The position numbers and the translations under genes are program-made. Under the pieces are notes generated by a model. That model had not been told where the DNA came from and ran no database searches. It saw nothing but the letters and a program-made list of their open reading frames with translations. Positions 1-64,000 of a stretch of 64,000 nt of DNA are shown here, piece by piece. Origin of the DNA: Candidatus Gastranaerophilales bacterium (GTDB lineage Bacteria; Cyanobacteriota; Vampirovibrionia; Gastranaerophilales; Gastranaerophilaceae); NCBI GenBank assembly GCA_947624645.1, contig CANQLG010000010.1, positions 1 to 64,000 on the forward strand. Direction: 5' to 3'. Every line of letters begins with the position of its first letter. The stretch's first letter is position 1.

Positions 1-249
1 ACGTCGATAGAACCTGAGGAAGTAAGGAACAAAATCATACAGGCATTTTCTGCGATAAATTCAAATACTCGAAAAGGAAACCGAGCGTATAACGAAATGT
101 ATATAACAAATCCCGAGGTCATGGGAGTATTTGCGTATAGCCCCGATGATATAGTCGGAGATGTAATAGAGTTTGTCGATAAACAAGAAGGCTTTTTAAA
201 AGAATATGCCATTAAAAAAGATATGCCGTTTATAGTATTTGGTGATTAA
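1..249 (+). CDS. C-terminal end of an unrecognised protein (partial)
   Basis: Reading frame 1 is open from the first base to a TAA at 247-249 and gives 82 residues ending in PFIVFGD. The start lies outside the window. The composition is acidic and soluble-looking (for example SPDDIVGDVIEFVDKQEGF) and I see no motif I can assign. It converges on the cytidylyltransferase gene, whose stop is only 9 bp away. It is real coding sequence by codon use and length of the open frame, but I do not recognise the family. Confidence 0.75.
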   Translation, partial: TSIEPEEVRNKIIQAFSAINSNTRKGNRAYNEMYITNPEVMGVFAYSPDDIVGDVIEFVDKQEGFLKEYAIKKDMPFIVFGD

Positions 250-258
250 AAACTAATA

Positions 259-924
259 TTATTTACTTATATCCTGAGGATAAGTTATTTTAATATTTTT
301 TTCTGAACCCTCTATTACAAATATATCAGCAAGATTATACTTTAAAACTAAAGTGCAGTCATCTGTTGCAGCTGTATAATTATCTTTTATTGCATACTCG
401 TGCGCTTTTTTTATAATATTTATATCAAATCCTTGAGGAGTTTGGCATCTTCTTATAGTATTTCTATCAGGAACGGCTTTAATAATATTATTTTCGTCCA
501 CTTTTATTATAGTATCCGATGAAAATATAGCTGTATTTACTGCTTTGTATTTATCTAATGCCAAAATACAATCCGTAATAATTTTATCCGATACAAAAGG
601 TCTTACTGCATCATGGATAAGCACATTTATATTAGTATCATTTATTGCTGATACTCCAAGATATGAACTTTCTTGCCTTGTTTTTCCGCCTGAAATAATT
701 TTGCTTATTTTTTTTGAAGATATTGCATTTACAATTTTTTCAGATAAATCCATAAAATCCGGATTAGAAACAATAATAATTTCATCAATAAACTTATTAT
801 TATCAAAAGCTTCAATAGAAAGCTGCAATATAGTTTTGCCGGAAATTTTATAAAATTGTTTTGGAATATCTTGCCCAAACCTTGAGCCTGTTCCTGAAGC
901 TAAAATTAATGCGATATTTTTCAT
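259..924 (-). CDS. IspD/TarI-family cytidylyltransferase
   Basis: A CTP-dependent sugar-phosphate cytidylyltransferase of 221 residues. The N-terminal nucleotide-binding loop ILASGTGSRFG with Arg15, followed by PKQF with Lys22, and the central HDAVRPF motif are diagnostic of the IspD/TarI family. IspD makes CDP-methylerythritol in the MEP isoprenoid pathway; TarI-like enzymes make CDP-ribitol for surface polymers. The later segments RRCQTPQGF, TDDCTLVLKY and VIEGSEKNIKITYPQD resemble, from memory, the TarI-like domain of bifunctional cytidylyltransferase/SDR proteins more than classical IspD, so the substrate is open. The protein stops just after ITYPQD, slightly shorter than most relatives. 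No partner gene for either pathway is adjacent. Confidence 0.85.
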   Translation of the reverse strand: MKNIALILASGTGSRFGQDIPKQFYKISGKTILQLSIEAFDNNKFIDEIIIVSNPDFMDLSEKIVNAISSKKISKIISGGKTRQESSYLGVSAINDTNINVLIHDAVRPFVSDKIITDCILALDKYKAVNTAIFSSDTIIKVDENNIIKAVPDRNTIRRCQTPQGFDINIIKKAHEYAIKDNYTAATDDCTLVLKYNLADIFVIEGSEKNIKITYPQDISK

Positions 925-963
925 ATATTACCAATTTGTTTGAATAAATTGTTAAATAGAATC

Positions 964-1355
964 TGGAGACGGAGAGATTCGAACTCTCGTCCGGAATGGG
1001 ATATAAAGAAACGTCTACGAGCGTAGGCCTGTTAATTTAGGTAAAATTACGGCACGAACCTATCCTATAAGATTACCATAGCAGTTTTAACTGGTACGCA
1101 GTTTGGAAGTAAAACTTGGTTCCGCTACTTCCATAACGGAATTGCAGCTTGCATATTGGCGCTATGTTAAACGGCAAGCTGGTCTAACATAACGGCTGAA
1201 CTGCGCTTACGCAGCAAGAGCAGCAGCTCTTGAAAAATCAGCTTTTACTACGTTGTTTGTAGCGTTTATTTTAGTTTGCTCGTTGTTAACCGAGAACAGC
1301 GCTCGGACTCGCAGCTTAGTTACACCAATCCACCCGTCAAATCCAAAACGTCCCC
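964..1355 (-). ncRNA. ssrA: tmRNA (transfer-messenger RNA)
   Basis: Single-piece tmRNA that rescues stalled ribosomes. On the minus strand the 5' end GGGGACG (1355-1349) pairs with the 3' CGTCTCC (971-965) to form the acceptor stem, with one G-U pair. The 3' domain carries the T-arm GAGAGTTCGAATCTCTC, and the 5' side has the D-loop-like TTTGACGGGTGGATTGGTG. The discriminator base is A964; the CCA end is not encoded, since AGATT follows. The tag frame lies at 1207-1263. Length about 392 nt is usual. It sits directly downstream of the minus-strand kinase-like gene. Confidence 0.97.
1207..1263 (-). other. tmRNA tag-peptide reading frame
   Basis: Starting at resume codon GCT (1263-1261) the tmRNA encodes ATNNVVKADFSRAAALAA followed by TAA (1209-1207). 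The ending ALAA is the usual ClpXP-type degron, and the beginning ATNN is the cyanobacterial form as I remember it. The middle part, VKADFSR, departs from the familiar PFAR segment of photosynthetic cyanobacteria. Confidence 0.9.
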
Positions 1356-1414
1356 ATATTCAGTTGTCAATGTACATTTTTATTATTACACAATTATTTA
1401 TACATATCCAGTGT

Positions 1415-2383
1415 TTAGATTAATTTATTTAATAAATCAATTTTTCTTCTGTTACTGTCTTTATCTATAAAATTATCGAAACAATTTGTTAAAAATAATA
1501 CTCTCAATAGATTAGTTTCTTCAAATTTTTCTCCGCATTCCCTCATTGCCGTTAGAAATTTGTTTATAATAATATCTATATATTTTTGAACTTCTTGTTT
1601 TAAAGTTTCATCTGCTCTGCTTTTTTCTATATTAAGAATATTACTTCCATCCAAAATGCCGTATAAAATATCGCCGAATTGTTTTGTTTCCGGTTCTGAA
1701 TTATAACATTTTACGTCAACTAAATTTATTTTTCTTTCATTTCTATCAAGCATTATGTTATTTGGGTTAAGGCAATCAAATCTGTACCCTCTTGAATTTG
1801 AATAAGAAACTTCTTGTATTAATCTTTTAAAAGATTCAATTGGATAATCTGAAAGCTCGCTTAAAAAAGCTATGTACTTTTTTATGGTCTCTTCGGATAT
1901 TCTTCTGTAATTGGTATGTGGAATTCCGTATGTTTTGCCTTTTTGTTTTTTCAACACATAGATTATTTTCGAATATTCACAATTTTCGGGAACTATAATT
2001 TTTGCAATACTTTGTCCTATATTTAAATTTGGTACACTGTCTTGTATTTGTGTAATTTGGGCATTGTCACTTAATCTTTTTGTGTATTGGCAATTATCAT
2101 AAACTTTTAAAACCCACTGTTTATTCCCGGGGATTTCATATACACTGCCTTCGAATCCTGAACCTATTTTATTATCGTTATTATAAATAATGTTTAAGAT
2201 TTCATCTGTAAAATTTGTTTTTTTAGCCCATTTTATAAATGAATTATAAGAATTGTCATTTGGTTCATAATTATTGAAAAAAGCTTGTTTTACAAAGCTA
2301 TCGTTATAGCTATGCTTGGGTCTTATAAACCCGCGCATAACAGGAGCCTTATTTATATTAAAATTTAAATTTTGTATTTTCAT
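1415..2383 (-). CDS. Degenerate protein-kinase-like protein
   Basis: A 322-residue orphan with the skeleton of a protein kinase or aminoglycoside-kinase-like fold. A glycine-rich loop KIGSGFEGSVYEI precedes WVLKVYD with a candidate ATP-binding Lys. Later RFDCLNPNNIML resembles the catalytic loop (Asp, then Asn at +5), and INLVDVKCY stands where DFG would be, with the Asp kept and the Gly lost. The N-terminal 25 residues, NINKAPVMRGFIRPKH, look like a basic leader without a classical signal peptide. Its 3' end lies 60 bp upstream of the tmRNA. Activity is uncertain; it could be a pseudokinase or a small-molecule kinase. Confidence 0.7.
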   Translation of the reverse strand: MKIQNLNFNINKAPVMRGFIRPKHSYNDSFVKQAFFNNYEPNDNSYNSFIKWAKKTNFTDEILNIIYNNDNKIGSGFEGSVYEIPGNKQWVLKVYDNCQYTKRLSDNAQITQIQDSVPNLNIGQSIAKIIVPENCEYSKIIYVLKKQKGKTYGIPHTNYRRISEETIKKYIAFLSELSDYPIESFKRLIQEVSYSNSRGYRFDCLNPNNIMLDRNERKINLVDVKCYNSEPETKQFGDILYGILDGSNILNIEKSRADETLKQEVQKYIDIIINKFLTAMRECGEKFEETNLLRVLFLTNCFDNFIDKDSNRRKIDLLNKLI

Positions 2384-2526
2384 ATTTTAGGTAAAACGAC
2401 TAAAAATTTTAAATTGATGTTTTTATAATTTTTGTAAACAATACTTTCGAATTAATACTTTAGGGTTATACATTTTTCAAATTTATGCTATAACTAATAA
2501 GAATAAATAAAAAAATCGGAGGTATT

Positions 2527-4248
2527 ATGACAATAGGTTCATTTGTATTTATGTTACACTCACATCTTCCATATTACAGAATGGCAGGGATGTGGCCGTT
2601 CGGAGAAGAAAATTTATATGAATGTATGTCAGAAACATATGTTCCATTGTTAAATGCGATTTCTGAATTGTACGAAGAAGAAGGAATAAAAGCAAAATTA
2701 ACTGTTGGGATTACTCCTATACTTGCCGAACAATTAAATGATGAACATTTACAAAACGGTTTTGTTCAATATTTGGATTCAAGAATTAAATCCGTATCAG
2801 AAGACTTGGAAAGATATCCTGATCCTAAAGTTGAACATTCACAACATTTAAAATATTTAGCAAAATATTATTATGATTGGTTTAACCATATAAAAGATTC
2901 TTTTGTTAATAAGTACAATAAAGACTTAATATCGGCATTCAAGAAATACCAAGACTTAGGTTGTATTGAAATAACAACATCAGGTGCGACACATGGATTT
3001 TCTCCGTTGTTATCTGATGATTCAAATTTGAATGCGCAGTTTAAAGTCGGTCAAGATACTACTAAACGATTGTTTGGTAAAAAAGCAAAAGGCTGCTGGC
3101 TGCCGGAGTGTGCATACAGACAAGGTTATGAATTTATCGGAAAAGACGGACAAAAGAAATGGCGTCCTGCTATTGAAGTAACTCTTCAGAATAATGATAT
3201 TGAATATTTCTTTACTGAGTCACACGTTATAGAAGGCGGTAACTCCGTCGGAGAAAGAAGAGTTGTCGGAATATACGGTAATATTGAATATATTCCGCTG
3301 CCAAAAAGAGAAGCAACCGGATATGATACATACTCGGCATATTGGTTACCTGATGCACAAGTTGCGGTTATGGGAAGAAATGACAGAGCAGGGTTCCAGG
3401 TTTGGTCAGCTGCTGACGGATATCCGGGTGACGGTTGTTACAGAGAATTCCATAAAAAAGATGATAAATCAGGTATGAATTATTGGAGAATTACTTCTCC
3501 TAAAACTGATTTAGGCGATAAAATGTTGTATGATCCTGTTTTAGCTATGAATCAGGTTAATTCGAACTCAGATCACTATACTACATTACTGTATCATTTA
3601 TTAAATGATTATAAAAAATCAAGCGGTAAAGAAGGTTTGTTGATGGTATCTTTTGATACTGAACTATACGGACACTGGTGGTTTGAAGGTATCGAATTTA
3701 TTAAACAGGTTGTTAGAAAATTAAATAACTTCCTGCCCGAAATTGAAAGATGTACGGCAGGTGAATATTTGGAAAAGCATCCGCCTGTTGATACTATTCA
3801 AATACCGGAAAGTTCTTGGGGACAAGGCGGTCACTTCTATGTTTGGATGAACCATTTGACCGAATGGATGTGGCCTATTATTCACGGCTGTGAAAAACGT
3901 ATTGTTGATATAGTTTCTAATTACGAAAAAATTCCTGATGATAAGCTGTTGCATAGAGCTTTAAATCAATTGGCAAGAGAAAATCTTTTGCTTCAAAGTT
4001 CTGATTGGCCATTCCTTATCACAACTTGGCAAGCTAAAGATTATGCTACCGAAAGATTTATGGAACATGTTAACAGATTTGAAAAAATTGCTGATATGAT
4101 TGAGGCAAAAAACATCAATGATGCTGAGCTGAAAAAAATAGAGGCTATTGATAACTGCTTCCCTGTTATTGATTACAGAGTATACTTACCTATTCAAGAA
4201 GGTGTTATACCTCAACAGGAAGCTAAATTAGCACCATTGTATCAATAA
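2527..4248 (+). CDS. GH57 1,4-alpha-glucan branching enzyme
   Basis: Glycoside hydrolase family 57 protein of 573 residues, most like the branching enzymes that put alpha-1,6 branches into glycogen. The N-terminal FMLHSHLPYYR is the family's first conserved strand. The candidate nucleophile is Glu194 in GCWLPECAYR and the general acid Asp377 in SFDTELYGHWWFEG, both matching the archaeal and bacterial GH57 branching-enzyme pattern. Length fits the family with its C-terminal helical domain. A strong ribosome-binding site, GGAGG, lies just before the ATG. The gene stands alone and ends in a bidirectional terminator. With the glycogen synthase at 19.6-22.3 kb it suggests glycogen storage. Confidence 0.92.
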   Translation: MTIGSFVFMLHSHLPYYRMAGMWPFGEENLYECMSETYVPLLNAISELYEEEGIKAKLTVGITPILAEQLNDEHLQNGFVQYLDSRIKSVSEDLERYPDPKVEHSQHLKYLAKYYYDWFNHIKDSFVNKYNKDLISAFKKYQDLGCIEITTSGATHGFSPLLSDDSNLNAQFKVGQDTTKRLFGKKAKGCWLPECAYRQGYEFIGKDGQKKWRPAIEVTLQNNDIEYFFTESHVIEGGNSVGERRVVGIYGNIEYIPLPKREATGYDTYSAYWLPDAQVAVMGRNDRAGFQVWSAADGYPGDGCYREFHKKDDKSGMNYWRITSPKTDLGDKMLYDPVLAMNQVNSNSDHYTTLLYHLLNDYKKSSGKEGLLMVSFDTELYGHWWFEGIEFIKQVVRKLNNFLPEIERCTAGEYLEKHPPVDTIQIPESSWGQGGHFYVWMNHLTEWMWPIIHGCEKRIVDIVSNYEKIPDDKLLHRALNQLARENLLLQSSDWPFLITTWQAKDYATERFMEHVNRFEKIADMIEAKNINDAELKKIEAIDNCFPVIDYRVYLPIQEGVIPQQEAKLAPLYQ

Positions 4249-4265
4249 AACATAAATTGCCAATA

Positions 4266-4290
4266 AAAAAGCGGCTATAAGCCGTTTTTT
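4266..4290. terminator. Bidirectional intrinsic terminator
   Basis: The stem CGGCT/AGCCG with loop ATA (4272-4284) is flanked by six A on the left and six T on the right. It can therefore end both the GH57 gene from the left and the vWA operon from the right. Confidence 0.88.
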
Positions 4291-4300
4291 ATTGTGATTA

Positions 4301-5032
4301 TTATTTATTAATAATCGTACCCTGAACCTTTTTTTGCAGGTTAAGTGAATCATGTAAGCTGTCTTTTAATTCAGATGCCGTATTTGCATTATAAAATTTG
4401 CCGGAAGTAACGAGTGCTACACATTTTAATTGATTATTAGCATCTAAATCGCCGACAGATAATGCAATAACATCAATTCTAATATCATCTCTATATTTCA
4501 TAAGTTCTATGACGAAATCACAAGGACTTTCATCGCAATTTTCTCCGCCGTCAGAAAGTAATATTATTCTTTTTTTGGAGGTTGTTTCGCCAAAGTCGAA
4601 GAATGCCGCTTGTTTAAGCGAGTATGTAATAGGAGTCCAACCGACAGCATTAATGGAACTGAGCTTCGAATATATGTTTAAAGAGTTATTAGCTTGAATA
4701 GGGGAAACGAGCTGGGAAGCGGTACAACTCTGTTTGGGAGTGAAACCTGTTCTGTGTCCGTATACTCTTAATCCTACTTGAGTATTAGCAGGAATCATTT
4801 GCAGAGTTTCTTTCATTGTCTCCAGGGCAATATCAAGTTTTGTACTATGACCCAAACGTTCATTCATACTGTTTGAAAAATCAACTATAAAAAGAATTTT
4901 TTCTTTTGAATCATCACCTTCAGGCTCAAAAGCATAGTTGTCCGGTCTTGAATAAGTGAAGTTAGACCCTGCATATACCTTAGCCGACAATGCATTACAT
5001 AATAGTAATAATATAATTAAAAACTTCTTCAT
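4301..5032 (-). CDS. Secreted vWA-domain protein, paralogue 3
   Basis: The last of three tandem vWA paralogues. I start it at ATG 5032 because the residues from there, MKKFLIILLLLCNALSA, form a clean signal peptide; an in-frame ATG 36 bp upstream would add a non-signal extension. After the signal comes one von Willebrand factor A domain with MIDAS motif DFSNS (residues 51-55). Further on, LLSDGGENCDESPCDFV contains a conserved Cys pair shared by all three copies. vWA domains bind divalent metal and protein ligands; the ligand here is unknown. There is no transmembrane anchor after the signal, so a periplasmic or secreted location is inferred. Confidence 0.85.
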   Translation of the reverse strand: MKKFLIILLLLCNALSAKVYAGSNFTYSRPDNYAFEPEGDDSKEKILFIVDFSNSMNERLGHSTKLDIALETMKETLQMIPANTQVGLRVYGHRTGFTPKQSCTASQLVSPIQANNSLNIYSKLSSINAVGWTPITYSLKQAAFFDFGETTSKKRIILLSDGGENCDESPCDFVIELMKYRDDIRIDVIALSVGDLDANNQLKCVALVTSGKFYNANTASELKDSLHDSLNLQKKVQGTIINK

Positions 5033-5101
5033 AATAATCTCGTAAACCGTATGTAAATATACTAACAAAAATTTAATTTATTGTCATTAACCGAAAGTAG
5101 A

Positions 5102-5953
5102 CTAATTTTCAAATTCAAATACATAATTTTTGTATTTATTTGTATCATAAGTATCTGGTATATTGGGTATTTTAACGGGTTGTATATCATTTTTCACAGG
5201 TTGAGAAGAATGTAGTGCTTGTGTAAATTTAGCTTTAAAATCATTAGGTGAATTAACCGAATAATAATTTCCTTTACCTGCATTAGAAATACATTTAAGC
5301 TGCGAAAATGCATTCTCCTCTAAAGTTATACCAATTACGTCTACTTTATAATCATCTCTGAGCTGCATAAGGTTTTTAATATATAAACATGGGTCATCAC
5401 CGCAATTTTCATTGCCGTCGGTAACAAGAATAATATGCTTTAACTTTGCATTCGGGCTAAAATCATTTTGAACAGCCTGTCTTAGTGAATACCCGATAGG
5501 GGTTGCACCTCTTGGCAGATATTTGGATAACTTATTTGATATATTGGAATTATTGTATCTCGCAATAGGTAAAACAAGATTTGAGGCTGTACAGAGCGCT
5601 TCTTTATTTAAAACCAATTTATTTCCGTATCTTTCTACGACTTGTCTATCTGTTATTCCAAAAATTCTTAGACCTATTTTTGTTGATGTACCGACTTCAT
5701 CTAATATATCTCTTATTGCGTCTATGGCAAGAAAACTTTTAGGTGTGTATCCCATTTTTTTATTCATACTGCCGGAAAAGTCCATTATGAATAAAATTTC
5801 TTCATCAATGTTATTATTTATATTTATTTCATTTTGGTTTTTTAAGTCACCGTAACTGTATCGGTTATCAAAAGTATCATAAGTATAAGTTTTATTTAAC
5901 ATACTTTGAAAAATTATAAAGAAGAATAATATTAATATTTTATATTTTTTCAT
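5102..5953 (-). CDS. Secreted vWA-domain protein, paralogue 2
   Basis: Middle member of the vWA tandem, 283 residues. It has a hydrophobic N-terminal signal (ILILFFFIIFQSM), an Asn-rich linker, then the MIDAS motif DFSGS at residues 58-62. LVTDGNENCGDDPCLYI repeats the Cys-pair signature. The last 40 residues form a Pro/Asn-rich tail (PVKNDIQPVKIPNIPD). It lies 26 bp downstream of paralogue 1 and about 70 bp upstream of the start of paralogue 3, which fits one transcript. Divergence from its neighbours is high outside the metal site, so the duplication is old. Confidence 0.85.
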   Translation of the reverse strand: MKKYKILILFFFIIFQSMLNKTYTYDTFDNRYSYGDLKNQNEININNNIDEEILFIMDFSGSMNKKMGYTPKSFLAIDAIRDILDEVGTSTKIGLRIFGITDRQVVERYGNKLVLNKEALCTASNLVLPIARYNNSNISNKLSKYLPRGATPIGYSLRQAVQNDFSPNAKLKHIILVTDGNENCGDDPCLYIKNLMQLRDDYKVDVIGITLEENAFSQLKCISNAGKGNYYSVNSPNDFKAKFTQALHSSQPVKNDIQPVKIPNIPDTYDTNKYKNYVFEFEN

Positions 5954-5979
5954 TTAGAAAAAGCCTTAAATTTAACTGA

Positions 5980-6711
5980 TTAATCATAAAACATAAAAGC
6001 GAAATTTTTATATTTTGTAGAATTATTTTTAATTACATTTATGGGTGTAGCAGATGGTTTAAGGAAAGTTTTAAACGCAGAATTTATTTCGGAAGAAGTT
6101 TGAACATTAACCAATGAGCCTGATGTCATTGAGGATATACAGTTTAGCTGTTTAAAATCTTCAGCATTAACTCCGATAGCAATAATATCAATTACTATAT
6201 CTTTTCTTGTACTCATTAATTCTCTTATATATTTGCATGGGTCGCCATTGCAGCTGTCAGCACCATCGGTTACAAGAATTATATGTTTTTTTGTTGTTCT
6301 GTCACTGACAAAGTCATAGTTTACGGCAAGTCTAAGTGCATATTCCAATGGTGTTGTACCTAACGGAAAAATATTATCCAATGTTGAACTAATTTTGTTA
6401 ATAGAGTTTTGTGTAATAGGAACAACAAGACGAGTTGATTTACAAAGTTCTGAAGGATTTTGTATTAAGGCTATCAATGCAGAATCAACTGATACACCTA
6501 TTGTTCTAAGTCCTATTTTTTCGCTGTTTGGGAATGTTTTCAATACTTCCTTTGCCTGATTAACTGCATTAATATACTTAGGCATTCCGTCAAATTGTTC
6601 CAGCATACTAACTGATGCATCAAAAATAATTAATGTTTCTGTTTGGGCTGATACAGGTAAATTAATAAATAATAATATGTAGAGTACTATTATAAAAGCT
6701 ATTCTTTTCAT
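5980..6711 (-). CDS. Secreted vWA-domain protein, paralogue 1
   Basis: First gene of the vWA tandem, 243 residues. The N-terminus MKRIAFIIVLYILLFINLP ends at a likely signal-peptidase site after SAQ. MIDAS motif DASVS is at residues 31-35, immediately after the signal, so there is no linker as in paralogue 2. LVTDGADSCNGDPCKYI carries the shared Cys pair. The C-terminus ends in a short aromatic stretch, NFAFMFYD, resembling NYVFEFEN of paralogue 2; this shared tail could be an anchor or export signal. The gene starts 36 bp after the terminator that follows the 55-aa peptide gene. Confidence 0.85.
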   Translation of the reverse strand: MKRIAFIIVLYILLFINLPVSAQTETLIIFDASVSMLEQFDGMPKYINAVNQAKEVLKTFPNSEKIGLRTIGVSVDSALIALIQNPSELCKSTRLVVPITQNSINKISSTLDNIFPLGTTPLEYALRLAVNYDFVSDRTTKKHIILVTDGADSCNGDPCKYIRELMSTRKDIVIDIIAIGVNAEDFKQLNCISSMTSGSLVNVQTSSEINSAFKTFLKPSATPINVIKNNSTKYKNFAFMFYD

Positions 6712-6744
6712 ATTACTATATTAACATTATTAATAATTTTAATC

Positions 6745-6776
6745 AAAAAAGAACCCTCAAAATTGAGGGTTCTTTT
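6745..6776. terminator. Bidirectional intrinsic terminator
   Basis: The stem GAACCCTCAA / TTGAGGGTTC with a two-base loop is flanked by six A on the left and five T on the right. Read on the minus strand it ends the 55-aa gene just before the vWA operon begins. Confidence 0.9.
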
Positions 6777-6797
6777 TAAATCTTCTTATTATAATAA

Positions 6798-6965
6798 TTA
6801 ACAACCTATGCCCAACATTTTTTTATACCAACTGAAAGTTTCAATATCACAACCGTTAAAAGTTGCTTTTAAGGACTGTTTTTTAAGATATTTTTCAAAT
6901 TCATCAGTAAATTTAGAATTAATGAGATTATTTGATTTAATGGTCTGAGATGCGGTGTTTGACAT
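6798..6965 (-). CDS. 55-residue peptide gene, unrecognised
   Basis: A small gene of 55 codons from ATG 6965-6963 to TAA 6800-6798. It has a near-perfect ribosome-binding site, AAAGGAGG, 5 bases before the start and its own terminator 20 bp after the stop, which together make it convincing. The product starts MSNTASQTIKSNNLINSK, has a charged helical middle (DEFEKYLKKQSLKA) and ends SWYKKMLGIGC with Cys as last residue; a second Cys lies at position 39. There is no hydrophobic signal peptide. It lies between the four-wing GntR regulator and the vWA operon, on the same strand. I do not recognise the family. It could be a small cytosolic factor or a peptide precursor. Confidence 0.72.
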   Translation of the reverse strand: MSNTASQTIKSNNLINSKFTDEFEKYLKKQSLKATFNGCDIETFSWYKKMLGIGC

Positions 6966-7155
6966 AGGAGCCTCCTTTTATTATCTAGTACATTGTATAT
7001 TAAATGTCTGATGACGGATTATATTATAATTTTAACATTTTTTTTGACTATTTTCATTGACTTATTTGTTTGTTCTTTTTACAATTCAATTAATATGATA
7101 ATTTGAGTTATGTAAAAAATAATTAAAATAATTGTTTTTTTAATTTTAGAATATA

Positions 7156-8295
7156 TTATATAAAATCAGGATTAATAGATAACCATTGGTATTGCTGTCT
7201 ATTGACAGATTCAGGTTTTTCAATAAGGAAAGTACCACCGAATCTTCCGCGAGAAAAGGTAATGATACCATCTTGTTCAAGTGAAATCAGAGCTTTTCTG
7301 ATTGTGTTTGTACTTACATCAAACATTTTAGAAAGATCAAGCATAGAAGGCAGTTTATCTCCGGCATTATAGTTTGTATTAATATAATCGACTAAAGCTG
7401 ATTCAACTTTTTGATAACTGTAAAATGCGGCATCTTCTGCCTTAGAAAAAATTGAATTTTCTTTTAATGGTTCAAATATTGGATTCATAGGGTCTTGTGC
7501 CAAAATACTTCCGTATCTGCCTCGCCTTGATATAATAATCCCCTCTTTTATTAACTGTTTAACAGAATCATGAATTGTTTTAATACTTACACCAAAGTAC
7601 TTAGCCAAATCAATATGAGAAGGTATTTTGTCGCCTATATTAAAATTTTCTTTAAGATAATTTTTCATATCGGAAGTAAGTTTAAACACAAGTGTATCAG
7701 CAGACATAGTATCGAAAATTTTATGTTCTTCTTCACTTATAGAAGGAATATTTTTAAGGAACCAGTTTGCATCATTACCTCTTATTTGTCTTGATTCAAG
7801 AACTTGTTCTTTACATAAAAATTCATAAGCCATTCTTATTGTATTTTGAGAAATGCCAATATATTCGGACATTTTTCTTGTGGATGGAATAGCTTTGCCT
7901 ATTTTATAATTGTTTTGAATAATTGTTTTTTTTATTGCAGCAACAGCTTTATCTCTTTTGGTAGTTGATTTTATTAAATTATTTATGGGATTTGTTTGTG
8001 AACAGATACTTGTACCAAGCTTTTGTTTAGATATAAGATATCCTTCATCTTCAACAAATCTTATTGCATTTTGAACAGTACCAATACTGACTCCGAGATA
8101 ATTTGATATATCTGCTTTACTTGGTAAAAGGTCATTTTCATTAATAGTTTTTTTCTTTATCGAAGATAATATCCAATTTATTAACCATTTTTTTATAACA
8201 GAATCTTTAGGTTCAAAAGATGAAGAAAAATCAGGTATTTCTTTTGGCAGTTCAGAAATATCAATTTTTCTTTGATTATATTTTAGCTCAGGCAT
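7156..8295 (-). CDS. Regulator with four tandem GntR-type winged-helix domains
   Basis: A 379-residue protein that seems to consist of four GntR-family winged-helix DNA-binding domains, at about residues 33-97, 115-180, 203-266 and 295-358. Each contains the typical run: PS-x-x-(D/K)-(I/L/M)-(S/A), then a recognition helix, for example LPSKADISNYLGVSIGTV, IPSTRKMSEYIGISQNTI, IPSHIDLAKYFGVSIKTI and LPSMLDLSKMFDVSTNTI. The third and fourth also have the basic wing RRGRYG or SRGRFG. No effector-binding or aminotransferase domain is visible, unlike ordinary GntR proteins, which carry one winged helix plus a ligand domain. A GAGGT ribosome-binding site precedes ATG. It is co-directional with the response regulator upstream and the 55-aa gene downstream. 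Confidence 0.9.
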   Translation of the reverse strand: MPELKYNQRKIDISELPKEIPDFSSSFEPKDSVIKKWLINWILSSIKKKTINENDLLPSKADISNYLGVSIGTVQNAIRFVEDEGYLISKQKLGTSICSQTNPINNLIKSTTKRDKAVAAIKKTIIQNNYKIGKAIPSTRKMSEYIGISQNTIRMAYEFLCKEQVLESRQIRGNDANWFLKNIPSISEEEHKIFDTMSADTLVFKLTSDMKNYLKENFNIGDKIPSHIDLAKYFGVSIKTIHDSVKQLIKEGIIISRRGRYGSILAQDPMNPIFEPLKENSIFSKAEDAAFYSYQKVESALVDYINTNYNAGDKLPSMLDLSKMFDVSTNTIRKALISLEQDGIITFSRGRFGGTFLIEKPESVNRQQYQWLSINPDFI

Positions 8296-8395
8296 TTTAC
8301 CTCCGAATTTTTTATTTATTATAAGTCAGATTACTATTTTTTTTGTTATTTTAAAAAAATATTTTAATAATTTGTAACTTTATATAAATAATCAA

Positions 8396-9064
8396 TCAGA
8401 CAATACCTTCTTTAATAGCTTTAACGGCAGCTTGGGTACGGTCATCTACTAAGAGTTTTTGTATAATATTGCAAACATGTGCTTTTGCCGTATGTTCACT
8501 TATACAAAGCTGTTTTGCTATATCATTATTTGACTTTCCTTCCACAACAAGTTTTAATACTTCATATTCACGTTCAGTAAGATTAGAATGTGTATTTCTG
8601 AAGTTTGCTCTTGATGTTTTCTTTTGAACTAATACTGAATCATTACTGTTTCTTAAGTGTTGAACAATCTTTGGGTCAAACCACATAGCTCCATCATTAA
8701 CACTTTTAACTATATATAGCAGCATTTCCGTATTAATATCTTTAATTACATAAGCATATATACCAAGAGAAAAGCATTTTGTAATTTCTTCTTCATTATT
8801 TCTTGATGATAAAACTATAATTTTTATATTGGGATTAATTTCTAATATTTCCTTAATAAGCTTTGTTCCTGAGATATCGGGCAACCCCAAATCCAGTAAA
8901 ATAACATCTATATCGGAATTTTCAATTTTGTTTAATGCTTCTTTTCCGCATTCCGCCTCACATACGACTTGATACCCGTCTGTTTCATCAAATAATGTTT
9001 TTATTCCAACTCGTATAAGCTTATGGTCTTCTATCAACATTAGCTTTATATCTGAACAATTCAT
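8396..9064 (-). CDS. NarL/LuxR-type response regulator
   Basis: Two-domain response regulator of 222 residues. The receiver domain has the acidic pair Glu12/Asp13 (LIEDHKLIR), phospho-acceptor Asp58 in VILLDLGLPD, and the conserved Lys in YVIKD. A linker leads to a LuxR-type helix-turn-helix, LTEREYEVLKLVVEGKSNNDIAKQLCISEHTAKAHV in outline, at roughly residues 150-210. It should bind DNA as a phosphorylated dimer. No histidine kinase is encoded nearby, so its partner is elsewhere. It is the first gene of the minus-strand block that continues with the GntR-type regulator 100 bp downstream; whether the two share a transcript cannot be told. Confidence 0.95.
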   Translation of the reverse strand: MNCSDIKLMLIEDHKLIRVGIKTLFDETDGYQVVCEAECGKEALNKIENSDIDVILLDLGLPDISGTKLIKEILEINPNIKIIVLSSRNNEEEITKCFSLGIYAYVIKDINTEMLLYIVKSVNDGAMWFDPKIVQHLRNSNDSVLVQKKTSRANFRNTHSNLTEREYEVLKLVVEGKSNNDIAKQLCISEHTAKAHVCNIIQKLLVDDRTQAAVKAIKEGIV

Positions 9065-9297
9065 ATCTGCCTCCGATATTATATTATTAAAATGAAAAAG
9101 TATATTTATCCCCCTTTTTAAACTTTTTTTGTATATTTGCTTTTTTTTAAAAAAAATTATTAAAATAAAAAATATAATTTAAAATTTTTATCACAAAATT
9201 TTTTAAAATTATTTTGTACAATTTTTAATATCTATTAGAAATATAACAATAATATTTTTATAATTAATAATACTATAAGATATATAGCTATAACATT
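9065..9297. other. AT-rich divergent intergenic region
   Basis: This 233-bp gap between the divergent response regulator and methyltransferase genes is almost pure A/T. It has long A and T runs around 9120-9230 and several TATAAT-like hexamers, too many to choose from. It must hold both promoters. I see no RNA gene, hairpin terminator or open frame in it. Confidence 0.5.
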
Positions 9298-10335
9298 ATG
9301 AGTAAAAAAATTTATAAATTTATAAAAACAAATGATAATTCAATAGGATTATATGATGAAAAAGTAGGTGATATATTGCACTCGAAAACGGGAGCATTAA
9401 AAGAAGCTAATGAAAAATTTATAAAACCGCTTGAGAATATTATTTTGAATGATGAAATAAATGTATTGGATATATGTTACGGAGTCGGATACAATACAAA
9501 AGCAGTATTAAATAAATATAAAAGAATAAAAATAAATATAGATGCACTTGAATCAGACATTAACCTTATATATCTTTCTCCATTATTAGAGGATAATATT
9601 AATGACGATGAATTAAAAAATTTTATTATAGAGAAAATTTGTAATATCAGTAGTGAAGATATTAATACAGAATATCTGTTTAGTACTTTAATTGATTCGG
9701 ATAATAAGAAATTTTTATCGTCCTTAGGATTAAAAATAATCCCTCAATTTGATATCGAGGGATATAAAAGTAAGGGGGCGGTTCATAATAATCGTTTTTT
9801 ACATAATATATATTATAACTATATATCTAATAACATGATTAATAACTCAAAGCCTAATAAATATAACAATTCAGATTTAAGCTTCTATTTGGACGATGCA
9901 AGAAAATCTATTATGACTTTAAATAAGCTTTATGATGTTGTATTTCTTGATGCATATTCGCCAAAAATTGATCCGGTTTTATGGACAATTGATTTTTTAA
10001 ACGAAGTAAAAAAAAGAATGAACAATAATTCTATTCTTGTTTCTTATTCTAAATCCGTACCTTTTAGAAGTGCGCTTGTTGAACTGGGTTTTTGTGTAGG
10101 AAAAACATTAATTGATAATATTGATATGGGAACGGTTGCTTCTTTTAATTCTAATATTATAATTAATAAATTATCCGATTACGATATGAATTTAATATCA
10201 ACAAGAAGCGGTATTACTTTTAAAGACCCTGATTTAAATCTTTTTCCGTCAGAAATTTTAAACAACAGAAAAATTGAGTCTGATTCATCATGCAGAATAT
10301 CCAGAAGCTCATTTATGAAAAATTTAACTAGATAA
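9298..10335 (+). CDS. MnmC2-like tRNA wobble-uridine methyltransferase
   Basis: A 345-residue SAM-dependent methyltransferase of the DUF752/MnmC N-terminal family. It has the characteristic LHSKTGALKEANEKFI opening (family: HS-x-x-GA-x-x-E), SAM-binding motif I LDICYGVGYNTK, and the signature VVFLDAYSPKIDPVLWTIDFL. The family adds the last methyl group of 5-methylaminomethyl-2-thiouridine at tRNA position 34. The FAD oxidase half of classical MnmC is missing, as in the free-standing enzyme of Aquifex. The C-terminal 45 residues (SDYDMNLISTRSG onward) are extra. No ribosome-binding site is visible before ATG 9298. Confidence 0.85.
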   Translation: MSKKIYKFIKTNDNSIGLYDEKVGDILHSKTGALKEANEKFIKPLENIILNDEINVLDICYGVGYNTKAVLNKYKRIKINIDALESDINLIYLSPLLEDNINDDELKNFIIEKICNISSEDINTEYLFSTLIDSDNKKFLSSLGLKIIPQFDIEGYKSKGAVHNNRFLHNIYYNYISNNMINNSKPNKYNNSDLSFYLDDARKSIMTLNKLYDVVFLDAYSPKIDPVLWTIDFLNEVKKRMNNNSILVSYSKSVPFRSALVELGFCVGKTLIDNIDMGTVASFNSNIIINKLSDYDMNLISTRSGITFKDPDLNLFPSEILNNRKIESDSSCRISRSSFMKNLTR

Positions 10336-10433
10336 TTTTATCGTTATATATCTTATCGAATGTAAATATGAAGTTAAATAAAAAAATTTTTTTTTATAAA
10401 AAATTATTATAAAATTTTTAAAAAGGAAAAAAA

Positions 10434-11723
10434 ATGAATTATGATTTAATTGTATATGGCGGAGGTACATCAGGTGTTGCTGCCGCATATATTGCTTCTA
10501 AATATGGTCTTAATACTTTACTTGTAGAAAAATCCGACTCGCTTGGAGGCAGCGCTACAAGAGGGCTTGTTATACCCTGTATGAAAGTTAACACTTTAAA
10601 TATTAATACGGAGTTCTTCAATGACTTATTGGTTTTTGCCGATAAATATTGCGCAAGAACCACATATTGTGACGGTAATAAGGCATGGTTTAACCCTGAA
10701 TTACTTAAAATAGTGTTAGATGATATGCTTAATTCCGTAAAATGCAATGTATTATTTTCTTCCGAGCCTGAATCTATAAGTTTTGACAATAATTTATGCC
10801 TTTTTTCATCTTATATAAATCATAAAATATTATCAATATATATCGAATCAAAATATATTATTGACGCAACTTCAGAAGGTAAAATTTTTAAACTTTTAAA
10901 TTGCGATTTTCAACTGAATAATGATGAATATCAAACTCCTACATTAAGATTTATAATGTCAGGAGTTAACATAAAAAGCTTTTCAGAATGGTTAATTAAA
11001 TTTGATACAGATAGAAACGTCACAACTGTTGATAATTCAGGCAATCAAATACACCTATCTACCGCATATACTTGGGATAATAACCGCAAATGGGCGTTAA
11101 AACCATTGTTTGAAAAGGCTGTATCTGATGGTATTCTTGATATTTCGGACACCGCTTATTTTCAAATATTTACTATTGCTTCTATGCCTGATTCCGTTGC
11201 TTTTAATTGCCCGAGGGTATTACCTGATGAAGATGAAGAAGATATTCTTGACCCGTTTATATACTCAAAAGCCTTAATGCAAGCCCGCCAGAGAATATTT
11301 AGACTTTCAAATTTCTGCAAAAAGTATCTTATAGGCTTTGAAAATTCATACATCTCTAATATCGCTGATATGTTTGGGATTAGAGAATCATACAGGATAA
11401 AAGGTCAGTATACTCTTACAACAGATGATATTATAAACTCCAAAAAATTCGACAATATTGCTTTTGCTTGTGATTATCCTATTGATATTCATTCAACACA
11501 AAAAGACAAAGATATACTTTCTTTTACAAAAGATGTATATTATGCGCCCGTTGAAATGTTGAAATCTGCCAATTATAACAATTTATACGGTATAGGCAGA
11601 ATAGTAAGCGCAGATTTTAAAACCCAATCAGCAATAAGAACACAGCTAACTTGTTTTTCAATGGGAGAAGCTGCTTCAAAAAATATCATTAAAGAATTAT
11701 CTAATCAAGATAAAAAGCAGTAA
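10434..11723 (+). CDS. FAD-dependent oxidoreductase (FAD_oxidored type)
   Basis: A 429-residue flavoprotein. The N-terminal dinucleotide-binding fold is clear: LIVYGGGTSGVAAAYIASKYG, then VEKSDSLGGSATRG, the second FAD contact. FGIRESYRIKGQY near residue 315 and the C-terminal GIGRIVSADFKTQSAIRTQ, with MGEAA, fit the FAD-dependent oxidoreductase family PF12831. Substrate unknown. AAAAAGG precedes ATG by seven bases. It follows the MnmC2-like gene by 98 bp on the same strand and overlaps the end of the convergent SLOG gene by 23 bp. It is not the DadA-type oxidase found fused in MnmC. Confidence 0.85.
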   Translation: MNYDLIVYGGGTSGVAAAYIASKYGLNTLLVEKSDSLGGSATRGLVIPCMKVNTLNINTEFFNDLLVFADKYCARTTYCDGNKAWFNPELLKIVLDDMLNSVKCNVLFSSEPESISFDNNLCLFSSYINHKILSIYIESKYIIDATSEGKIFKLLNCDFQLNNDEYQTPTLRFIMSGVNIKSFSEWLIKFDTDRNVTTVDNSGNQIHLSTAYTWDNNRKWALKPLFEKAVSDGILDISDTAYFQIFTIASMPDSVAFNCPRVLPDEDEEDILDPFIYSKALMQARQRIFRLSNFCKKYLIGFENSYISNIADMFGIRESYRIKGQYTLTTDDIINSKKFDNIAFACDYPIDIHSTQKDKDILSFTKDVYYAPVEMLKSANYNNLYGIGRIVSADFKTQSAIRTQLTCFSMGEAASKNIIKELSNQDKKQ

Positions 11724-12261
11724 CGACCTTATGTGAATCTTCAGCATGCTGAATAGCTTTATGCAGAGTATTTGATGTATGTGACAAGAAGCAAATTAAC
11801 TGCTGGCATTCATCAATAATTTCTCTGTTGCATATACGGCTTGCATCCGCTAATGTCATCATGGAACGGTCAGGATGTTCCAATATATTGGGTACACCAA
11901 TTAACTGGTCTTGTACGTCAGAAGGCTGCTGACCTATTGTTTGCGGAAGTATTACTCTTAATTTATCAGGGTTTGCTTTCATTGCACCACGTATTGCCGC
12001 TGCATTTGTACCTGAAGACCCTCCGCTTGTTATAACCGTATTACCTTGCATTACCAATGCACAGGATAATATTTCAATAATTTGCTGATGTGTTATAGGC
12101 AAATTTCTGCTTCCTATTATTGCAACCTTTTTAGCTGACTGTTGTATGGTTGCAAGTTCCATAGCTAAAGCATCCAATGTATTTGATTCGTTGTTTTCTA
12201 TTTTATCTAAGTCATCCAGCGGTACCATAATACTTTGTTCATTTTTGTTTTCTTCTGACAT
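11701..12261 (-). CDS. DprA-like SLOG-domain protein of cyanobacterial type
   Basis: A 186-residue protein with one Rossmann-like SLOG domain: VAIIGSRNLPITHQ, then TSGGSSGTNAAAIRGAM, the phosphate-binding glycine loop, and VILPQT. From memory it closely resembles proteins that cyanobacteria carry under the name DNA recombination-mediator protein A, which share QSAKKVAIIGSR, THQ, TSG-x-x-GTN, CNREI and QQLICF. The real DprA loads RecA during transformation; this short form lacks DprA's other domains and may instead bind a nucleotide ligand. It is divergent from the helicase gene, with which it shares a 68-bp promoter gap. Confidence 0.82.
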   Translation of the reverse strand: MSEENKNEQSIMVPLDDLDKIENNESNTLDALAMELATIQQSAKKVAIIGSRNLPITHQQIIEILSCALVMQGNTVITSGGSSGTNAAAIRGAMKANPDKLRVILPQTIGQQPSDVQDQLIGVPNILEHPDRSMMTLADASRICNREIIDECQQLICFLSHTSNTLHKAIQHAEDSHKVVTAFYLD

Positions 12262-12329
12262 ATATTTTCCTATTTAAAATTATTTATAATATAATAATAA
12301 TAGCATAATTTTAAAAAAATAAAAGATAC

Positions 12330-14798
12330 ATGTCAAATATTTTAGAGGGATTAAACAGGGAGCAGCAAGAAGCCGTATTACAAGATAAAGGTACGGTTCT
12401 TGTACTTGCGGGTGCAGGCTGCGGTAAAACAAAAGTTCTGACTACAAGAATTGCACATTTAATTAATTCAGGTGTATCGCCTTATGAAATTCTGGCGGTT
12501 ACGTTTACTAATAAAGCTGCAAAAGAAATGGTACAAAGACTTTCCAAAATGGTTGGTGAAGACAAAGCATCAAAAATGTGGGTCGGTACTTTCCACTCTG
12601 TTTCAGGCAGAATTTTAAGAACAGATATCGCTCAATACGTTGATGAAAACGGTAATTCTTATAATAATAAATTTGTTATCTATGATGATAATGATTCTAT
12701 GTCTTTATTAAAAACTGCAATTAAGAATTGCCATCTTGACGAAAAAATATATGACCCCAAACTTTTAAAAGTCATTATTTCCAATGCAAAAAATAAAATG
12801 CAAGATGCTTATACTTATGCTACAAGAGCCAGAGATTACAGAACGGAACGTCATTCACAGATTTTTCTTGAGTATCAAAAATTATTACAAGCAAATAATG
12901 CTCTTGATTTTGACGATATGCTCGTTTTAGCCGTAAAACTTTTAGAAAACAATGATGCAGTCAGAGAGAAATATTTCAAAAGATTTAAACACATACTTGT
13001 GGATGAATTTCAAGATACCAATTTATGCCAATACCGTTTAATTAAATCAATATATACAAATAATTCCGAAGAAGAAGATATTCCGCCCGAAAAAAGTTTG
13101 TGTGTGGTTGGTGATATCGACCAATCAATATACAGCTGGCGAGGTGCTGATTATAGAATTTTACTCAATTTACAATCGACTTTCAAAAAAACTCATTTAA
13201 TTAAACTGGAGCAAAATTATCGTTCCTGCGCTACAATTCTTGATGCGGCGAATGCAATTATTTGCAATAATAAGCAAAGAATCAGCAAAAATCTTTATTC
13301 AAATCTTGGGCAAGGTGTTAAAATAAACTATTATCAGGCAAATGATGAATCAGATGAGGCACTTAATTTAATCAGTGAAGTAAAACGCCTATCCGTTAGC
13401 AATTCACTTTCCGATATGGCTGTTTTATATCGTACTAACTCTCAATCAAGAGCCATAGAAGAAGCTTGTATGGCAAATAATGTCCCTTATAAAGTTGTCG
13501 GCGGGCTTAAATTCTACGATAGAAAAGAAGTTAAAGATGCTGTTGCCTATTTAAAACTTATTTATAATCCTGATGATTCAATGAGTTTTAAGCGTATAGT
13601 TAATGTACCAAAACGCTCTTTAGGTACGGCAAGCGTTGATAAACTTCTCAATATTGCCGATGAAAATAATATCAAATTTACGGATATTTTAGCCGATATT
13701 AACAGTTTCGACGAATTTTCATCTGCCGTTAAATCTAAATTTAAGTCTTTTTACAACCTGATTTTAGATTTTCAAAATGCGTATAATACTCTTGAATTGT
13801 CAGAATTTATTGCTTATGTTCTTGAAAAATCAGGTTATATTCAAGAAATTAAGGATACTGAAGACGAAGATACCGCAGAAAGTCGAATTGACAATTTAAA
13901 TGAGCTCATTAATGTTGCTAAAGATTTTATACCTCAGGATGAAGATGTATTAGGTGAATTTCTTGCCCAAGTTTCGTTGGTCAGTGATATTGATACTTAT
14001 GTTGAAGATGCCGATGCACTTACTTTAATGACCATTCACAGTGCCAAAGGGCTTGAATTTGATACTGTATTTCTTCCCGGATTAGAAGAAGGTATATTCC
14101 CCCATAACCGTTCTTTGGACTCTAACTCTGAAATGGAAGAAGAACGCAGACTTATGTACGTAGGTGTTACTAGGGCAAAGAAAAAATTATATATTAGCTC
14201 GGCTAAACGCAGAAAAATGTGGGGTAACTACAAATATTATAATCCCAGCCGTTTTATCGGCGAAATTCCGTCTGATTTAATTAATTACTCAGAATCCGAC
14301 TATATCACTTCAGATAATAAACAAAGTTATACTTTTAACAGTGCCGTCAAAACCATTAAATCAAATTTGATAAATGAAAATCCCGACGGCAGTATAAAGT
14401 CTGTTACTTCTTTCGGCAAAAATTTCATTGCTCCAAAAAGAAATATTACTCATAATACAAGTTTTGTTATAAAAAGCAAGCACCACGATGATATAAAACA
14501 AGACCGTATAAATAAGGAAGAAGAACAGGTTAAAAATCTGCTTGAAAATAATCCTATCAAAAAAATGCTTCTTGAACGAAAACAAAGAGAAGCAGCACTA
14601 TCGTCAGAACAAAAAACGACTTTTAACTCTTCTAATGTTGATTTTAAAGCTGGGGACAGGGTTTTTCACTCTAAATTCGGTGTAGGTAAAATTATAGAAA
14701 TAAAAGAAGTTGCATCTTCCCCAATGATTATTGCGGATTTTGGAAAATTTGGAACTAAGGCTTTGGATGCTTCTTTTTCTAACCTAAAAAAATTCTGA
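12330..14798 (+). CDS. pcrA: UvrD/PcrA-type DNA helicase
   Basis: Superfamily 1A 3'-5' helicase of 822 residues for nucleotide-excision repair and clearing of DNA intermediates. Visible motifs: the Q-motif LNREQQEAV (8-16), Walker A AGAGCGKT (27-34), VDEFQDTN near 225 (Walker B), [34 protein letters not shown], and [13 protein letters not shown] near residue 610. The C-terminus [20 protein letters not shown] is the Tudor-like domain that binds RNA polymerase in PcrA. Length is slightly above usual because of a linker around 670-760. The start has no clear ribosome-binding site. Function is confident; the name PcrA rather than UvrD is a convention. Confidence 0.96.
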
Positions 14799-14830
14799 TT
14801 ATTTATGATATAATTTTTTATGAGGTTATT

Positions 14831-15292
14831 ATGATTCACCCGCTATCCGATGTTCAAAGTTCAAAAATTGGTGCAGATACAAATATATGGCAGTTTTGTG
14901 TTGTACTGCCTGATGCCGTTATCGGAAAAAATTGTAATATTTGCTCTCATTGTTTTATAGAAAATGATGTCATTATCGGCGATAATGTTACTATAAAATG
15001 CGGTGTTCAAATATGGGACGGCATAAGGATTGAAGATAATGTGTTTATCGGTCCTAATGTTACCTTTTGCAATGATAAATATCCGAAATCAAAAAATAAA
15101 AATTTTAAAATTGAATCAGTAATTATAAAACGTGGTGCAAGTATAGGTGCTAATTCCACAATATTACCAGGAGTTACAATAGGTGAAAATTCTCTTATTG
15201 CTGCCGGTTCAATAGTGACAAAAGATGTACCTCCAAATACTGTGTACAAGATACCAATTTCCCCCAATATACGCAAAAACTGTTCTAAATAA
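14831..15292 (+). CDS. Hexapeptide-repeat acyltransferase
   Basis: A 153-residue left-handed beta-helix transferase. The repeats run from [11 protein letters not shown] through [25 protein letters not shown] and [13 protein letters not shown] to [19 protein letters not shown]. The opening [21 protein letters not shown] matches sugar N-acetyltransferases of the WbpD/FdtC type that modify amino-sugars of surface polysaccharide. The substrate cannot be told. A TGAGG site precedes the ATG. It follows the helicase by 32 bp and converges on the SGNH gene, itself a possible polysaccharide-modifying enzyme. Confidence 0.85.
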
Positions 15293-15304
15293 TTTATACA
15301 TACT

Positions 15305-16175
15305 TTATATAGTATTTATTATATCTTTCAGTTTTTTAGTAAATTTTTCAGCACCACGTAAGTTTAGATGGTCAGTATCGTAAAAATCTTCATTTGTGTA
15401 TTCATTTGAATTGTAAAAACTTATTAATTTAACATTATTTTTATTGCATAACTGTATAATGCCGGAGAATAATTCATTATATTCGGGAATACATGATTTA
15501 TAATCTTGCGTAAAAGGCGGAATTACAACATATACATTAACATTATTTTTTTTGGCCAATTGTATTAGCTTTTCTGCATATATATGCCCTATTGTGCTTC
15601 TGACATTATTTTTATAATGTTTTTTAGCAACTCCCCCCCCCCATTAATAATTCGCTAGAAGCATTTTTAAACATTTCTTCATCATTACAAGGTTCGCCTC
15701 TATATGATTTATCTATATTTTTTCTTATATCAGATTCATAATTAAAAAATTTTATACTTCTATAAATACACTCTATTAAAAATGTAATATTCCTAACTAT
15801 ACTTTTTGAATATATATTATAAATGAAAATATAGGGAATACACAGAAATCTGTTAGAGGTTTTTTCAATCTCAAACCCGGGAGAAAATACGGAATAAAAG
15901 AGTATTATATTTTTTAAATTACTTAATTTACTCGCATATTTTTGGTAAAGTTTATATGAATAATATAAATCTTGTGATCTAATCGATAAATTAAATTCTG
16001 TTTCCTCTTTAGGTAAAAAGGCATAATGACCATGTGAACTGCCTAATACTAATGTCTGAATTTTGTTTATATTATTTTCTAATGATAAATGTTTTTTATA
16101 TATAGTATCAAAGTGATTTTTATAATAGTATTTATATCTTAATATATCAATTACTTTTTGAAAAAAATTAGTCAT
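15305..16175 (-). CDS. SGNH hydrolase-like gene interrupted at a ten-G tract
   Basis: Two minus-strand frames, 15624-16175 and 15305-15559 (the second extends in frame up to the tract), form one gene of about 290 codons. The upstream part has the SGNH block I motif VLGSSHGHYAF; the downstream part has the block V motif DTDHLNLRGAEKF. Neither is complete alone. At 15633-15642 the coding strand has ATG followed by ten G and AGTTGCTAA, so translation ends in GGGSC. With 8 or 11 G the reading would continue GVAKKHYKNNVRSTIG into the second frame. The gene is therefore off as sequenced. Phase variation is the favoured reading; a sequencing or assembly indel is the alternative. SGNH proteins of this kind often act on acyl groups of surface glycans. 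Confidence 0.8.
15633..15642 (-). repeat. Ten-base poly-G tract (poly-C on plus strand)
   Basis: Ten consecutive C on the plus strand, G on the coding strand, in a genome that is mostly A/T. It lies inside the SGNH gene and shifts the frame. Homopolymeric G tracts of this length are known slippage sites, for example in Campylobacter surface genes. Confidence 0.95.
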
Positions 16176-16204
16176 ATGTTAATAATATCATAAAATTAAT
16201 TATG

Positions 16205-17563
16205 TTAGTCAATTTTTGAAAACAAGCACAATGTTTCCACGTGATAAGTATTTGGAAACATATCAAAAGGTTGGATATATTTAGGATAAAAACCTTTTGA
16301 TATTAATTGTTTCATATCTCTTGCCAATGTAGATACATTACAGCTTACATAAATAATGTATTGGGAGGTTAAATTAACAAGATAATTTATTGCATCCTCA
16401 CTTGAGCCTTTTCTTGGCGGATCAATTATTGAAATATTAAATTTTTCTTTATTATCAATTAATTTTTTAAAGTTTTCTGAAGCATCACCGTTTATAATTT
16501 CAATATTATTAATATTATTCAACCTAATATTTTCTTCAGCATCATTTGTTGCCGATTGAACCTCTTCTATACATACAACTTTTTTGGCGATAGAACTTAA
16601 CCATATCCCAAAACTTGATACACCTGAATATGCATCTAAGATTGCGGGGCTTTCAATATTTATTATTGATTTTACTTTGTCAAATATAAGTTTTGCACAA
16701 TAAGGATTTACCTGAAAGAAACTGTTTGCGCTAATTGTATACTTTATATTATCCAATTTTTCAATATAATAATCATTCCCCTTTATAATCTTTGTATTAT
16801 CAGACATTATTACATTAGTATTTTTAATATTATAATTTGTACAGACTCCAACAATAATTGGATATTTTGACATAATATAATCTGCAATTTGTTTAAGTTT
16901 ATCGTCTGTAACAGTTGAATTTATAACAAAAATAATTAATAATTGGCTTAAATCGGAAGAAATTCTATATATAATATGTCTTAAAAGTCCTTTTTTTGTT
17001 TTTTCATTATATGCGGAAATATTTAATTTTTGCGCAAATGATTTTATATCTTCATTAATCTCATTTATTATCTGCGGATGCAGTTTGCAGCATTTTATAT
17101 TTATTAATTCGTGTGAATTTTTTTTATAATAACCGGTTAAAATGCGTTTCGAAACCATTGTTTCCGAAACGGGAAGCTGCACTTTACATCTGTATTCATA
17201 TATTTTGGGGGATGCAATTGTATCTTCTATTTTAAAATCAATACCAGTTATATTTTTTATTGTTTCATAAACTATATTCTTTTTTTGCTTAAGTTGTTCA
17301 TTATAGTTAATATGCTGCCAATTACAGCTTCCGCATTTTGCGTGGAACGGGCACTCTGGTGTTTGCCTGTGAGGTGAGGGAGTTATAATTTCCTCTATTT
17401 CGGATATTGCGTATTTCTTATTAACTTTTTTTATTTTGACCTTAAGTATGTCTTCGGGGCAACCCCCATCAATAAATATCGGGAAATTATCAATTCTGGC
17501 TAAAGCCCTGCCTTCATTTATCATTTTTTCTATTTTTACTGTATATATTTCATCATTTTGCAT
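16205..17563 (-). CDS. rlmD: 23S rRNA uracil-5-methyltransferase (RlmD/RumA type)
   Basis: TrmA/RumA-family enzyme of 452 residues, transferring methyl from SAM to C5 of a uridine. An N-terminal TRAM domain (IEKMINEGRALARIDNFPIFI) is followed by the iron-sulphur Cys set CPFHAKCGSCNW and a later Cys in NIKCCKLHP. The C-terminal methyltransferase has ILDAYSGVSSFGIWL, the DPPRKGSS motif and YVSCNVSTLARDM, whose Cys is the catalytic nucleophile. The length and the cluster fit RlmD/RlmCD; the exact uridine is not fixed by sequence. Its start overlaps the end of the TPR-glycosyltransferase gene by 11 bp, so the two are probably co-transcribed. Confidence 0.9.
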   Translation of the reverse strand: MQNDEIYTVKIEKMINEGRALARIDNFPIFIDGGCPEDILKVKIKKVNKKYAISEIEEIITPSPHRQTPECPFHAKCGSCNWQHINYNEQLKQKKNIVYETIKNITGIDFKIEDTIASPKIYEYRCKVQLPVSETMVSKRILTGYYKKNSHELINIKCCKLHPQIINEINEDIKSFAQKLNISAYNEKTKKGLLRHIIYRISSDLSQLLIIFVINSTVTDDKLKQIADYIMSKYPIIVGVCTNYNIKNTNVIMSDNTKIIKGNDYYIEKLDNIKYTISANSFFQVNPYCAKLIFDKVKSIINIESPAILDAYSGVSSFGIWLSSIAKKVVCIEEVQSATNDAEENIRLNNINNIEIINGDASENFKKLIDNKEKFNISIIDPPRKGSSEDAINYLVNLTSQYIIYVSCNVSTLARDMKQLISKGFYPKYIQPFDMFPNTYHVETLCLFSKID

Positions 17564-19562
17564 TATTAATCAACTCATTTTGTATACTTTCGATGACGCT
17601 GTTTGGGTCATTATATTTTTTTTGTTTAAATATTTGTACACTATCATACCACGGAGTTTTTTTTGTATCGTTAAACCAACGCCATTCACTGTAATATGGC
17701 AGCATTAAATATGTTTTTATTCCTAATGCTCCTGCCAAATGAACAATTGCGCTATCTATTGTTATTAATATATCCATTTCCGTTAATAAATTGGCTGTAT
17801 CATTAAAATTCTTTATATAATTTTTCAGATTAGTAATTTCTTTTACTTCTATATCAGGTTGAAAAGAGTAAAATGAATAATTTTCAATATGGTATATATT
17901 TGATAATAATTCATAAGGAATTGACCTGTTATTTAATATTATGTCTGAGCCTTTCCAAAACAAACCTATTTTTTTATTTTTCGTATTTATTATATGATTA
18001 TTAACAGCCTTTAAATATCCCTTTGAAAAGGGAATATCATTAAAATCTGTTTTAAGTGCATATTGAACATCCATTAGCGGAATTAACACGTCATAATCTT
18101 TTATAATTTTGCCTTTATTTACTATATTTATGTCATTAAAGTTATTTTTCAATAATTGTATAAGTTCAGAGTCAGTCTGCAAAGTTACGCTTTTTGCTTT
18201 AGTTTTTAATAAATTTAAATATCTAGAATACATTATTGTATCTCCAAATCCGCAATTGGAATACAATAAAATATTTTTACCATCAAGTGTGTTGCCTTTT
18301 TCAAAAATTCTTTTATTATAAAATTTATACAGATTAGTATCAAGATTTCTTAAACGGTAAAGCTCCCAACCCGAATTAAAATTTTTTTCCGATAAATAAA
18401 TAGAACCCAGTGAAATTTTTGATTTAGTACCAGCAAGATTTGTTTTAATTAAATTTTCATAAATAGCTTTAGCTTCAGGGATTTTACCTAAATATTTTAA
18501 AGCAGCTGCTTTTCCGTTTAATAAAATGCTATCTTCGCCCGATACTTCAATTGCTTTTTCATAATATTCAAGTGCTTTTTCATATTCGCAAGTTTCCATA
18601 TATAATGAAGCCAGCATCCCAAATACTTCAGTAGAATCGGGATTTATTTCTATCATCAAATTTAATAGGTCTATACAATTTTTTGTTTTATTTTGTAGTT
18701 TTAATATATTTGCAGCGTTTATATAAGACTTTTTATATTTAGGATTTATCGTAATTGATGATTTATATGCCTCAATTGCATTATACTCACACTCGATGCG
18801 AGAGTATATAAATCCGATTATTTCTATAAATACAATCTTTTTTTCCTGATAATTTATTGTATGTAAAAGTGCCGATAAAAATTCAGATTCATTTTCTTTT
18901 CTATATTTTATGTATAAAGTACCTAAATTATAAAAATATAAGTAATTTCGATTATTTATTTGTGTTGCCTTAGCTAAATAGTCGATTGATTCAGGCAACA
19001 TTCCTTTATATTGATAATATTCAGAAAGCATTGAATATATTTCATCTTTATTATTGTTTATATTTAAACACTGTTTAGCATATATAATAGCATTATCATA
19101 GTCTTTTAATTCGTTATACATATTTGAAAGATTATAAGACGCATTATAATTTTTAGGGTTAAGCTTTAGTGCTTTTTTGTAGCATGAAATTACTTGGTCA
19201 AAATTACCCTGTTTTTTATATGCTATTGCCAAAGAATAATATAAATCATCAGATTCTCCCAAGGATATTGCAGTATTATACATAGTAACAGATTTATCAA
19301 TATCTTCATTAAGAAAATAAGCTTTTGCCAAATTAGTTGCAATATAAGGGGTTTGTTTTATAAGAAATGCCTTGGAAATATAATATATTGCTTTTTCGTA
19401 ATTTTTTTTCGCAACATACAACATCCCAAGCAGATTTAAGATATTTGAATCATCACAATTTAATGATAACAACAGTAAATACAGTTCTTCAGCTTTATCT
19501 AAATCATTATTGGAATGATAATAAAAAGCTCTATCCGATAATTCTTTATAACGAACATTCAT
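17553..19562 (-). CDS. TPR protein with C-terminal GT9-like domain
   Basis: A 669-residue protein. Residues 1 to about 390 are tandem TPR helices with repeats like YSLAIAYKKQGNFDQVISCYKKALKLNP. The rest resembles glycosyltransferase family 9 (heptosyltransferase-like): YSNCGFGDTIMYSRYL, GLFWKGSD, and ITIDSAIVHLAGALGIKTYLMLP, followed by EWRWFNDTKKTPWYDSVQIF. The last block is typical of TPR-GT proteins annotated widely in Gram-negatives. Substrate and acceptor are unknown. It lies between the glycogen synthase (upstream, 30 bp away) and rlmD (overlapping), a probable three-gene unit. Confidence 0.85.
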   Translation of the reverse strand: MNVRYKELSDRAFYYHSNNDLDKAEELYLLLLSLNCDDSNILNLLGMLYVAKKNYEKAIYYISKAFLIKQTPYIATNLAKAYFLNEDIDKSVTMYNTAISLGESDDLYYSLAIAYKKQGNFDQVISCYKKALKLNPKNYNASYNLSNMYNELKDYDNAIIYAKQCLNINNNKDEIYSMLSEYYQYKGMLPESIDYLAKATQINNRNYLYFYNLGTLYIKYRKENESEFLSALLHTINYQEKKIVFIEIIGFIYSRIECEYNAIEAYKSSITINPKYKKSYINAANILKLQNKTKNCIDLLNLMIEINPDSTEVFGMLASLYMETCEYEKALEYYEKAIEVSGEDSILLNGKAAALKYLGKIPEAKAIYENLIKTNLAGTKSKISLGSIYLSEKNFNSGWELYRLRNLDTNLYKFYNKRIFEKGNTLDGKNILLYSNCGFGDTIMYSRYLNLLKTKAKSVTLQTDSELIQLLKNNFNDINIVNKGKIIKDYDVLIPLMDVQYALKTDFNDIPFSKGYLKAVNNHIINTKNKKIGLFWKGSDIILNNRSIPYELLSNIYHIENYSFYSFQPDIEVKEITNLKNYIKNFNDTANLLTEMDILITIDSAIVHLAGALGIKTYLMLPYYSEWRWFNDTKKTPWYDSVQIFKQKKYNDPNSVIESIQNELINNAK

Positions 19563-19592
19563 AGTTTACTCTTTGAATAGTTCTATAATATA

Positions 19593-22250
19593 TTAAGATA
19601 TGATTTCAGGCAAGTTATCCGTATTGATACCGATGGTTTTAAGATAATCAAAAACAGGTCCTTTTTTACCTTTTTGTATCCAGCTGAAATCTTCATCAAG
19701 AGCATCTTTTACCATTCGTGTATAAGCGGGTTTGTCATCAAAATATATTTCTAACCCTCTTTTCATAGCCAAATAAAAATCTTGAGCAGATAAAGGTTTA
19801 TCCTTATCGGTAAGGATTCCGTTTGTTTTTCCGTTTCTGTTGACAGTATCAACAATGCCGCCAACGGCACTTGCTATAACGGGAGTACCTACTGCAAATG
19901 ATTCACCTTGAGTTAATCCGCAAGGTTCAAATATGCTGGGTAACAAAAAGAAATCTGATGAAGCAGCTAATGCATTCATAGGGGCAAAACCGTGCGCAAA
20001 TATAACACGATTTGAATCTTCAGCTGAAAGCCCTTTAGCTTTTAAATCCTCAATATATTTTCTTTGTATACCGCCTTCTCCGTCTTGACCAGATATATAA
20101 AATATAGGTTTAGGCTTTGAGGGGAAATCTTTTTCCCAGTTATCATATAATAATTTTATGGCATCAGCCATTATTTTTATTCCTTTTTGCGAAACAAGTC
20201 TGCCCACTGACGTTATAATCGGGGTTTGGCTTAATTCTTCATCCGTTAATACAGGCAATTCAGTTTTTAGTCCCGCATCTACAAATTCAAGTTTTTTTGA
20301 TAATTTCCTGACTGATTCAACTTGTGCATCAGTATTTGTATTATCATTTTTTTTCGATAAAGGTAGTATATAATTGTTATAAAAATTAATTTTATTAGAT
20401 GTTCTTGAACTCATAACATCATCTATATTGCTGCTTTTATTATAAGTTTCGGGCGTAATACCCGTAAGTGATATAATTTTTTCTTTTTTTGCTTCTATTG
20501 AAATATTATTAAAATCATTTCCGTTTATAATTCCTATAAGAGAACCCGAATTATTTTTTTGATTAAGCGCCCATCTGAGTTCGCCCGCTAATTCCGGATG
20601 ATTATCCGATATTATTTCTTTTGCATAATTTTGTGAAACAGGATGGAAATAATCACTTAAACATATTCCCATATTTAAAAGGTTTGTATGATTAGCATAA
20701 GGATCATCCTGATTTAGAAGTAACACATTGTCTAAATTTCTTAGGCCATAATCTTCAGGATTCTGCTCTGATGCCTTTGTTTGTGAATTTGACACAATAT
20801 CATATGCAAAATTGTCAAATAAAGTATTTAGTATATTAGTTGTAGCTTCTTTTCTTTGTGCATTATCATTGTTATTTCTGGTTGAGCCTTGATACATTGC
20901 ATTGTGTCCTATTGTTATAATAGACATATTTGCAAGTTTGTTAGCTGCATTATCGGACAATTGATCGTATGCATTTTCCATCGGTGCTTTATATCTCATA
21001 AGTGCGGCAACCGGCGATGCCTGCCAATCATTTAAGATGAATGCATCAGGCGCCTTTATTGAATCAAATACTTTTTTATTATTTATTTTTAAATCTTTTA
21101 CACTATTTATGTCTTCTTTTGATTTCGCTAATTCATAGACAGCCTTTGAAAAGAAAGCAAATTTTTCGGGTTCTTCAGTCTTTTCACTTGTTTGGTATAT
21201 GGTGCCGTTGAAATAATTATCATTTTTAACTAAAACAAGCTGTTTATTATTACCTTTTTCATCTTTTGAATTATACACATAAAACTCAACTGTTTCCGTT
21301 TTTGGCCTGCCGTTTTGATATGTATCAAGTTGTAATGATGCTGCCTTATCCACTTTCATTTCTACGCCTTTATATGTATAAAAATATTGACCTCTTTCCG
21401 TTCTAAATGTTGCTGTACCTTTTTGTTGGTACATCGGAATAAATGTTGGAATATTTATTCCTAATTTTGAAACATTATTTTGAATTTCAACAGGAACAGA
21501 TCCAAGCCCGCCCTCTTTTATCGGTGCAAATTCCGAAGATATTGACCACAATGTCGGTCTTTTTGATTTAATCGGCTTTATATTTGGAGTTTTGTATAAT
21601 CTGTCAGGTGCGGCATTTTGAATTTGATTAATAGCTTGAGCATACTTTTGCTCATTTTTATTTATTGAATCCGAATTTGTCAAAAGTTGTATTCCGTTAT
21701 AATTTACGGTATATTTTCGCCCCAAATTATTTGAAGACAATGCACTTGATTGCTCTGCCATATTTAGGGCGTATTTACCTGTATTTTGAATATTATCAAT
21801 CCTGTTTGAAATTTTTTCGGCAGCTTCTTTTTTTTGATCATCTGTCATATCTGAAACTTTATATATTCCGAGTAACCCACCCGCAGCAAGCAGAGCTCCC
21901 CATATTTGAGCATTATCTTTTTTACCTGTTTTAATTACATTATCAATTCCTTTTTCAGCAGTAGTTTTTGCTTCAGCAGCTATTTTTTGAAGTTTTGATA
22001 TATCATCCGTTAAACTGCTAATTTGTGACTTTAATGCGTTTACATTTTTTGCTGAGATTTTATATGTAATTAATGCTGTTATTGGTATAGCAGCTAAAGG
22101 AACAATTACGGGCGCAGCCGATTTTATTTTTGAAATCAGCTGTTTTTTATCCGATGTTACTGTTTTTGTTGTTGTTTCACTCTTTTTCTCTTGGTTTTGA
22201 ATATTGCCGTATGACGGCACGGAAAAAACGGAAAATACTCCTTTTGTCAT
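19593..22250 (-). CDS. glgA: Glycogen/starch synthase (GT5) with long N-terminal extension
   Basis: GT5 glucan synthase that elongates alpha-1,4-glucan from ADP-glucose. The catalytic part begins near residue 235 with WSISSEFAPIKEGGLGSVP, whose KEGGL is the ADP-glucose-binding motif, and ends with LPSIFEPCGLTQGESFAVG near 773. GRLVSQKGI marks the C-terminal Rossmann domain. At 885 residues it is far longer than the usual 480-530. Residues 1-230 are extra: a Ser/Lys-rich start, a hydrophobic helix (APVIVPLAAIPITALITY), a coiled-coil-like stretch, and a second hydrophobic helix (IWGALLAAGGLLGIY). There is also an insertion between the two Rossmann halves. Membrane tethering is inferred. Confidence 0.9.
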   Translation of the reverse strand: MTKGVFSVFSVPSYGNIQNQEKKSETTTKTVTSDKKQLISKIKSAAPVIVPLAAIPITALITYKISAKNVNALKSQISSLTDDISKLQKIAAEAKTTAEKGIDNVIKTGKKDNAQIWGALLAAGGLLGIYKVSDMTDDQKKEAAEKISNRIDNIQNTGKYALNMAEQSSALSSNNLGRKYTVNYNGIQLLTNSDSINKNEQKYAQAINQIQNAAPDRLYKTPNIKPIKSKRPTLWSISSEFAPIKEGGLGSVPVEIQNNVSKLGINIPTFIPMYQQKGTATFRTERGQYFYTYKGVEMKVDKAASLQLDTYQNGRPKTETVEFYVYNSKDEKGNNKQLVLVKNDNYFNGTIYQTSEKTEEPEKFAFFSKAVYELAKSKEDINSVKDLKINNKKVFDSIKAPDAFILNDWQASPVAALMRYKAPMENAYDQLSDNAANKLANMSIITIGHNAMYQGSTRNNNDNAQRKEATTNILNTLFDNFAYDIVSNSQTKASEQNPEDYGLRNLDNVLLLNQDDPYANHTNLLNMGICLSDYFHPVSQNYAKEIISDNHPELAGELRWALNQKNNSGSLIGIINGNDFNNISIEAKKEKIISLTGITPETYNKSSNIDDVMSSRTSNKINFYNNYILPLSKKNDNTNTDAQVESVRKLSKKLEFVDAGLKTELPVLTDEELSQTPIITSVGRLVSQKGIKIMADAIKLLYDNWEKDFPSKPKPIFYISGQDGEGGIQRKYIEDLKAKGLSAEDSNRVIFAHGFAPMNALAASSDFFLLPSIFEPCGLTQGESFAVGTPVIASAVGGIVDTVNRNGKTNGILTDKDKPLSAQDFYLAMKRGLEIYFDDKPAYTRMVKDALDEDFSWIQKGKKGPVFDYLKTIGINTDNLPEIIS

Positions 22251-22417
22251 ATTATATCCCTCTTATAAACACACTTTTATTTGCAGAATTTTGCTATATT
22301 ATACCACAAAAACCGCTTGATTGTTATTATTTATTTCAAATATTTAATATTAGATGTAAACTTAGACTTATTCATTATAAAATATAATTAAAATAAGCAT
22401 GTATAAGGAATATATTA

Positions 22418-24232
22418 ATGAAACTTAAAGACACACAGGCGTTAACATCATTCAGATATGGTTGGCTTTTAAAAAGGATTTTTCCATATATAAGAAAAGT
22501 GATGGGCAGAGTTATTTTAGGTTTTCTTGTCGCAATACCCGTCGGTATGCTTGACGGTGTTGTTGCAATTGCTTTAAAACCATACATGGACTATGTTGTC
22601 GGCAGACAAAATTTTAATTTAATGGGATTTGAAATTTCTTATTCACTATTAGCAGCTCTCGTTCCAATTGGTATAATATTCTTTGCTGTTGTTCAAGGAC
22701 TTTTAAAGTATATTAACTCTTATTTAACCGACTGGATTAGCCTTAAAATCACTAATAACGTAAAAAAAGATTTATTTGCCAGACTTGTATACATGGATAC
22801 ATCATTTTTTGATGAAAACCCGTCTGGATTGGTCATCAATCGTTATCTTTCCGATCCTGATTCCGCATCAAAAACTATTGTTGATGAACTTACAACTCTA
22901 ATAGTAAGTATATTCGGTGCTGTATCATTAGTTGCTGTTATGCTATACAGTTCTTGGAGACTTGCTATTGTTGGGGTTGTTGTACTCAGTGTCGCTTTTC
23001 TTCCTGTATTTCTTATAAGAAAAAAAATTAAATCCGTTTCTAATATTAATACAGTAATAGTTGGCGGAATTATGACAACTATGAACGAATCTTATTCGGG
23101 AAATAAAGTTATTAGTGCATATAACCTTCAGGAACGGCAAAAGAAACAATTTTTTGACGGAATACAAGACAGTTTTGATTATTCAATTTCTTTATCAAAA
23201 CGTGTGGGTTGGATGTCACCTTTAATGTATTTGATTGCCTCTTTCGGAATTGCTTTTGTACTATTTTACGGAACTTCACTTATATATAAAGGATTAATGA
23301 CGGCTGGTTCTTTTGCTTCATTTGTTACTTCAATGCTTTTATTATATAAACCCGTTAAAAATATGGGGCATACTTTGTCTAAAATCCAAACAATCTTTGT
23401 TGCATTGGGCAGAGTTTTTGAACTGTTTGATTATGTGCCTGAAATTATAGATAAAGCAGATTCAGTTGAACTTCAAAACTTCACGGGCGATGTTGAATTT
23501 GATAATGTGTGCTTTTCTTATAATTCTGAAAAACAAGTTCTTAATAATATTAATTTAAAAGTAAAAGCAGGCGAGACACTTGCTATTGTCGGTAATTCGG
23601 GCGGAGGCAAATCTACTCTTGTAAATCTTATTCCGAGATTTTACGATGTAACATCAGGTGCGGTAAAATTTGACGGTACAGATATCAGAAACTTTAAATT
23701 AAACAGTTTAAGAGATAATATTTCAATAGTTTTTCAGGATAATTTTTTATTTTCAGGAACTATCAGAGAGAATATAATGCTTGGTAATCTTAATGCAACA
23801 GAAAATGAATTGGCTCAAGTAATTGAAGCTTCTCATTTGTCGGAAGTTATAGCTAATTTACCCGACGGTTTGGAAACTCTCCTCGGTGAACGAGGTTTAA
23901 CTCTGTCCGGAGGTCAAAGACAGAGGGTTGCCATAGCAAGAGCCATGATTAAAAATGCTCCTATTGTTGTGCTTGATGAGGCAACTTCGGCATTGGATAA
24001 CGAATCTGAAGCGGTAGTTCAAAAAGCGCTTGACAATTTAATTAAAAATAAAACGGTTTTTGTTATTGCACACAGATTATCCACCATAAAAAATGCAGAC
24101 AGAATTGCTGTAATTAATGACGGGAATTTGGTTGAGCTGGGTACTCATAATGAGCTTATTTCCATAAAAGACGGTCACTATAAGCATTTGTATGAAATGC
24201 AATTTACGGCAAAAGAAGAATCTATCGTATGA
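22418..24232 (+). CDS. msbA: MsbA-type ABC lipid exporter
   Basis: A 604-residue half transporter: six-helix exporter membrane domain followed by an ATPase. In the ATPase, Walker A is [12 protein letters not shown] (about 391), the Q-loop IVFQDNFLF, the signature [14 protein letters not shown] (about 497), Walker [12 protein letters not shown], and the switch AHRLST. The overall layout fits MsbA, which flips lipid A core, but related exporters move other lipids and I cannot exclude those. It starts an operon with the UDP-xylose synthase, which overlaps it by four bases (ATGA). Confidence 0.85.
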
Positions 24233-25161
24233 AAAGAATTTTAATTACAGGCGGTGCAGGTTTTATCGGTTCTCATTTATCGGAACGACTTTTAAATGAG
24301 GGTAATGATATTATATGTTTGGATAACTTTTTTACGGGTTCAAAAGACAATATCAGACATCTTATAGGCAATAACAGATTTGAGCTTGTAAGACATGATG
24401 TTATAAATGAGTATTTTATAGAAGTTGACGAAATATACAATCTTGCGTGTCCTGCTTCTCCCGTTCATTATCAATATAATCCCATAAAAACAGTCAAAAC
24501 TTCAGTTATGGGAATAATAAATATGTTAGAGCTTGCAAAAAGATGCAATGCCAAAATTTTACAAGCAAGTACAAGCGAAGTATACGGAGACCCCAAAATC
24601 CATCCGCAAATTGAATCTTATTGGGGAAATGTTAATCCTATCGGACTTAGGAGCTGCTACGATGAGGGCAAACGTGTTGCGGAAACACTTATATCTGATT
24701 ATCACAGACAATATAACTTAAATATCAGGATAGCCAGAATATTTAATACATATGGACCTAAGATGGCTATTAATGACGGAAGAGTCGTTTCTAATTTCAT
24801 TGTTCAGGCACTTAAAAATGAACCTATTACTGTTTATGGTTCAGGTTCTCAAACCCGAGCTTTCTGCTTCGTATCAGATATTGTTGATGCGCTTATTGCG
24901 CTTATGAATTCTGATTATTCATTACCTATTAATCTTGGCAATCCCGAAGAACACACTATTTTGGATTTTGCCAAATATATTATTGAATTGACTAACTCAA
25001 ATTCTGAAATAATATATAAAGAACTGCCATCTGATGACCCGTTGCAAAGGGAACCTGATATTTCTTTGGCAAAGGAAAAACTTAACTGGGAACCAAAAAC
25101 TTCACTTAAAGACGGTTTACTTAAAACTATTAAATATTTTGAAGAAAGACTTAACGATTGA
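24229..25161 (+). CDS. UDP-glucuronate decarboxylase (UDP-xylose synthase)
   Basis: Short-chain dehydrogenase of 310 residues. NAD-binding [10 protein letters not shown] (7-16), then [13 protein letters not shown], the [16 protein letters not shown] block and [20 protein letters not shown] contains the catalytic Tyr and Lys, and [10 protein letters not shown] follows. These identify the UXS subfamily rather than UDP-glucose 4-epimerase. The product UDP-xylose feeds surface glycans. The start overlaps the MsbA stop by four bases and its own stop overlaps the next start (TTGA), indicating translational coupling of three genes. Confidence 0.93.
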
Positions 25162-26294
25162 AAAAATTTTTTTCTGCAATTTTTTTATTATTAATTACAT
25201 CTAACATTAGTTTTGCTGTTGAAGAAATTACGCTTGAAAACATTAACGGCAATGAAAACCAAAATAATAATTTGCATTTAATATCCGATGTTTATTCGGG
25301 AAGAATTGAAAATACGGAAAGAATTCATCCGACATTAAGATTATTTACAAAAGACGGACTTGTTTTTAATGATTCATTTATTAATTCCCTAAAACTGTCA
25401 TTTATGTACGGGGGAAACCTTACTTTTACTAAAATGCATAAAACTTCATCCGATTTGGTTTATGATATAGCCGAAGTTTCACCCGGAATTAATCTTAAAT
25501 TTAATGAAAATAAATCGGAATTTACGTTTAATTACAACATTGCAAGAGATTATGAGGGATATTCAAATGAATTTACACACAGAATTTCTCAACTTTGTAT
25601 ATCCCATAAATTAAACGATAACCAAAAAATACTTATCGGACAAGGTTCCAGACTACCTGTTATTACAGGAGGCGCAATTTCAACAATGGACTTGGATACT
25701 GTAACAAAACCTCAAATCGGGCGAAATCTTGCAAATGTCCGTTCTATGGGTATAAGAAATATTGCCGATTATAAGTATATCGATTATGACATTGGCGTTT
25801 ATGACAGTACAAGATATATGAAAGATTTCGGTCACGGTTTAGATTTTAACGGTCATATCAATTTTAAACCGTTAGAAAATATTTCGGATAAAACAGGTTC
25901 ACTTAAACTTGGTGCCGGATATAATATTGGTGATTATTATAACAGTTATCATATTTTTTCAACTCTTTTGGGTTATGATTATAAAAAGTTCCACTTTACG
26001 GGTGAATATGCTCTTGCGGACGGTTATAATTCTATTTATTACTCAAAAAATAAAGCTGACGGGTTCTATACTTCTTACGCTTATGATATTCATCCTAAAT
26101 TTCAACTGGTTGCAAGATATGATTTCTTTGTTCCCAATAAATCGATTTCAGATATTTATTCACAAGAATACACACTTGGGTTTGTGTACAAACCATTTGA
26201 AAATATGAAGATATTACTTAATTATGTAAAACGTGAATTATCTGATAGTGCTGACTCCAATATGATTTTGTTTGCTACAAGATTTATTATTTAG
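25158..26294 (+). CDS. Outer-membrane beta-barrel-like protein
   Basis: A 378-residue exported protein starting at TTG 25158, coupled with the UXS stop by TTGA. The signal peptide is [20 protein letters not shown]. The mature part is built of alternating-polarity strands rich in Tyr, Asn and Gly (for example [19 protein letters not shown] and [20 protein letters not shown]), as in outer-membrane barrels. No family motif is recognised. It may be a porin or an exported-glycan channel, in line with its place after a lipid exporter and a sugar-nucleotide enzyme; this role is inference. Confidence 0.75.
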
Positions 26295-26306
26295 TATAAT
26301 ATTTGT

Positions 26307-27359
26307 ATGGAAGCTGATAATAATATTGATTTACTTTTAAGTAACATTCGCAATAACCCTTCTGATTCGGATAATTATTTACAACTGGCAAATATTTACC
26401 TCGCAAGCAACAGGCATGATTGCGCCATTAATATTTATGAAGATTTACTTAAAATACAGCCATCGAATTTTATTGCCTTAACCAATTTGGGCAGTTTATA
26501 TTTGGCAAAATCTGACTATTTAAAGGCAATTAATCTTTATTCAAGAGCGGCAGGGCTCGGAGTCGACAATTTCAATGTATATTTTAACTTGGCTAATGCA
26601 TATGCTGAGCTTGGTGAATTTAAACACGCTATGTCTAATTATATTAAAGCTATTAATCTCGATAAAAATAATTATCAGGTATATTCTGCTATTGCACTTC
26701 TTTATCAGGATAGAAACAGTTTTGATGAAGCACTGTATTATTTTGATAAAGCCATAAAATTAAAACCTGATTTACCCGATAATTATATTAATTTGGGGCT
26801 TCTTTTTAACAAGCTTAACAAGTTTGATGATGCTATTCGGATGTTTTTAAAGGCTCTCGAGTTTAATCCGAATAATGTTGATTGGTTGATATATTGCGCT
26901 AATGCATACTCAAATTCAGGCAATCATCAATCAGCGGAAGATTTGTTCAATAAAGCCATTAATATAGATAATAATAACTATCAGGCTTTTATTTGTTACG
27001 GAATATTTTTATTTAATATTAATAAGCACGATTTAGCAATTGATATGTATAATAAAGCTGTTTCAATTAATCCAACTAATACTAAGGCATACATTCTTAT
27101 GGGAAATTTGTATTCTTCCGCTAATAAATTTGATGAAGCTGTCGAATTTTATAAAAAAGTTATAGAATTTGAACCTTTAAATTTGAATGCATACATATTG
27201 CTCGCTAATACTTATGCAAGAGCTAATGATTTACGCAGTGCAATTTCATTTTATAAACAGGCTATTGATATTGAGCCTGATAATGATGAAGTTAAACTGC
27301 TTTATTTTGATTCAATTAAAGAGTTTATTACCGAAAGAGAGAATTTAAATGAACAATAA
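26307..27359 (+). CDS. TPR-repeat protein
   Basis: A 350-residue protein made almost wholly of nine or so tetratricopeptide repeats, with consensus A-x-x-x-F/Y-x-x-A-I-x-x-Y-x-K-A-I-x-I-D/N-P (for example YCFDKAIKLKPDLPDNYINL-like units). No signal peptide or transmembrane helix, so probably a cytosolic scaffold. It begins 12 bp after the barrel gene and overlaps the next by 11 bp, placing it in the same operon. Confidence 0.85.
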   Translation: MEADNNIDLLLSNIRNNPSDSDNYLQLANIYLASNRHDCAINIYEDLLKIQPSNFIALTNLGSLYLAKSDYLKAINLYSRAAGLGVDNFNVYFNLANAYAELGEFKHAMSNYIKAINLDKNNYQVYSAIALLYQDRNSFDEALYYFDKAIKLKPDLPDNYINLGLLFNKLNKFDDAIRMFLKALEFNPNNVDWLIYCANAYSNSGNHQSAEDLFNKAINIDNNNYQAFICYGIFLFNINKHDLAIDMYNKAVSINPTNTKAYILMGNLYSSANKFDEAVEFYKKVIEFEPLNLNAYILLANTYARANDLRSAISFYKQAIDIEPDNDEVKLLYFDSIKEFITERENLNEQ

Positions 27360-27786
27360 TAATGAGATTGTCCTTCCTATTGAAAAAATTATTTCTATTT
27401 TGTCTTATTTAACAATGGGGATAGTTGGTCTTATTTGGTTAATTATTGCTTATTATATTAAGAAAAAACCAAAATATTTTTTGGCATATAATATTTATCA
27501 ATCTATTATAATATCCGTATTTTTGGCAATATTTAAACTATTAATCGGATTAATTTTATCTGTAATTGCTCTAATTCCTTTTTTAGATTTTATTGTAGCA
27601 TTGTTTAATTTAATAATTTCTCTAAAAATTATTACTTTGCCGATATTTCATTTCTCGTTTTCAGCTTTTGAATTTGTTGTAATGCTGTTTATATGCTACA
27701 TAATTGCAGGAGTAATTCAGGGAAAAATATTTTATATCCCCAAATTAACGGATTTAATGCAAAAATTATTTGATTCTCACAGATGA
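27349..27786 (+). CDS. Small multi-pass membrane protein, possibly Tic20-like
   Basis: A 145-residue protein with about four hydrophobic segments: SILSYLTMGIVGLIWLIIAY, a long pair around residues 48-85, and FVVMLFICYIIAGVI. The segment KPKYFLAYNIYQSIIIS recalls the loop of the Tic20/DUF4870-type family found in cyanobacteria and chloroplasts, but the likeness is weak and rests on memory. Its start overlaps the TPR gene and it ends the operon that begins with the ABC exporter. Function unknown. Confidence 0.65.
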   Translation: MNNNNEIVLPIEKIISILSYLTMGIVGLIWLIIAYYIKKKPKYFLAYNIYQSIIISVFLAIFKLLIGLILSVIALIPFLDFIVALFNLIISLKIITLPIFHFSFSAFEFVVMLFICYIIAGVIQGKIFYIPKLTDLMQKLFDSHR

Positions 27787-29289
27787 TTATGAGAATTTAT
27801 TGTCAATTTTCTCTTTTAATACGGCAATTTTATCTTGGTTTTTAGAATATTTAGTTCTGAATATATCAGCTTCTCGTTCATCATTTGCTTGAGTTTGGTT
27901 AATATAATCTTTATAACAAAATTCTTTTAAACCTTTCAATATATTAAAATCTAATTCTTCAGGCACTTTACCCTCAAATCCTAAATCTTTCACGGATGGG
28001 AAAGGAATTTCTTCATTAGGGTTAGATTTTAACTCACGTTGAGCCAAATACAGTGCATATGTGTATTTATCAAATTCCTCTTTTGTTTTGCCTGTATAAT
28101 ATTTTAAGAAATAATCCCTAAATGGGCTATAAGCATCATGTATAGCATTTTTGTTGTCTTTTATCTTATAGCATAAATCTTCAATATCTTTTAATCTTTC
28201 AACGTCACGACCTATAATCTGTATTTCTCCTGAATAACCTTTAAATTCACTATTCCTTGCGGAAAGAATAGGATCAGGAAACTCTAAATTAATATGTATT
28301 GCTAAATAACCTGATTTAGATTTATGATCTATTAATTTTGAATCCGTTTCATTTGAAAAATGTTGTAATTTTTTATGTGTAACATAAGCATAATCTTCAA
28401 CAGATTTACCATCAGCCAGCATATCAGGATCCAGTTCATTGTTTTCTATTGATGTTATTTTTATACAGCCGTCATCAACAGCTCTTTTTAATGCTTTTAA
28501 TATTACAACAGTATCTTCAGGACCTGATTCACCAAGAATTATCCTTGCACCTACAATATCATTTGCATAATGCTTTATGCCTGTAATTGTTTGAGGATTA
28601 ATGTAATTACCCTCGCTGTTTTCAGCAATGTCATCATCAAAGCTGCTTTTTTCTATATGCTCTATTATTTTCGAAAATGCATTGTTTTGTTCATTATCAT
28701 TCAGAACTTGGAAGTTAAGCAAATTGTATGATTTTAGTATATTTAATATTTCATTGAAAGAAAATGCAACATTTTCGTATGGCGGTATTTTTGACGAATA
28801 ACCTGTAAATGCCCTTTGTGCTGCAATAGTCGCAAATTCTTTTGTAATACCTTTAGTTAAAGGGAAATAATTTAATAATTCTTCAATTGTTTGATTACAA
28901 AATTTTTCCGTTTCTTCTGAATTAATTTTACTGTATTTTGATACTACTTTTTCTCTGATAGAGTTTGCAGACTTTGTTCTTGTATAGTATTCGCATACCG
29001 GTTTTTTAGATTTAGTACTATTTTCGTCGCTCCTTATAAATGGTTTTAAATATTTATCAAGAACTTTTTGTAAGTAATATCTGGATGGTTCTGCATTTTG
29101 TGCTACCAGATAACAATCTCTCATTGACGGAGAATTCGACATATCTGATGAATGAAGCTTATTACCTGCGCCAAAACTTACCGTATCTTGTTTTAACGGT
29201 GCTAAATTAGGATATTTATTATTATATACTTTCTTTTGAGTGTATATTTTATTACTGTATAATTTAATAGGATTAAAATTTATATACAT
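27787..29289 (-). CDS. RelA/SpoT-fold nucleotidyltransferase-like protein
   Basis: Taken from ATG 29289 (500 residues), because the preceding 13 codons lack a ribosome-binding site and the start MYINFNPIKLYSN looks natural. Synthetase motifs are present: RTKSANSIREK (104-114), NDIVGARII with Asp244, KSGYLAIH (325-332), and GEIQIIGRD with Glu355. These match RelA_SpoT family positions that bind ATP/GTP and metal. There is no HD hydrolase, TGS or ACT domain. About 130 residues are inserted between the first two motifs. The N-terminus PLKQDTVSFGAGNK looks like a lineage-type leader. It could make (p)ppGpp or be a toxic alarmone-synthetase-like enzyme; both are inference. Confidence 0.8.
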   Translation of the reverse strand: MYINFNPIKLYSNKIYTQKKVYNNKYPNLAPLKQDTVSFGAGNKLHSSDMSNSPSMRDCYLVAQNAEPSRYYLQKVLDKYLKPFIRSDENSTKSKKPVCEYYTRTKSANSIREKVVSKYSKINSEETEKFCNQTIEELLNYFPLTKGITKEFATIAAQRAFTGYSSKIPPYENVAFSFNEILNILKSYNLLNFQVLNDNEQNNAFSKIIEHIEKSSFDDDIAENSEGNYINPQTITGIKHYANDIVGARIILGESGPEDTVVILKALKRAVDDGCIKITSIENNELDPDMLADGKSVEDYAYVTHKKLQHFSNETDSKLIDHKSKSGYLAIHINLEFPDPILSARNSEFKGYSGEIQIIGRDVERLKDIEDLCYKIKDNKNAIHDAYSPFRDYFLKYYTGKTKEEFDKYTYALYLAQRELKSNPNEEIPFPSVKDLGFEGKVPEELDFNILKGLKEFCYKDYINQTQANDEREADIFRTKYSKNQDKIAVLKEKIDNKFS

Positions 29290-29363
29290 AATTACCCCTA
29301 AACTACTATGTATAAAAACATAACACAAATATTTTATTTACACTATTATAAAAATATTTACAA

Positions 29364-30449
29364 TTATTTAACTATTTTTGAAAGTCCTTGGGGTTTATCT
29401 ACATTTTTTGATAATATTTTGGCACTATCTAGTGCTAAAAACTGCATCAAGATTAACGTTGTAAATAAAAATTCTATATCGCTTGATGTAAAAATTGAAA
29501 TAATATTTTTTTCTTCCACTAAAATATCAGGCTTCGAGGCTATTATCAAAGAATCTGTTTTGTAGTTATTATTAACATTTGCAAATACTTTATTTATATA
29601 TTTTGAATTTATATTATTTACAAAAGCAATAACTGCGCATCTTTTATTTAAAATAGCAATATGCCCATGCAAAAATTCTCCCGTAGGATATGCCGTTACA
29701 TTAATATAAGAGGTTTCTTTTATTTTTAATGCCGCTTCTTTTGCCAACGGATAAAACATACCCGATGCCAATATCGCAGCATTATCGTATTCAACCAGAG
29801 TATTAGCATATTTTGATATTTCAGAACGTTTTGTAAATGCTGTATTTATGTATTCCGGTACATTTAACAGTTCATCAATAAAATCTCTTGCAGGCATGAA
29901 TTTTAGCTGCATCAATTTTGCTGCAATCAAAAATATACAATATGTCTGCGCTGTCATTGCTTTTGTAGAAGCAATAGCTTTTTCTGCACCTGCGTATGTT
30001 AATAATTTATACTTTGCACTCTTATATAATGTAGAATTTTTAGTATTTGTAAGAGCCAGAGTTTTATCCGTTTTATCTGAAATTAATTCAAGTGCTTTAT
30101 TTGTATCGGTTGTTTCACCTGACTGAGAGATAAATATATATAGTGTATTTTTATTAACATCAATTCTGTCCATTAATGAAATTTCACTTGCATAATATGA
30201 TTGAGCGGAAATATGCATTTTCTCTCTAAAAAAGTTTGCGGCAATTGTTGCGCTGTGATATGATGAGCCGCTCGCAATTAACGCTATACACTCAATTTCA
30301 TCAGGCAGTTCTATATTAATAGAATAATCACTGTTTATATATTTTTTTATAATTTCAAATACAACATCAGCTTGTTCATATATTTCTTTTTCCATGCTTG
30401 TATTTTTTTTGGAATGAAATACCGACATCAATTTTTTTAAAATATTCAT
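29364..30449 (-). CDS. Double SIS-domain sugar isomerase/deaminase, GlmS C-terminal-like
   Basis: A 361-residue protein with two SIS domains: IALIASGSSYHSATIAANFF and IFISQSGETTDTNKALEL in the first, ILASGMFYPLAKEAALKIKET and PTGEFLHGHIAIL in the second. The pattern is that of the isomerase half of glucosamine-6-phosphate synthase. The glutaminase half is absent, so it cannot use glutamine; a deaminase or sugar-phosphate isomerase is likely (as in FrlB/AgaS-type enzymes). It lies 18 bp downstream of the TolC-like gene on the same strand. Confidence 0.82.
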   Translation of the reverse strand: MNILKKLMSVFHSKKNTSMEKEIYEQADVVFEIIKKYINSDYSINIELPDEIECIALIASGSSYHSATIAANFFREKMHISAQSYYASEISLMDRIDVNKNTLYIFISQSGETTDTNKALELISDKTDKTLALTNTKNSTLYKSAKYKLLTYAGAEKAIASTKAMTAQTYCIFLIAAKLMQLKFMPARDFIDELLNVPEYINTAFTKRSEISKYANTLVEYDNAAILASGMFYPLAKEAALKIKETSYINVTAYPTGEFLHGHIAILNKRCAVIAFVNNINSKYINKVFANVNNNYKTDSLIIASKPDILVEEKNIISIFTSSDIEFLFTTLILMQFLALDSAKILSKNVDKPQGLSKIVK

Positions 30450-30467
30450 TGTATCTTTTCCCCGAAA

Positions 30468-31961
30468 TTAGTAGAACTTCCTGTCATAATTCTTTAGCAC
30501 ATTTTTTGGACTTATAACTCCTATATCAAATAATAATTTTGTTTGTGCTTTATTGTATTCTATCATATTTTTTATCAAATTGATGTTTGCTTGAATTTTC
30601 AAATTTTGCGAATTAATAACATCAATAAAAGTAGCTTCACCCATTTTCATATTTTCAAGAGATAAATCTAAACTTGTATCAGCTGCTTCTACTTCGACTT
30701 TAGATGCTTCAATCTTTTTTAAAGCATTCTGAGAATCATAGTATGAATTTAAAATATCCTCTTTGACACTTCTTTCAAGATTAATAAGTTCAAGTTTTTT
30801 TTGTTTAACAACGGCACTATCGGCTTTTAGCTGAGTTATAGTTCCCATAAGTAAATTTTTACCGACATAGGCTCTTATATCTAATGTAATACTGTTATGA
30901 GCAGATAACCCCACTCGTTTTGTACCGACAAGTCCATTTTGATATGAAAGTGTTACGGCGGGGATTATATCCGTATAATTTGCACTTCTTATTGCTCTAT
31001 ATGCATTTACTTCCGCACGTTTCGCTCTTATATCTTCACGTGATTCCAATGCTTGTTTATATAATTCTTCAATACCGTATTTGGGATTAACTAATTCTCT
31101 TTTATCAACTCTTATTTCAAAAGGATAGACAGCATCCAAAACATCTATTCCCAAAATATTTGCCAAATTTGCCTGATATAACCTCATTGTATTTAATGTT
31201 CGGGTATACTCCTGTCTGGCTCCTGCAAGCTCAGCCTGCGCACGTTTTACATCGTATAATGTTCCCAAACCCGATTCAAATCTTGCTTGTGTATATTTTA
31301 GCTGTTCTAATCTGTCGTATAAATTTACCTTTTGTACCTCAACTTCCATTTTTTTACCCAATGTATCATAATAAGCCTGAACTGTTTTTAGAATTGTTTC
31401 ATCTCTTGTAAATTCTAATTTGGCTTTGGCGGCTTTGAGCATATTTCTTGCTTGTGCTAAATAAAAAAAGTATTTACCTTGGTTTATAGTTGACCATTCT
31501 AATACAACAAGACTTTGAACAGGCACCTCATGCGTCGTTGTTGATACAATTCCGCCTACCAGATATTCTCCTTCAAGATTTTTAATATCATAATTATAGT
31601 ATAAGTCAGGCAATAACTGAAATTGTGCATTTTTATTTATCCAAAATGCTTCAAGTTTTTGCGCTTCACTTATCTTTATATCATAATTCTCACCTAATGC
31701 CGTATTAATGCAGTCTTCCAAGTCAGTATATATAAAAACCGAATTTAATTCTTTTTGTATTTCGTTATCTATTATTTGCCTTTGCTCTATATCGGAGATT
31801 GTAGCTTCACCTTTTATTATCTGTTTATAATTTTTGTATGAATCCGATTCGGAACACTGTTCACATTCGAATAAAAAATCTTCAGTATTTCCAAATGATA
31901 TTAATTGTATAAAAAAATATATTATTATTAAGTATATTATCCTCATAAATATGATTATCAT
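30468..31961 (-). CDS. TolC-family outer-membrane efflux protein
   Basis: A 497-residue outer-membrane channel component. A signal-like start (MRIIYLIIIYFFIQLIS from Met6) precedes two OEP repeats rich in long helices: IKISEAQKLEAFWINKNAQFQLLP, RFESGLGTLYDVKRAQAELAGARQE and MKMGEATFIDVINSQNLKI-type segments, matching the family's (G-x-x-T/A-x-x-D) turns. It would connect an inner-membrane pump to the outside. No pump or adaptor gene is adjacent. The exact start (Met1 or Met6) is not settled, since neither has a good ribosome-binding site. Confidence 0.9.
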   Translation of the reverse strand: MIIIFMRIIYLIIIYFFIQLISFGNTEDFLFECEQCSESDSYKNYKQIIKGEATISDIEQRQIIDNEIQKELNSVFIYTDLEDCINTALGENYDIKISEAQKLEAFWINKNAQFQLLPDLYYNYDIKNLEGEYLVGGIVSTTTHEVPVQSLVVLEWSTINQGKYFFYLAQARNMLKAAKAKLEFTRDETILKTVQAYYDTLGKKMEVEVQKVNLYDRLEQLKYTQARFESGLGTLYDVKRAQAELAGARQEYTRTLNTMRLYQANLANILGIDVLDAVYPFEIRVDKRELVNPKYGIEELYKQALESREDIRAKRAEVNAYRAIRSANYTDIIPAVTLSYQNGLVGTKRVGLSAHNSITLDIRAYVGKNLLMGTITQLKADSAVVKQKKLELINLERSVKEDILNSYYDSQNALKKIEASKVEVEAADTSLDLSLENMKMGEATFIDVINSQNLKIQANINLIKNMIEYNKAQTKLLFDIGVISPKNVLKNYDRKFY

Positions 31962-32008
31962 TTAAATTTTAAACAAATAATCATAGACAATATGACAATA
32001 TTTAAAGG

Positions 32009-32947
32009 CTATTTATTTTCAAGTTTTTTTGTACGAACTTGTACATCTTCAATAAGCTTTCTGTTTATGGATAATAAATCTGCTAAAACTCCAAATATAA
32101 GTGTTTGCACTCCGGTCATTACCAGTATTGACGAAACAATTAAGGACTGAATATGACCGTTCCCGTTATCCATAATGTACAAAAATAAAAATCTTGATAA
32201 TAATAAAAGTCCCAAAAACAATATAAATCCGCCTATCAATGCAAAAAAACGGAAGGGTCTGTATATGATAAACATTCTTAGCATTGTGAAAGAATTTTTT
32301 TGTATATACGAAAATATATTTTTAACTAATCTTGATTTACGATAATTTGAATTAACTCTGATAGGCACGGAAACAATATGAAGCCCCTTTGTTTTGGCTT
32401 GAATTATTGTTTCTATTGTATATGTATAATTATCAAATACATTCAAAGCAAGTGCTGAATCTCTTGAAAATGCTCTAAAACCGCTTGGCACATCTTGTGT
32501 ATTTGTCGCGCTAAGCATTCTTACTACCTTTGAACCAAAATATTGAAGAAATTTTTTTATTACGGAAAATTCTTTCATCTCTTTTATAGGCCTTGCACCT
32601 ATTACTATATCCGCTTGTTTATCCAAAATCGGTTTTATTAATTTTTCGATATCATCGGCACAATATTGATTATCGGCATCTGTATTTACAATTATATCAG
32701 CATTTTCGGCTAAAGCTCTTTGAATACCTGCCATAAATGTTTTTGCTAAGCCTCTGTGGTGAGAAGCGGTTACTATATGATTTACACCAAATTTTTTTGC
32801 AATTTCAACTGTTCTATCCGTGCTTCCGTCATCAGATATTAATATTTCAATTTCATCAATACCCTCAATTTTTTTAGGTAGTTGAGCCAATGTAACGGGA
32901 AGCGCTATTTCTTCATTATAACAAGGTATTTGTATTATTAATTTCAT
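32009..32947 (-). CDS. GT2 glycosyltransferase with C-terminal membrane anchor
   Basis: A 312-residue polyprenyl-phosphate-type glycosyltransferase. The GT-A fold shows IQIPCYNEEIALPVTL, SDDGSTDRTVEIA, the DxD in VNTDADNQY and IGARPIKEM. Two transmembrane helices at the end (FFALIGGFILFLGLLLLS and IVSSILVMTGVQTLIFG) fit the family that loads a sugar onto undecaprenyl phosphate. The neighbouring divergent gene at 33009 is a GT39-type transferase that would use such a lipid-linked sugar, so the pair may work together. Confidence 0.9.
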   Translation of the reverse strand: MKLIIQIPCYNEEIALPVTLAQLPKKIEGIDEIEILISDDGSTDRTVEIAKKFGVNHIVTASHHRGLAKTFMAGIQRALAENADIIVNTDADNQYCADDIEKLIKPILDKQADIVIGARPIKEMKEFSVIKKFLQYFGSKVVRMLSATNTQDVPSGFRAFSRDSALALNVFDNYTYTIETIIQAKTKGLHIVSVPIRVNSNYRKSRLVKNIFSYIQKNSFTMLRMFIIYRPFRFFALIGGFILFLGLLLLSRFLFLYIMDNGNGHIQSLIVSSILVMTGVQTLIFGVLADLLSINRKLIEDVQVRTKKLENK

Positions 32948-33008
32948 ACTCTCTCATCACTTATATGATAAAATAATTTTAATACAAACATGCAAAAAGA
33001 TAATACTT

Positions 33009-34670
33009 ATGAAAAATGATAACGCTTTTAAAATTTTTATTATTTTAGTTGTTGCAATATTATTCAGACTATGGTTCCTTGATAAACCTGAAGGATTGTG
33101 GAATGACGAATATGTCAGCTGGTATATAGCAACTAAGACTAATATTTCAGAATTCATTTCCGACATGCTTAAAAATTGCCATACACCATTATATTACTTA
33201 TATATAAAATTTTGGCTGTTATTTTTCCCTGATACTGATTTATCTTTAAGGGCTTCATCAGTGGTTCCATCATTATTAACTGTTTTAACGATGTATTTTA
33301 CGGGTAAAGAATTTAAAAATGCCAATACAGGTTTATTATGTGCCTTTTTAACCGCAATTAGTTCTTTTAACATTTACTTTGCTCAAGAAGTTAGACTGTA
33401 TAGTCTTTTGATGTTTTTTTGTTCAATTTCGCTATTATATTTTATTAAAATTACCAAAAAACAATCAAAATTAAATTTTATTGTATTTTTTGCTGCCAAT
33501 ACATTAATTTGTGCAGTTCATACATTAGGAATTATTTATGCATTTTTTAACATACTGTTTTTAATGATATATCTGTATAAATATGAAGAAGAATATAAAA
33601 ATAAATTATATAAGTTCGTTGATATCATCAAATATGTGTGCCCCTTTTTAATTGTATTAGCTTTATTAGTCCCGTTTTGGTATACAATAGCCTTTTCTAA
33701 ATCGCTTTCACAATTTTGGTCAGGCTTTTCCGGTTCAAAAATATTCTATACATTTATAGACTACCTGTCACCTGTACAAATAAACATTATAAATACACCC
33801 AATGACATTGTACCGTTTGCCTTGACTCCTGTATTTTTTATATTTGGCATATTAAGTTTGATTATAGGATTTTATGCAATATATAATGCGATAAAAGAAA
33901 AAAATCCTGTCTTAAATTATATACTGCTTTCAAGTTTAGCTTTCTTTACCGTTTTGATTTTAATATCATTAACTGGGAAAATGGTTTTTATAACAAAATA
34001 TTCTTGTGAAATATATCCTTCAATTATTTTAGCACTTGCTTTTGGATTTTCTATTCTTGATAAAAAACGGATTCTGACTGTCATATTCATTGTATTAAAT
34101 TTATTTTATTTAATAACCTCCAATGATTCGGCACCCAAAAGAGGCAGAGAAGAAGGTAATTTTGCAGCTGTATCCCTGCTTAAATATTCAAGCTTAAAAT
34201 CTACCGATACAGTTATTCTCACTTATTATGATCTAGATAAATTTGAAAGATATCTAAACAGCAAAAATGACTATAATTTCAGCTCAATAAATAAATTTAA
34301 TTTTAATAATTTTATGTTTGATAATCCCGATTATTTTCAAACTATTAAATTAGGAAAAAGTATATATAGAGATTATTTCAGAAATTTCCCCAACAATTCT
34401 TTACTTGATAAAATTTGGGATACTTATTTACGTAAAATGAAAAAAGGCGATAAAATAGGTTTTGTTTTTCTTGATAATGTATCTTTCTTATCTAATAATT
34501 ATATTCAAGATATTGTAGATGATGACATAGAATATAAAAAGACTCCTTTTATATTTTTAGTCTTTTCAACTTTAAGAAATAATCTTTTATATTCAATGAA
34601 AGACCACTTTAAAATGGTGAGTATAACTCAAGCAGGGAAATGGACACTATTTGTATTTGAAAAAAAATGA
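33009..34670 (+). CDS. GT39/ArnT-like membrane glycosyltransferase
   Basis: A 553-residue GT-C enzyme. The first loop carries LDKPEGLWNDEYVSWYIA with the Asp-Glu pair at the place of the catalytic acid in PMT/ArnT. HTPLYYLYIKFW and FAQEVRLYSLLMFF are further family blocks. About ten transmembrane helices follow, then a soluble C-terminal part (from about residue 375). It should transfer a sugar from a polyprenyl-phosphate donor to a periplasmic acceptor. It is divergent from the GT2 gene, 60 bp away. Confidence 0.85.
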   Translation: MKNDNAFKIFIILVVAILFRLWFLDKPEGLWNDEYVSWYIATKTNISEFISDMLKNCHTPLYYLYIKFWLLFFPDTDLSLRASSVVPSLLTVLTMYFTGKEFKNANTGLLCAFLTAISSFNIYFAQEVRLYSLLMFFCSISLLYFIKITKKQSKLNFIVFFAANTLICAVHTLGIIYAFFNILFLMIYLYKYEEEYKNKLYKFVDIIKYVCPFLIVLALLVPFWYTIAFSKSLSQFWSGFSGSKIFYTFIDYLSPVQINIINTPNDIVPFALTPVFFIFGILSLIIGFYAIYNAIKEKNPVLNYILLSSLAFFTVLILISLTGKMVFITKYSCEIYPSIILALAFGFSILDKKRILTVIFIVLNLFYLITSNDSAPKRGREEGNFAAVSLLKYSSLKSTDTVILTYYDLDKFERYLNSKNDYNFSSINKFNFNNFMFDNPDYFQTIKLGKSIYRDYFRNFPNNSLLDKIWDTYLRKMKKGDKIGFVFLDNVSFLSNNYIQDIVDDDIEYKKTPFIFLVFSTLRNNLLYSMKDHFKMVSITQAGKWTLFVFEKK

Positions 34671-34675
34671 TTGAA

Positions 34676-37081
34676 TCAATCGGGAGAATTTAAATCAGAA
34701 ACTGCACTTAATGATGAATCAATATAGTTCTTAAGTTCTTTTGGAAAGGTTTTAACATTCTTTAAGTAATCAAGTGCATCAGCTCTTGCAAGCTCAAGAA
34801 TAGGTAAATCTTTTGTTAAATCGGCAAGATGAAGCTCTACAATACCGCTTTGTCTCACTCCTAAAAATTCACCCGGGCCTCTGATTTCTAAATCCTTCTC
34901 TGCAATAATAAAACCGTTATTTGTTTGAACCAATACATTTAATCTTGTGAGTGTTTCATCATTTTTCGTTGAAGAAACAAGTACACAATATGATTGAACA
35001 GAACTTCTCCCTACCCTGCCTCTAAGTTGATGAAGCTGAGAAAGTCCGAATCGTTCGGCGTTTTCAATTACAATAACCGTTGCATTTGGTACATCTACTC
35101 CTACCTCAACAACAGTTGTACAGACAAGAACATCATATAATTTATTTTTAAAGTCAGTCATAACCTTGTCTTTTTCTTCATTTTTCATTTTACCGTGCAA
35201 AAGCCCTATTTTTAAATCTTTAAGTTCGCCTTTTTGTAATAATTCAGCTTCTTTTGTTGCAGCTTTTGCGCTTAATGTTTCGGATTCATCTATCAACGGA
35301 AAAACAATGTATGCCTGATGTCCTTTTGCGGCTTCTTCTTTTATTAAATTATATGCTTTTTTTCTTTGTCCTGATGTAATTAAAGCCGTTTTAACAGGTT
35401 TACGCCCCTTTGGCAATTCATCAATTATTGTTAAATCCAAATCTCCGTGCAAGCTTAATGCTAATGTTCTCGGAATCGGAGTTGCTGTCATTGTCAGCAT
35501 TTGGGGAATTTCCGCTTTTGTTTTAAGAATATTTCTTTGCTTTACACCAAACCTATGCTGCTCATCAATTACTATTGCACCGAGATTTTTAAATTCGACC
35601 TCATCTTGAATAAGTGCGTGTGTGCCTATTGCAATATCTATTTGACCGTTACGTAAATCTCTTTTGAGTTTTTCACGTTGTTTTTTTGTATTGGATGACG
35701 TAAACAGCCCTACCCTTATACCAAACGGAGCCAGCCAATTAATAAAATTATTATAATGCTGACCTGCCAATATTTCGGTCGGCGCCATTATTGCCGTTTG
35801 ATATCCGTTTTCAATGGCAGCTAAAAGCATTATGCAAGCAACTACCGTTTTCCCGCTGCCAACATCTCCTTGTAAGAGCCTTTGCATCGGCTTATTTGAG
35901 TTAATATCATTTAATATTTCATTTACGGCATTTTTTTGCCCGTCTGTAAGCTCAAAAGGAAGCTGTTTTATAAATTTATTAACAAGACCGTTTTCTTTTA
36001 TTTCTATTTTTGAAGTTTTATATGTTTTTGAATTATATTCTCTTAAACAAAATAATTTTAATTGAAGCAAAAAAAGTTCTTCATATATTAATGTATATCG
36101 AGCTTTTTCAAGCGCAGCTTCATCTATGGGAAAATGTATTAAATTTAAAGATTCTTCTTTATCTTGAAGCTCTCTTTTTTCAATTATTTCATTTGGTATT
36201 AAATTTTTTATGGTGCCTTTATACTCATTAAGTGCATTATATATGGCTTTTCTTAATGCCTTAATATTAAGATTTTCAACTAAAGGGTATACGGGAACAA
36301 TTCTGCCGATGTTTAAATTTTCTTTATCATAATTTAATTCGCTTACAATTTGATATTGAGGTTTATCTATGGTTATTTTCCCTGTATAATTATCAAGTTT
36401 TGTAATGCCTGATACAGTTATATAAGAACCTTTGGGAAATTGAGATTTATATCTTTCTATCGAATATCTGTTAGCTTTTGAATAAAAGAAATTCAACTCA
36501 AGAATAGCCGATTCATCATTAATGCTGACTTTGATTATTGTTAAATTATTTTTAGTCGTAAAACACTTTATTGCAGAAATTACACCGTATACAGTAACAT
36601 TATAGCCGGGCTTTAATTGGCTGATTAATGATCTGGTTGAATAATCAAGATATTTTCTGGGATAGTACGTAATTAAGTCATATACTGAAAATATTCCGAG
36701 TTTATTTAATAAATAACCAAACTTTGGCCCGACACCTTTCAACATAACAACATCGGCATCAAAAACGGTTTCTTTTTTATTTTCTTGTTTTGCTTCTTTT
36801 TTTCCAATATTGAGTTCATTTTTTAGAACACTCACAAATCTTGATATGGTTTTTTTTCTTTGAAAAAGATTTTCCTGAGAATAATGCTCAAAAGCTTCTA
36901 TTATCGGAAGCCATTTTACATTTTTTAGCGATAATTTGTATATCTGCTTAAGCTGTTTCAACATAAAACCGGAAAATGGAACTTCTTTTCCCATTATGTC
37001 TATATATTTATATTTTTCTTCAATTTGTATCGCTTTTTTTATTAATTCGATATCAATATTTTTCAAATAGTTTTCAGACAT
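34676..37081 (-). CDS. recG: ATP-dependent DNA helicase RecG
   Basis: Replication-fork reversal helicase of 801 residues. After an N-terminal helical extension, the wedge OB-fold (VTVYGVISAIKCF, LNFFYSKANRY) precedes the helicase: Walker A QGDVGSGKT near residue 408, VIDEQHRFGVKQR near 508, MTATPIPRTLAL, VVEVGVDVPNATVIVIENAE and LSQLHQLRGRVGRS. The C-terminal LEIRGPGEFLGVRQSG is RecG-specific. The long N-terminus is as in cyanobacteria and other phyla with larger RecG. Its start overlaps the stop of the cyclase gene by eight bases. Confidence 0.97.
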   Translation of the reverse strand: MSENYLKNIDIELIKKAIQIEEKYKYIDIMGKEVPFSGFMLKQLKQIYKLSLKNVKWLPIIEAFEHYSQENLFQRKKTISRFVSVLKNELNIGKKEAKQENKKETVFDADVVMLKGVGPKFGYLLNKLGIFSVYDLITYYPRKYLDYSTRSLISQLKPGYNVTVYGVISAIKCFTTKNNLTIIKVSINDESAILELNFFYSKANRYSIERYKSQFPKGSYITVSGITKLDNYTGKITIDKPQYQIVSELNYDKENLNIGRIVPVYPLVENLNIKALRKAIYNALNEYKGTIKNLIPNEIIEKRELQDKEESLNLIHFPIDEAALEKARYTLIYEELFLLQLKLFCLREYNSKTYKTSKIEIKENGLVNKFIKQLPFELTDGQKNAVNEILNDINSNKPMQRLLQGDVGSGKTVVACIMLLAAIENGYQTAIMAPTEILAGQHYNNFINWLAPFGIRVGLFTSSNTKKQREKLKRDLRNGQIDIAIGTHALIQDEVEFKNLGAIVIDEQHRFGVKQRNILKTKAEIPQMLTMTATPIPRTLALSLHGDLDLTIIDELPKGRKPVKTALITSGQRKKAYNLIKEEAAKGHQAYIVFPLIDESETLSAKAATKEAELLQKGELKDLKIGLLHGKMKNEEKDKVMTDFKNKLYDVLVCTTVVEVGVDVPNATVIVIENAERFGLSQLHQLRGRVGRSSVQSYCVLVSSTKNDETLTRLNVLVQTNNGFIIAEKDLEIRGPGEFLGVRQSGIVELHLADLTKDLPILELARADALDYLKNVKTFPKELKNYIDSSLSAVSDLNSPD

Positions 37082-39047
37082 TATGTTTTATTCTCAATAC
37101 TTCGTAGATATCAACGGGATTTGATTTACCTTTTATGTTGACCTGAGAGAGTTTTACTACTTCTACACTATCTTTAACAAATTCATAAGTATGTTCACTA
37201 ATTAAGAATTGTGTTTTTAAAATATGATTATAAGCTTCAATTCTGGAGGCAAGATTTACATTATCACCGATAACAGTATATTCAATCCTGTCTTCACTGC
37301 CGATATTACCTGCAAAAACTTCACCCGTATTGATTCCTATACCGATATCTATTTTGGGTCTGCCTTCTGAAATGAGTTTATCCCTAAAATGCTTTACTTC
37401 CTGAAGAATCTCTGATGCACAATATATTGCATTTATTGCATGGTCTTGAGATTTAATCGGTTCACCGAATACCGCAAGTAAACCGTCTCCCATATATTTA
37501 TTAACTATTCCTCCATATTTGCTGATTATAGGTTCAATTATAGAAAAATATTCGTTTAATATTGAAGAAACTTCTTGCGGTGAAAGTTTTTCCGCTATTT
37601 GTGTAAAATTTCTGATATCGGCAAACAGAATGGTAACAACTGCCCTAACACCGCCCGATTTTAATGTACCCATATCCGAGATAATTTTTTTCATAACATC
37701 TTTTGAAAAATATTTTCCCATTATATTCTTTATCATATCTGATGTTCTATCTGTTGTTATTTTTATATATAACGCTTTTACTAATGCCGTATAATACATA
37801 GTTATTACGGGAGCAATTACGCAAACTCTTATATCGGCTTCAAATTCGTAAAAGTAATATATCATATATATCAGTACAAATATTGACGCAAATATTAAAT
37901 TATTTCTTAATCTGCCAAAGCCTTTTATTATAAAGAAACAAAACAAAGCTGTAATTAATATTGAATAATCATATTGAGGATAACATTTAAATTCATTTTT
38001 TAAAAGATTATCAATCATAACAGCATGAACATCCAAATCGGAATGCTTTTTTAAAACAGGAGTTTCACTTAATTGTTCCCAAACATTTTTATCTGCATTT
38101 AAACCAACAATAACTATTTTATCTTTAAATTTATCGGGCGAAATCTTAGGGAGTTCTCCTTCCTTTATTGATTTATTTGAATCAAGTACATCAATTGCAG
38201 AATATACTTTATGAGAATAATAGTCACTTTGAGGTTTATACCACTTTAACAGTGCTGCTGTAACAAATATATCATTATCTATATAATCTTTTGCCTTTTT
38301 ATCGTATATGGGAATTTTTAAATTTGAACAATCTTCTGCATCACATAAATAGTTATCATACAGATAAAAATCAGTTTTACCCGTATACATGGAATATGCA
38401 CTAAGCGCAATTGACGGATAATAATTATCTTTAAATTTTACTATCGGAACATAGCTTCTTAAAATTGCATCTTTATCTTCTACAATTATGGCAGAAGCTA
38501 AATTTTTTACATTATTAAGAAATTCTTTAGGCAATCTTACTATGGATTTATAGGTAAATTTATTAGCTTTTGTACTCTTATCATGAATTGTAACATTTGA
38601 TTTTAAATTAAAGATGTCAAGATACTCTTTTGGTAATACATCATAGACCAGATTAGAATTAAACAGTACAAAACTATTAATTAATTTGTTCTGTTTTTTC
38701 AAATTATCATAGAAAATTTCATCACTTTTAGGATTATATGTATCCGTAACGGTAATTACATTTTGAAACACAACAGTTTTTGCACCGCATGTGTGTTCTA
38801 AATAATTAAATATATCTGAGAACAGGCTCCTTTGCCAAGGCCAGCTTATTTTTTCTATTGATTTATCGTCGATTACTACAAGTACCACTTCATCAGACGG
38901 TTTAATTTTTTGCCAAGAAACAAGATTTTTTGTCAAAAAATCATTGACTTTTTCGTCAAATAAACTGTTTGTCAGCCAATAAATAAATATTGCAGTAAGC
39001 AAAAATAGTATAAATATTATTGATTTCGCATTGAAAATTTTACTCAT
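37074..39047 (-). CDS. CHASE2-domain adenylate/guanylate cyclase
   Basis: A 657-residue receptor cyclase. One N-terminal transmembrane helix is followed by a CHASE2 sensor (about residues 30-350; VVLVVIDDKSIEKISWPWQRS) facing the periplasm, then three membrane helices (about 355-425). The C-terminal class III cyclase has both metal-binding Asp: FADIRNFT and YMGDGLLAVFG, plus YTVIGDNVNLASRIEAY for the transition state. The product is probably cAMP. This architecture is frequent in cyanobacteria. RecG follows with an eight-base overlap. Confidence 0.93.
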   Translation of the reverse strand: MSKIFNAKSIIFILFLLTAIFIYWLTNSLFDEKVNDFLTKNLVSWQKIKPSDEVVLVVIDDKSIEKISWPWQRSLFSDIFNYLEHTCGAKTVVFQNVITVTDTYNPKSDEIFYDNLKKQNKLINSFVLFNSNLVYDVLPKEYLDIFNLKSNVTIHDKSTKANKFTYKSIVRLPKEFLNNVKNLASAIIVEDKDAILRSYVPIVKFKDNYYPSIALSAYSMYTGKTDFYLYDNYLCDAEDCSNLKIPIYDKKAKDYIDNDIFVTAALLKWYKPQSDYYSHKVYSAIDVLDSNKSIKEGELPKISPDKFKDKIVIVGLNADKNVWEQLSETPVLKKHSDLDVHAVMIDNLLKNEFKCYPQYDYSILITALFCFFIIKGFGRLRNNLIFASIFVLIYMIYYFYEFEADIRVCVIAPVITMYYTALVKALYIKITTDRTSDMIKNIMGKYFSKDVMKKIISDMGTLKSGGVRAVVTILFADIRNFTQIAEKLSPQEVSSILNEYFSIIEPIISKYGGIVNKYMGDGLLAVFGEPIKSQDHAINAIYCASEILQEVKHFRDKLISEGRPKIDIGIGINTGEVFAGNIGSEDRIEYTVIGDNVNLASRIEAYNHILKTQFLISEHTYEFVKDSVEVVKLSQVNIKGKSNPVDIYEVLRIKHNV

Positions 39048-39126
39048 ATTATAATTTTATCCGACTATTTAATTTTTGCAAAAAATTAAAAAAATTTTAT
39101 GCTAATATCTTTTTGAGGTTAATTAA

Positions 39127-41436
39127 ATGCAATATCTGAAACGAATAAACTTCATTAATATCATTATTTCGACAATATTGGCAATAATATTCAGCTATAT
39201 AATATATAATTTTTTATATCCAAATATTCATTACAAAAATTTATCAGATTTTTATATAGGTACAACAATTTATTTAGACCATAATAAATATTTAGACATT
39301 TATATCTATTTAATTTATTTATTATTCTTTTTTGTTTTTACTTTTGCTTTCAGTTTTATTAAATTCAAAAATAATGACAACAAAGTCATAATAAGTAACA
39401 ATGAAACAAAAAATATCAAATTTAGAGAAATAATTACTAAAATCAGAAATATTACAGTTAAAAATCAATATTTAGCATTATTGGGATATATATTTTTATA
39501 TCCTTTTAACGGACAAATTTACCCGAGATTAATCGGCTTGATATTATTAATAATACTTTGCGGTTTAGCGGATTCATATAAGAATAGAAACCAAAACAGA
39601 TTTTCTCCGTTTGCCGTTGCAGGTATATTATACTTTATATTTTTTAACGCCTATCAGCTAAATATATATTTAATTGATGATCATCATATGGGCGAGACCT
39701 TTGCTGCATTTTTTATGCATGATTTGTTTAATTTAAAATATTACAAAGATATAATGCTTGTTCACGGATATATAGATGTTATACCCGCATTTTTAGGCAA
39801 ATTTATATTTAACACAAATACATTAAACGGTTATTTATTGGGTGATGTTTTATTTAGAAATCTGAATTTAATTATTCTGCTGATAACAGGCTGCTGTATA
39901 TTTTCATCGGAATTATATTATATTGTTCCGATAACATTTATAAATATGCCGTCTCCCGCTTCTGTTTTTTGTATAGCTTATATTATTCTGCTTAAATTTC
40001 TTGAAAAGCCTTGGGGAATACTTATTTATACAATAATTGGTTTTATATTCAGTCTTATTTGGACTACAATGGGCACATTTTGGCTTCTGGCTGCTTTACC
40101 TTTATTTATTTTTAATATTTTTAAGCATAAAAATAAAAAATATATTTGTTTGGCTTTAATATCTTTGTTAATTCTCATATATTTATTTAAAGAACCGCTA
40201 TTTTATTACTTTTTAGAAGCTAAAGAATATACAAGAGCCTATTTGTTTTCTTTTGGAAATAATTTTCCTGAAATAATAAAAATTATACCGATTTTGTTTT
40301 TTATTAAAGCTTTTGTTCTTTTTATTACTCCTGTTTTTATAATTGAATTGGGTAAAGAACTTTATAATCAAAATAAATCAACCGAAAAAATATTATTTTT
40401 AGTATTTTTTACTATTTTGGCAATTGTTTCATTAAGTTATACCCTTGGAAGAATTGACGGAAATTTATTATACAGGCTGCAATATATCTCAATTCCTTAT
40501 TTATTAATTGTATTACCGTACTACTTATATATACAATCAACGGAAAAAATAAAAAAAATAACAAAAATAGTTTTTATTTCAATATTAATATTCACCTCAG
40601 CACAAAATATATTTAAATTATCAAACAAGATAAAATTTTGCGGGATTAAGTATGATAAAGCCCAAGAGTTAAGAATTGCATCAATAAGAGAATACCTGAA
40701 AAAATTTCCTGATAATACTTCTTTTTTGGATTTTACAAACAGGGGCATGCACTATTTTTATTTAAAGAAAAAATGCCCCGTAAAATATACCTCTTTTTAT
40801 AATTCAATAACAACAAATCAATCAATAAATTCTCTTAAAAGATTAAAAAACAATCCGCCTGATATAATCCTTATTAAATCATTAAACAATATATATGATA
40901 ATGTATTTCCGTCTTTAAGAGTAAATCCGGAATACAGATATATGCTCTTGAGCGGACAATATAAATATGAAGAATATAAAGAAAACGGATTTTTAATAAA
41001 AACAGACAATAACAAATATTCTAATAAAGATTTATCTGAATTTGATTTTATATTTTCAAACAATAATCTTGGCTTTTTACCAGAAGTATGGGCTAATTCA
41101 ATTAATACACTCCCCATTACAAAAATTAAGCCCGAGTATTATTTTTATCAGGTTCAAAATAAACTTATAATTAAATTTATTAATCCGCAAAAAGGCTCAG
41201 ATATTGATTTATTGTATATTGCAAATAAACTTCAAAACACATCAAAATACATAATAAGTATAAATGATTCGGATTCAGATATGATATGCTATTCAAAATC
41301 AGGAAAATTGCTTTTACCCTTTGACAATTTCCCATCTTGGATGCTAAATAATAATATAAAAACAATAACAATAGAATCACTTAATTTTATTTCGCCCGAA
41401 ATAGAATTTTATAATAAAACGGAAAGAGATAAATGA
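39127..41436 (+). CDS. Large multi-pass membrane protein, GT-C-like
   Basis: A 769-residue protein with about a dozen hydrophobic helices in residues 10-470 and a soluble C-terminal third. The loop LIDDHHMGETFAAFFMHD sits where GT-C glycosyltransferases have their acidic catalytic residues, which is the only hint of function. It overlaps the SGNH gene by four bases (ATGA), so the two are coupled; a transferase paired with an acyl-handling enzyme would fit surface-glycan assembly. No closer family assignment is possible by eye. Confidence 0.65.
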   Translation: MQYLKRINFINIIISTILAIIFSYIIYNFLYPNIHYKNLSDFYIGTTIYLDHNKYLDIYIYLIYLLFFFVFTFAFSFIKFKNNDNKVIISNNETKNIKFREIITKIRNITVKNQYLALLGYIFLYPFNGQIYPRLIGLILLIILCGLADSYKNRNQNRFSPFAVAGILYFIFFNAYQLNIYLIDDHHMGETFAAFFMHDLFNLKYYKDIMLVHGYIDVIPAFLGKFIFNTNTLNGYLLGDVLFRNLNLIILLITGCCIFSSELYYIVPITFINMPSPASVFCIAYIILLKFLEKPWGILIYTIIGFIFSLIWTTMGTFWLLAALPLFIFNIFKHKNKKYICLALISLLILIYLFKEPLFYYFLEAKEYTRAYLFSFGNNFPEIIKIIPILFFIKAFVLFITPVFIIELGKELYNQNKSTEKILFLVFFTILAIVSLSYTLGRIDGNLLYRLQYISIPYLLIVLPYYLYIQSTEKIKKITKIVFISILIFTSAQNIFKLSNKIKFCGIKYDKAQELRIASIREYLKKFPDNTSFLDFTNRGMHYFYLKKKCPVKYTSFYNSITTNQSINSLKRLKNNPPDIILIKSLNNIYDNVFPSLRVNPEYRYMLLSGQYKYEEYKENGFLIKTDNNKYSNKDLSEFDFIFSNNNLGFLPEVWANSINTLPITKIKPEYYFYQVQNKLIIKFINPQKGSDIDLLYIANKLQNTSKYIISINDSDSDMICYSKSGKLLLPFDNFPSWMLNNNIKTITIESLNFISPEIEFYNKTERDK

Positions 41437-42368
41437 AACAGATACTAAAATTTATAATAATAAATACCGTTATATTGGCTATAATAATATTAATACTGGA
41501 AGCAGGGATATGGTTTTTTGAAAATAATCAGCTTGTATTATCAAAAGATGAATATGTGCTTAAAAACGGTTTTTTCCCTTTTCATAAAGGAATAACGAAT
41601 TTCACGTTTGATGAAAAAATATTTAGAGATAACCCCATCGGCGCAGAATACAAAAACAAAAAGCCGATAGTAATATTCGGATGCTCATACGCATACGGTT
41701 TTTTATTGGATAGAGAACAAACATTTTCATATAAGTTATCAAAACTAACTCACAGAACTATATATAATAGAGCCTATCCTGCATGGGGATCTGCACACAT
41801 GCTCTATCAAACTAGAGATGAAAATTTATACAAAGAAATTCCTGAGCCCGAATATGTTATATTTCTTTCCATGCATGACCATTTCAGACGTTTATACGTT
41901 ATGACATTTATGTCAGGTGATATATTGTGTGAAAATTTTTACTTAAGATATAAAGAGAAAAACGGTGAGCTTATTCAAATACAAAACAAAAATAAATTCT
42001 TGAATTTGATTAAACGCTTATATTTAGTTCAAAAAATTCATCATTACTATGTAAATAACAAAATACTGAAATACGAGGATTATACAAATGCATATGATTT
42101 TTATGCCAAACAAGTCATAGAAAGTAAAAATAATATGCAAAAACACTGGAAAAATACAAAATTTATATATATACAATATGATTGGATAAAAGATAGAGAA
42201 ATTTTATTTAATAAACTTGAAGATGCAGGTTACACAATAATATATCTGCCGGAATTAACAAATAAAGATTTATATTCAAAAGAGTATGTATTGGCAAAAG
42301 ATTATCATCCGAATGAAAATGCTTGGAACCTGATAACACCTTTAGTCGCAAAAGAACTTAAATTATAA
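41433..42368 (+). CDS. Membrane-anchored SGNH hydrolase-like protein
   Basis: A 311-residue protein with one N-terminal anchor helix (IIINTVILAIIILILEAG) and a periplasmic SGNH domain. FGCSYAYGFLLDREQTFSYKL has the Ser of block I. NRAYPAWGSAHML stands for block II with the Gly, and KDYHPNENAWNLI for the terminal Asp/His pair. It is clearly related to the protein at 50869-51873, which shares GCSY-x-x-G, the Y/WN-x-G-x-x-x-A region and HPx-x-x-AW. It is translationally coupled to the GT-C-like gene. Likely acts on O-acyl groups of glycans; substrate unknown. Confidence 0.75.
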   Translation: MKQILKFIIINTVILAIIILILEAGIWFFENNQLVLSKDEYVLKNGFFPFHKGITNFTFDEKIFRDNPIGAEYKNKKPIVIFGCSYAYGFLLDREQTFSYKLSKLTHRTIYNRAYPAWGSAHMLYQTRDENLYKEIPEPEYVIFLSMHDHFRRLYVMTFMSGDILCENFYLRYKEKNGELIQIQNKNKFLNLIKRLYLVQKIHHYYVNNKILKYEDYTNAYDFYAKQVIESKNNMQKHWKNTKFIYIQYDWIKDREILFNKLEDAGYTIIYLPELTNKDLYSKEYVLAKDYHPNENAWNLITPLVAKELKL

Positions 42369-42430
42369 ATAATGACACAGAACTATCTTTATACTAAAAT
42401 AATTTAGAAGATTTTGAAGAGGATATTAAG

Positions 42431-44884
42431 ATGAAAGTTTCGTTAGAATGGCTTAATGAATTTGTAGATATAAGTGATTTAACCGTAGAGCAGATAGTAC
42501 ATGAGCTTACTATGAGCGGATTGGAAGTGGAAGAAATTGAAACAACGGGAGCAAAATTTACCAATATAATAACAGCACAAATTAAGGCTATAAAACAACA
42601 TCCTAATGCCGATAAATTACATTTGGTAGAAGTTGATTTAGGAACACAAACAAAAACAGTAGTATGCGGAGCACAAAATATACAAGTAGGACAAATAATT
42701 CCGTATGCCTCCGTCGGTTCAAAGGTATTGTCCAGAAAAACGGGGGAAGAATATGAATTAACCCCTGCCGTTATAAGAGGGATAGAGTCTCAAGGAATGT
42801 TATGTTCTCAAGATGAATTAGGGTTAGAAAATTTACAGGAAGAAGACGGAATATTAATTCTTAACAGAATATATGACAATATAAAATTAGGTACAAAGCT
42901 TGAAGAATTATTAAACATAAAAGAAGATACGATAATAGATGTGGCACAAACCCCAAATAGAGGCGATGAAATGTCTGTAATCGGGGTTGCACGTGAGATA
43001 GCATCTATATTTAACAAAAAACTGAATTTAAATCCGATAATATCAACAACAGATACGTCAACCGACAAATTTAAAGTGGAAATAAAAGATAAAGATACTT
43101 GCTTATACTATACGGCAGGATTATTAAAAGACGTTAAAATAAAACCATCACCACAATGGATGAAACGCAGGCTTGAAGTGTCAGGAATCAGGTCTATAAA
43201 TAATGTTGTAGATATAACAAACTATGTATTGTTGGAATATGGTCAGCCTTTACATGCCTTTGATATGGATAAATTAAACGGATATCTTTGTGTAAGAAGA
43301 GCAAAAGATGGTGAAACTCTGGTAACGCTTGACGGAATTGAGCGTAAACTAACTAATGATACGGTATTAATTGCAACTCAAGAAACAGGTGTTTGTATAG
43401 CAGGCGTTTTCGGAGGACAAAATTCCGAAATAGACGATAATACAAAAAATATAGTATTAGAATCTGCATATTTTACACCGCATACAAACAGAAAAAGTTC
43501 GAGAAGCATAGGATACAGAAGCGAAGCTTGCGCAAGATTTGAAAGAGGCGTTGATATTGAAGCAACAAAACCTGCACTATTAAGAGCCATTCAACTGTTA
43601 ACCCAATATGCTGAGGCAAAAATCGATGGAATAGTTGAAACAGGTTCAAATAAAATAGATAATCAAGAAATAACACTAAGATTTAATCAGGTAAAAAGAC
43701 TTCTAGGGCTTGAAATCCCAGCACAAAAATGTATAGAAATACTTCAAAATTTAGGGTTTGAATTACTTGGCAAAAATGATTTGGCATGTAAATTTAAAAT
43801 TCCAAGTTTCAGAATTAATGATGTTAAACAAGAAGTAGACTTAATAGAAGAAATAGCAAGAATATACGGATATGATAAAATAGCACCGACTTTGCCGAGT
43901 AAAACACAATCACCCGAAATAACAAAAGAACAAAAGCTTCTAAAAAAAATTAACAATATGTTCTTAGGATTCGGCTTTAATGAAGCTATGACATCATCTT
44001 TAATAGGAGAGCCAATATTAAAGCAATTCGGTTTAACTTATGATAAAAATTCGGCTGTATTTGTACAAAATCCACAGTCTGATGAACATACAATGCTAAG
44101 ACAAACAACAATAGCAAATATTCTTCAAACATTAAAAAATAATTTTGATAACGGACAAAAAAATATTTGGATGTATGAAATAGGAAAAACATATTTTATA
44201 AAATTACCTGCGACACAAACAGATAGCGGGGTTGAAGAAAATCAAATTATTTCAGGCGTAATTACCGGAGAAACAAACAATAATCTTTGGAAAAAATTGC
44301 CAAAAGCAGACTTTTATACTTTAAAAGGTATATTGGAAAATCTTTTTGAGTTATTGAACATATCTCAGAGAGTAAAACTTTCAAATGCTGAAAATATCAG
44401 CTGGCTGCATCCCGGAAGAAGTGCAAAAGTAGTGTTATTAAGTAAAACTCCTGAAACAATAGGATATTTTGGCGAAATTTATCCGATAATAAAAGATAAA
44501 TTAAAAATAAATCAGGAAATATATCTATTTGAACTTAATTTAGGAAAAATGATAAATGCATCACCCGATTCAATTTCAAAATATAAACCGCTTGCCCAGT
44601 TTCCTGAAGTACAAAGAGATATTTCTTTTTCAATAGAAAAAAATATATCAAACGAACAAATTATATTGGCAATTAAGAAAAGTGCCGATTCAAAAATTTT
44701 CAAAGGTGCAAATCTTTTTGATATATATGAAGGTGAACATATTCAAGAGGGCTATAAAAGTTTAGCTTACAGGATTACGCTGCAAGATAATGATGCAACA
44801 CTAACAGATGAAATTATTGATAAGGAAATAAACTCTATAAAATCAGGTTTAATGAAGAAATTTAATCAGATTAATTTTAGATAA
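42431..44884 (+). CDS. pheT: Phenylalanine-tRNA ligase beta subunit
   Basis: The editing and tRNA-binding subunit of the (alpha-beta)2 enzyme, 817 residues. The N-terminal MKVSLEWLNEFVDI and the EMAP-like tRNA-binding domain (ITAQIKAIKQHPNADKLHLVEVD) come first. B3/B4 editing follows (GIRSINNVVDITNYVLLEYGQPLHAFD), then B5 (EEIARIYGYDKI) and the C-terminal ferredoxin-fold anticodon-binding domain (KPLAQFPEVQRDISF). A GAAGAGGAT site precedes the ATG. The alpha subunit gene pheS, usually adjacent, is not in the window. Confidence 0.98.
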   Translation: MKVSLEWLNEFVDISDLTVEQIVHELTMSGLEVEEIETTGAKFTNIITAQIKAIKQHPNADKLHLVEVDLGTQTKTVVCGAQNIQVGQIIPYASVGSKVLSRKTGEEYELTPAVIRGIESQGMLCSQDELGLENLQEEDGILILNRIYDNIKLGTKLEELLNIKEDTIIDVAQTPNRGDEMSVIGVAREIASIFNKKLNLNPIISTTDTSTDKFKVEIKDKDTCLYYTAGLLKDVKIKPSPQWMKRRLEVSGIRSINNVVDITNYVLLEYGQPLHAFDMDKLNGYLCVRRAKDGETLVTLDGIERKLTNDTVLIATQETGVCIAGVFGGQNSEIDDNTKNIVLESAYFTPHTNRKSSRSIGYRSEACARFERGVDIEATKPALLRAIQLLTQYAEAKIDGIVETGSNKIDNQEITLRFNQVKRLLGLEIPAQKCIEILQNLGFELLGKNDLACKFKIPSFRINDVKQEVDLIEEIARIYGYDKIAPTLPSKTQSPEITKEQKLLKKINNMFLGFGFNEAMTSSLIGEPILKQFGLTYDKNSAVFVQNPQSDEHTMLRQTTIANILQTLKNNFDNGQKNIWMYEIGKTYFIKLPATQTDSGVEENQIISGVITGETNNNLWKKLPKADFYTLKGILENLFELLNISQRVKLSNAENISWLHPGRSAKVVLLSKTPETIGYFGEIYPIIKDKLKINQEIYLFELNLGKMINASPDSISKYKPLAQFPEVQRDISFSIEKNISNEQIILAIKKSADSKIFKGANLFDIYEGEHIQEGYKSLAYRITLQDNDATLTDEIIDKEINSIKSGLMKKFNQINFR

Positions 44885-44960
44885 ACAACAAATAAATATA
44901 ATATACAAAACATTATATTATTAATTTTTGTATCATAATCAAATAATTTAGTATTTTTTC

Positions 44961-44988
44961 TTGAAATCCGAAAGTAAACATATATAAT
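44961..44988 (+). promoter_or_regulatory. Sigma-70-type promoter for the Cys-rich small protein
   Basis: TTGAAA (44961-44966) and TATAAT (44983-44988) are separated by 16 bp and lie about 80 bp before the start at 45070. The -10 is a perfect consensus. This is one of the few unambiguous promoters in a background full of A/T. Confidence 0.7.
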
Positions 44989-45069
44989 ATAGATAGTGAT
45001 GGTAAGAAAAGCACATGCTAAGTAATACATATCACAATAAATGGGGATAAATTCAAGGAGGAATTTGTA

Positions 45070-45288
45070 GTGCTTAGAAGCAGAGATATGGGACGCTCTA
45101 TTGCAGTTAGAAGGTGGACTAATACAGCGTTAGAATGTTACAAACGCGGTTGTGTTTGTGAAGGTTGTTTTTATACAGACTTTTTTAACGGCACTTCACA
45201 AAGATGCCAAATGAAAGCTTCTGTATTAGAATTAGTGAGAGTGTTAGGTAAACCAAACGTTGAGATTCAACAAGTTTTGGCAGATTAG
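45070..45288 (+). CDS. Small five-cysteine protein, unrecognised
   Basis: A 72-residue protein starting at GTG 45070, with a strong AAGGAGG ribosome-binding site, a consensus promoter and its own terminator: clearly a real, well-expressed single-gene unit. Cys are at 23, 28, 30, 33 and 46 (ALECYKRGCVCEGCFY and SQRCQMKASV), a spacing that suggests a bound zinc or iron-sulphur centre. The C-terminal half, MKASVLELVRVLGKPNVEI, is helical and might be a helix-turn-helix fragment. I believe similar small proteins occur in other anaerobes but know no function. Confidence 0.88.
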   Translation: MLRSRDMGRSIAVRRWTNTALECYKRGCVCEGCFYTDFFNGTSQRCQMKASVLELVRVLGKPNVEIQQVLAD

Positions 45289-45307
45289 TTTAGACACAAA
45301 TAAAATT

Positions 45308-45335
45308 AAAGCTCCCAATAATGGGAGCTTTTTAT
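45308..45335 (+). terminator. Intrinsic terminator after the Cys-rich gene
   Basis: Ten-base-pair stem AAAGCTCCCA / TGGGAGCTTT with loop ATAA, followed by a T run. It also lies just past the end of the convergent symporter gene, with an A run on the left, so may serve both. Confidence 0.92.
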
Positions 45336-45358
45336 TTAGTTAATTGATATAATGCGTT

Positions 45359-46690
45359 TTAAATTATTTCTTTATATTGTTCTGTATTATTTAAAAGGTC
45401 ATAATCGATTTCATTTTCGTTATCTGCAATAACCGCAGTAACAACAGTGTCACTGGCAACATTAACAGTTGTTCTAATCATATCAACAACTTTATCAATA
45501 GCGAATAAGAAAGCAAAGCCCTCAACTAACTGCTGAGGTGTTAAACCGAGTCCGTTTAATACAAGTGCAATAGTTATAAGCCCTGCATTCGGAATACCAG
45601 CACAAGTACTTGAAGCAATAATAGCAAGAACCATAATCATAACAATTTGCAGTATATCAAGCGGAACTCCATAAGCTTGAGTTAAGAAAATAACAGCAAC
45701 TGTTTGAAATAAAGCAGTACCATCCATATTAAGTGTGGCGCCTAACGGAAGAACAAAGCTGCAAACCTTATGAGATATACCTCTTTTTTCACAGCAAGCA
45801 ATGGTTAAAGGTAAAGTAGCACTGCTGCTTGCAGTACCAAATGCAACCAATAAAGCTTCTATTACAGCAGTAAACAAAGTACCCGCAGGAACCTTGCTGA
45901 AAAATTTTAAAATTAACGGATATAATACAAAGAATTGTATACAAAAACCTAAAAATACCACTGCAAAGAATTTAGAAATAGTTGAAAATATAGCTAAACC
46001 GAATGCCGATACGGCAACTGTCGTAAGTGCAAAAATACCGGGAGCCGCAAAAACCATAATCCAATCGGTTATTTTCATAGTTGCAGCAAATACCGATTCA
46101 AAAAATGAAATAATCGGTCTTGATATTTCACCCACTTTAGATAGAGCAAGTGAAAATATCAACGCAAAGAATATAATCGGTATCATTTCACCCTTAGCAA
46201 GAGATTCCAATGGATTTTGAGGAATCATATTTAATACAATATTACCCAATTGTCCTCTTTGGTCTGCCAAAGCACTTGAAACCTGATTTTGGATTTCTAA
46301 TGCTGATGATTGACTTATATAGCTTTGAACACCAAGTCCGGGCTTAAACAATAAAACTAAACCGGCTCCGATAATAACTGCAAGAACGGTAATAAGACCG
46401 TAATATATAACCATTTTTTTGCCGAATTGTCCAATTTGTTTACTGTCACCAATACTTGATATACCAACAACAATAGCACTGCATACCAAAGGAATAACAA
46501 CCATTTGTATCACCCTGATAAAAGCTTGTCCGACAATATTTAATAGCTTAACAAACGGAACAAAACTTCCGGGATTATCATGAATAAAATTTCCGAATAT
46601 AATACCGGCAATAATTGCTAAAAATATATGCCAGTTACGTTTTATACCAAGTCCGACTGCGACAAAAATAGTTTGTAAATGTAATTTCAT
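45359..46690 (-). CDS. Dicarboxylate/amino-acid:cation symporter (DAACS)
   Basis: Sodium- or proton-coupled carrier for glutamate, aspartate or C4-dicarboxylates. I start at ATG 46690, which has a GAGGT ribosome-binding site five bases upstream; the Met five codons earlier has none. The membrane core of eight helices plus two hairpins is typical. The re-entrant loop AFGTASSSATLPLTI (serine-rich) and the binding motif LGATLNMDGTALFQ are diagnostic, followed by SSTCAGIPNAGLI. It is divergent from murC with about 110 bp between them. The exact substrate is not determined. Confidence 0.95.
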   Translation of the reverse strand: MKLHLQTIFVAVGLGIKRNWHIFLAIIAGIIFGNFIHDNPGSFVPFVKLLNIVGQAFIRVIQMVVIPLVCSAIVVGISSIGDSKQIGQFGKKMVIYYGLITVLAVIIGAGLVLLFKPGLGVQSYISQSSALEIQNQVSSALADQRGQLGNIVLNMIPQNPLESLAKGEMIPIIFFALIFSLALSKVGEISRPIISFFESVFAATMKITDWIMVFAAPGIFALTTVAVSAFGLAIFSTISKFFAVVFLGFCIQFFVLYPLILKFFSKVPAGTLFTAVIEALLVAFGTASSSATLPLTIACCEKRGISHKVCSFVLPLGATLNMDGTALFQTVAVIFLTQAYGVPLDILQIVMIMVLAIIASSTCAGIPNAGLITIALVLNGLGLTPQQLVEGFAFLFAIDKVVDMIRTTVNVASDTVVTAVIADNENEIDYDLLNNTEQYKEII

Positions 46691-46798
46691 ATATACCTCA
46701 ATCAATTCTTAAGTACAATAATTGTACAATTAATTCGGTAATAATTCAACAAATAATATTTTTAGTATAATAATATAAGTAGATTTGGGAAACGATTC

Positions 46799-48193
46799 AT
46801 GGAAATAGTAAACAAAAAATTTCATTTTATAGCAGTTGGCGGAGTTGGAATGAGCGCCTTAGCAAAATATTTAACTCAAAGAGGAGCCTTAGTTTCAGGT
46901 TCTGATATTCAAGAAAGTAAATATACGCATCTTCTTGAAGATATCGGAGTAAAAGTATATATTGGACATGATAAAAATAATATATCCGAAGATATGATAA
47001 TTGTTGCAAGTAGTGCAATCAGACAGTCTAATCCTGAAGTTATAAGAGCAAAAGAACTGGGATTAAAAATATACCACCGCTCTGATATATTAAAAATGAT
47101 TTCGGATGAATTTTCAAAAGATGATAATTCATTATTTATAGGATTTTCAGGGACTCACGGTAAAACAACCACATCAGGATTATGTGCTTATTTATTGGAA
47201 AAAGCTAATTATAAACCATCTTATGTCGTAGGCGGAATTATCCCCGAATATAATACAAACGGTACATATAACGATAAAAAATATTTTATAGCAGAGCTTG
47301 ATGAATCTGACGGAACTATTCAAAAATATTCAACAGATATCGCCGTTATAAACAATATGGAAGAAGACCATTTGGATTACTATAAAAACGGATTTTCCGA
47401 TATAGTTGAAACCTTTAATAAATTTCTTTCAAATAAGCCTAATCAAAAAGTTATTATAAACAACGACAATAAAGGTAATATTGAATTTATAAACCAATAT
47501 CCGAATTATAATTATATTACTTTTGGCATAAATGAGGCTGATTATACGGCAAAAAACATTAAATCAAAAGGATTTGAAACCGAATTTGACGTATATTACA
47601 AAAACAATAAAATTGATACAATAAGCTTATGTGTAATCGGAATGCATAATGTATATAATGCACTTGCCGTATACAGTGTACTAAACGAAGCAAAAATACA
47701 AATGAAAAATATAAACAGGTATTTTCATACGTTTACCGGGATGGGCAGAAGATTTCAAAAAGTATGTGAATTTAACGGAATAAAGATATATGACGATTAT
47801 GCGCATCATCCGAGTGAAATACAAACTACACTAAATAGCGCAAAGAATGCAAAAGAACAAAACAAAAGACTTATAGCCGTCTTTCAGCCTCACAGATATA
47901 CAAGATTGAAAAGTTTATGGAAAGAATTCACACAGTCATTTAATTCTGTCGATAAACTTATTGTAACTGATGTATACTCAGCAAGTGAGGACAAAATAGA
48001 CGGAATTAATTCGGAGAATTTTGCAAAATCACTAAACGGTAATGACTGTACATACATTTCAGGAACAATGGAACAATGTGCAAAAAAAATATATCCGATG
48101 CTGAAAGACAATGATATATTAATTACCTTAGGTGCCGGAGATATAACAAAACTGGGTAAATTGCTTGAACAAGAATATAAAAAGGCAATCTAA
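46799..48193 (+). CDS. murC: UDP-N-acetylmuramate--L-alanine ligase
   Basis: First amino-acid-adding enzyme of peptidoglycan precursor synthesis, 464 residues, cytosolic. FIAVGGVGMSALAKYL opens the UDP-binding domain; the ATP loop is FSGTHGKTTTSGL; AELDESDGTI, YDDYAHHPSEIQTTL and VFQPHRYTRLKSL are Mur-ligase blocks, the His-Pro one being MurC-specific. It is the first gene of a tight cluster with murB (no gap), ddl and ftsQ, a fragment of the dcw cell-wall/division cluster. Confidence 0.98.
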   Translation: MEIVNKKFHFIAVGGVGMSALAKYLTQRGALVSGSDIQESKYTHLLEDIGVKVYIGHDKNNISEDMIIVASSAIRQSNPEVIRAKELGLKIYHRSDILKMISDEFSKDDNSLFIGFSGTHGKTTTSGLCAYLLEKANYKPSYVVGGIIPEYNTNGTYNDKKYFIAELDESDGTIQKYSTDIAVINNMEEDHLDYYKNGFSDIVETFNKFLSNKPNQKVIINNDNKGNIEFINQYPNYNYITFGINEADYTAKNIKSKGFETEFDVYYKNNKIDTISLCVIGMHNVYNALAVYSVLNEAKIQMKNINRYFHTFTGMGRRFQKVCEFNGIKIYDDYAHHPSEIQTTLNSAKNAKEQNKRLIAVFQPHRYTRLKSLWKEFTQSFNSVDKLIVTDVYSASEDKIDGINSENFAKSLNGNDCTYISGTMEQCAKKIYPMLKDNDILITLGAGDITKLGKLLEQEYKKAI

Positions 48194-49114
48194 GTGGCAA
48201 AAATTATTGATAATTATGAAATAAAAAATGAAACAACCTTTAAAATAGGAGGCATAGTCAAGAAAGCTGCCTTTCCTAACAGTATCGATGAATTAATCAA
48301 TCTGTTAAAAACTAAAGAATATGATATTGTATTAGGCGGGTGTTCTAATGTTTTATTCAGTTCGGGGAAAATAAATAAAAATATTTTAATAACTAAAGAT
48401 GTTTCAGGCTATGACATCATGGGAAATACCGTAAAAGTATCTTGCGGCACAAGAGGTGCAAGAATATCACGAGAAGCCCAGAAAAAAGGTTTGAGTGGAT
48501 TTGAATTTATGATAGGATTCCCCGGAACATTCGGAGGAATGATATCAATGAATGCATCAGCACATAATCAGTCGATATCTGACTGTTTTATGAATGCAAG
48601 AGTTTATGATATAAATACGGACAAAATTATAACTTTAAATAAAGAACAAATGAATTTCGGATACAGACAATCGATTTTATCAGACAATCATTATGTTTTA
48701 ATAGATGCCGAATTTGAATTAAAACCTTATGACAAAGATAAAATAGAAGAATTAATGAACAGAAATATAGAATTTAGGAAAAAAAGGCAGCCATCATTAT
48801 CGTACGGAAATGCGGGAAGCATATTTAAAAATCCTAAAAATGATTCCGCAGGCAGGCTGTTAGACCTATGTAACTTAAAAGGTGAAAAAGAAGGCGGAGC
48901 AATGATATACGAAAATCACGCAAATTTCATAATCAACTATGATAATGCCACTTCCCTTGATGTAATAACATTGATGTATAAAATGTATTCAAAAGTAAAA
49001 GAACGATATACAATAGAATTAGAACCCGAAATAAAATTTATAGGGGACAGTATGGAACAGGAAAACAGATTATGGGAAATTATGCAAAAAAATACAAAGA
49101 TAATACAAAAATAG
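48194..49114 (+). CDS. murB: UDP-N-acetylenolpyruvoylglucosamine reductase
   Basis: FAD enzyme making UDP-MurNAc, 306 residues, GTG start immediately after the murC stop. NETTFKIGGIVKKAAFP and LGGCSNVLFSSG are the FAD-binding parts, GFEFMIGFPGTFGGMISMNASAHNQ in outline the central block, and RKKRQPSLSYGNAGSIFKNP includes the catalytic Ser region of the short type II MurB (SYGNAGS). The terminal Glu appears in LEPEIKFIG. The 3' end overlaps ddl by 43 bp. Confidence 0.97.
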   Translation: MAKIIDNYEIKNETTFKIGGIVKKAAFPNSIDELINLLKTKEYDIVLGGCSNVLFSSGKINKNILITKDVSGYDIMGNTVKVSCGTRGARISREAQKKGLSGFEFMIGFPGTFGGMISMNASAHNQSISDCFMNARVYDINTDKIITLNKEQMNFGYRQSILSDNHYVLIDAEFELKPYDKDKIEELMNRNIEFRKKRQPSLSYGNAGSIFKNPKNDSAGRLLDLCNLKGEKEGGAMIYENHANFIINYDNATSLDVITLMYKMYSKVKERYTIELEPEIKFIGDSMEQENRLWEIMQKNTKIIQK

Positions 49115-50022
49115 GTGTATTATACGGCGGAATGTCAAGTGAAAGAGAAGTTTCATTGCGTTCGGGCAAAAATGTATCGGAAGCATTAAAAAGGCAAGGA
49201 TACAAAAATGTATTATTGATAGATGTTGATAAAAACTTAGCTGAGAATTTGAAAAAAAATGAAATAGAAGTAGCCTATAACGCACTTCACGGTAAATACG
49301 GAGAAGACGGATGCGTTCAGGGTATATTGGAAATTTTAGGGATAGAATATACCGGATGCGGAGTAATGGCAAGTGCTATAACAATGAATAAAGAATATAC
49401 AAAACGAATTTTGTCCACAAACAAAGATATAATAATGGCAAAATCCGCATTCATAAAAAAAGGCGAAGATATATACGAAAAAACAAAAGACTTAAAATAT
49501 CCGCTTTTTGTAAAACCTGTCAGCGAAGGTTCAAGTTTCGGAATGACAAAAGCAAATACAAAAGAAGAATTGAAACCCGCTTATGACATTGCATTAAAAT
49601 ATAATAAAGATGTACTAATTGAAGAGTTTATAGATGGCTTTTTTGTAACGGTAGGTGTGTTAGAAAAAGACAATAAACCGTTCGCAACAGAGATACTGGA
49701 AATAAGACCCAAAACAGAATGGTATGATTTTGAAGCCAAATATACTAAAGGGATGTCAGATTTTATAGTACCCGCTAATTTGAACAAAGAAGTAACAAAC
49801 AGGGTAAAAGATATGGCAGTAAAGGCATTTGAAACAACAGGCTGCAAAGGGGTATCACGAATAGACTTTATGATGAAAGACAATGTACCATATTTATTGG
49901 AAATAAACACAAGTCCCGGAATGACCGATATAAGTGATTTGCCTGCCCAGGCAAAGGCTTGCGGAATATCATACGATGAATTGGTATTATTAATATTAAA
50001 TAATGCAGGATTAAACAGATAA
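49072..50022 (+). CDS. ddl: D-alanine--D-alanine ligase
   Basis: ATP-grasp enzyme joining two D-Ala for peptidoglycan, 316 residues. VLYGGMSSEREVSLRSG is the N-terminal signature with the substrate Glu; NALHGKYGEDGCVQG follows; FVKPVSEGSSFGM binds ATP; CKGVSRIDFMM and LEINTSPGMTDISDLP carry the metal ligands. The ATG at 49072 lies inside murB, but no later in-frame Met precedes the VLYGG strand, so the 43-bp overlap is real. A Tyr/Phe residue that would predict vancomycin-type resistance is not judged here. Confidence 0.97.
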   Translation: MGNYAKKYKDNTKIGVLYGGMSSEREVSLRSGKNVSEALKRQGYKNVLLIDVDKNLAENLKKNEIEVAYNALHGKYGEDGCVQGILEILGIEYTGCGVMASAITMNKEYTKRILSTNKDIIMAKSAFIKKGEDIYEKTKDLKYPLFVKPVSEGSSFGMTKANTKEELKPAYDIALKYNKDVLIEEFIDGFFVTVGVLEKDNKPFATEILEIRPKTEWYDFEAKYTKGMSDFIVPANLNKEVTNRVKDMAVKAFETTGCKGVSRIDFMMKDNVPYLLEINTSPGMTDISDLPAQAKACGISYDELVLLILNNAGLNR

Positions 50023-50868
50023 ATGAGTTTTGAATATTCGGTAGAGCGCAGATTAAAACAGCAAAAACTTAAGAGAAGAGCCCGTCGCGGGGAAATTGCG
50101 CTTCGCAGATTATACAAATTTATAAGATTTTTGTTTATATTATTAATATTTTACCTTGTATATAGGGTTGCACTATCACATTTTTGGTATTTACCAAGTG
50201 ATATATATAAAGATGAAAGCGTAAAACGACTTGAACTGATAGGTAACACAATAGTATCTGATGAAAGAATATTAAAAGAATTAAAAAAATTCCCATTTCC
50301 GCATTTACCTATATACAGAATAAATCCCGATAAAATTGCGAATCAAATTGAGCAATTGCAGCCGATAAAACGAGTATATATAAGGAGATACTGGTTTCCC
50401 GCAAGATTAGTAATAATGATAGAAGAAGTAACTCCTGCAATAGTAATAGCTCCGACAGAAGAAGCGCCTGTTATAACCGCATTTGCAATAACGGGAGAAA
50501 TTATAGGCAAAGAATATCTTCCTTTAAAAAACAATACGAACGTAATAAAAATATTGAGTTACGGTACAAAAGGCGGAGATTATAAAAATTGGGATAGTGA
50601 GAAAATAAATGATTTATATAAACTGGGGAAGCTTTTGGAACAATATTCCGGGGAAAAGGTACTTTATATTGATTTAAGAAATCCACACAACGCCTTTGCA
50701 CAACTTGAAACAGTACGATTAAAATTAGGAGAAATTGATGTATCCGTTTTTGAGCGAATAAAGGCTATTCATGATATATTACCCGAGATAAAAAACCGAC
50801 ATTTAAAAGCTAAATATGTTGATTTATCCTGGAAAGAAACAAAATATATAAAAGAAGATATTGATTAA
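50023..50868 (+). CDS. ftsQ: FtsQ-type cell-division protein with POTRA domain
   Basis: A 281-residue bitopic membrane protein. A basic cytosolic tail (RLKQQKLKRRARRGEIALRR) leads to one transmembrane helix (FIRFLFILLIFYLVYRV), then a POTRA domain (VKRLELIGNTIVSDERILKEL) and an FtsQ beta domain (IKRVYIRRYWFPARLVIMIEEVTPAIVI). Its ATG follows the ddl stop without a gap. FtsQ bridges early and late parts of the divisome. ftsA and ftsZ do not follow; the next gene is on the other strand. Confidence 0.92.
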   Translation: MSFEYSVERRLKQQKLKRRARRGEIALRRLYKFIRFLFILLIFYLVYRVALSHFWYLPSDIYKDESVKRLELIGNTIVSDERILKELKKFPFPHLPIYRINPDKIANQIEQLQPIKRVYIRRYWFPARLVIMIEEVTPAIVIAPTEEAPVITAFAITGEIIGKEYLPLKNNTNVIKILSYGTKGGDYKNWDSEKINDLYKLGKLLEQYSGEKVLYIDLRNPHNAFAQLETVRLKLGEIDVSVFERIKAIHDILPEIKNRHLKAKYVDLSWKETKYIKEDID

Positions 50869-51873
50869 TTATAAATTGAACTTTTTTACTAATGCCGGAA
50901 CAATTGTTTCCCATGCTAAGCTTGAAGGATGCGGGTGATTTTCATCAAGCTCTGAGCTTATTCTGTCTTCAGGTAAATTCATTTTTCGTCCGATTAATTC
51001 TTCAGTTGTAACTACATAAAAATTGTCTTTTCCAATACTTTTTAATTTGTCTTTAAATTCATCAGAATACATGATATCAAAAGATTTTTCAATCGGATTT
51101 ATTTCCATCCCATCATGATATGTAGACGTAATTCCTTCACATAAATCGTAATTAATATCAGAATAAATTAAAAATATAAACTTACTGTCCGGAAACAATT
51201 TATCAGTTTGCCGTTTTATATCATTAATTATCATATAAAACAGATTCAATCTTTTTGATAAATCTATATCATCATTAATATAATCAGCCAATTCTTTGTT
51301 TCTAAAATAACTAATTGTATAAAAATTATCAAAGAAAGAAGATTTTTGAAAATCAAAATAATTGTATTTTCTATACAAATTGAAAAAAGAATTTACATTC
51401 AATCTGTATTGAGCCAGATGATCAAACATATACGTATAAATAATATATTCGGGCTTTGTATCTAACAAGGGTTTAAATTCTTCATTTTTAAGCAAAAGAA
51501 GTGAAGGGAAAGCTGATTGTCCGATAATTCCCCAATTATATACTTTTCTTTGAGTGTTTTTGGCTAAGATGCCGGCAAAATTATTATGTGCATCCAAAAG
51601 ATGACCAAAAGTATATGAACAACCCAAAAGCAATATAGGTTTTTTATTTTCATCATAATGGGAGAGAGTAGTTAATGATTCCTCATATCTCGCAGGTGGA
51701 TAGTATCCATAGTTAGATGCAATAACATTTTCTATTTTATATAAATAAGGCAAGAAAAATTTTTTAAACCCTGAAGACTTATAAAACTTAATATATAATA
51801 CAAATTCTAATATAAAAAATAATACAATTATAAGTAAAATATTTATTAAAATAATTTTAAAAAAATTTTTCAT
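50869..51873 (-). CDS. Membrane-anchored SGNH hydrolase-like protein
   Basis: A 334-residue paralogue of the protein at 41433-42368. The N-terminal anchor (IILINILLIIVLFFILEFVLYI) precedes LLGCSYTFGHLLDAHNNFAGIL with the block I Ser, YNWGIIGQSAFPSLLLL with the Gly, and DENHPHPSSLAWETI with the Asp/His end. It stands alone, convergent with ftsQ with no gap between the stops. The presence of two similar anchored proteins and a third, interrupted one suggests several glycan-modifying specificities. Confidence 0.75.
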   Translation of the reverse strand: MKNFFKIILINILLIIVLFFILEFVLYIKFYKSSGFKKFFLPYLYKIENVIASNYGYYPPARYEESLTTLSHYDENKKPILLLGCSYTFGHLLDAHNNFAGILAKNTQRKVYNWGIIGQSAFPSLLLLKNEEFKPLLDTKPEYIIYTYMFDHLAQYRLNVNSFFNLYRKYNYFDFQKSSFFDNFYTISYFRNKELADYINDDIDLSKRLNLFYMIINDIKRQTDKLFPDSKFIFLIYSDINYDLCEGITSTYHDGMEINPIEKSFDIMYSDEFKDKLKSIGKDNFYVVTTEELIGRKMNLPEDRISSELDENHPHPSSLAWETIVPALVKKFNL

Positions 51874-51996
51874 ATTAAAAATATATAATAAAAATATTGT
51901 AAATAAAAGATTTTATATGTATATGAAAAGAAAATACGACAATTAATTAAAGCAAACGTGCAACACATGATTATTTATGTATGGGAAACTAATAAT

Positions 51997-52968
51997 TCAC
52001 CACTTGATAAAGCAATTTTCAGCAGATTTTTCTTTAGTTAAATATCCTTCTCCAACATCAAAAGAATCATTATACTTTCTTAATTCACTTTTTTTAATAG
52101 TAAATTCCATAAATGTATCGTGAGGATCAAGAAGTGTAACTTCATCATCATTTACCGATTTTACCGCATAAGAATGATTGCCATAGATAAGAACATCTTC
52201 CCCATAATTATTTTTTATATAAAAATCTTTTTCTTCAGTAGATATCGTTGCGAAATCAGCATTAGTCAAAGCTTTATATTTAAGGTCAAAAATATAATCA
52301 CTATTTTCCAGTTTATCCGAATCAACAAATGTATTATAAGATTCATCATATTTAGTATAATCTTCATCATTTAAATTTTCGGCAAAGCCAAGCCCGGTAA
52401 AAGCATAATAAAATTCAACAGGATTAACATTATCAAGAGCCTCAGGCTGATTAATATCCGTTTTTGGATGTTCATAAGTTTGATAAGGAGTAATTTGTTG
52501 AATTTCTTCAAAAGATTCATTATAACATTTTTCCCAAGCGAGTTCTAAAAGGAGCATATCTTTATCCCCTGCGGAATATGAGTATAAAGAGGAATCATCA
52601 AGCCATTTATTATATAGAGAATGTGCGTTTTGAAGTTCATCGGGAGTAATAAAATAAGATTTATCTAAGCCTTTAAAATATACGCCATAGTTTTCTATTT
52701 CACCTGAATCATTGTAATTGACAGAAATAGCATCATCAATAATTTTTTTACCCTTATCAGTTTGAGCAAGAGCATATAATTGTGCAATAAGAGTACAATC
52801 CCCGACACCGCCTTGTTGTGTCCAATTATCGAGCTGTTCATTTACATCAAAAGCAGGTGCATTATATTCGCCGTCAAAAAAATCAATTTCTTCATCTTCA
52901 AATCCTTCAAAATCATCAAAAGGATTAAAAAAATTATAAAAATCAAAACCGTTTATATTATTAATCAT
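51997..52968 (-). CDS. Calpain-like (C2-type) cysteine protease domain protein
   Basis: A 323-residue protein with papain/calpain-fold signatures. WTQQGGVGDCTLIAQLYALAQ supplies the oxyanion Gln52 and nucleophile Cys58 (calpain: Q-x-x-x-GDCWL). YGNHSYAVKSV gives His265, and TLLDPHDT gives Asp281 where calpains have Asn. The first 40 residues are very acidic and aromatic (FDDFEGFEDEEIDFFDGEY) with no signal peptide. Single gene, unlinked to peptide substrates. A protease is likely; whether it acts inside the cell or is exported by a non-classical route is open. Confidence 0.75.
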   Translation of the reverse strand: MINNINGFDFYNFFNPFDDFEGFEDEEIDFFDGEYNAPAFDVNEQLDNWTQQGGVGDCTLIAQLYALAQTDKGKKIIDDAISVNYNDSGEIENYGVYFKGLDKSYFITPDELQNAHSLYNKWLDDSSLYSYSAGDKDMLLLELAWEKCYNESFEEIQQITPYQTYEHPKTDINQPEALDNVNPVEFYYAFTGLGFAENLNDEDYTKYDESYNTFVDSDKLENSDYIFDLKYKALTNADFATISTEEKDFYIKNNYGEDVLIYGNHSYAVKSVNDDEVTLLDPHDTFMEFTIKKSELRKYNDSFDVGEGYLTKEKSAENCFIKW

Positions 52969-53078
52969 AAATACATTCTCTTAATACTCTGTATATATAA
53001 AAAAGGTGATTTGTAAGGATATATTGATAAAAAATCAATTAAAATTAAAATTTTTTAACAATTAACAGGTTTAAGTAC

Positions 53079-53106
53079 TTGAAAAAAAAAGTTTATGTAA
53101 TATTAT
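53079..53106 (+). promoter_or_regulatory. Likely promoter of the rpsE-secY operon
   Basis: TTGAAA (53079-53084) and TATTAT (53101-53106) with 16 bp between them, about 110 bp upstream of rpsE. The leader it would produce contains the hairpin described next. It is the best match in the 250-bp gap 52969-53218, which otherwise holds no gene. Confidence 0.5.
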
Positions 53107-53135
53107 AAAGAAGTCAGAAAATTAAAATCCAACCC

Positions 53136-53189
53136 ATAACATACATAAACTTACAAGGTTAAGTTGTTTGTTATGTTTTTTTATTTTTA
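53136..53189 (+). promoter_or_regulatory. Hairpin with T run in the rpsE leader
   Basis: CATAACA (53136-53142) pairs with TGTTATG (53170-53176) and, inside, AACTTA (53149-53154) pairs with TAAGTT (53160-53165). Seven T follow at once. It looks like an intrinsic terminator but lies inside the apparent leader, 40 bp before the GTG of rpsE. An attenuator or a ribosomal-protein autoregulatory site is possible. Confidence 0.55.
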
Positions 53190-53218
53190 GGATTATAACT
53201 TAAAGAAAGGTACTTACA

Positions 53219-53758
53219 GTGGAAGAAACTAAGACAAAATCAAAAAAGAAAAAGGTAGAAACAGTACAAGAGCCTGTACAAACAGAATGGAAAGAACAGG
53301 TTATACAGGTAAGAAGAGTAACAAAAGTAGTAAAAGGCGGAAAGAAATTAAGCTTTAGAGCAATCGTAGTAGTAGGAAATAAAAATGGACAAGTCGGAGT
53401 TGGTTGTGCAAAAGCAGCTGAAGTAATAATAGCTATACAAAAAGCGGTTGCAGACGGTAGAAAGAATTTAATAACCGTTCCTATATTTAAAACGACGATA
53501 CCTCATCCGATAACAGGCCGTTCGGGAGCAGGTTCGGTTATGTTAAAACCGGCATCACAAGGTACCGGAGTTATCGCAGGCGGAGCAGTACGTGCCGTAC
53601 TCGAACTTGCAGGGATAGAAAATATATTAAGTAAATCCTTAGGTTCAAAATCTCCGTTAAATGCAGCTAATGCTACTTTAGAAGCACTTAAATCATTAAA
53701 ACCGTTTGATATAGTTGCAAAAAGACGCGGTTTATCACTTAAAGACATGCTTAATTAA
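53219..53758 (+). CDS. rpsE: Ribosomal protein S5
   Basis: Small-subunit protein S5, 179 residues. GTG start with AAAGG eight bases upstream. After a Lys/Glu-rich N-terminal tail, the S5 dsRNA-binding domain appears: [30 protein letters not shown], then GKAxEV-like [19 protein letters not shown], and the C-terminal [19 protein letters not shown]. It is first in this operon; rplF and rplR, which precede rpsE in most bacteria, are missing upstream. Confidence 0.98.
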
Positions 53759-53772
53759 GAGGAATAAAAACA

Positions 53773-53961
53773 ATGGCAAAAAATAATAATACAGTAAAAA
53801 TAACCTTAGTAAAAAGCCTTATAGGCACAACCGAAAAACAAAGAAGAGTAGCAAAAGCTCTTGGTTTAACGAAAAAAGACCAAACAGTAGAACATGAAAA
53901 TTCAGCCGTAATAATGGGAATGGTTAATGCTATCCCACATTTATTAAAAGTAGCTGAGTAA
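53773..53961 (+). CDS. rpmD: Ribosomal protein L30
   Basis: Large-subunit protein L30, 62 residues. KITLVKSLIGTTEKQRRVAKALGLTKKDQTVEHE in outline is the family fold (V-K-S-x-I-G, then LGL-x-K), ending in a helix that contains MGMVNAIPHLLKV. It lies 15 bp after rpsE and before rplO, the standard order. Confidence 0.97.
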   Translation: MAKNNNTVKITLVKSLIGTTEKQRRVAKALGLTKKDQTVEHENSAVIMGMVNAIPHLLKVAE

Positions 53962-53978
53962 TTGGAAGGATTATAAAA

Positions 53979-54431
53979 ATGACAGAAAGAATAAAAATAG
54001 AAGATTTAAGACCGCAAGAGGGTTCTACGGGCAAAATAAAACGAGTAGGACGTGGAAGATCATCAGGCATGGGTAAAACTTCTTGCAGAGGAAATAACGG
54101 AGAAGGTCAACGTTCCGGACGTACATCCAAAAGAGGATTTGAAGGCGGACAGATGCCAGGATACAGACAAATGCCTAAATTAAAAGGATTTAAAAATTTT
54201 AATGCAATATGCTGCGGAGAAATAAATGTTGGCGATTTGGCTAATATGAATGAAACAGAAATTACGTTAGAATCTTTAATTAAAGCAGGTAAAGTATCAT
54301 CAAGAGCACAAGTATTAAGAGTACTCGGAAACGGTGAAATTTCAAAAGCAGTAAACGTTAGTGCAAGATATTTTACGCAATCGGCAAAAGAAAAAATTGA
54401 AAAAGCAGGTGGAAAGGCTCAGTTAGTATAA
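53979..54431 (+). CDS. rplO: Ribosomal protein L15
   Basis: Large-subunit protein L15, 150 residues. The basic Gly-rich N-terminus (KRVGRGRSSGMGKTSCRGNNG) and FEGGQMPGYRQMPKLKGF are characteristic, as is the C-terminal RVLGNGEISKAVNVSARYFTQ. The last base of the stop codon overlaps the first base of the secY ATG (54431), so secY translation is coupled. Confidence 0.98.
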   Translation: MTERIKIEDLRPQEGSTGKIKRVGRGRSSGMGKTSCRGNNGEGQRSGRTSKRGFEGGQMPGYRQMPKLKGFKNFNAICCGEINVGDLANMNETEITLESLIKAGKVSSRAQVLRVLGNGEISKAVNVSARYFTQSAKEKIEKAGGKAQLV

Positions 54432-55774
54432 TGCAGCAATATACTCCAAGTCAGCAAAATTTGCAGACAATGTTATCAAATTTAAATATAGCAGGGTTAA
54501 AAACTAAAATATTATTTACACTTCTGATGATATTAATATTCAGATTATGTGCCCAGCTGCCTTTGTTTGGAATAGATGCTCACAATTTTGCGAATTTAGC
54601 GGCAACTAATAACCTTATTGGTTTTTTGGATATGTTTTCGGGTGGTGCACTAGGTAATGTATCAATCATTGCGCTTGGTATCGGACCTTATATTACTTCT
54701 TCAATCATAATGCAATTGTTAGCAGTAGTTATACCCCAGCTTGAACAATTGCAAAAGGAAGAAGGTGAAGCAGGCAGAAGAAAACTTTCTCAATATACGA
54801 GAATATTTACCATTGTAATAGCTGCAGTACAAGCATCAGTTTTTGTTTTGTATTTATTAAAAACAGCACGTGGAGCTATTATGCCGGATGTTAATTTGTT
54901 CGCTTTTGCAATAGGTTCCGTAATAATACTAACGGCAGGTTCTGCCTTTACAATGTGGATGGCGGAACTTATGACAGAACGAGGTATTGGTAATGGAGCA
55001 TCAATGTTAATTTTCTGCGGTATCATATCAAAAATCCCGTTTTATACAGGACAAACCGCAACATTGGTAAGAGGTAATTCGGCACTTCAACCTGCGCTTG
55101 CATTATTGTTGCTAATTTTCTTTGCTACAATGATTTTTATTGTAATAATGCAAGAAGCATCAAGAAAAGTAATAATAGTTAACCCAAGACGTCAAGTAGG
55201 GAACAAAGTATATGGCGGTACAAACACATATATTCCTTTCAAGCTCAATCCGGGCGGCGTTATGCCAATTATCTTTGCAGTTGCTATTTTGTTATTTCCG
55301 ACAACTATTTTAGGTTTGGTCGGACAGGCTAATATCAGTAATGAAGCATTGAGAAACATAATTGTTACGATTTCAAATCTGTTAAGTCCGTCAGGAATAA
55401 TATATAATATAGTATATTTCTTATTAATTGTAAGCTTAACATTTTTCTATGCATCAATTATTCCTAATTTACAGCCAAAAGAAATAGCAACAAACCTGAA
55501 GAAATACGGTTCATCAATTCCCGGGATAAAGCCGGGGAAACCGACAGCTGAAGCTTTAGATAAAATTTTAAGCAAAACAACCTTTATCGGTGCTTTCGGT
55601 TTGGGTATTATAGCATTAATTCCATCTATGGCTTGCCATGTCACGGGGATAACAACTCTGCAAGGTATAGGAGCAACTTCATTAATAATTATGGTCGGAG
55701 TTGCACTTGATTTTATTAATCAGGTAAGAACCAACTTACTTCCAAAAAATTATGAAAGTTTCTTAAAACAATAA
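54431..55774 (+). CDS. secY: Preprotein translocase subunit SecY
   Basis: Channel subunit of the Sec translocon, 447 residues, ten transmembrane helices. Visible: the plug region after FGIDAHNF, NLIGFLDMFSGGALGNVSIIALGIGPYITSSII (helix 2), GNGASMLIFCGII, and the cytosolic loops NPGGVMPIIFA and PNLQPKEIATNLKKYG SIPGIKPG. C-terminal LIIMVGVALDFINQV also fits. Terminator immediately after. The stop is three bases before the hairpin stem region. Confidence 0.98.
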   Translation: MQQYTPSQQNLQTMLSNLNIAGLKTKILFTLLMILIFRLCAQLPLFGIDAHNFANLAATNNLIGFLDMFSGGALGNVSIIALGIGPYITSSIIMQLLAVVIPQLEQLQKEEGEAGRRKLSQYTRIFTIVIAAVQASVFVLYLLKTARGAIMPDVNLFAFAIGSVIILTAGSAFTMWMAELMTERGIGNGASMLIFCGIISKIPFYTGQTATLVRGNSALQPALALLLLIFFATMIFIVIMQEASRKVIIVNPRRQVGNKVYGGTNTYIPFKLNPGGVMPIIFAVAILLFPTTILGLVGQANISNEALRNIIVTISNLLSPSGIIYNIVYFLLIVSLTFFYASIIPNLQPKEIATNLKKYGSSIPGIKPGKPTAEALDKILSKTTFIGAFGLGIIALIPSMACHVTGITTLQGIGATSLIIMVGVALDFINQVRTNLLPKNYESFLKQ

Positions 55775-55803
55775 AAAAGAGCCTTAATAAGGCTCTTTTT
55801 TTT
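55775..55803 (+). terminator. Intrinsic terminator after secY
   Basis: Stem AGAGCCTT / AAGGCTCT with loop AAT, followed by seven or more T. It separates secY from adk, which then needs its own promoter. Confidence 0.93.
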
Positions 55804-55857
55804 GTGATATAATTAAAATGAATTAAACAGTTATCAGTCTAGACGGGATGATATTTT

Positions 55858-56529
55858 ATGAAACAGGAATTTATATTTATAGGTCCGCCGGGAAGCGGAA
55901 AAGGTACTCAGACAATATTACTGTCAAAGGAATATAATTTACCACATATAGATACGGGGTCATTATTAAGAGAAGAAATAGCAATGGGGACAAAAGAGGG
56001 TAAATTAGCTGACAGTTTTATAAGCAAAGGACAACTTGCCCCGATAGAAGTAGTATCAAGCATAATAAAAAACCGACTAAAACGCACGGATTGCTCAAAC
56101 GGTTTTATACTTGACGGTTATCCCAGAAGCGTAGAACAACTAACAGCACTTGATAATATTCTTAAAGAAATAGACGGAAATAATAAAGTTTCATTAAAGG
56201 CATTTTATTTTGATATAGCTCAAGATGAACTTATAGAAAGGCTTGTAAACAGAAGAACCTGCAAAAACTGCGGTGCAATATATAATTTAAAAACAATGAA
56301 CCTGAAAGATAAAAATAAATGTGAAAAATGCGGCGGAGAACTTATCAAACGAGATGATGATACCGAAGAAGTAGCAAAAAAACGTTTTGAAACATATTTT
56401 AATCAAACTGCACCTCTGATAGAACTATATGAAAAAAGAGGTCAATTGATAAGAATAGATGCAAGCCGTACAATTGATGAAATATATAAAGAATTAACGG
56501 GAGCCGTAAAAGAAAATGTCTATTCATAG
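55858..56529 (+). CDS. adk: Adenylate kinase
   Basis: ATP:AMP phosphotransferase, 223 residues (long form with zinc-binding lid). P-loop GPPGSGKGTQ at 9-18; IDTGSLLREEIAMGT for AMP; DGYPRSVEQLTAL. The lid has CKNCGAIYNL and CEKCGGEL, four Cys that should bind zinc. RFETYFNQTAPLIELYEKRG closes the fold. It follows secY after the terminator and its end overlaps map by 14 bp. Confidence 0.98.
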   Translation: MKQEFIFIGPPGSGKGTQTILLSKEYNLPHIDTGSLLREEIAMGTKEGKLADSFISKGQLAPIEVVSSIIKNRLKRTDCSNGFILDGYPRSVEQLTALDNILKEIDGNNKVSLKAFYFDIAQDELIERLVNRRTCKNCGAIYNLKTMNLKDKNKCEKCGGELIKRDDDTEEVAKKRFETYFNQTAPLIELYEKRGQLIRIDASRTIDEIYKELTGAVKENVYS

Positions 56530-57268
56530 AAAATCAAAATTTGAAGTTAATATAATGAAACAAGCCGGAAACATAGTTGCGCTTGTACATGCAGCAATGA
56601 AAGATGCGGTCAAAGAGGGTGTAACTACAAAAGAACTCGATGAACTTGCACTAAAAATAATAAAAGAGAATAAAGCAGATCCAACATTTTTAGGCTATCA
56701 CGGATTTCCCGCAACAATATGCGCATCGGTAAATGAACAGGTGGTTCACGGATTTCCGTCCGAAAATGTAATATTAAAATCGGGTGACATAATTAGTATA
56801 GATGTAGGAGCTACATACAAAGGTTTTGTAGGTGACAGCGCATGGACATATCCTGTCGGAGAAATATCGGAAGACAAAAAAATGCTGTTAAAAGCAACAG
56901 AAGAAGCATTATTTGCAGGGTTAGAACACATGAAATCAAATGACAGACTTGAAAATGTAGCAGGAGCCATTGAAGATACGGCAAATAAATATAACCTCGG
57001 CATAGTAAGACAATACGGCGGGCATGGGGTCGGAAGGAACATGCATGAAGATCCCTTTGTTTTCAATTACAGAACAAATAATCATCTTATACTTGAAAAA
57101 GGCATGACAATAGCAATTGAGCCCATGTTAAATCTTGGCGGAGATGATGTATATGTACTTGATGATGAATGGACTGTTGTAACAAAAGACCATAAAGCTT
57201 CTGCGCATTTTGAACATACGGTTCACGTAACAGATAATGGTCCCGAAATATTAACAAAACTACTATAA
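56516..57268 (+). CDS. map: Methionine aminopeptidase, type I
   Basis: Removes the initiator methionine, 250 residues. HGFPATICASVNEQVVHGFPS carries the first His; ISIDVGATYKGFVGDSAWTYPVG gives two metal-binding Asp; YGGHGVGRNMHEDPFVFNY gives His and the GHG-x-G-x-x-x-HE block; IEPMLNLG and the final FEHTVHVTD give the Glu ligands. No N-terminal zinc finger. The 14-bp overlap with adk keeps the classical adk-map order. Confidence 0.98.
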   Translation: MSIHRKSKFEVNIMKQAGNIVALVHAAMKDAVKEGVTTKELDELALKIIKENKADPTFLGYHGFPATICASVNEQVVHGFPSENVILKSGDIISIDVGATYKGFVGDSAWTYPVGEISEDKKMLLKATEEALFAGLEHMKSNDRLENVAGAIEDTANKYNLGIVRQYGGHGVGRNMHEDPFVFNYRTNNHLILEKGMTIAIEPMLNLGGDDVYVLDDEWTVVTKDHKASAHFEHTVHVTDNGPEILTKLL

Positions 57269-57279
57269 GGACAAAAGCA

Positions 57280-57789
57280 ATGATAGAAATGAAAGTAATG
57301 GGTATAGCGATAGATACCGCAAGCGGTTCCCCTATTATAGTATTAAACGATTTAGAAAACAGGAAAGCCCTGCCTATATGGATTGGGTCGGCAGAAGCAG
57401 GTGCAATCATAAGAAAAATTGAAAATATCAAAGTATTAAGACCAATGACCCATGATTTAATCATCGATATTATTGAAAAGACAGGGTACAAAGTTGACAG
57501 AGTCGAGATAAATGATGTGGAAAATGATACATATTATTCAACAATTTATTTATCAGATGGAAATGGAAATGAAGTTACAATTGATTCAAGACCGTCAGAT
57601 GCAATAGCGGTTGCAATAAGAGTGGAAGCTCCCATATTTGTAAGTGCAAAAGTATTGGCTGACGGAAGTGTATCTTGCGACAGTGAAAAAGATGAAGCTG
57701 AATCTCAAGAATTCAGAAATTTTATTCAAAGTATTAAGCCGTCGGATTTCGAAAAATTACTTAAAGATGACAAGCAATCGGATCAATAA
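57280..57789 (+). CDS. Bifunctional nuclease-domain (BFN/DUF151) protein
   Basis: A 169-residue protein of the DUF151 family. VMGIAIDTASGSPIIVLND, RKALPIWIGSAEAGAI, MTHDLIIDIIEKTGYKVDRVEI and IDSRPSDAIAVAIRVEAPIFVS are the family blocks. The plant member was reported to have both RNase and DNase activity; bacterial roles are little known, and the family is common in cyanobacteria. It lies 11 bp after map with AAGGA before the ATG, so is probably part of the adk-map unit. Confidence 0.9.
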   Translation: MIEMKVMGIAIDTASGSPIIVLNDLENRKALPIWIGSAEAGAIIRKIENIKVLRPMTHDLIIDIIEKTGYKVDRVEINDVENDTYYSTIYLSDGNGNEVTIDSRPSDAIAVAIRVEAPIFVSAKVLADGSVSCDSEKDEAESQEFRNFIQSIKPSDFEKLLKDDKQSDQ

Positions 57790-57940
57790 ATTTATTATTT
57801 AACCTGATAATGTTATTTTGTCTTGCTTTAAACAGTTTTTTATATTTATTTTTATAGATTCTGTTTGGTCTTATATCTTCAAAAGCAGATAATCCTATTA
57901 CGGTATCTTTACAAAATACATCAATGATAAACTTTAACAT
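57761..57940 (-). CDS. Small basic protein, hypothetical
   Basis: A 59-codon frame from ATG 57940, preceded by GGAAAGGTG. The product MLKFIIDVFCKDTVIGLSAF continues into a basic helix-like tail (YKNKYKKLFKARQNNIIRLNN). It fills most of the gap between the BFN and DUF1858 genes on the opposite strand and overlaps the BFN end by 29 bp. It has protein-like composition but no recognised relative; it may be chance. Confidence 0.45.
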   Translation of the reverse strand: MLKFIIDVFCKDTVIGLSAFEDIRPNRIYKNKYKKLFKARQNNIIRLNNKFIDPIACHL

Positions 57941-58012
57941 ATACACCTTTCCTACTCTTGTTGTATAATCTTTAATGATAAATAATAAATAATCAATGAA
58001 AGGAATAAAAAA

Positions 58013-58213
58013 ATGAACAAAATTACGAAAGATATGGGAATAATTGAGGTAATACAAAATCATCCTGAAACAATAGAAATTTTTCAAAAATACGGATTCG
58101 GATGCATTGGCTGTGCTGCTGCAAGATTTGAGAATTTAGAAGCCGGTGCTAAAGTACACGGTATTGACCCCGAAAAAATGGTTGCTGACCTTAATGCGGT
58201 TATTGGCGAATAG
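58013..58213 (+). CDS. DUF1858 / hybrid-cluster-associated redox disulfide protein
   Basis: A 66-residue single-domain protein. ITKDMGIIEVIQNHPETIEIFQKYGFGCIGCAA is the DUF1858 signature, with a CxxC pair (GCIGC) thought to act as a redox disulphide or ligand. The C-terminal EAGAKVHGIDPEKMVADLNAVI matches the family too. AAAGGA lies before the ATG. Such proteins are usual in anaerobes; the partner here is unknown. The next gene is rplI. Confidence 0.9.
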   Translation: MNKITKDMGIIEVIQNHPETIEIFQKYGFGCIGCAAARFENLEAGAKVHGIDPEKMVADLNAVIGE

Positions 58214-58283
58214 TATAGACATTTAAATATGTTTTTATTATGATTTTAATACTAACGACAATAATATTTTAAGGAGATATAAA

Positions 58284-58790
58284 ATGGAACTTATTTTAAA
58301 AAAAGACGTACAAAATATCGGCGAAGCCGGCGATATAGTTAAAGTAAAAGACGGATATGCAAGAAACTATTTGTTGCCGCAAAATTATGCTGAAATTGCA
58401 ACTAAAGGTGCTAAAGAAAACAGAGAAAAAAATTTGGCAAGAATAAAAGCAAAACAAGAAAAATTACACGCTGAAGCTCTTGAAACAGCTAAAAAGATAG
58501 AAGCACTTGAAATACTTGAATTTAGTGCAAAAGCAGGTGAAAGCGGTAAATTATTCGGTGCTATTACTACAAAAAAACTTGCTGAAGAAATTAAAACAAA
58601 AACAGGTATTGAAGTTGACAGAAAAGCTATTTCACTTGATGCACCCGTTAATAAACTCGGTAAATTCAATATGCAGATTAAATTGACTTCTAAAGTTAAA
58701 GTATCATTGCCAATCAATGTTACAGCTTCAGAAGTGTTAAAAGAAGAAATAGAAGAAACCCCGCAGCCTGTTGAACAATCCGAACAATAG
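58284..58790 (+). CDS. rplI: Ribosomal protein L9
   Basis: Large-subunit protein L9, 168 residues. N-terminal LKKDVQNIGEAGDIVKVKDGYARNYLLP is the rRNA-binding domain signature; the long connecting helix (KGAKENREKNLARIKAKQEK) and the C-terminal domain (GKLFGAITTKKLAEEI) follow. The tail EEIEETPQPVEQSEQ is a small acidic addition. AAGGAGAT before the ATG. The usual neighbours rpsF, rpsR and dnaB are absent. Confidence 0.97.
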   Translation: MELILKKDVQNIGEAGDIVKVKDGYARNYLLPQNYAEIATKGAKENREKNLARIKAKQEKLHAEALETAKKIEALEILEFSAKAGESGKLFGAITTKKLAEEIKTKTGIEVDRKAISLDAPVNKLGKFNMQIKLTSKVKVSLPINVTASEVLKEEIEETPQPVEQSEQ

Positions 58791-58826
58791 AGTTATAATT
58801 ATTTAAAAGATTAAAAAGGAAAACAA

Positions 58827-58880
58827 ATGAGATACACACAAATTCGACGCCAAATATATGAAGGAGGCTTTACGAGATAA
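58827..58880 (+). CDS. Possible 17-codon leader peptide
   Basis: ATG 58827 to TAA 58880 encodes MRYTQIRRQIYEGGFTR, with AAAAAGGA eight bases before the start. Its last third overlaps one arm of an alternative RNA pairing (next entry), which is the arrangement of a leader peptide in translation-dependent attenuation. Too short to judge by composition; four Arg codons in 17. Confidence 0.4.
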   Translation: MRYTQIRRQIYEGGFTR

Positions 58881-58945
58881 TCGTACGGATTTAGTGTGAT
58901 ACAAAATTATAAAGCCTTCTAATATTATTTTAGAAGGCTTTTTTA
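58860..58945 (+). promoter_or_regulatory. Attenuator-like terminator with competing pairing
   Basis: The terminator stem AAGCCTTCTAA / TTAGAAGGCTT (58912-58940) is followed by five or more T. Its left arm can instead pair with GAAGGAGGCTTTA (58860-58872), ten pairs with a three-base bulge, inside the 17-codon frame. Between them, TACGA/TCGTA (58871-58885) can form a small hairpin. Such mutually exclusive pairings are the hallmark of attenuation. A plain terminator of rplI is the simpler reading. Confidence 0.55.
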
Positions 58946-58969
58946 GTGTGTAAAAAGGAATAAATATAA

Positions 58970-60262
58970 ATGAAAATACAGAAAATAATATCTACATTAG
59001 GAAATAAAGAATCATTAATACCGATAATGATAAAAGACGGTGTTGACAGTGCGAGTTTAACATATAAATCATATAAACAAGGCGGAAGTATTGAGGGTGT
59101 GGATAGAGCTGTCGATGAATTCGGAACACAAATTATATGGATTGGCGGTATTCCTTTTTTTAAGAAATTAATAGATTTAACATTATATAAACACGCAAAA
59201 ATTAATCCTCAAGTTGATCCGAGAATTTTGACAAATAATGAATATACAAAATGGGCACTTGATAATGCTAAAGGTATTATGACTAATTCAAAAAATCAAA
59301 AAGTTATAGATGCAATTAGTGATTGTCTTAAAGATGGGGGCAAAAGGGCAAAAAAATTATTTACAACAAAAGTTCTTGCAGCAACAGGGTTAACTTTGGC
59401 AAGTTATTTTATGCTGACTAAAGCAAAACAAAAAAGCACAAAAAATAAAATCTTAAAAGAAATGAAAAATAAAACATATAATACAGACGCCTTTATTTAC
59501 GAGAAAAAAAATAAAGTATTTTCAGATATAAAAATAAGCAAAACCTCATTTAAAGGAATAGGTAAAAAAGTAATTGAAGGCGTGATGTTTAATCCCGTTC
59601 ATAATATGAAAATTATAGATGCAGGGATAACAACAGAAAGACTTGCCTGTTCAAGAAATAAAACCGAGTTTTTTGAACATGCAATTAAAGAAGGCGGATT
59701 TTTGTTCTTTATATACGGATTTGGAAATTTAATAGAAAAAGGTATAAATAAATTTTCATCAAAAGTACTGAAAAAGCCGATAGATTTACCGATAGATGTG
59801 CTATCAGACGAAAATTTAGCTGATGCATTAAAAAATAATAAAATTATATCTGATATACAAAAACTGCCAAAACAATCACAATCATTAAGTGAAAAGTTGA
59901 ATTTTATAATACAAAATCCTGATAACATTACAGTAATGGCAGCAAAAAAATCTAAAATTGTTTCCGTTATAAAAGATGAATCTGCTGTTGATACATCCAA
60001 ATACATTGATTTAAAATCCTTTGATAAATTAGCAGGGCATATTTTAAATTTGGACAAAAATTATAAAATGTCAAAAAATAATGTTAAAGTCTTTTTAAAT
60101 AAAACAAAAGCATTAAAAGTAACATCAGTTATGGCAAATATAGGTATATCCTGCTTATTCTTAGGATATGTAATTCCCAAATTGATTTATGCATACAGAA
60201 AATATAAAACCGGTACAAATAAATTTCACGTAGAAGAAGAAATGAAAAATAATAAAAACTGA
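58970..60262 (+). CDS. Orphan membrane-associated protein
   Basis: A 430-residue protein with no family I can name. Three or so hydrophobic segments (IIWIGGIPFFKKLIDLTLY, VLAATGLTLASYFML and VMANIGISCLFLGYVIPKLIYAY) separate Lys/Asn-rich hydrophilic stretches. Features such as VDEFGTQIIWIGGIPFFKK and NPQVDPRILTNNEYTKWA look well conserved in style and I suspect a lineage-specific family. AAAAGGA precedes the ATG; an attenuator-like structure lies upstream. It is followed by the radical-SAM operon after 52 bp. Confidence 0.75.
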   Translation: MKIQKIISTLGNKESLIPIMIKDGVDSASLTYKSYKQGGSIEGVDRAVDEFGTQIIWIGGIPFFKKLIDLTLYKHAKINPQVDPRILTNNEYTKWALDNAKGIMTNSKNQKVIDAISDCLKDGGKRAKKLFTTKVLAATGLTLASYFMLTKAKQKSTKNKILKEMKNKTYNTDAFIYEKKNKVFSDIKISKTSFKGIGKKVIEGVMFNPVHNMKIIDAGITTERLACSRNKTEFFEHAIKEGGFLFFIYGFGNLIEKGINKFSSKVLKKPIDLPIDVLSDENLADALKNNKIISDIQKLPKQSQSLSEKLNFIIQNPDNITVMAAKKSKIVSVIKDESAVDTSKYIDLKSFDKLAGHILNLDKNYKMSKNNVKVFLNKTKALKVTSVMANIGISCLFLGYVIPKLIYAYRKYKTGTNKFHVEEEMKNNKN

Positions 60263-60314
60263 TTTTCCCTTTTATTAGTGTTATGATAGAATTAGAATAT
60301 AAGAGGGATAGATT

Positions 60315-61298
60315 TTGCGATATAAAAGCTGTTATTGGATAGAATCAGGAATAAATTTTGATATAGATTCATACAAAGTATGTTGTCTGTATAGCGCAAA
60401 AGGCGGGGGAAATACTATTGTAAAAGATAATTATAAAGGTGAACCCGTTGATTGGGATAATTTTTTTGAATTTAAAAAAATGATGAAGGATATGCATAAA
60501 CGAGGTGAAACATATCCAAAATGTGAGGGTTGTATATTTCTAGAAGAACAAGACTGGCCTGATGATCATAGTAAAATAAGCATGATAAATCTTGATTACT
60601 GGACAAAATGCAATTCCAAATGTTCATATTGTCATACAATGCTAGACAAGGATAAATATAATAAATTTAAAAATTATAATTTTCTGCCAATTCTTAAGGA
60701 CATGATAAAAAAAGATATATTGAGACCAAACGGACACGTCAGTTTTGGCGGAGGAGAAGTTACCCTTTTAAAAGAATTTGATAAACTCCTAAATATCTTT
60801 ATGGACTTTGGGTTTCCTTTAACAAGAATACATTCATCTTGTATTAAATATTCAAAAGCGATAGAAAAAGGATTAAAAAACGGATGTGTAGATTTGATTG
60901 TATCTGTTGATGCAGGTTCAAAACAAATGCACGAAAAAGTAAAACAAGTAAAATCGTTTGATAAAGTATGGAAAAATTTAAAACGATATGCTGCTAATCA
61001 AAAAGAGCCCTATGCCGTAAAAAGTAAATATATTGTAGTCCCGGGGTTAAATGATAAAAAAGAGGAATTGGAACTTTGGCTGAAAAAATCCAAGGAAAAC
61101 GGAGTTAATTGTGTTTTTCATGAAATTGAATCAAAATGGTTTTATGCACGAAGAGAAAGTGTTCCTGATGAAATAATAGAATTATTTAATTGGACAAAGG
61201 AGCTTGCAGAGTCTATGGGGCTGAAATATGAACTATATGAACGAGCAGAACATATGATGACATACAGAAAAGAACAAGAGGCAAAACAAAATGCGTGA
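60315..61298 (+). CDS. Radical SAM protein with N-terminal Cys cluster, copy 1
   Basis: A 327-residue radical SAM enzyme starting at TTG 60315 (AGAGGGA before it). The SAM-cluster Cys are 99, 103 and 106 (WTKCNSKCSYCH); VSFGGGEVT is the SAM-binding GGE. In front of the barrel are Cys6, Cys23/24 and CEGC at 70-73, enough for an auxiliary [4Fe-4S] site resembling a SPASM cluster moved to the N-terminus. SCYWIESGINF and KGGG are shared with copy 2. Substrate unknown. Overlaps copy 2 by eight bases. Confidence 0.9.
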   Translation: MRYKSCYWIESGINFDIDSYKVCCLYSAKGGGNTIVKDNYKGEPVDWDNFFEFKKMMKDMHKRGETYPKCEGCIFLEEQDWPDDHSKISMINLDYWTKCNSKCSYCHTMLDKDKYNKFKNYNFLPILKDMIKKDILRPNGHVSFGGGEVTLLKEFDKLLNIFMDFGFPLTRIHSSCIKYSKAIEKGLKNGCVDLIVSVDAGSKQMHEKVKQVKSFDKVWKNLKRYAANQKEPYAVKSKYIVVPGLNDKKEELELWLKKSKENGVNCVFHEIESKWFYARRESVPDEIIELFNWTKELAESMGLKYELYERAEHMMTYRKEQEAKQNA

Positions 61299-62274
61299 AT
61301 ATACAAGCTGTCATTGGATACAACACGGATTAAGTTTTGAAAATGACCATATAGAAATGTGCTGTTTATGCTGTCATAAAGGCGGCGGCAGATTATATAT
61401 AAAAGATAAATATAACGGCAAAGGGCTTAAATGGGATGAACTCTTTAAATTAAAAGATAAATTCATCGAAGATAACCGAAACGGCATTATAGACCCAAGA
61501 TGTGAAGGCTGCTTTAATCTTGTACACAGGGGCTGGGATGATGATGAAAAATATATAAATTACATACATTTTAATCATTGGACACACTGCAACAGCGATT
61601 GTATATACTGCTATACAAAATGGGATAAAAAAGCGTTCAATTCAAGACCTCATTATAAAGTAATGCCGATGTTAAAGGAGTTATTTAAAAAGAAGTTATT
61701 CCGCCCGGGTGGCGAGGTTACATTTGCAGGCGGAGAGCCTACTATTCTTAATGAATTTGATGATATAGTTAATTGTCTTCTAAAAAACGGTGTAGAAAGA
61801 ATAACCGTTCACAGTTCGGGGATAAAATATTCAAAGGCAATAGAAAAAGGGATAAAAGAACAAAAATTATCCGTATGTTTATCAGCAGATTGCGGTTCTC
61901 GTGATACATATAAAGCTGTAAAACGAGTGGATAAATTTGAAAAATTTTGGCAAAATGTTGAAAAATATGCTAATTCGCAACCTGATGATAATAAATTACT
62001 TGTTGAAACTAAATTTATAATCATACCGGGAGTTAATGATAATAAAGAAGAAATTGAAAAATGGTTAAGCCTGAATCTTGCCTGCGGAATAAAATCTATC
62101 GTGGTTGATATTGAAAATGATTACTGTAAAGAGCTCAGACAGGAAAATAAAGAAAAGCCCGCCCATCTTGTTGAGCTTTGTAATTATATAGTAAAAAGGG
62201 CAAAAGAACTTGATTTTAATCTTGTTGATTATAATAATTTCAGGTATTTAATAACCGAATATAATCTGGCATGA
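61291..62274 (+). CDS. Radical SAM protein with N-terminal Cys cluster, copy 2
   Basis: A 327-residue paralogue of copy 1. SAM-cluster Cys 100, 104 and 107 (WTHCNSDCIYCYTKWD), VTFAGGEPTIL as SAM motif. N-terminal Cys 7, 24, 25, 27, 28, 71 and 74; MCCLCCHKGGG has two extra Cys compared with copy 1. The middle KAIEKGIKEQKLSVCLSADCGS matches copy 1's VDLIVSVDAGS. ATG start inside the end of copy 1. The C-terminus has no SPASM Cys, which confirms that the auxiliary Cys are N-terminal. Likely functions as a multi-enzyme set with the flanking copies. Confidence 0.9.
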   Translation: MREYTSCHWIQHGLSFENDHIEMCCLCCHKGGGRLYIKDKYNGKGLKWDELFKLKDKFIEDNRNGIIDPRCEGCFNLVHRGWDDDEKYINYIHFNHWTHCNSDCIYCYTKWDKKAFNSRPHYKVMPMLKELFKKKLFRPGGEVTFAGGEPTILNEFDDIVNCLLKNGVERITVHSSGIKYSKAIEKGIKEQKLSVCLSADCGSRDTYKAVKRVDKFEKFWQNVEKYANSQPDDNKLLVETKFIIIPGVNDNKEEIEKWLSLNLACGIKSIVVDIENDYCKELRQENKEKPAHLVELCNYIVKRAKELDFNLVDYNNFRYLITEYNLA

Positions 62275-62284
62275 GGGAAAAAAC

Positions 62285-63280
62285 GTGGAAGGATTTGAAA
62301 GCTGCAGTTACATAGAACACGGGATGGTATTAGACCATTGCAATCGCATACGCTCTTGCAACAATTTTAATCCTCGATACGGAGGCAGACCTGTTATTTA
62401 TGAAAATTACCACGGAGAAAAAATTAACTGGAAAGAATTTTTTGAAATAAAAAGAAAAGAACGCCAAAAATACAGAGAAAATTCTTGTCCTGAATTATGT
62501 AAGGACTGCGTTAACACTGCTTTTAAAAATTGGGATGATGAAGACTACATTGATTATCTTTTATTAACTCCCTGGGTACCTTGCAACTCAAATTGTATAT
62601 ATTGTCAGGCTCCAAGAGATAAAGAAGTACTTGATAATACAAAAGTTTATAAAGTATTGCCCCTGATAAAAGATATGATTAAAAATAATATTTTAAAGAA
62701 AAGCGGTACAATAGATTTTGCAGGCGGGGAACCTACAATATACAAAGAATTTGAAGCACTATTACATGAATTTATAAAAAATGATTTTCAAAAAATAATT
62801 ATACATACCAATGCAATTAAAAAGAGTAATGCAATAATAAAAGGGCTGAAAAAGGGGGTCGTAAGAGTGCTTGTATCAATAGATGCAGGTTCTAAAGACA
62901 TACATAAAAAAGTAAAACAAGTTGATTCTTATGATAAAGTTTGGAATAATCTTAAAGAGTATGCAAAAAACCAGCCTGAAAATGCAGATTGGGTAAAAGC
63001 TAAATATATTATAGTACCCAATCTTAATGATAAAGAAGAAGAAATTAATATTTGGCTTGAAAAATGTAAAGATATTAATATAAAAAGCGTTGTTTTAAAC
63101 TTAGATTTTAATTGGATAATGAAAAATGTAGATAACGATTTAATTCCGATATATAATCTTATGAAATACACTCAAAATAGAGCCTATGAACTTGGTATGA
63201 ATTGTGAATTATACGGGCAAATATTTCAGGTTAAATGCGAAGTCGAACACTCACGAGAAGAAAATATAGCAGGATTTTAA
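62285..63280 (+). CDS. Radical SAM protein with N-terminal Cys cluster, copy 3
   Basis: A 331-residue paralogue starting at GTG 62285. SAM-cluster Cys 100, 104 and 107 (WVPCNSNCIYCQAPRD); IDFAGGEPTIY. N-terminal Cys are 7, 25 and CKDC at 72-75, plus Cys68 and Cys19; the CC pair of the other copies is replaced by SCNN, and KGGG by YGGR. It is therefore the most divergent, possibly with a different substrate. It lies 10 bp after copy 2 and ends the operon at a strong terminator. Confidence 0.9.
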   Translation: MEGFESCSYIEHGMVLDHCNRIRSCNNFNPRYGGRPVIYENYHGEKINWKEFFEIKRKERQKYRENSCPELCKDCVNTAFKNWDDEDYIDYLLLTPWVPCNSNCIYCQAPRDKEVLDNTKVYKVLPLIKDMIKNNILKKSGTIDFAGGEPTIYKEFEALLHEFIKNDFQKIIIHTNAIKKSNAIIKGLKKGVVRVLVSIDAGSKDIHKKVKQVDSYDKVWNNLKEYAKNQPENADWVKAKYIIVPNLNDKEEEINIWLEKCKDINIKSVVLNLDFNWIMKNVDNDLIPIYNLMKYTQNRAYELGMNCELYGQIFQVKCEVEHSREENIAGF

Positions 63281-63281
63281 A

Positions 63282-63309
63282 AAAGACCGATATTCAATCG
63301 GTCTTTTTT
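63282..63309 (+). terminator. Intrinsic terminator after the radical-SAM operon
   Basis: Ten-base-pair stem AAAGACCGAT / ATCGGTCTTT with loop ATTCA, with further T after it. Convergent with the BI-1/YccA gene, whose stop is 17 bp away. Confidence 0.93.
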
Positions 63310-63325
63310 GACAATAAATATTTAT

Positions 63326-64000
63326 TTATCTTTGCCTGACCCTTGCTAGTAATCTTAAAATTTCAATATAAAGCCACAAAATAGTTACCAAAAGCCCGTA
63401 TGCACCATACCATTCATATAAAGCAGGAAGCGATGCAGCAACACCATTTTCAATAAAGTCAAAATCAATAATTAAATTTAAAGCTGCAACACCTGCAATA
63501 AGAATATTAACGAATATTGATAGCGGAGAATTGCTTGCGAAATAAGGTATATTAATATGAAATAGCGTTAATAAGAAAGCCAATAAATAAAAAGCACAAA
63601 TAGCTGTTGTAACCGTAAAAATAATTGAGCGGAATTTTTCCGTAGCTTTTATAATATTAAGTTTATACAAAATAGCCATAGCAAAGACACAAAGAAATGT
63701 CATAGAAATAGCCTGAATGACGATTCCGGGATATAAAGACTCAAACATGCACGACAATGCCGACAAAGCTGCACCTTGCGAGAATGCATATATAGGAGCC
63801 AAATATGGAACCGATTTTCTCACAAAAGTAATAGCAAAAGCACATATAAGCCCGACAAAAATACCGGCAATCATCATAATTTGTACATAGTCAAAATGCT
63901 GTAAAGAAAATTGATAATATACAGCCCCTGCCGCAATAAGCATTATTACTGATAACAATAATAATTTATTCATAGTACCACCGATTGTCATAGCCCGATC
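63326..64000 (-). CDS. Bax inhibitor-1/YccA-type membrane protein (partial)
   Basis: Seven-helix membrane protein of the BI-1/YccA (TMBIM) family. IDFDFIENG, PALYEWYGAYGLLVTILWLYIEILRLLA is, in outline, the family's C-terminal signature; the Asp pair is kept. Met 63991 looks internal: the frame stays open to the window edge (GATCGGGCT before it), and relatives have about 30 residues ahead of M-T-x-x-G-T-x-N-K. The N-terminus is therefore probably off the window. Bacterial members may leak calcium or interact with proteases such as FtsH; not testable here. Confidence 0.9.
   Translation of the reverse strand, partial: DRAMTIGGTMNKLLLLSVIMLIAAGAVYYQFSLQHFDYVQIMMIAGIFVGLICAFAITFVRKSVPYLAPIYAFSQGAALSALSCMFESLYPGIVIQAISMTFLCVFAMAILYKLNIIKATEKFRSIIFTVTTAICAFYLLAFLLTLFHINIPYFASNSPLSIFVNILIAGVAALNLIIDFDFIENGVAASLPALYEWYGAYGLLVTILWLYIEILRLLARVRQR

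Follow-up and report, generated by a model that had tools for sequence, protein, structure and literature searches.

Is the SGNH-type gene at positions 15305-16175 broken, or is it a working gene that was assembled in its off state? The question arises at a run of ten guanines, where the gene changes frame within the window (i.e. the whole 64-kb stretch of DNA that was analysed). The source organism, a member of Candidatus Gastranaerophilales, is one of the non-photosynthetic Cyanobacteria; the related named records are MAGs of the same group.

We regard it as highly probable that the locus is a contingency (phase-variable) gene, one of about 52 G-tract loci spread over the genome. The tract very probably belongs to a large group of on/off switches by which the cells of one population come to differ at their surface; switching itself was not seen. 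The first-pass annotation had already read the gene as probably phase-variable, and this reading is supported by a tract in the congener G378, by an apparently constrained part beyond the tract, by sister copies and by the genome-wide tract set.

One gene in two reading frames

The features of the locus are as follows.

15305..16175, minus strand: SGNH-type (DUF1574/DltD-like) gene, about 288 codons across two frames, the parts of which tile homologues of 277-332 aa
15645..16175, minus strand: N part, 177 codons that precede the tract and include GSSH (the block I motif)
15305..15640, minus strand: C part, read in the other frame and containing DTDHLN (catalytic D-x-x-H motif)
15633..15642, minus strand (ten C on the plus strand): G10 homopolymer tract at the frame break, the proposed slippage site

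The N frame starts with an ATG at 16175, contains LVLGSSHGHY and ends at a stop two codons past the tract, yielding 183 aa. The C frame is open from the tract down to 15305 and contains YDTDHLNLRG; its 111 codons are uninterrupted and its catalytic residues are conserved. Both the ten-G run on the coding strand, which had been placed exactly at the break of the gene, and the two frames were confirmed. The accompanying frame arithmetic, by which 8 or 11 G restores a single frame with both catalytic motifs, is correct.

Separate searches with the N part and with the C part led to identical loci in further genera of the family. The homologues there are uninterrupted frames (277-332 aa) in which no G run exceeds five, and such intact, tract-free homologues were found in eight species. 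In the alignment, the two parts cover the full-length homologues end to end with nothing missing. Because they tile intact homologues without a gap, 15305-16175 is one gene. GSSH and DTDH are conserved in this alignment, and G49, D272 and H275 are invariant among nine full-length homologues.

The C part exceeded the Pfam gathering cut-offs of DUF1574 (3e-7, 30.6 bits; cut-off 29.1) and DltD (2e-5, 24.4 bits; cut-off 22.7). The N part had no Pfam match but aligned to the N half of full-length homologues, and the SGNH identity proposed earlier is thereby upheld. The intact paralogue on contig 15 fell slightly below the DUF1574 cut-off (28.1 bits). We did not assign the gene as DltD, because it missed the NCBIfam LTA_DltD cut-off (28.3 versus 150 bits). 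The gene shares with DltD/DUF1574 SGNH proteins both Pfam scores (C part) and the GSSH and DxxH motifs, but it lacks a recognisable membrane anchor, and the window contains no dlt operon. Neither a signal peptide nor a membrane helix was recognisable in the product. When solved structures were searched by profile, the matches were weak and confined to an acetyltransferase (6vjp, E 0.0045). Family and neighbours alone suggest that the enzyme may act on a surface glycan (acetylation); its substrate is unknown.

Two more SGNH-like genes in the window (41433-42368 and 50869-51873) have N-terminal membrane helices and no G tract. They are resembled by a tract-bearing gene elsewhere (L064:2245-3279).

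Genomic setting

The neighbours of the SGNH gene are the following.

14831..15292, plus strand: hexapeptide-repeat (NeuD/PglB/VioB-like) sugar acetyltransferase, convergent with the SGNH gene
16205..17563, minus strand: 23S rRNA (uracil) methyltransferase gene (RumA/RlmD-like), directly upstream with a 29-bp gap, at the islet edge
17553..19562, minus strand: TPR/GT9-like protein, first gene of the same run, overlapping rumA

We infer that the SGNH gene is probably the last gene of a same-strand run (TPR/GT9-like, rumA, SGNH), and rumA and the SGNH gene are probably co-transcribed. In one relative (L105), uvrD and rumA are directly adjacent, and thus the interval from uvrD to rlmD/rumA is occupied here by an accessory islet made up of the SGNH and acetyltransferase genes. 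In another relative (L104), the interval between rumA and uvrD holds other genes, with a G9 tract of their own. The hexapeptide acetyltransferase also adjoins the SGNH gene in G378 and in the congener G351. The G351 orthologue of the acetyltransferase (L189:1762-2250) carries its own G9 tract, and a glycosyltransferase (GT) gene upstream of it a G10. Elsewhere in the window, three tandem radical SAM-like paralogues of about 330 aa (CxxxCxYC type) occupy 60315-63280.

G tracts in the window and throughout the genome

The G10 at 15633-15642 is the sole G/C run longer than five in the window, where a first-order Markov model predicts 0.003 runs of exactly ten. It also passes the length of eight G that was taken as sufficient for hypermutability. 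The claim that such a run is unlikely by chance thus holds for the window, yet the genome contains about 50 further tracts. In total, the window's genome (G000; 2.14 Mb in 71 contigs) contains 52 runs of at least eight G, versus approximately 3.6 expected from the window's composition, with five runs of 8, 30 of 9, 12 of 10, three of 11 and one each of 12 and 13. In contrast, there are only 29 runs of six or seven G versus approximately 103 expected. Hence, the long tracts are a separate class rather than the tail of a distribution.

Two long frames meet out of phase at 9 of the 52 tracts, compared with 2.2% of random positions (p=2e-6). The congener G077 gave out-of-frame splits at 6 of 33 tracts, compared with 1.6% of random positions (p=1e-5). 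Seven of the 16 split-type tracts scored in G000 are in frame.

Among the Pfam assignments of the genes with tracts are GT2, GT6, a GT56-like fragment, Acyl_transf_3, four AlgX-like paralogues, DUF1574, TupA-like ATP-grasp, methyltransferase, radical SAM, Chlam_PMP repeats and N_methyl pilin, and the set also includes large frames without a Pfam match. Grouped by kind, it spans glycosyltransferase, acyltransferase, SGNH-enzyme, autotransporter-like and pilin genes. The GT6 gene (L091:1850-2607) is split at a G10, and its halves match consecutive parts of the profile. Glycosyltransferase family 6 is the family of the ABO blood-group enzymes. Two more GT-type tracts lie on the same 4-kb contig. 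In some cases (L066, L076), the tract falls within the final codons of the gene.

Tracts in promoters

A different arrangement was found upstream of genes. A cassette of G8 or longer followed by TAAAA, three to five bases and TATAAT occurs ten times in G000, seven times in G077 and not once in the other 144 family genomes; reversed controls never yielded it. The loci are L061, L074, L083, L085, L086, L087 and L090 in the window's own genome and L149, L152, L155 and L156 in G077. The ten G000 tracts lie between -35- and -10-like boxes, with TAAAA-N4-TATAAT on the 3' side and in most cases TTGC-like bases on the 5' side. The genes that directly follow the cassette tracts encode Kelch-repeat proteins and other small proteins of secreted or membrane type.

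In promoters of Neisseria and Bordetella, a homopolymer lies between the -35 and -10 boxes and its length sets promoter strength. The homopolymer spacer of the cassette resembles this arrangement by sequence alone, whereas the cassette sequence and the genes differ. We infer, without transcription data, that tract length sets the spacing of the promoter boxes.

Proposed switch, sister copies and an orthologue

We propose that slipped-strand mispairing at the G tract would add or remove one G during replication. In one of the three length classes (ON), this would give a single SGNH enzyme of about 288 aa with both catalytic motifs. In the other two (OFF), which include the assembled G10, translation would stop just past the tract and leave a 183-aa piece without the catalytic Asp and His. 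The G-tract set as a whole would act by frame switching within genes or by changed promoter spacing, and its targets would mostly be genes for surface glycans, adhesin-like proteins, lipoproteins and pilins. Slipped-strand mispairing as the source is inferred from the class of tract; reversibility within the population and the role in surface-glycan acetylation are inferred as well.

Without reads there is no direct proof of length heterogeneity, and G lengths in a short-read metagenome assembly may be off by one. We nevertheless consider it quite improbable that an assembly or sequencing error hides a tract that is in frame in all cells and a gene that is intact. Homopolymers of 9-10 G are indeed error-prone in short reads (PMC9187656). 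Moreover, at three contig ends a tract is no more than 10 bp away (0.07 expected), which may reflect either sequencing drop-out or length variation. A length error, however, cannot create a tract, cannot conserve it at the same site in the assembly of another species, and cannot yield 52 tracts concentrated in surface-type genes. It also fails to account for sister copies that differ by one G inside single assemblies.

Contig 15 carries two such copies as tandem paralogues: parA has a G9 and is in frame (whole, 293 aa), while parB has a G8 and is split exactly at the tract. Their tracts lie about 45-50 residues upstream of the window's tract position, and tracts have thus arisen more than once in the SGNH family. 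The closest in-genome paralogue of the window gene is intact across its own tract. Orthologues of the contig 15 paralogues were also found in G378 (G9, out of frame) and in G351 (G11, in frame at the tract, frameshifted elsewhere). In G077, two paralogues with 94% identity across 2.4 kb have tracts one base apart in length: the C9 copy is intact (978 aa) and the C10 copy split. After the tract, the OFF copies (parB and the G077 paralogue) have a dN/dS of 0.21. Tract lengths therefore differ between paralogues (G9/G8; C9/C10) and are equal (G10) in both orthologues of the window gene; no conspecific strains were compared. At L062:7900-14900, four tandem AlgX/DHHW-like SGNH paralogues have a C tract at about nucleotide 130-400 of the coding strand, with one copy in frame at the tract and three out.

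The orthologue came from a profile search for relatives of the SGNH gene in all 41 genomes of the genus. The family was present in three of them (the window's own and two others), and the first five congeners sampled had no orthologue of the window gene. The G378 orthologue has 48% amino acid identity in each part and adjoins uvrD and the same hexapeptide acetyltransferase. Its tract, too, is a G10, agrees with the window tract in alignment position and in phase, and likewise splits the gene; with G10 in both, both orthologues are OFF as assembled. The tract was retained between the two while the residues beside it diverged. Beyond the tract, differences are distributed over the three codon positions as 46/30/59 (chi-square p=0.009), and the NG86 dN/dS is 0.27, a rough value at a divergence near saturation. 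Judged from these alignments, the part beyond the tract looks constrained; such codon-structured differences are as expected if the C part were sometimes translated.

These comparisons leave only a very slight chance that one tract indel inactivated the SGNH gene for good and that it is now drifting as a frameshifted pseudogene. The gene does lie in an accessory islet and is missing from most congeners, and the G351 copy is frameshifted outside its tract. Against this, the C part is still open with its catalytic residues, its differences from G378 are codon-structured though both assembled copies are out of frame, and the OFF copies parB and G077 have the low after-tract dN/dS given above. Phase variation, it had been stated in advance, would be refuted if all relatives had a permanently broken gene whose downstream part had decayed; this is not the case, because G378 keeps the G10 in place and the part beyond it is open and apparently constrained. 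Finally, programmed recoding, in which ribosomal or transcriptional slippage on a fixed G10 makes some full-length enzyme, is scarcely credible: it would fit the G10 and shared phase relation of both orthologues, but sister tracts are in frame without recoding (parA and the seven in-frame tracts scored in G000), tract lengths range from 8 to 13 with no fixed phase, and recoding is impossible for promoter-located tracts.

Distribution across the family

Of the 146 sampled family genomes, 126 contained one or more runs of at least nine G. Counts ranged from 0 to 128, and reached 176 in a second sample; within the genus alone, they ranged from 0 to 119 per genome. A pattern of ribosome-binding site (RBS), ATG, short leader and G8 or longer was found in 54 of the 146 genomes, whereas any match in the reversed controls occurred in six; the pattern counts are inflated, because a single tract can match several times. 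The congener G123 has at least 12 prepilin genes (FTLAEVLITL) in which an RBS and ATG are followed by about eight codons and then G9-G11, with 1 of the 12 in frame (L157-L174, e.g. L172:8316-9101). They are possibly a phase-variable pilin array.

Outside the family, no G9+ run was found in one genome from a second family of the order, and one to four were found in five genomes of another family of the class. The tracts were rejected as a marker of this family only, since G9+ runs are numerous in several photosynthetic families as well. Some photosynthetic cyanobacterial families (e.g. G344, G237, G306) have 70-80 runs of at least nine G per genome. Loss of mismatch repair was likewise rejected as a cause: mutL, the only repair gene considered, is intact (584 aa) in the window's genome, and hence no repair defect explains hypermutability, a point that weighs against the phase-variable reading. 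Nor were the 28 genomes without a full mutL hit tract-rich (median two tracts).

On balance, we favour the view that the homopolymer phasome of Gastranaerophilaceae is among the largest known in any bacterial family, many species having from dozens to over 150 G tracts in a genome of about 2 Mb. This phasome would comprise frame switches in the middle of genes, a repeated promoter cassette whose spacer is the tract, and tracts near the start of genes in prepilin arrays. The glycans, adhesins and pilins at the surface would thus be combined differently in each cell.

Comparison with known phase-variable systems

Phase variation by poly-G tracts is textbook knowledge in Campylobacter, Helicobacter and Neisseria. 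For the present lineage, the first-pass annotation knew of no description of such a switch; our literature search, which did not extend to preprints and subscription journals, likewise found nothing that joins Gastranaerophilales or Melainabacteria with phase variation of their own genes. Hence, the mechanism is already known, whereas lineage and scale appear to be new. To our knowledge, few or no gut isolates exist of these non-photosynthetic gut relatives of cyanobacteria. A direct test is possible all the same, as gut metagenomes that already exist allow the lengths of the tracts to be counted. If our reading is true at a comparable or larger scale, contingency loci would be a general answer of gut colonisers rather than a trait of pathogens. 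It would also be a warning that many 'pseudogenes' and contig breaks in Gastranaerophilales MAGs may be phase states.

The closest parallel is in Campylobacter, where 1944 tracts of at least seven G/C were recorded in 77 genomes with PhasomeIt (PMC6321876). The length distributions resemble each other, with 9 (53%) and 10 (26%) in Campylobacter (PMC6321876) and 9 (58%) and 10 (23%) in G000. Both have many G tracts with the mode at 9 and then 10, mostly in surface-modification genes, with OFF states in the form of split open reading frames, in A/T-rich genomes of gut bacteria. The two belong to unrelated phyla, however, and the present genome adds the promoter cassette, its congener G123 the start-proximal tracts in many prepilin genes. 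Furthermore, switching has been demonstrated in Campylobacter, whereas here the evidence is that of sequence, with up to 176 tracts of at least nine G per genome.

Helicobacter canadensis is reported to have homopolymeric tracts that are translational and transcriptional candidates, and switching of C-terminal sequences (PMC2823697). Both candidate types are shared, and the last-codon tracts at L066 and L076 are like C-terminal switching, while the lineage and the genes are others. In Bifidobacterium breve, a G-tract switch controls sortase-dependent pili at two loci, with lengths determined by maximum-depth sequencing (PMC9187656). This system, too, is that of a gut commensal in which an intragenic G tract splits a surface gene and tract length sets ON or OFF, but it comprises two loci, compared with dozens in the present genome.
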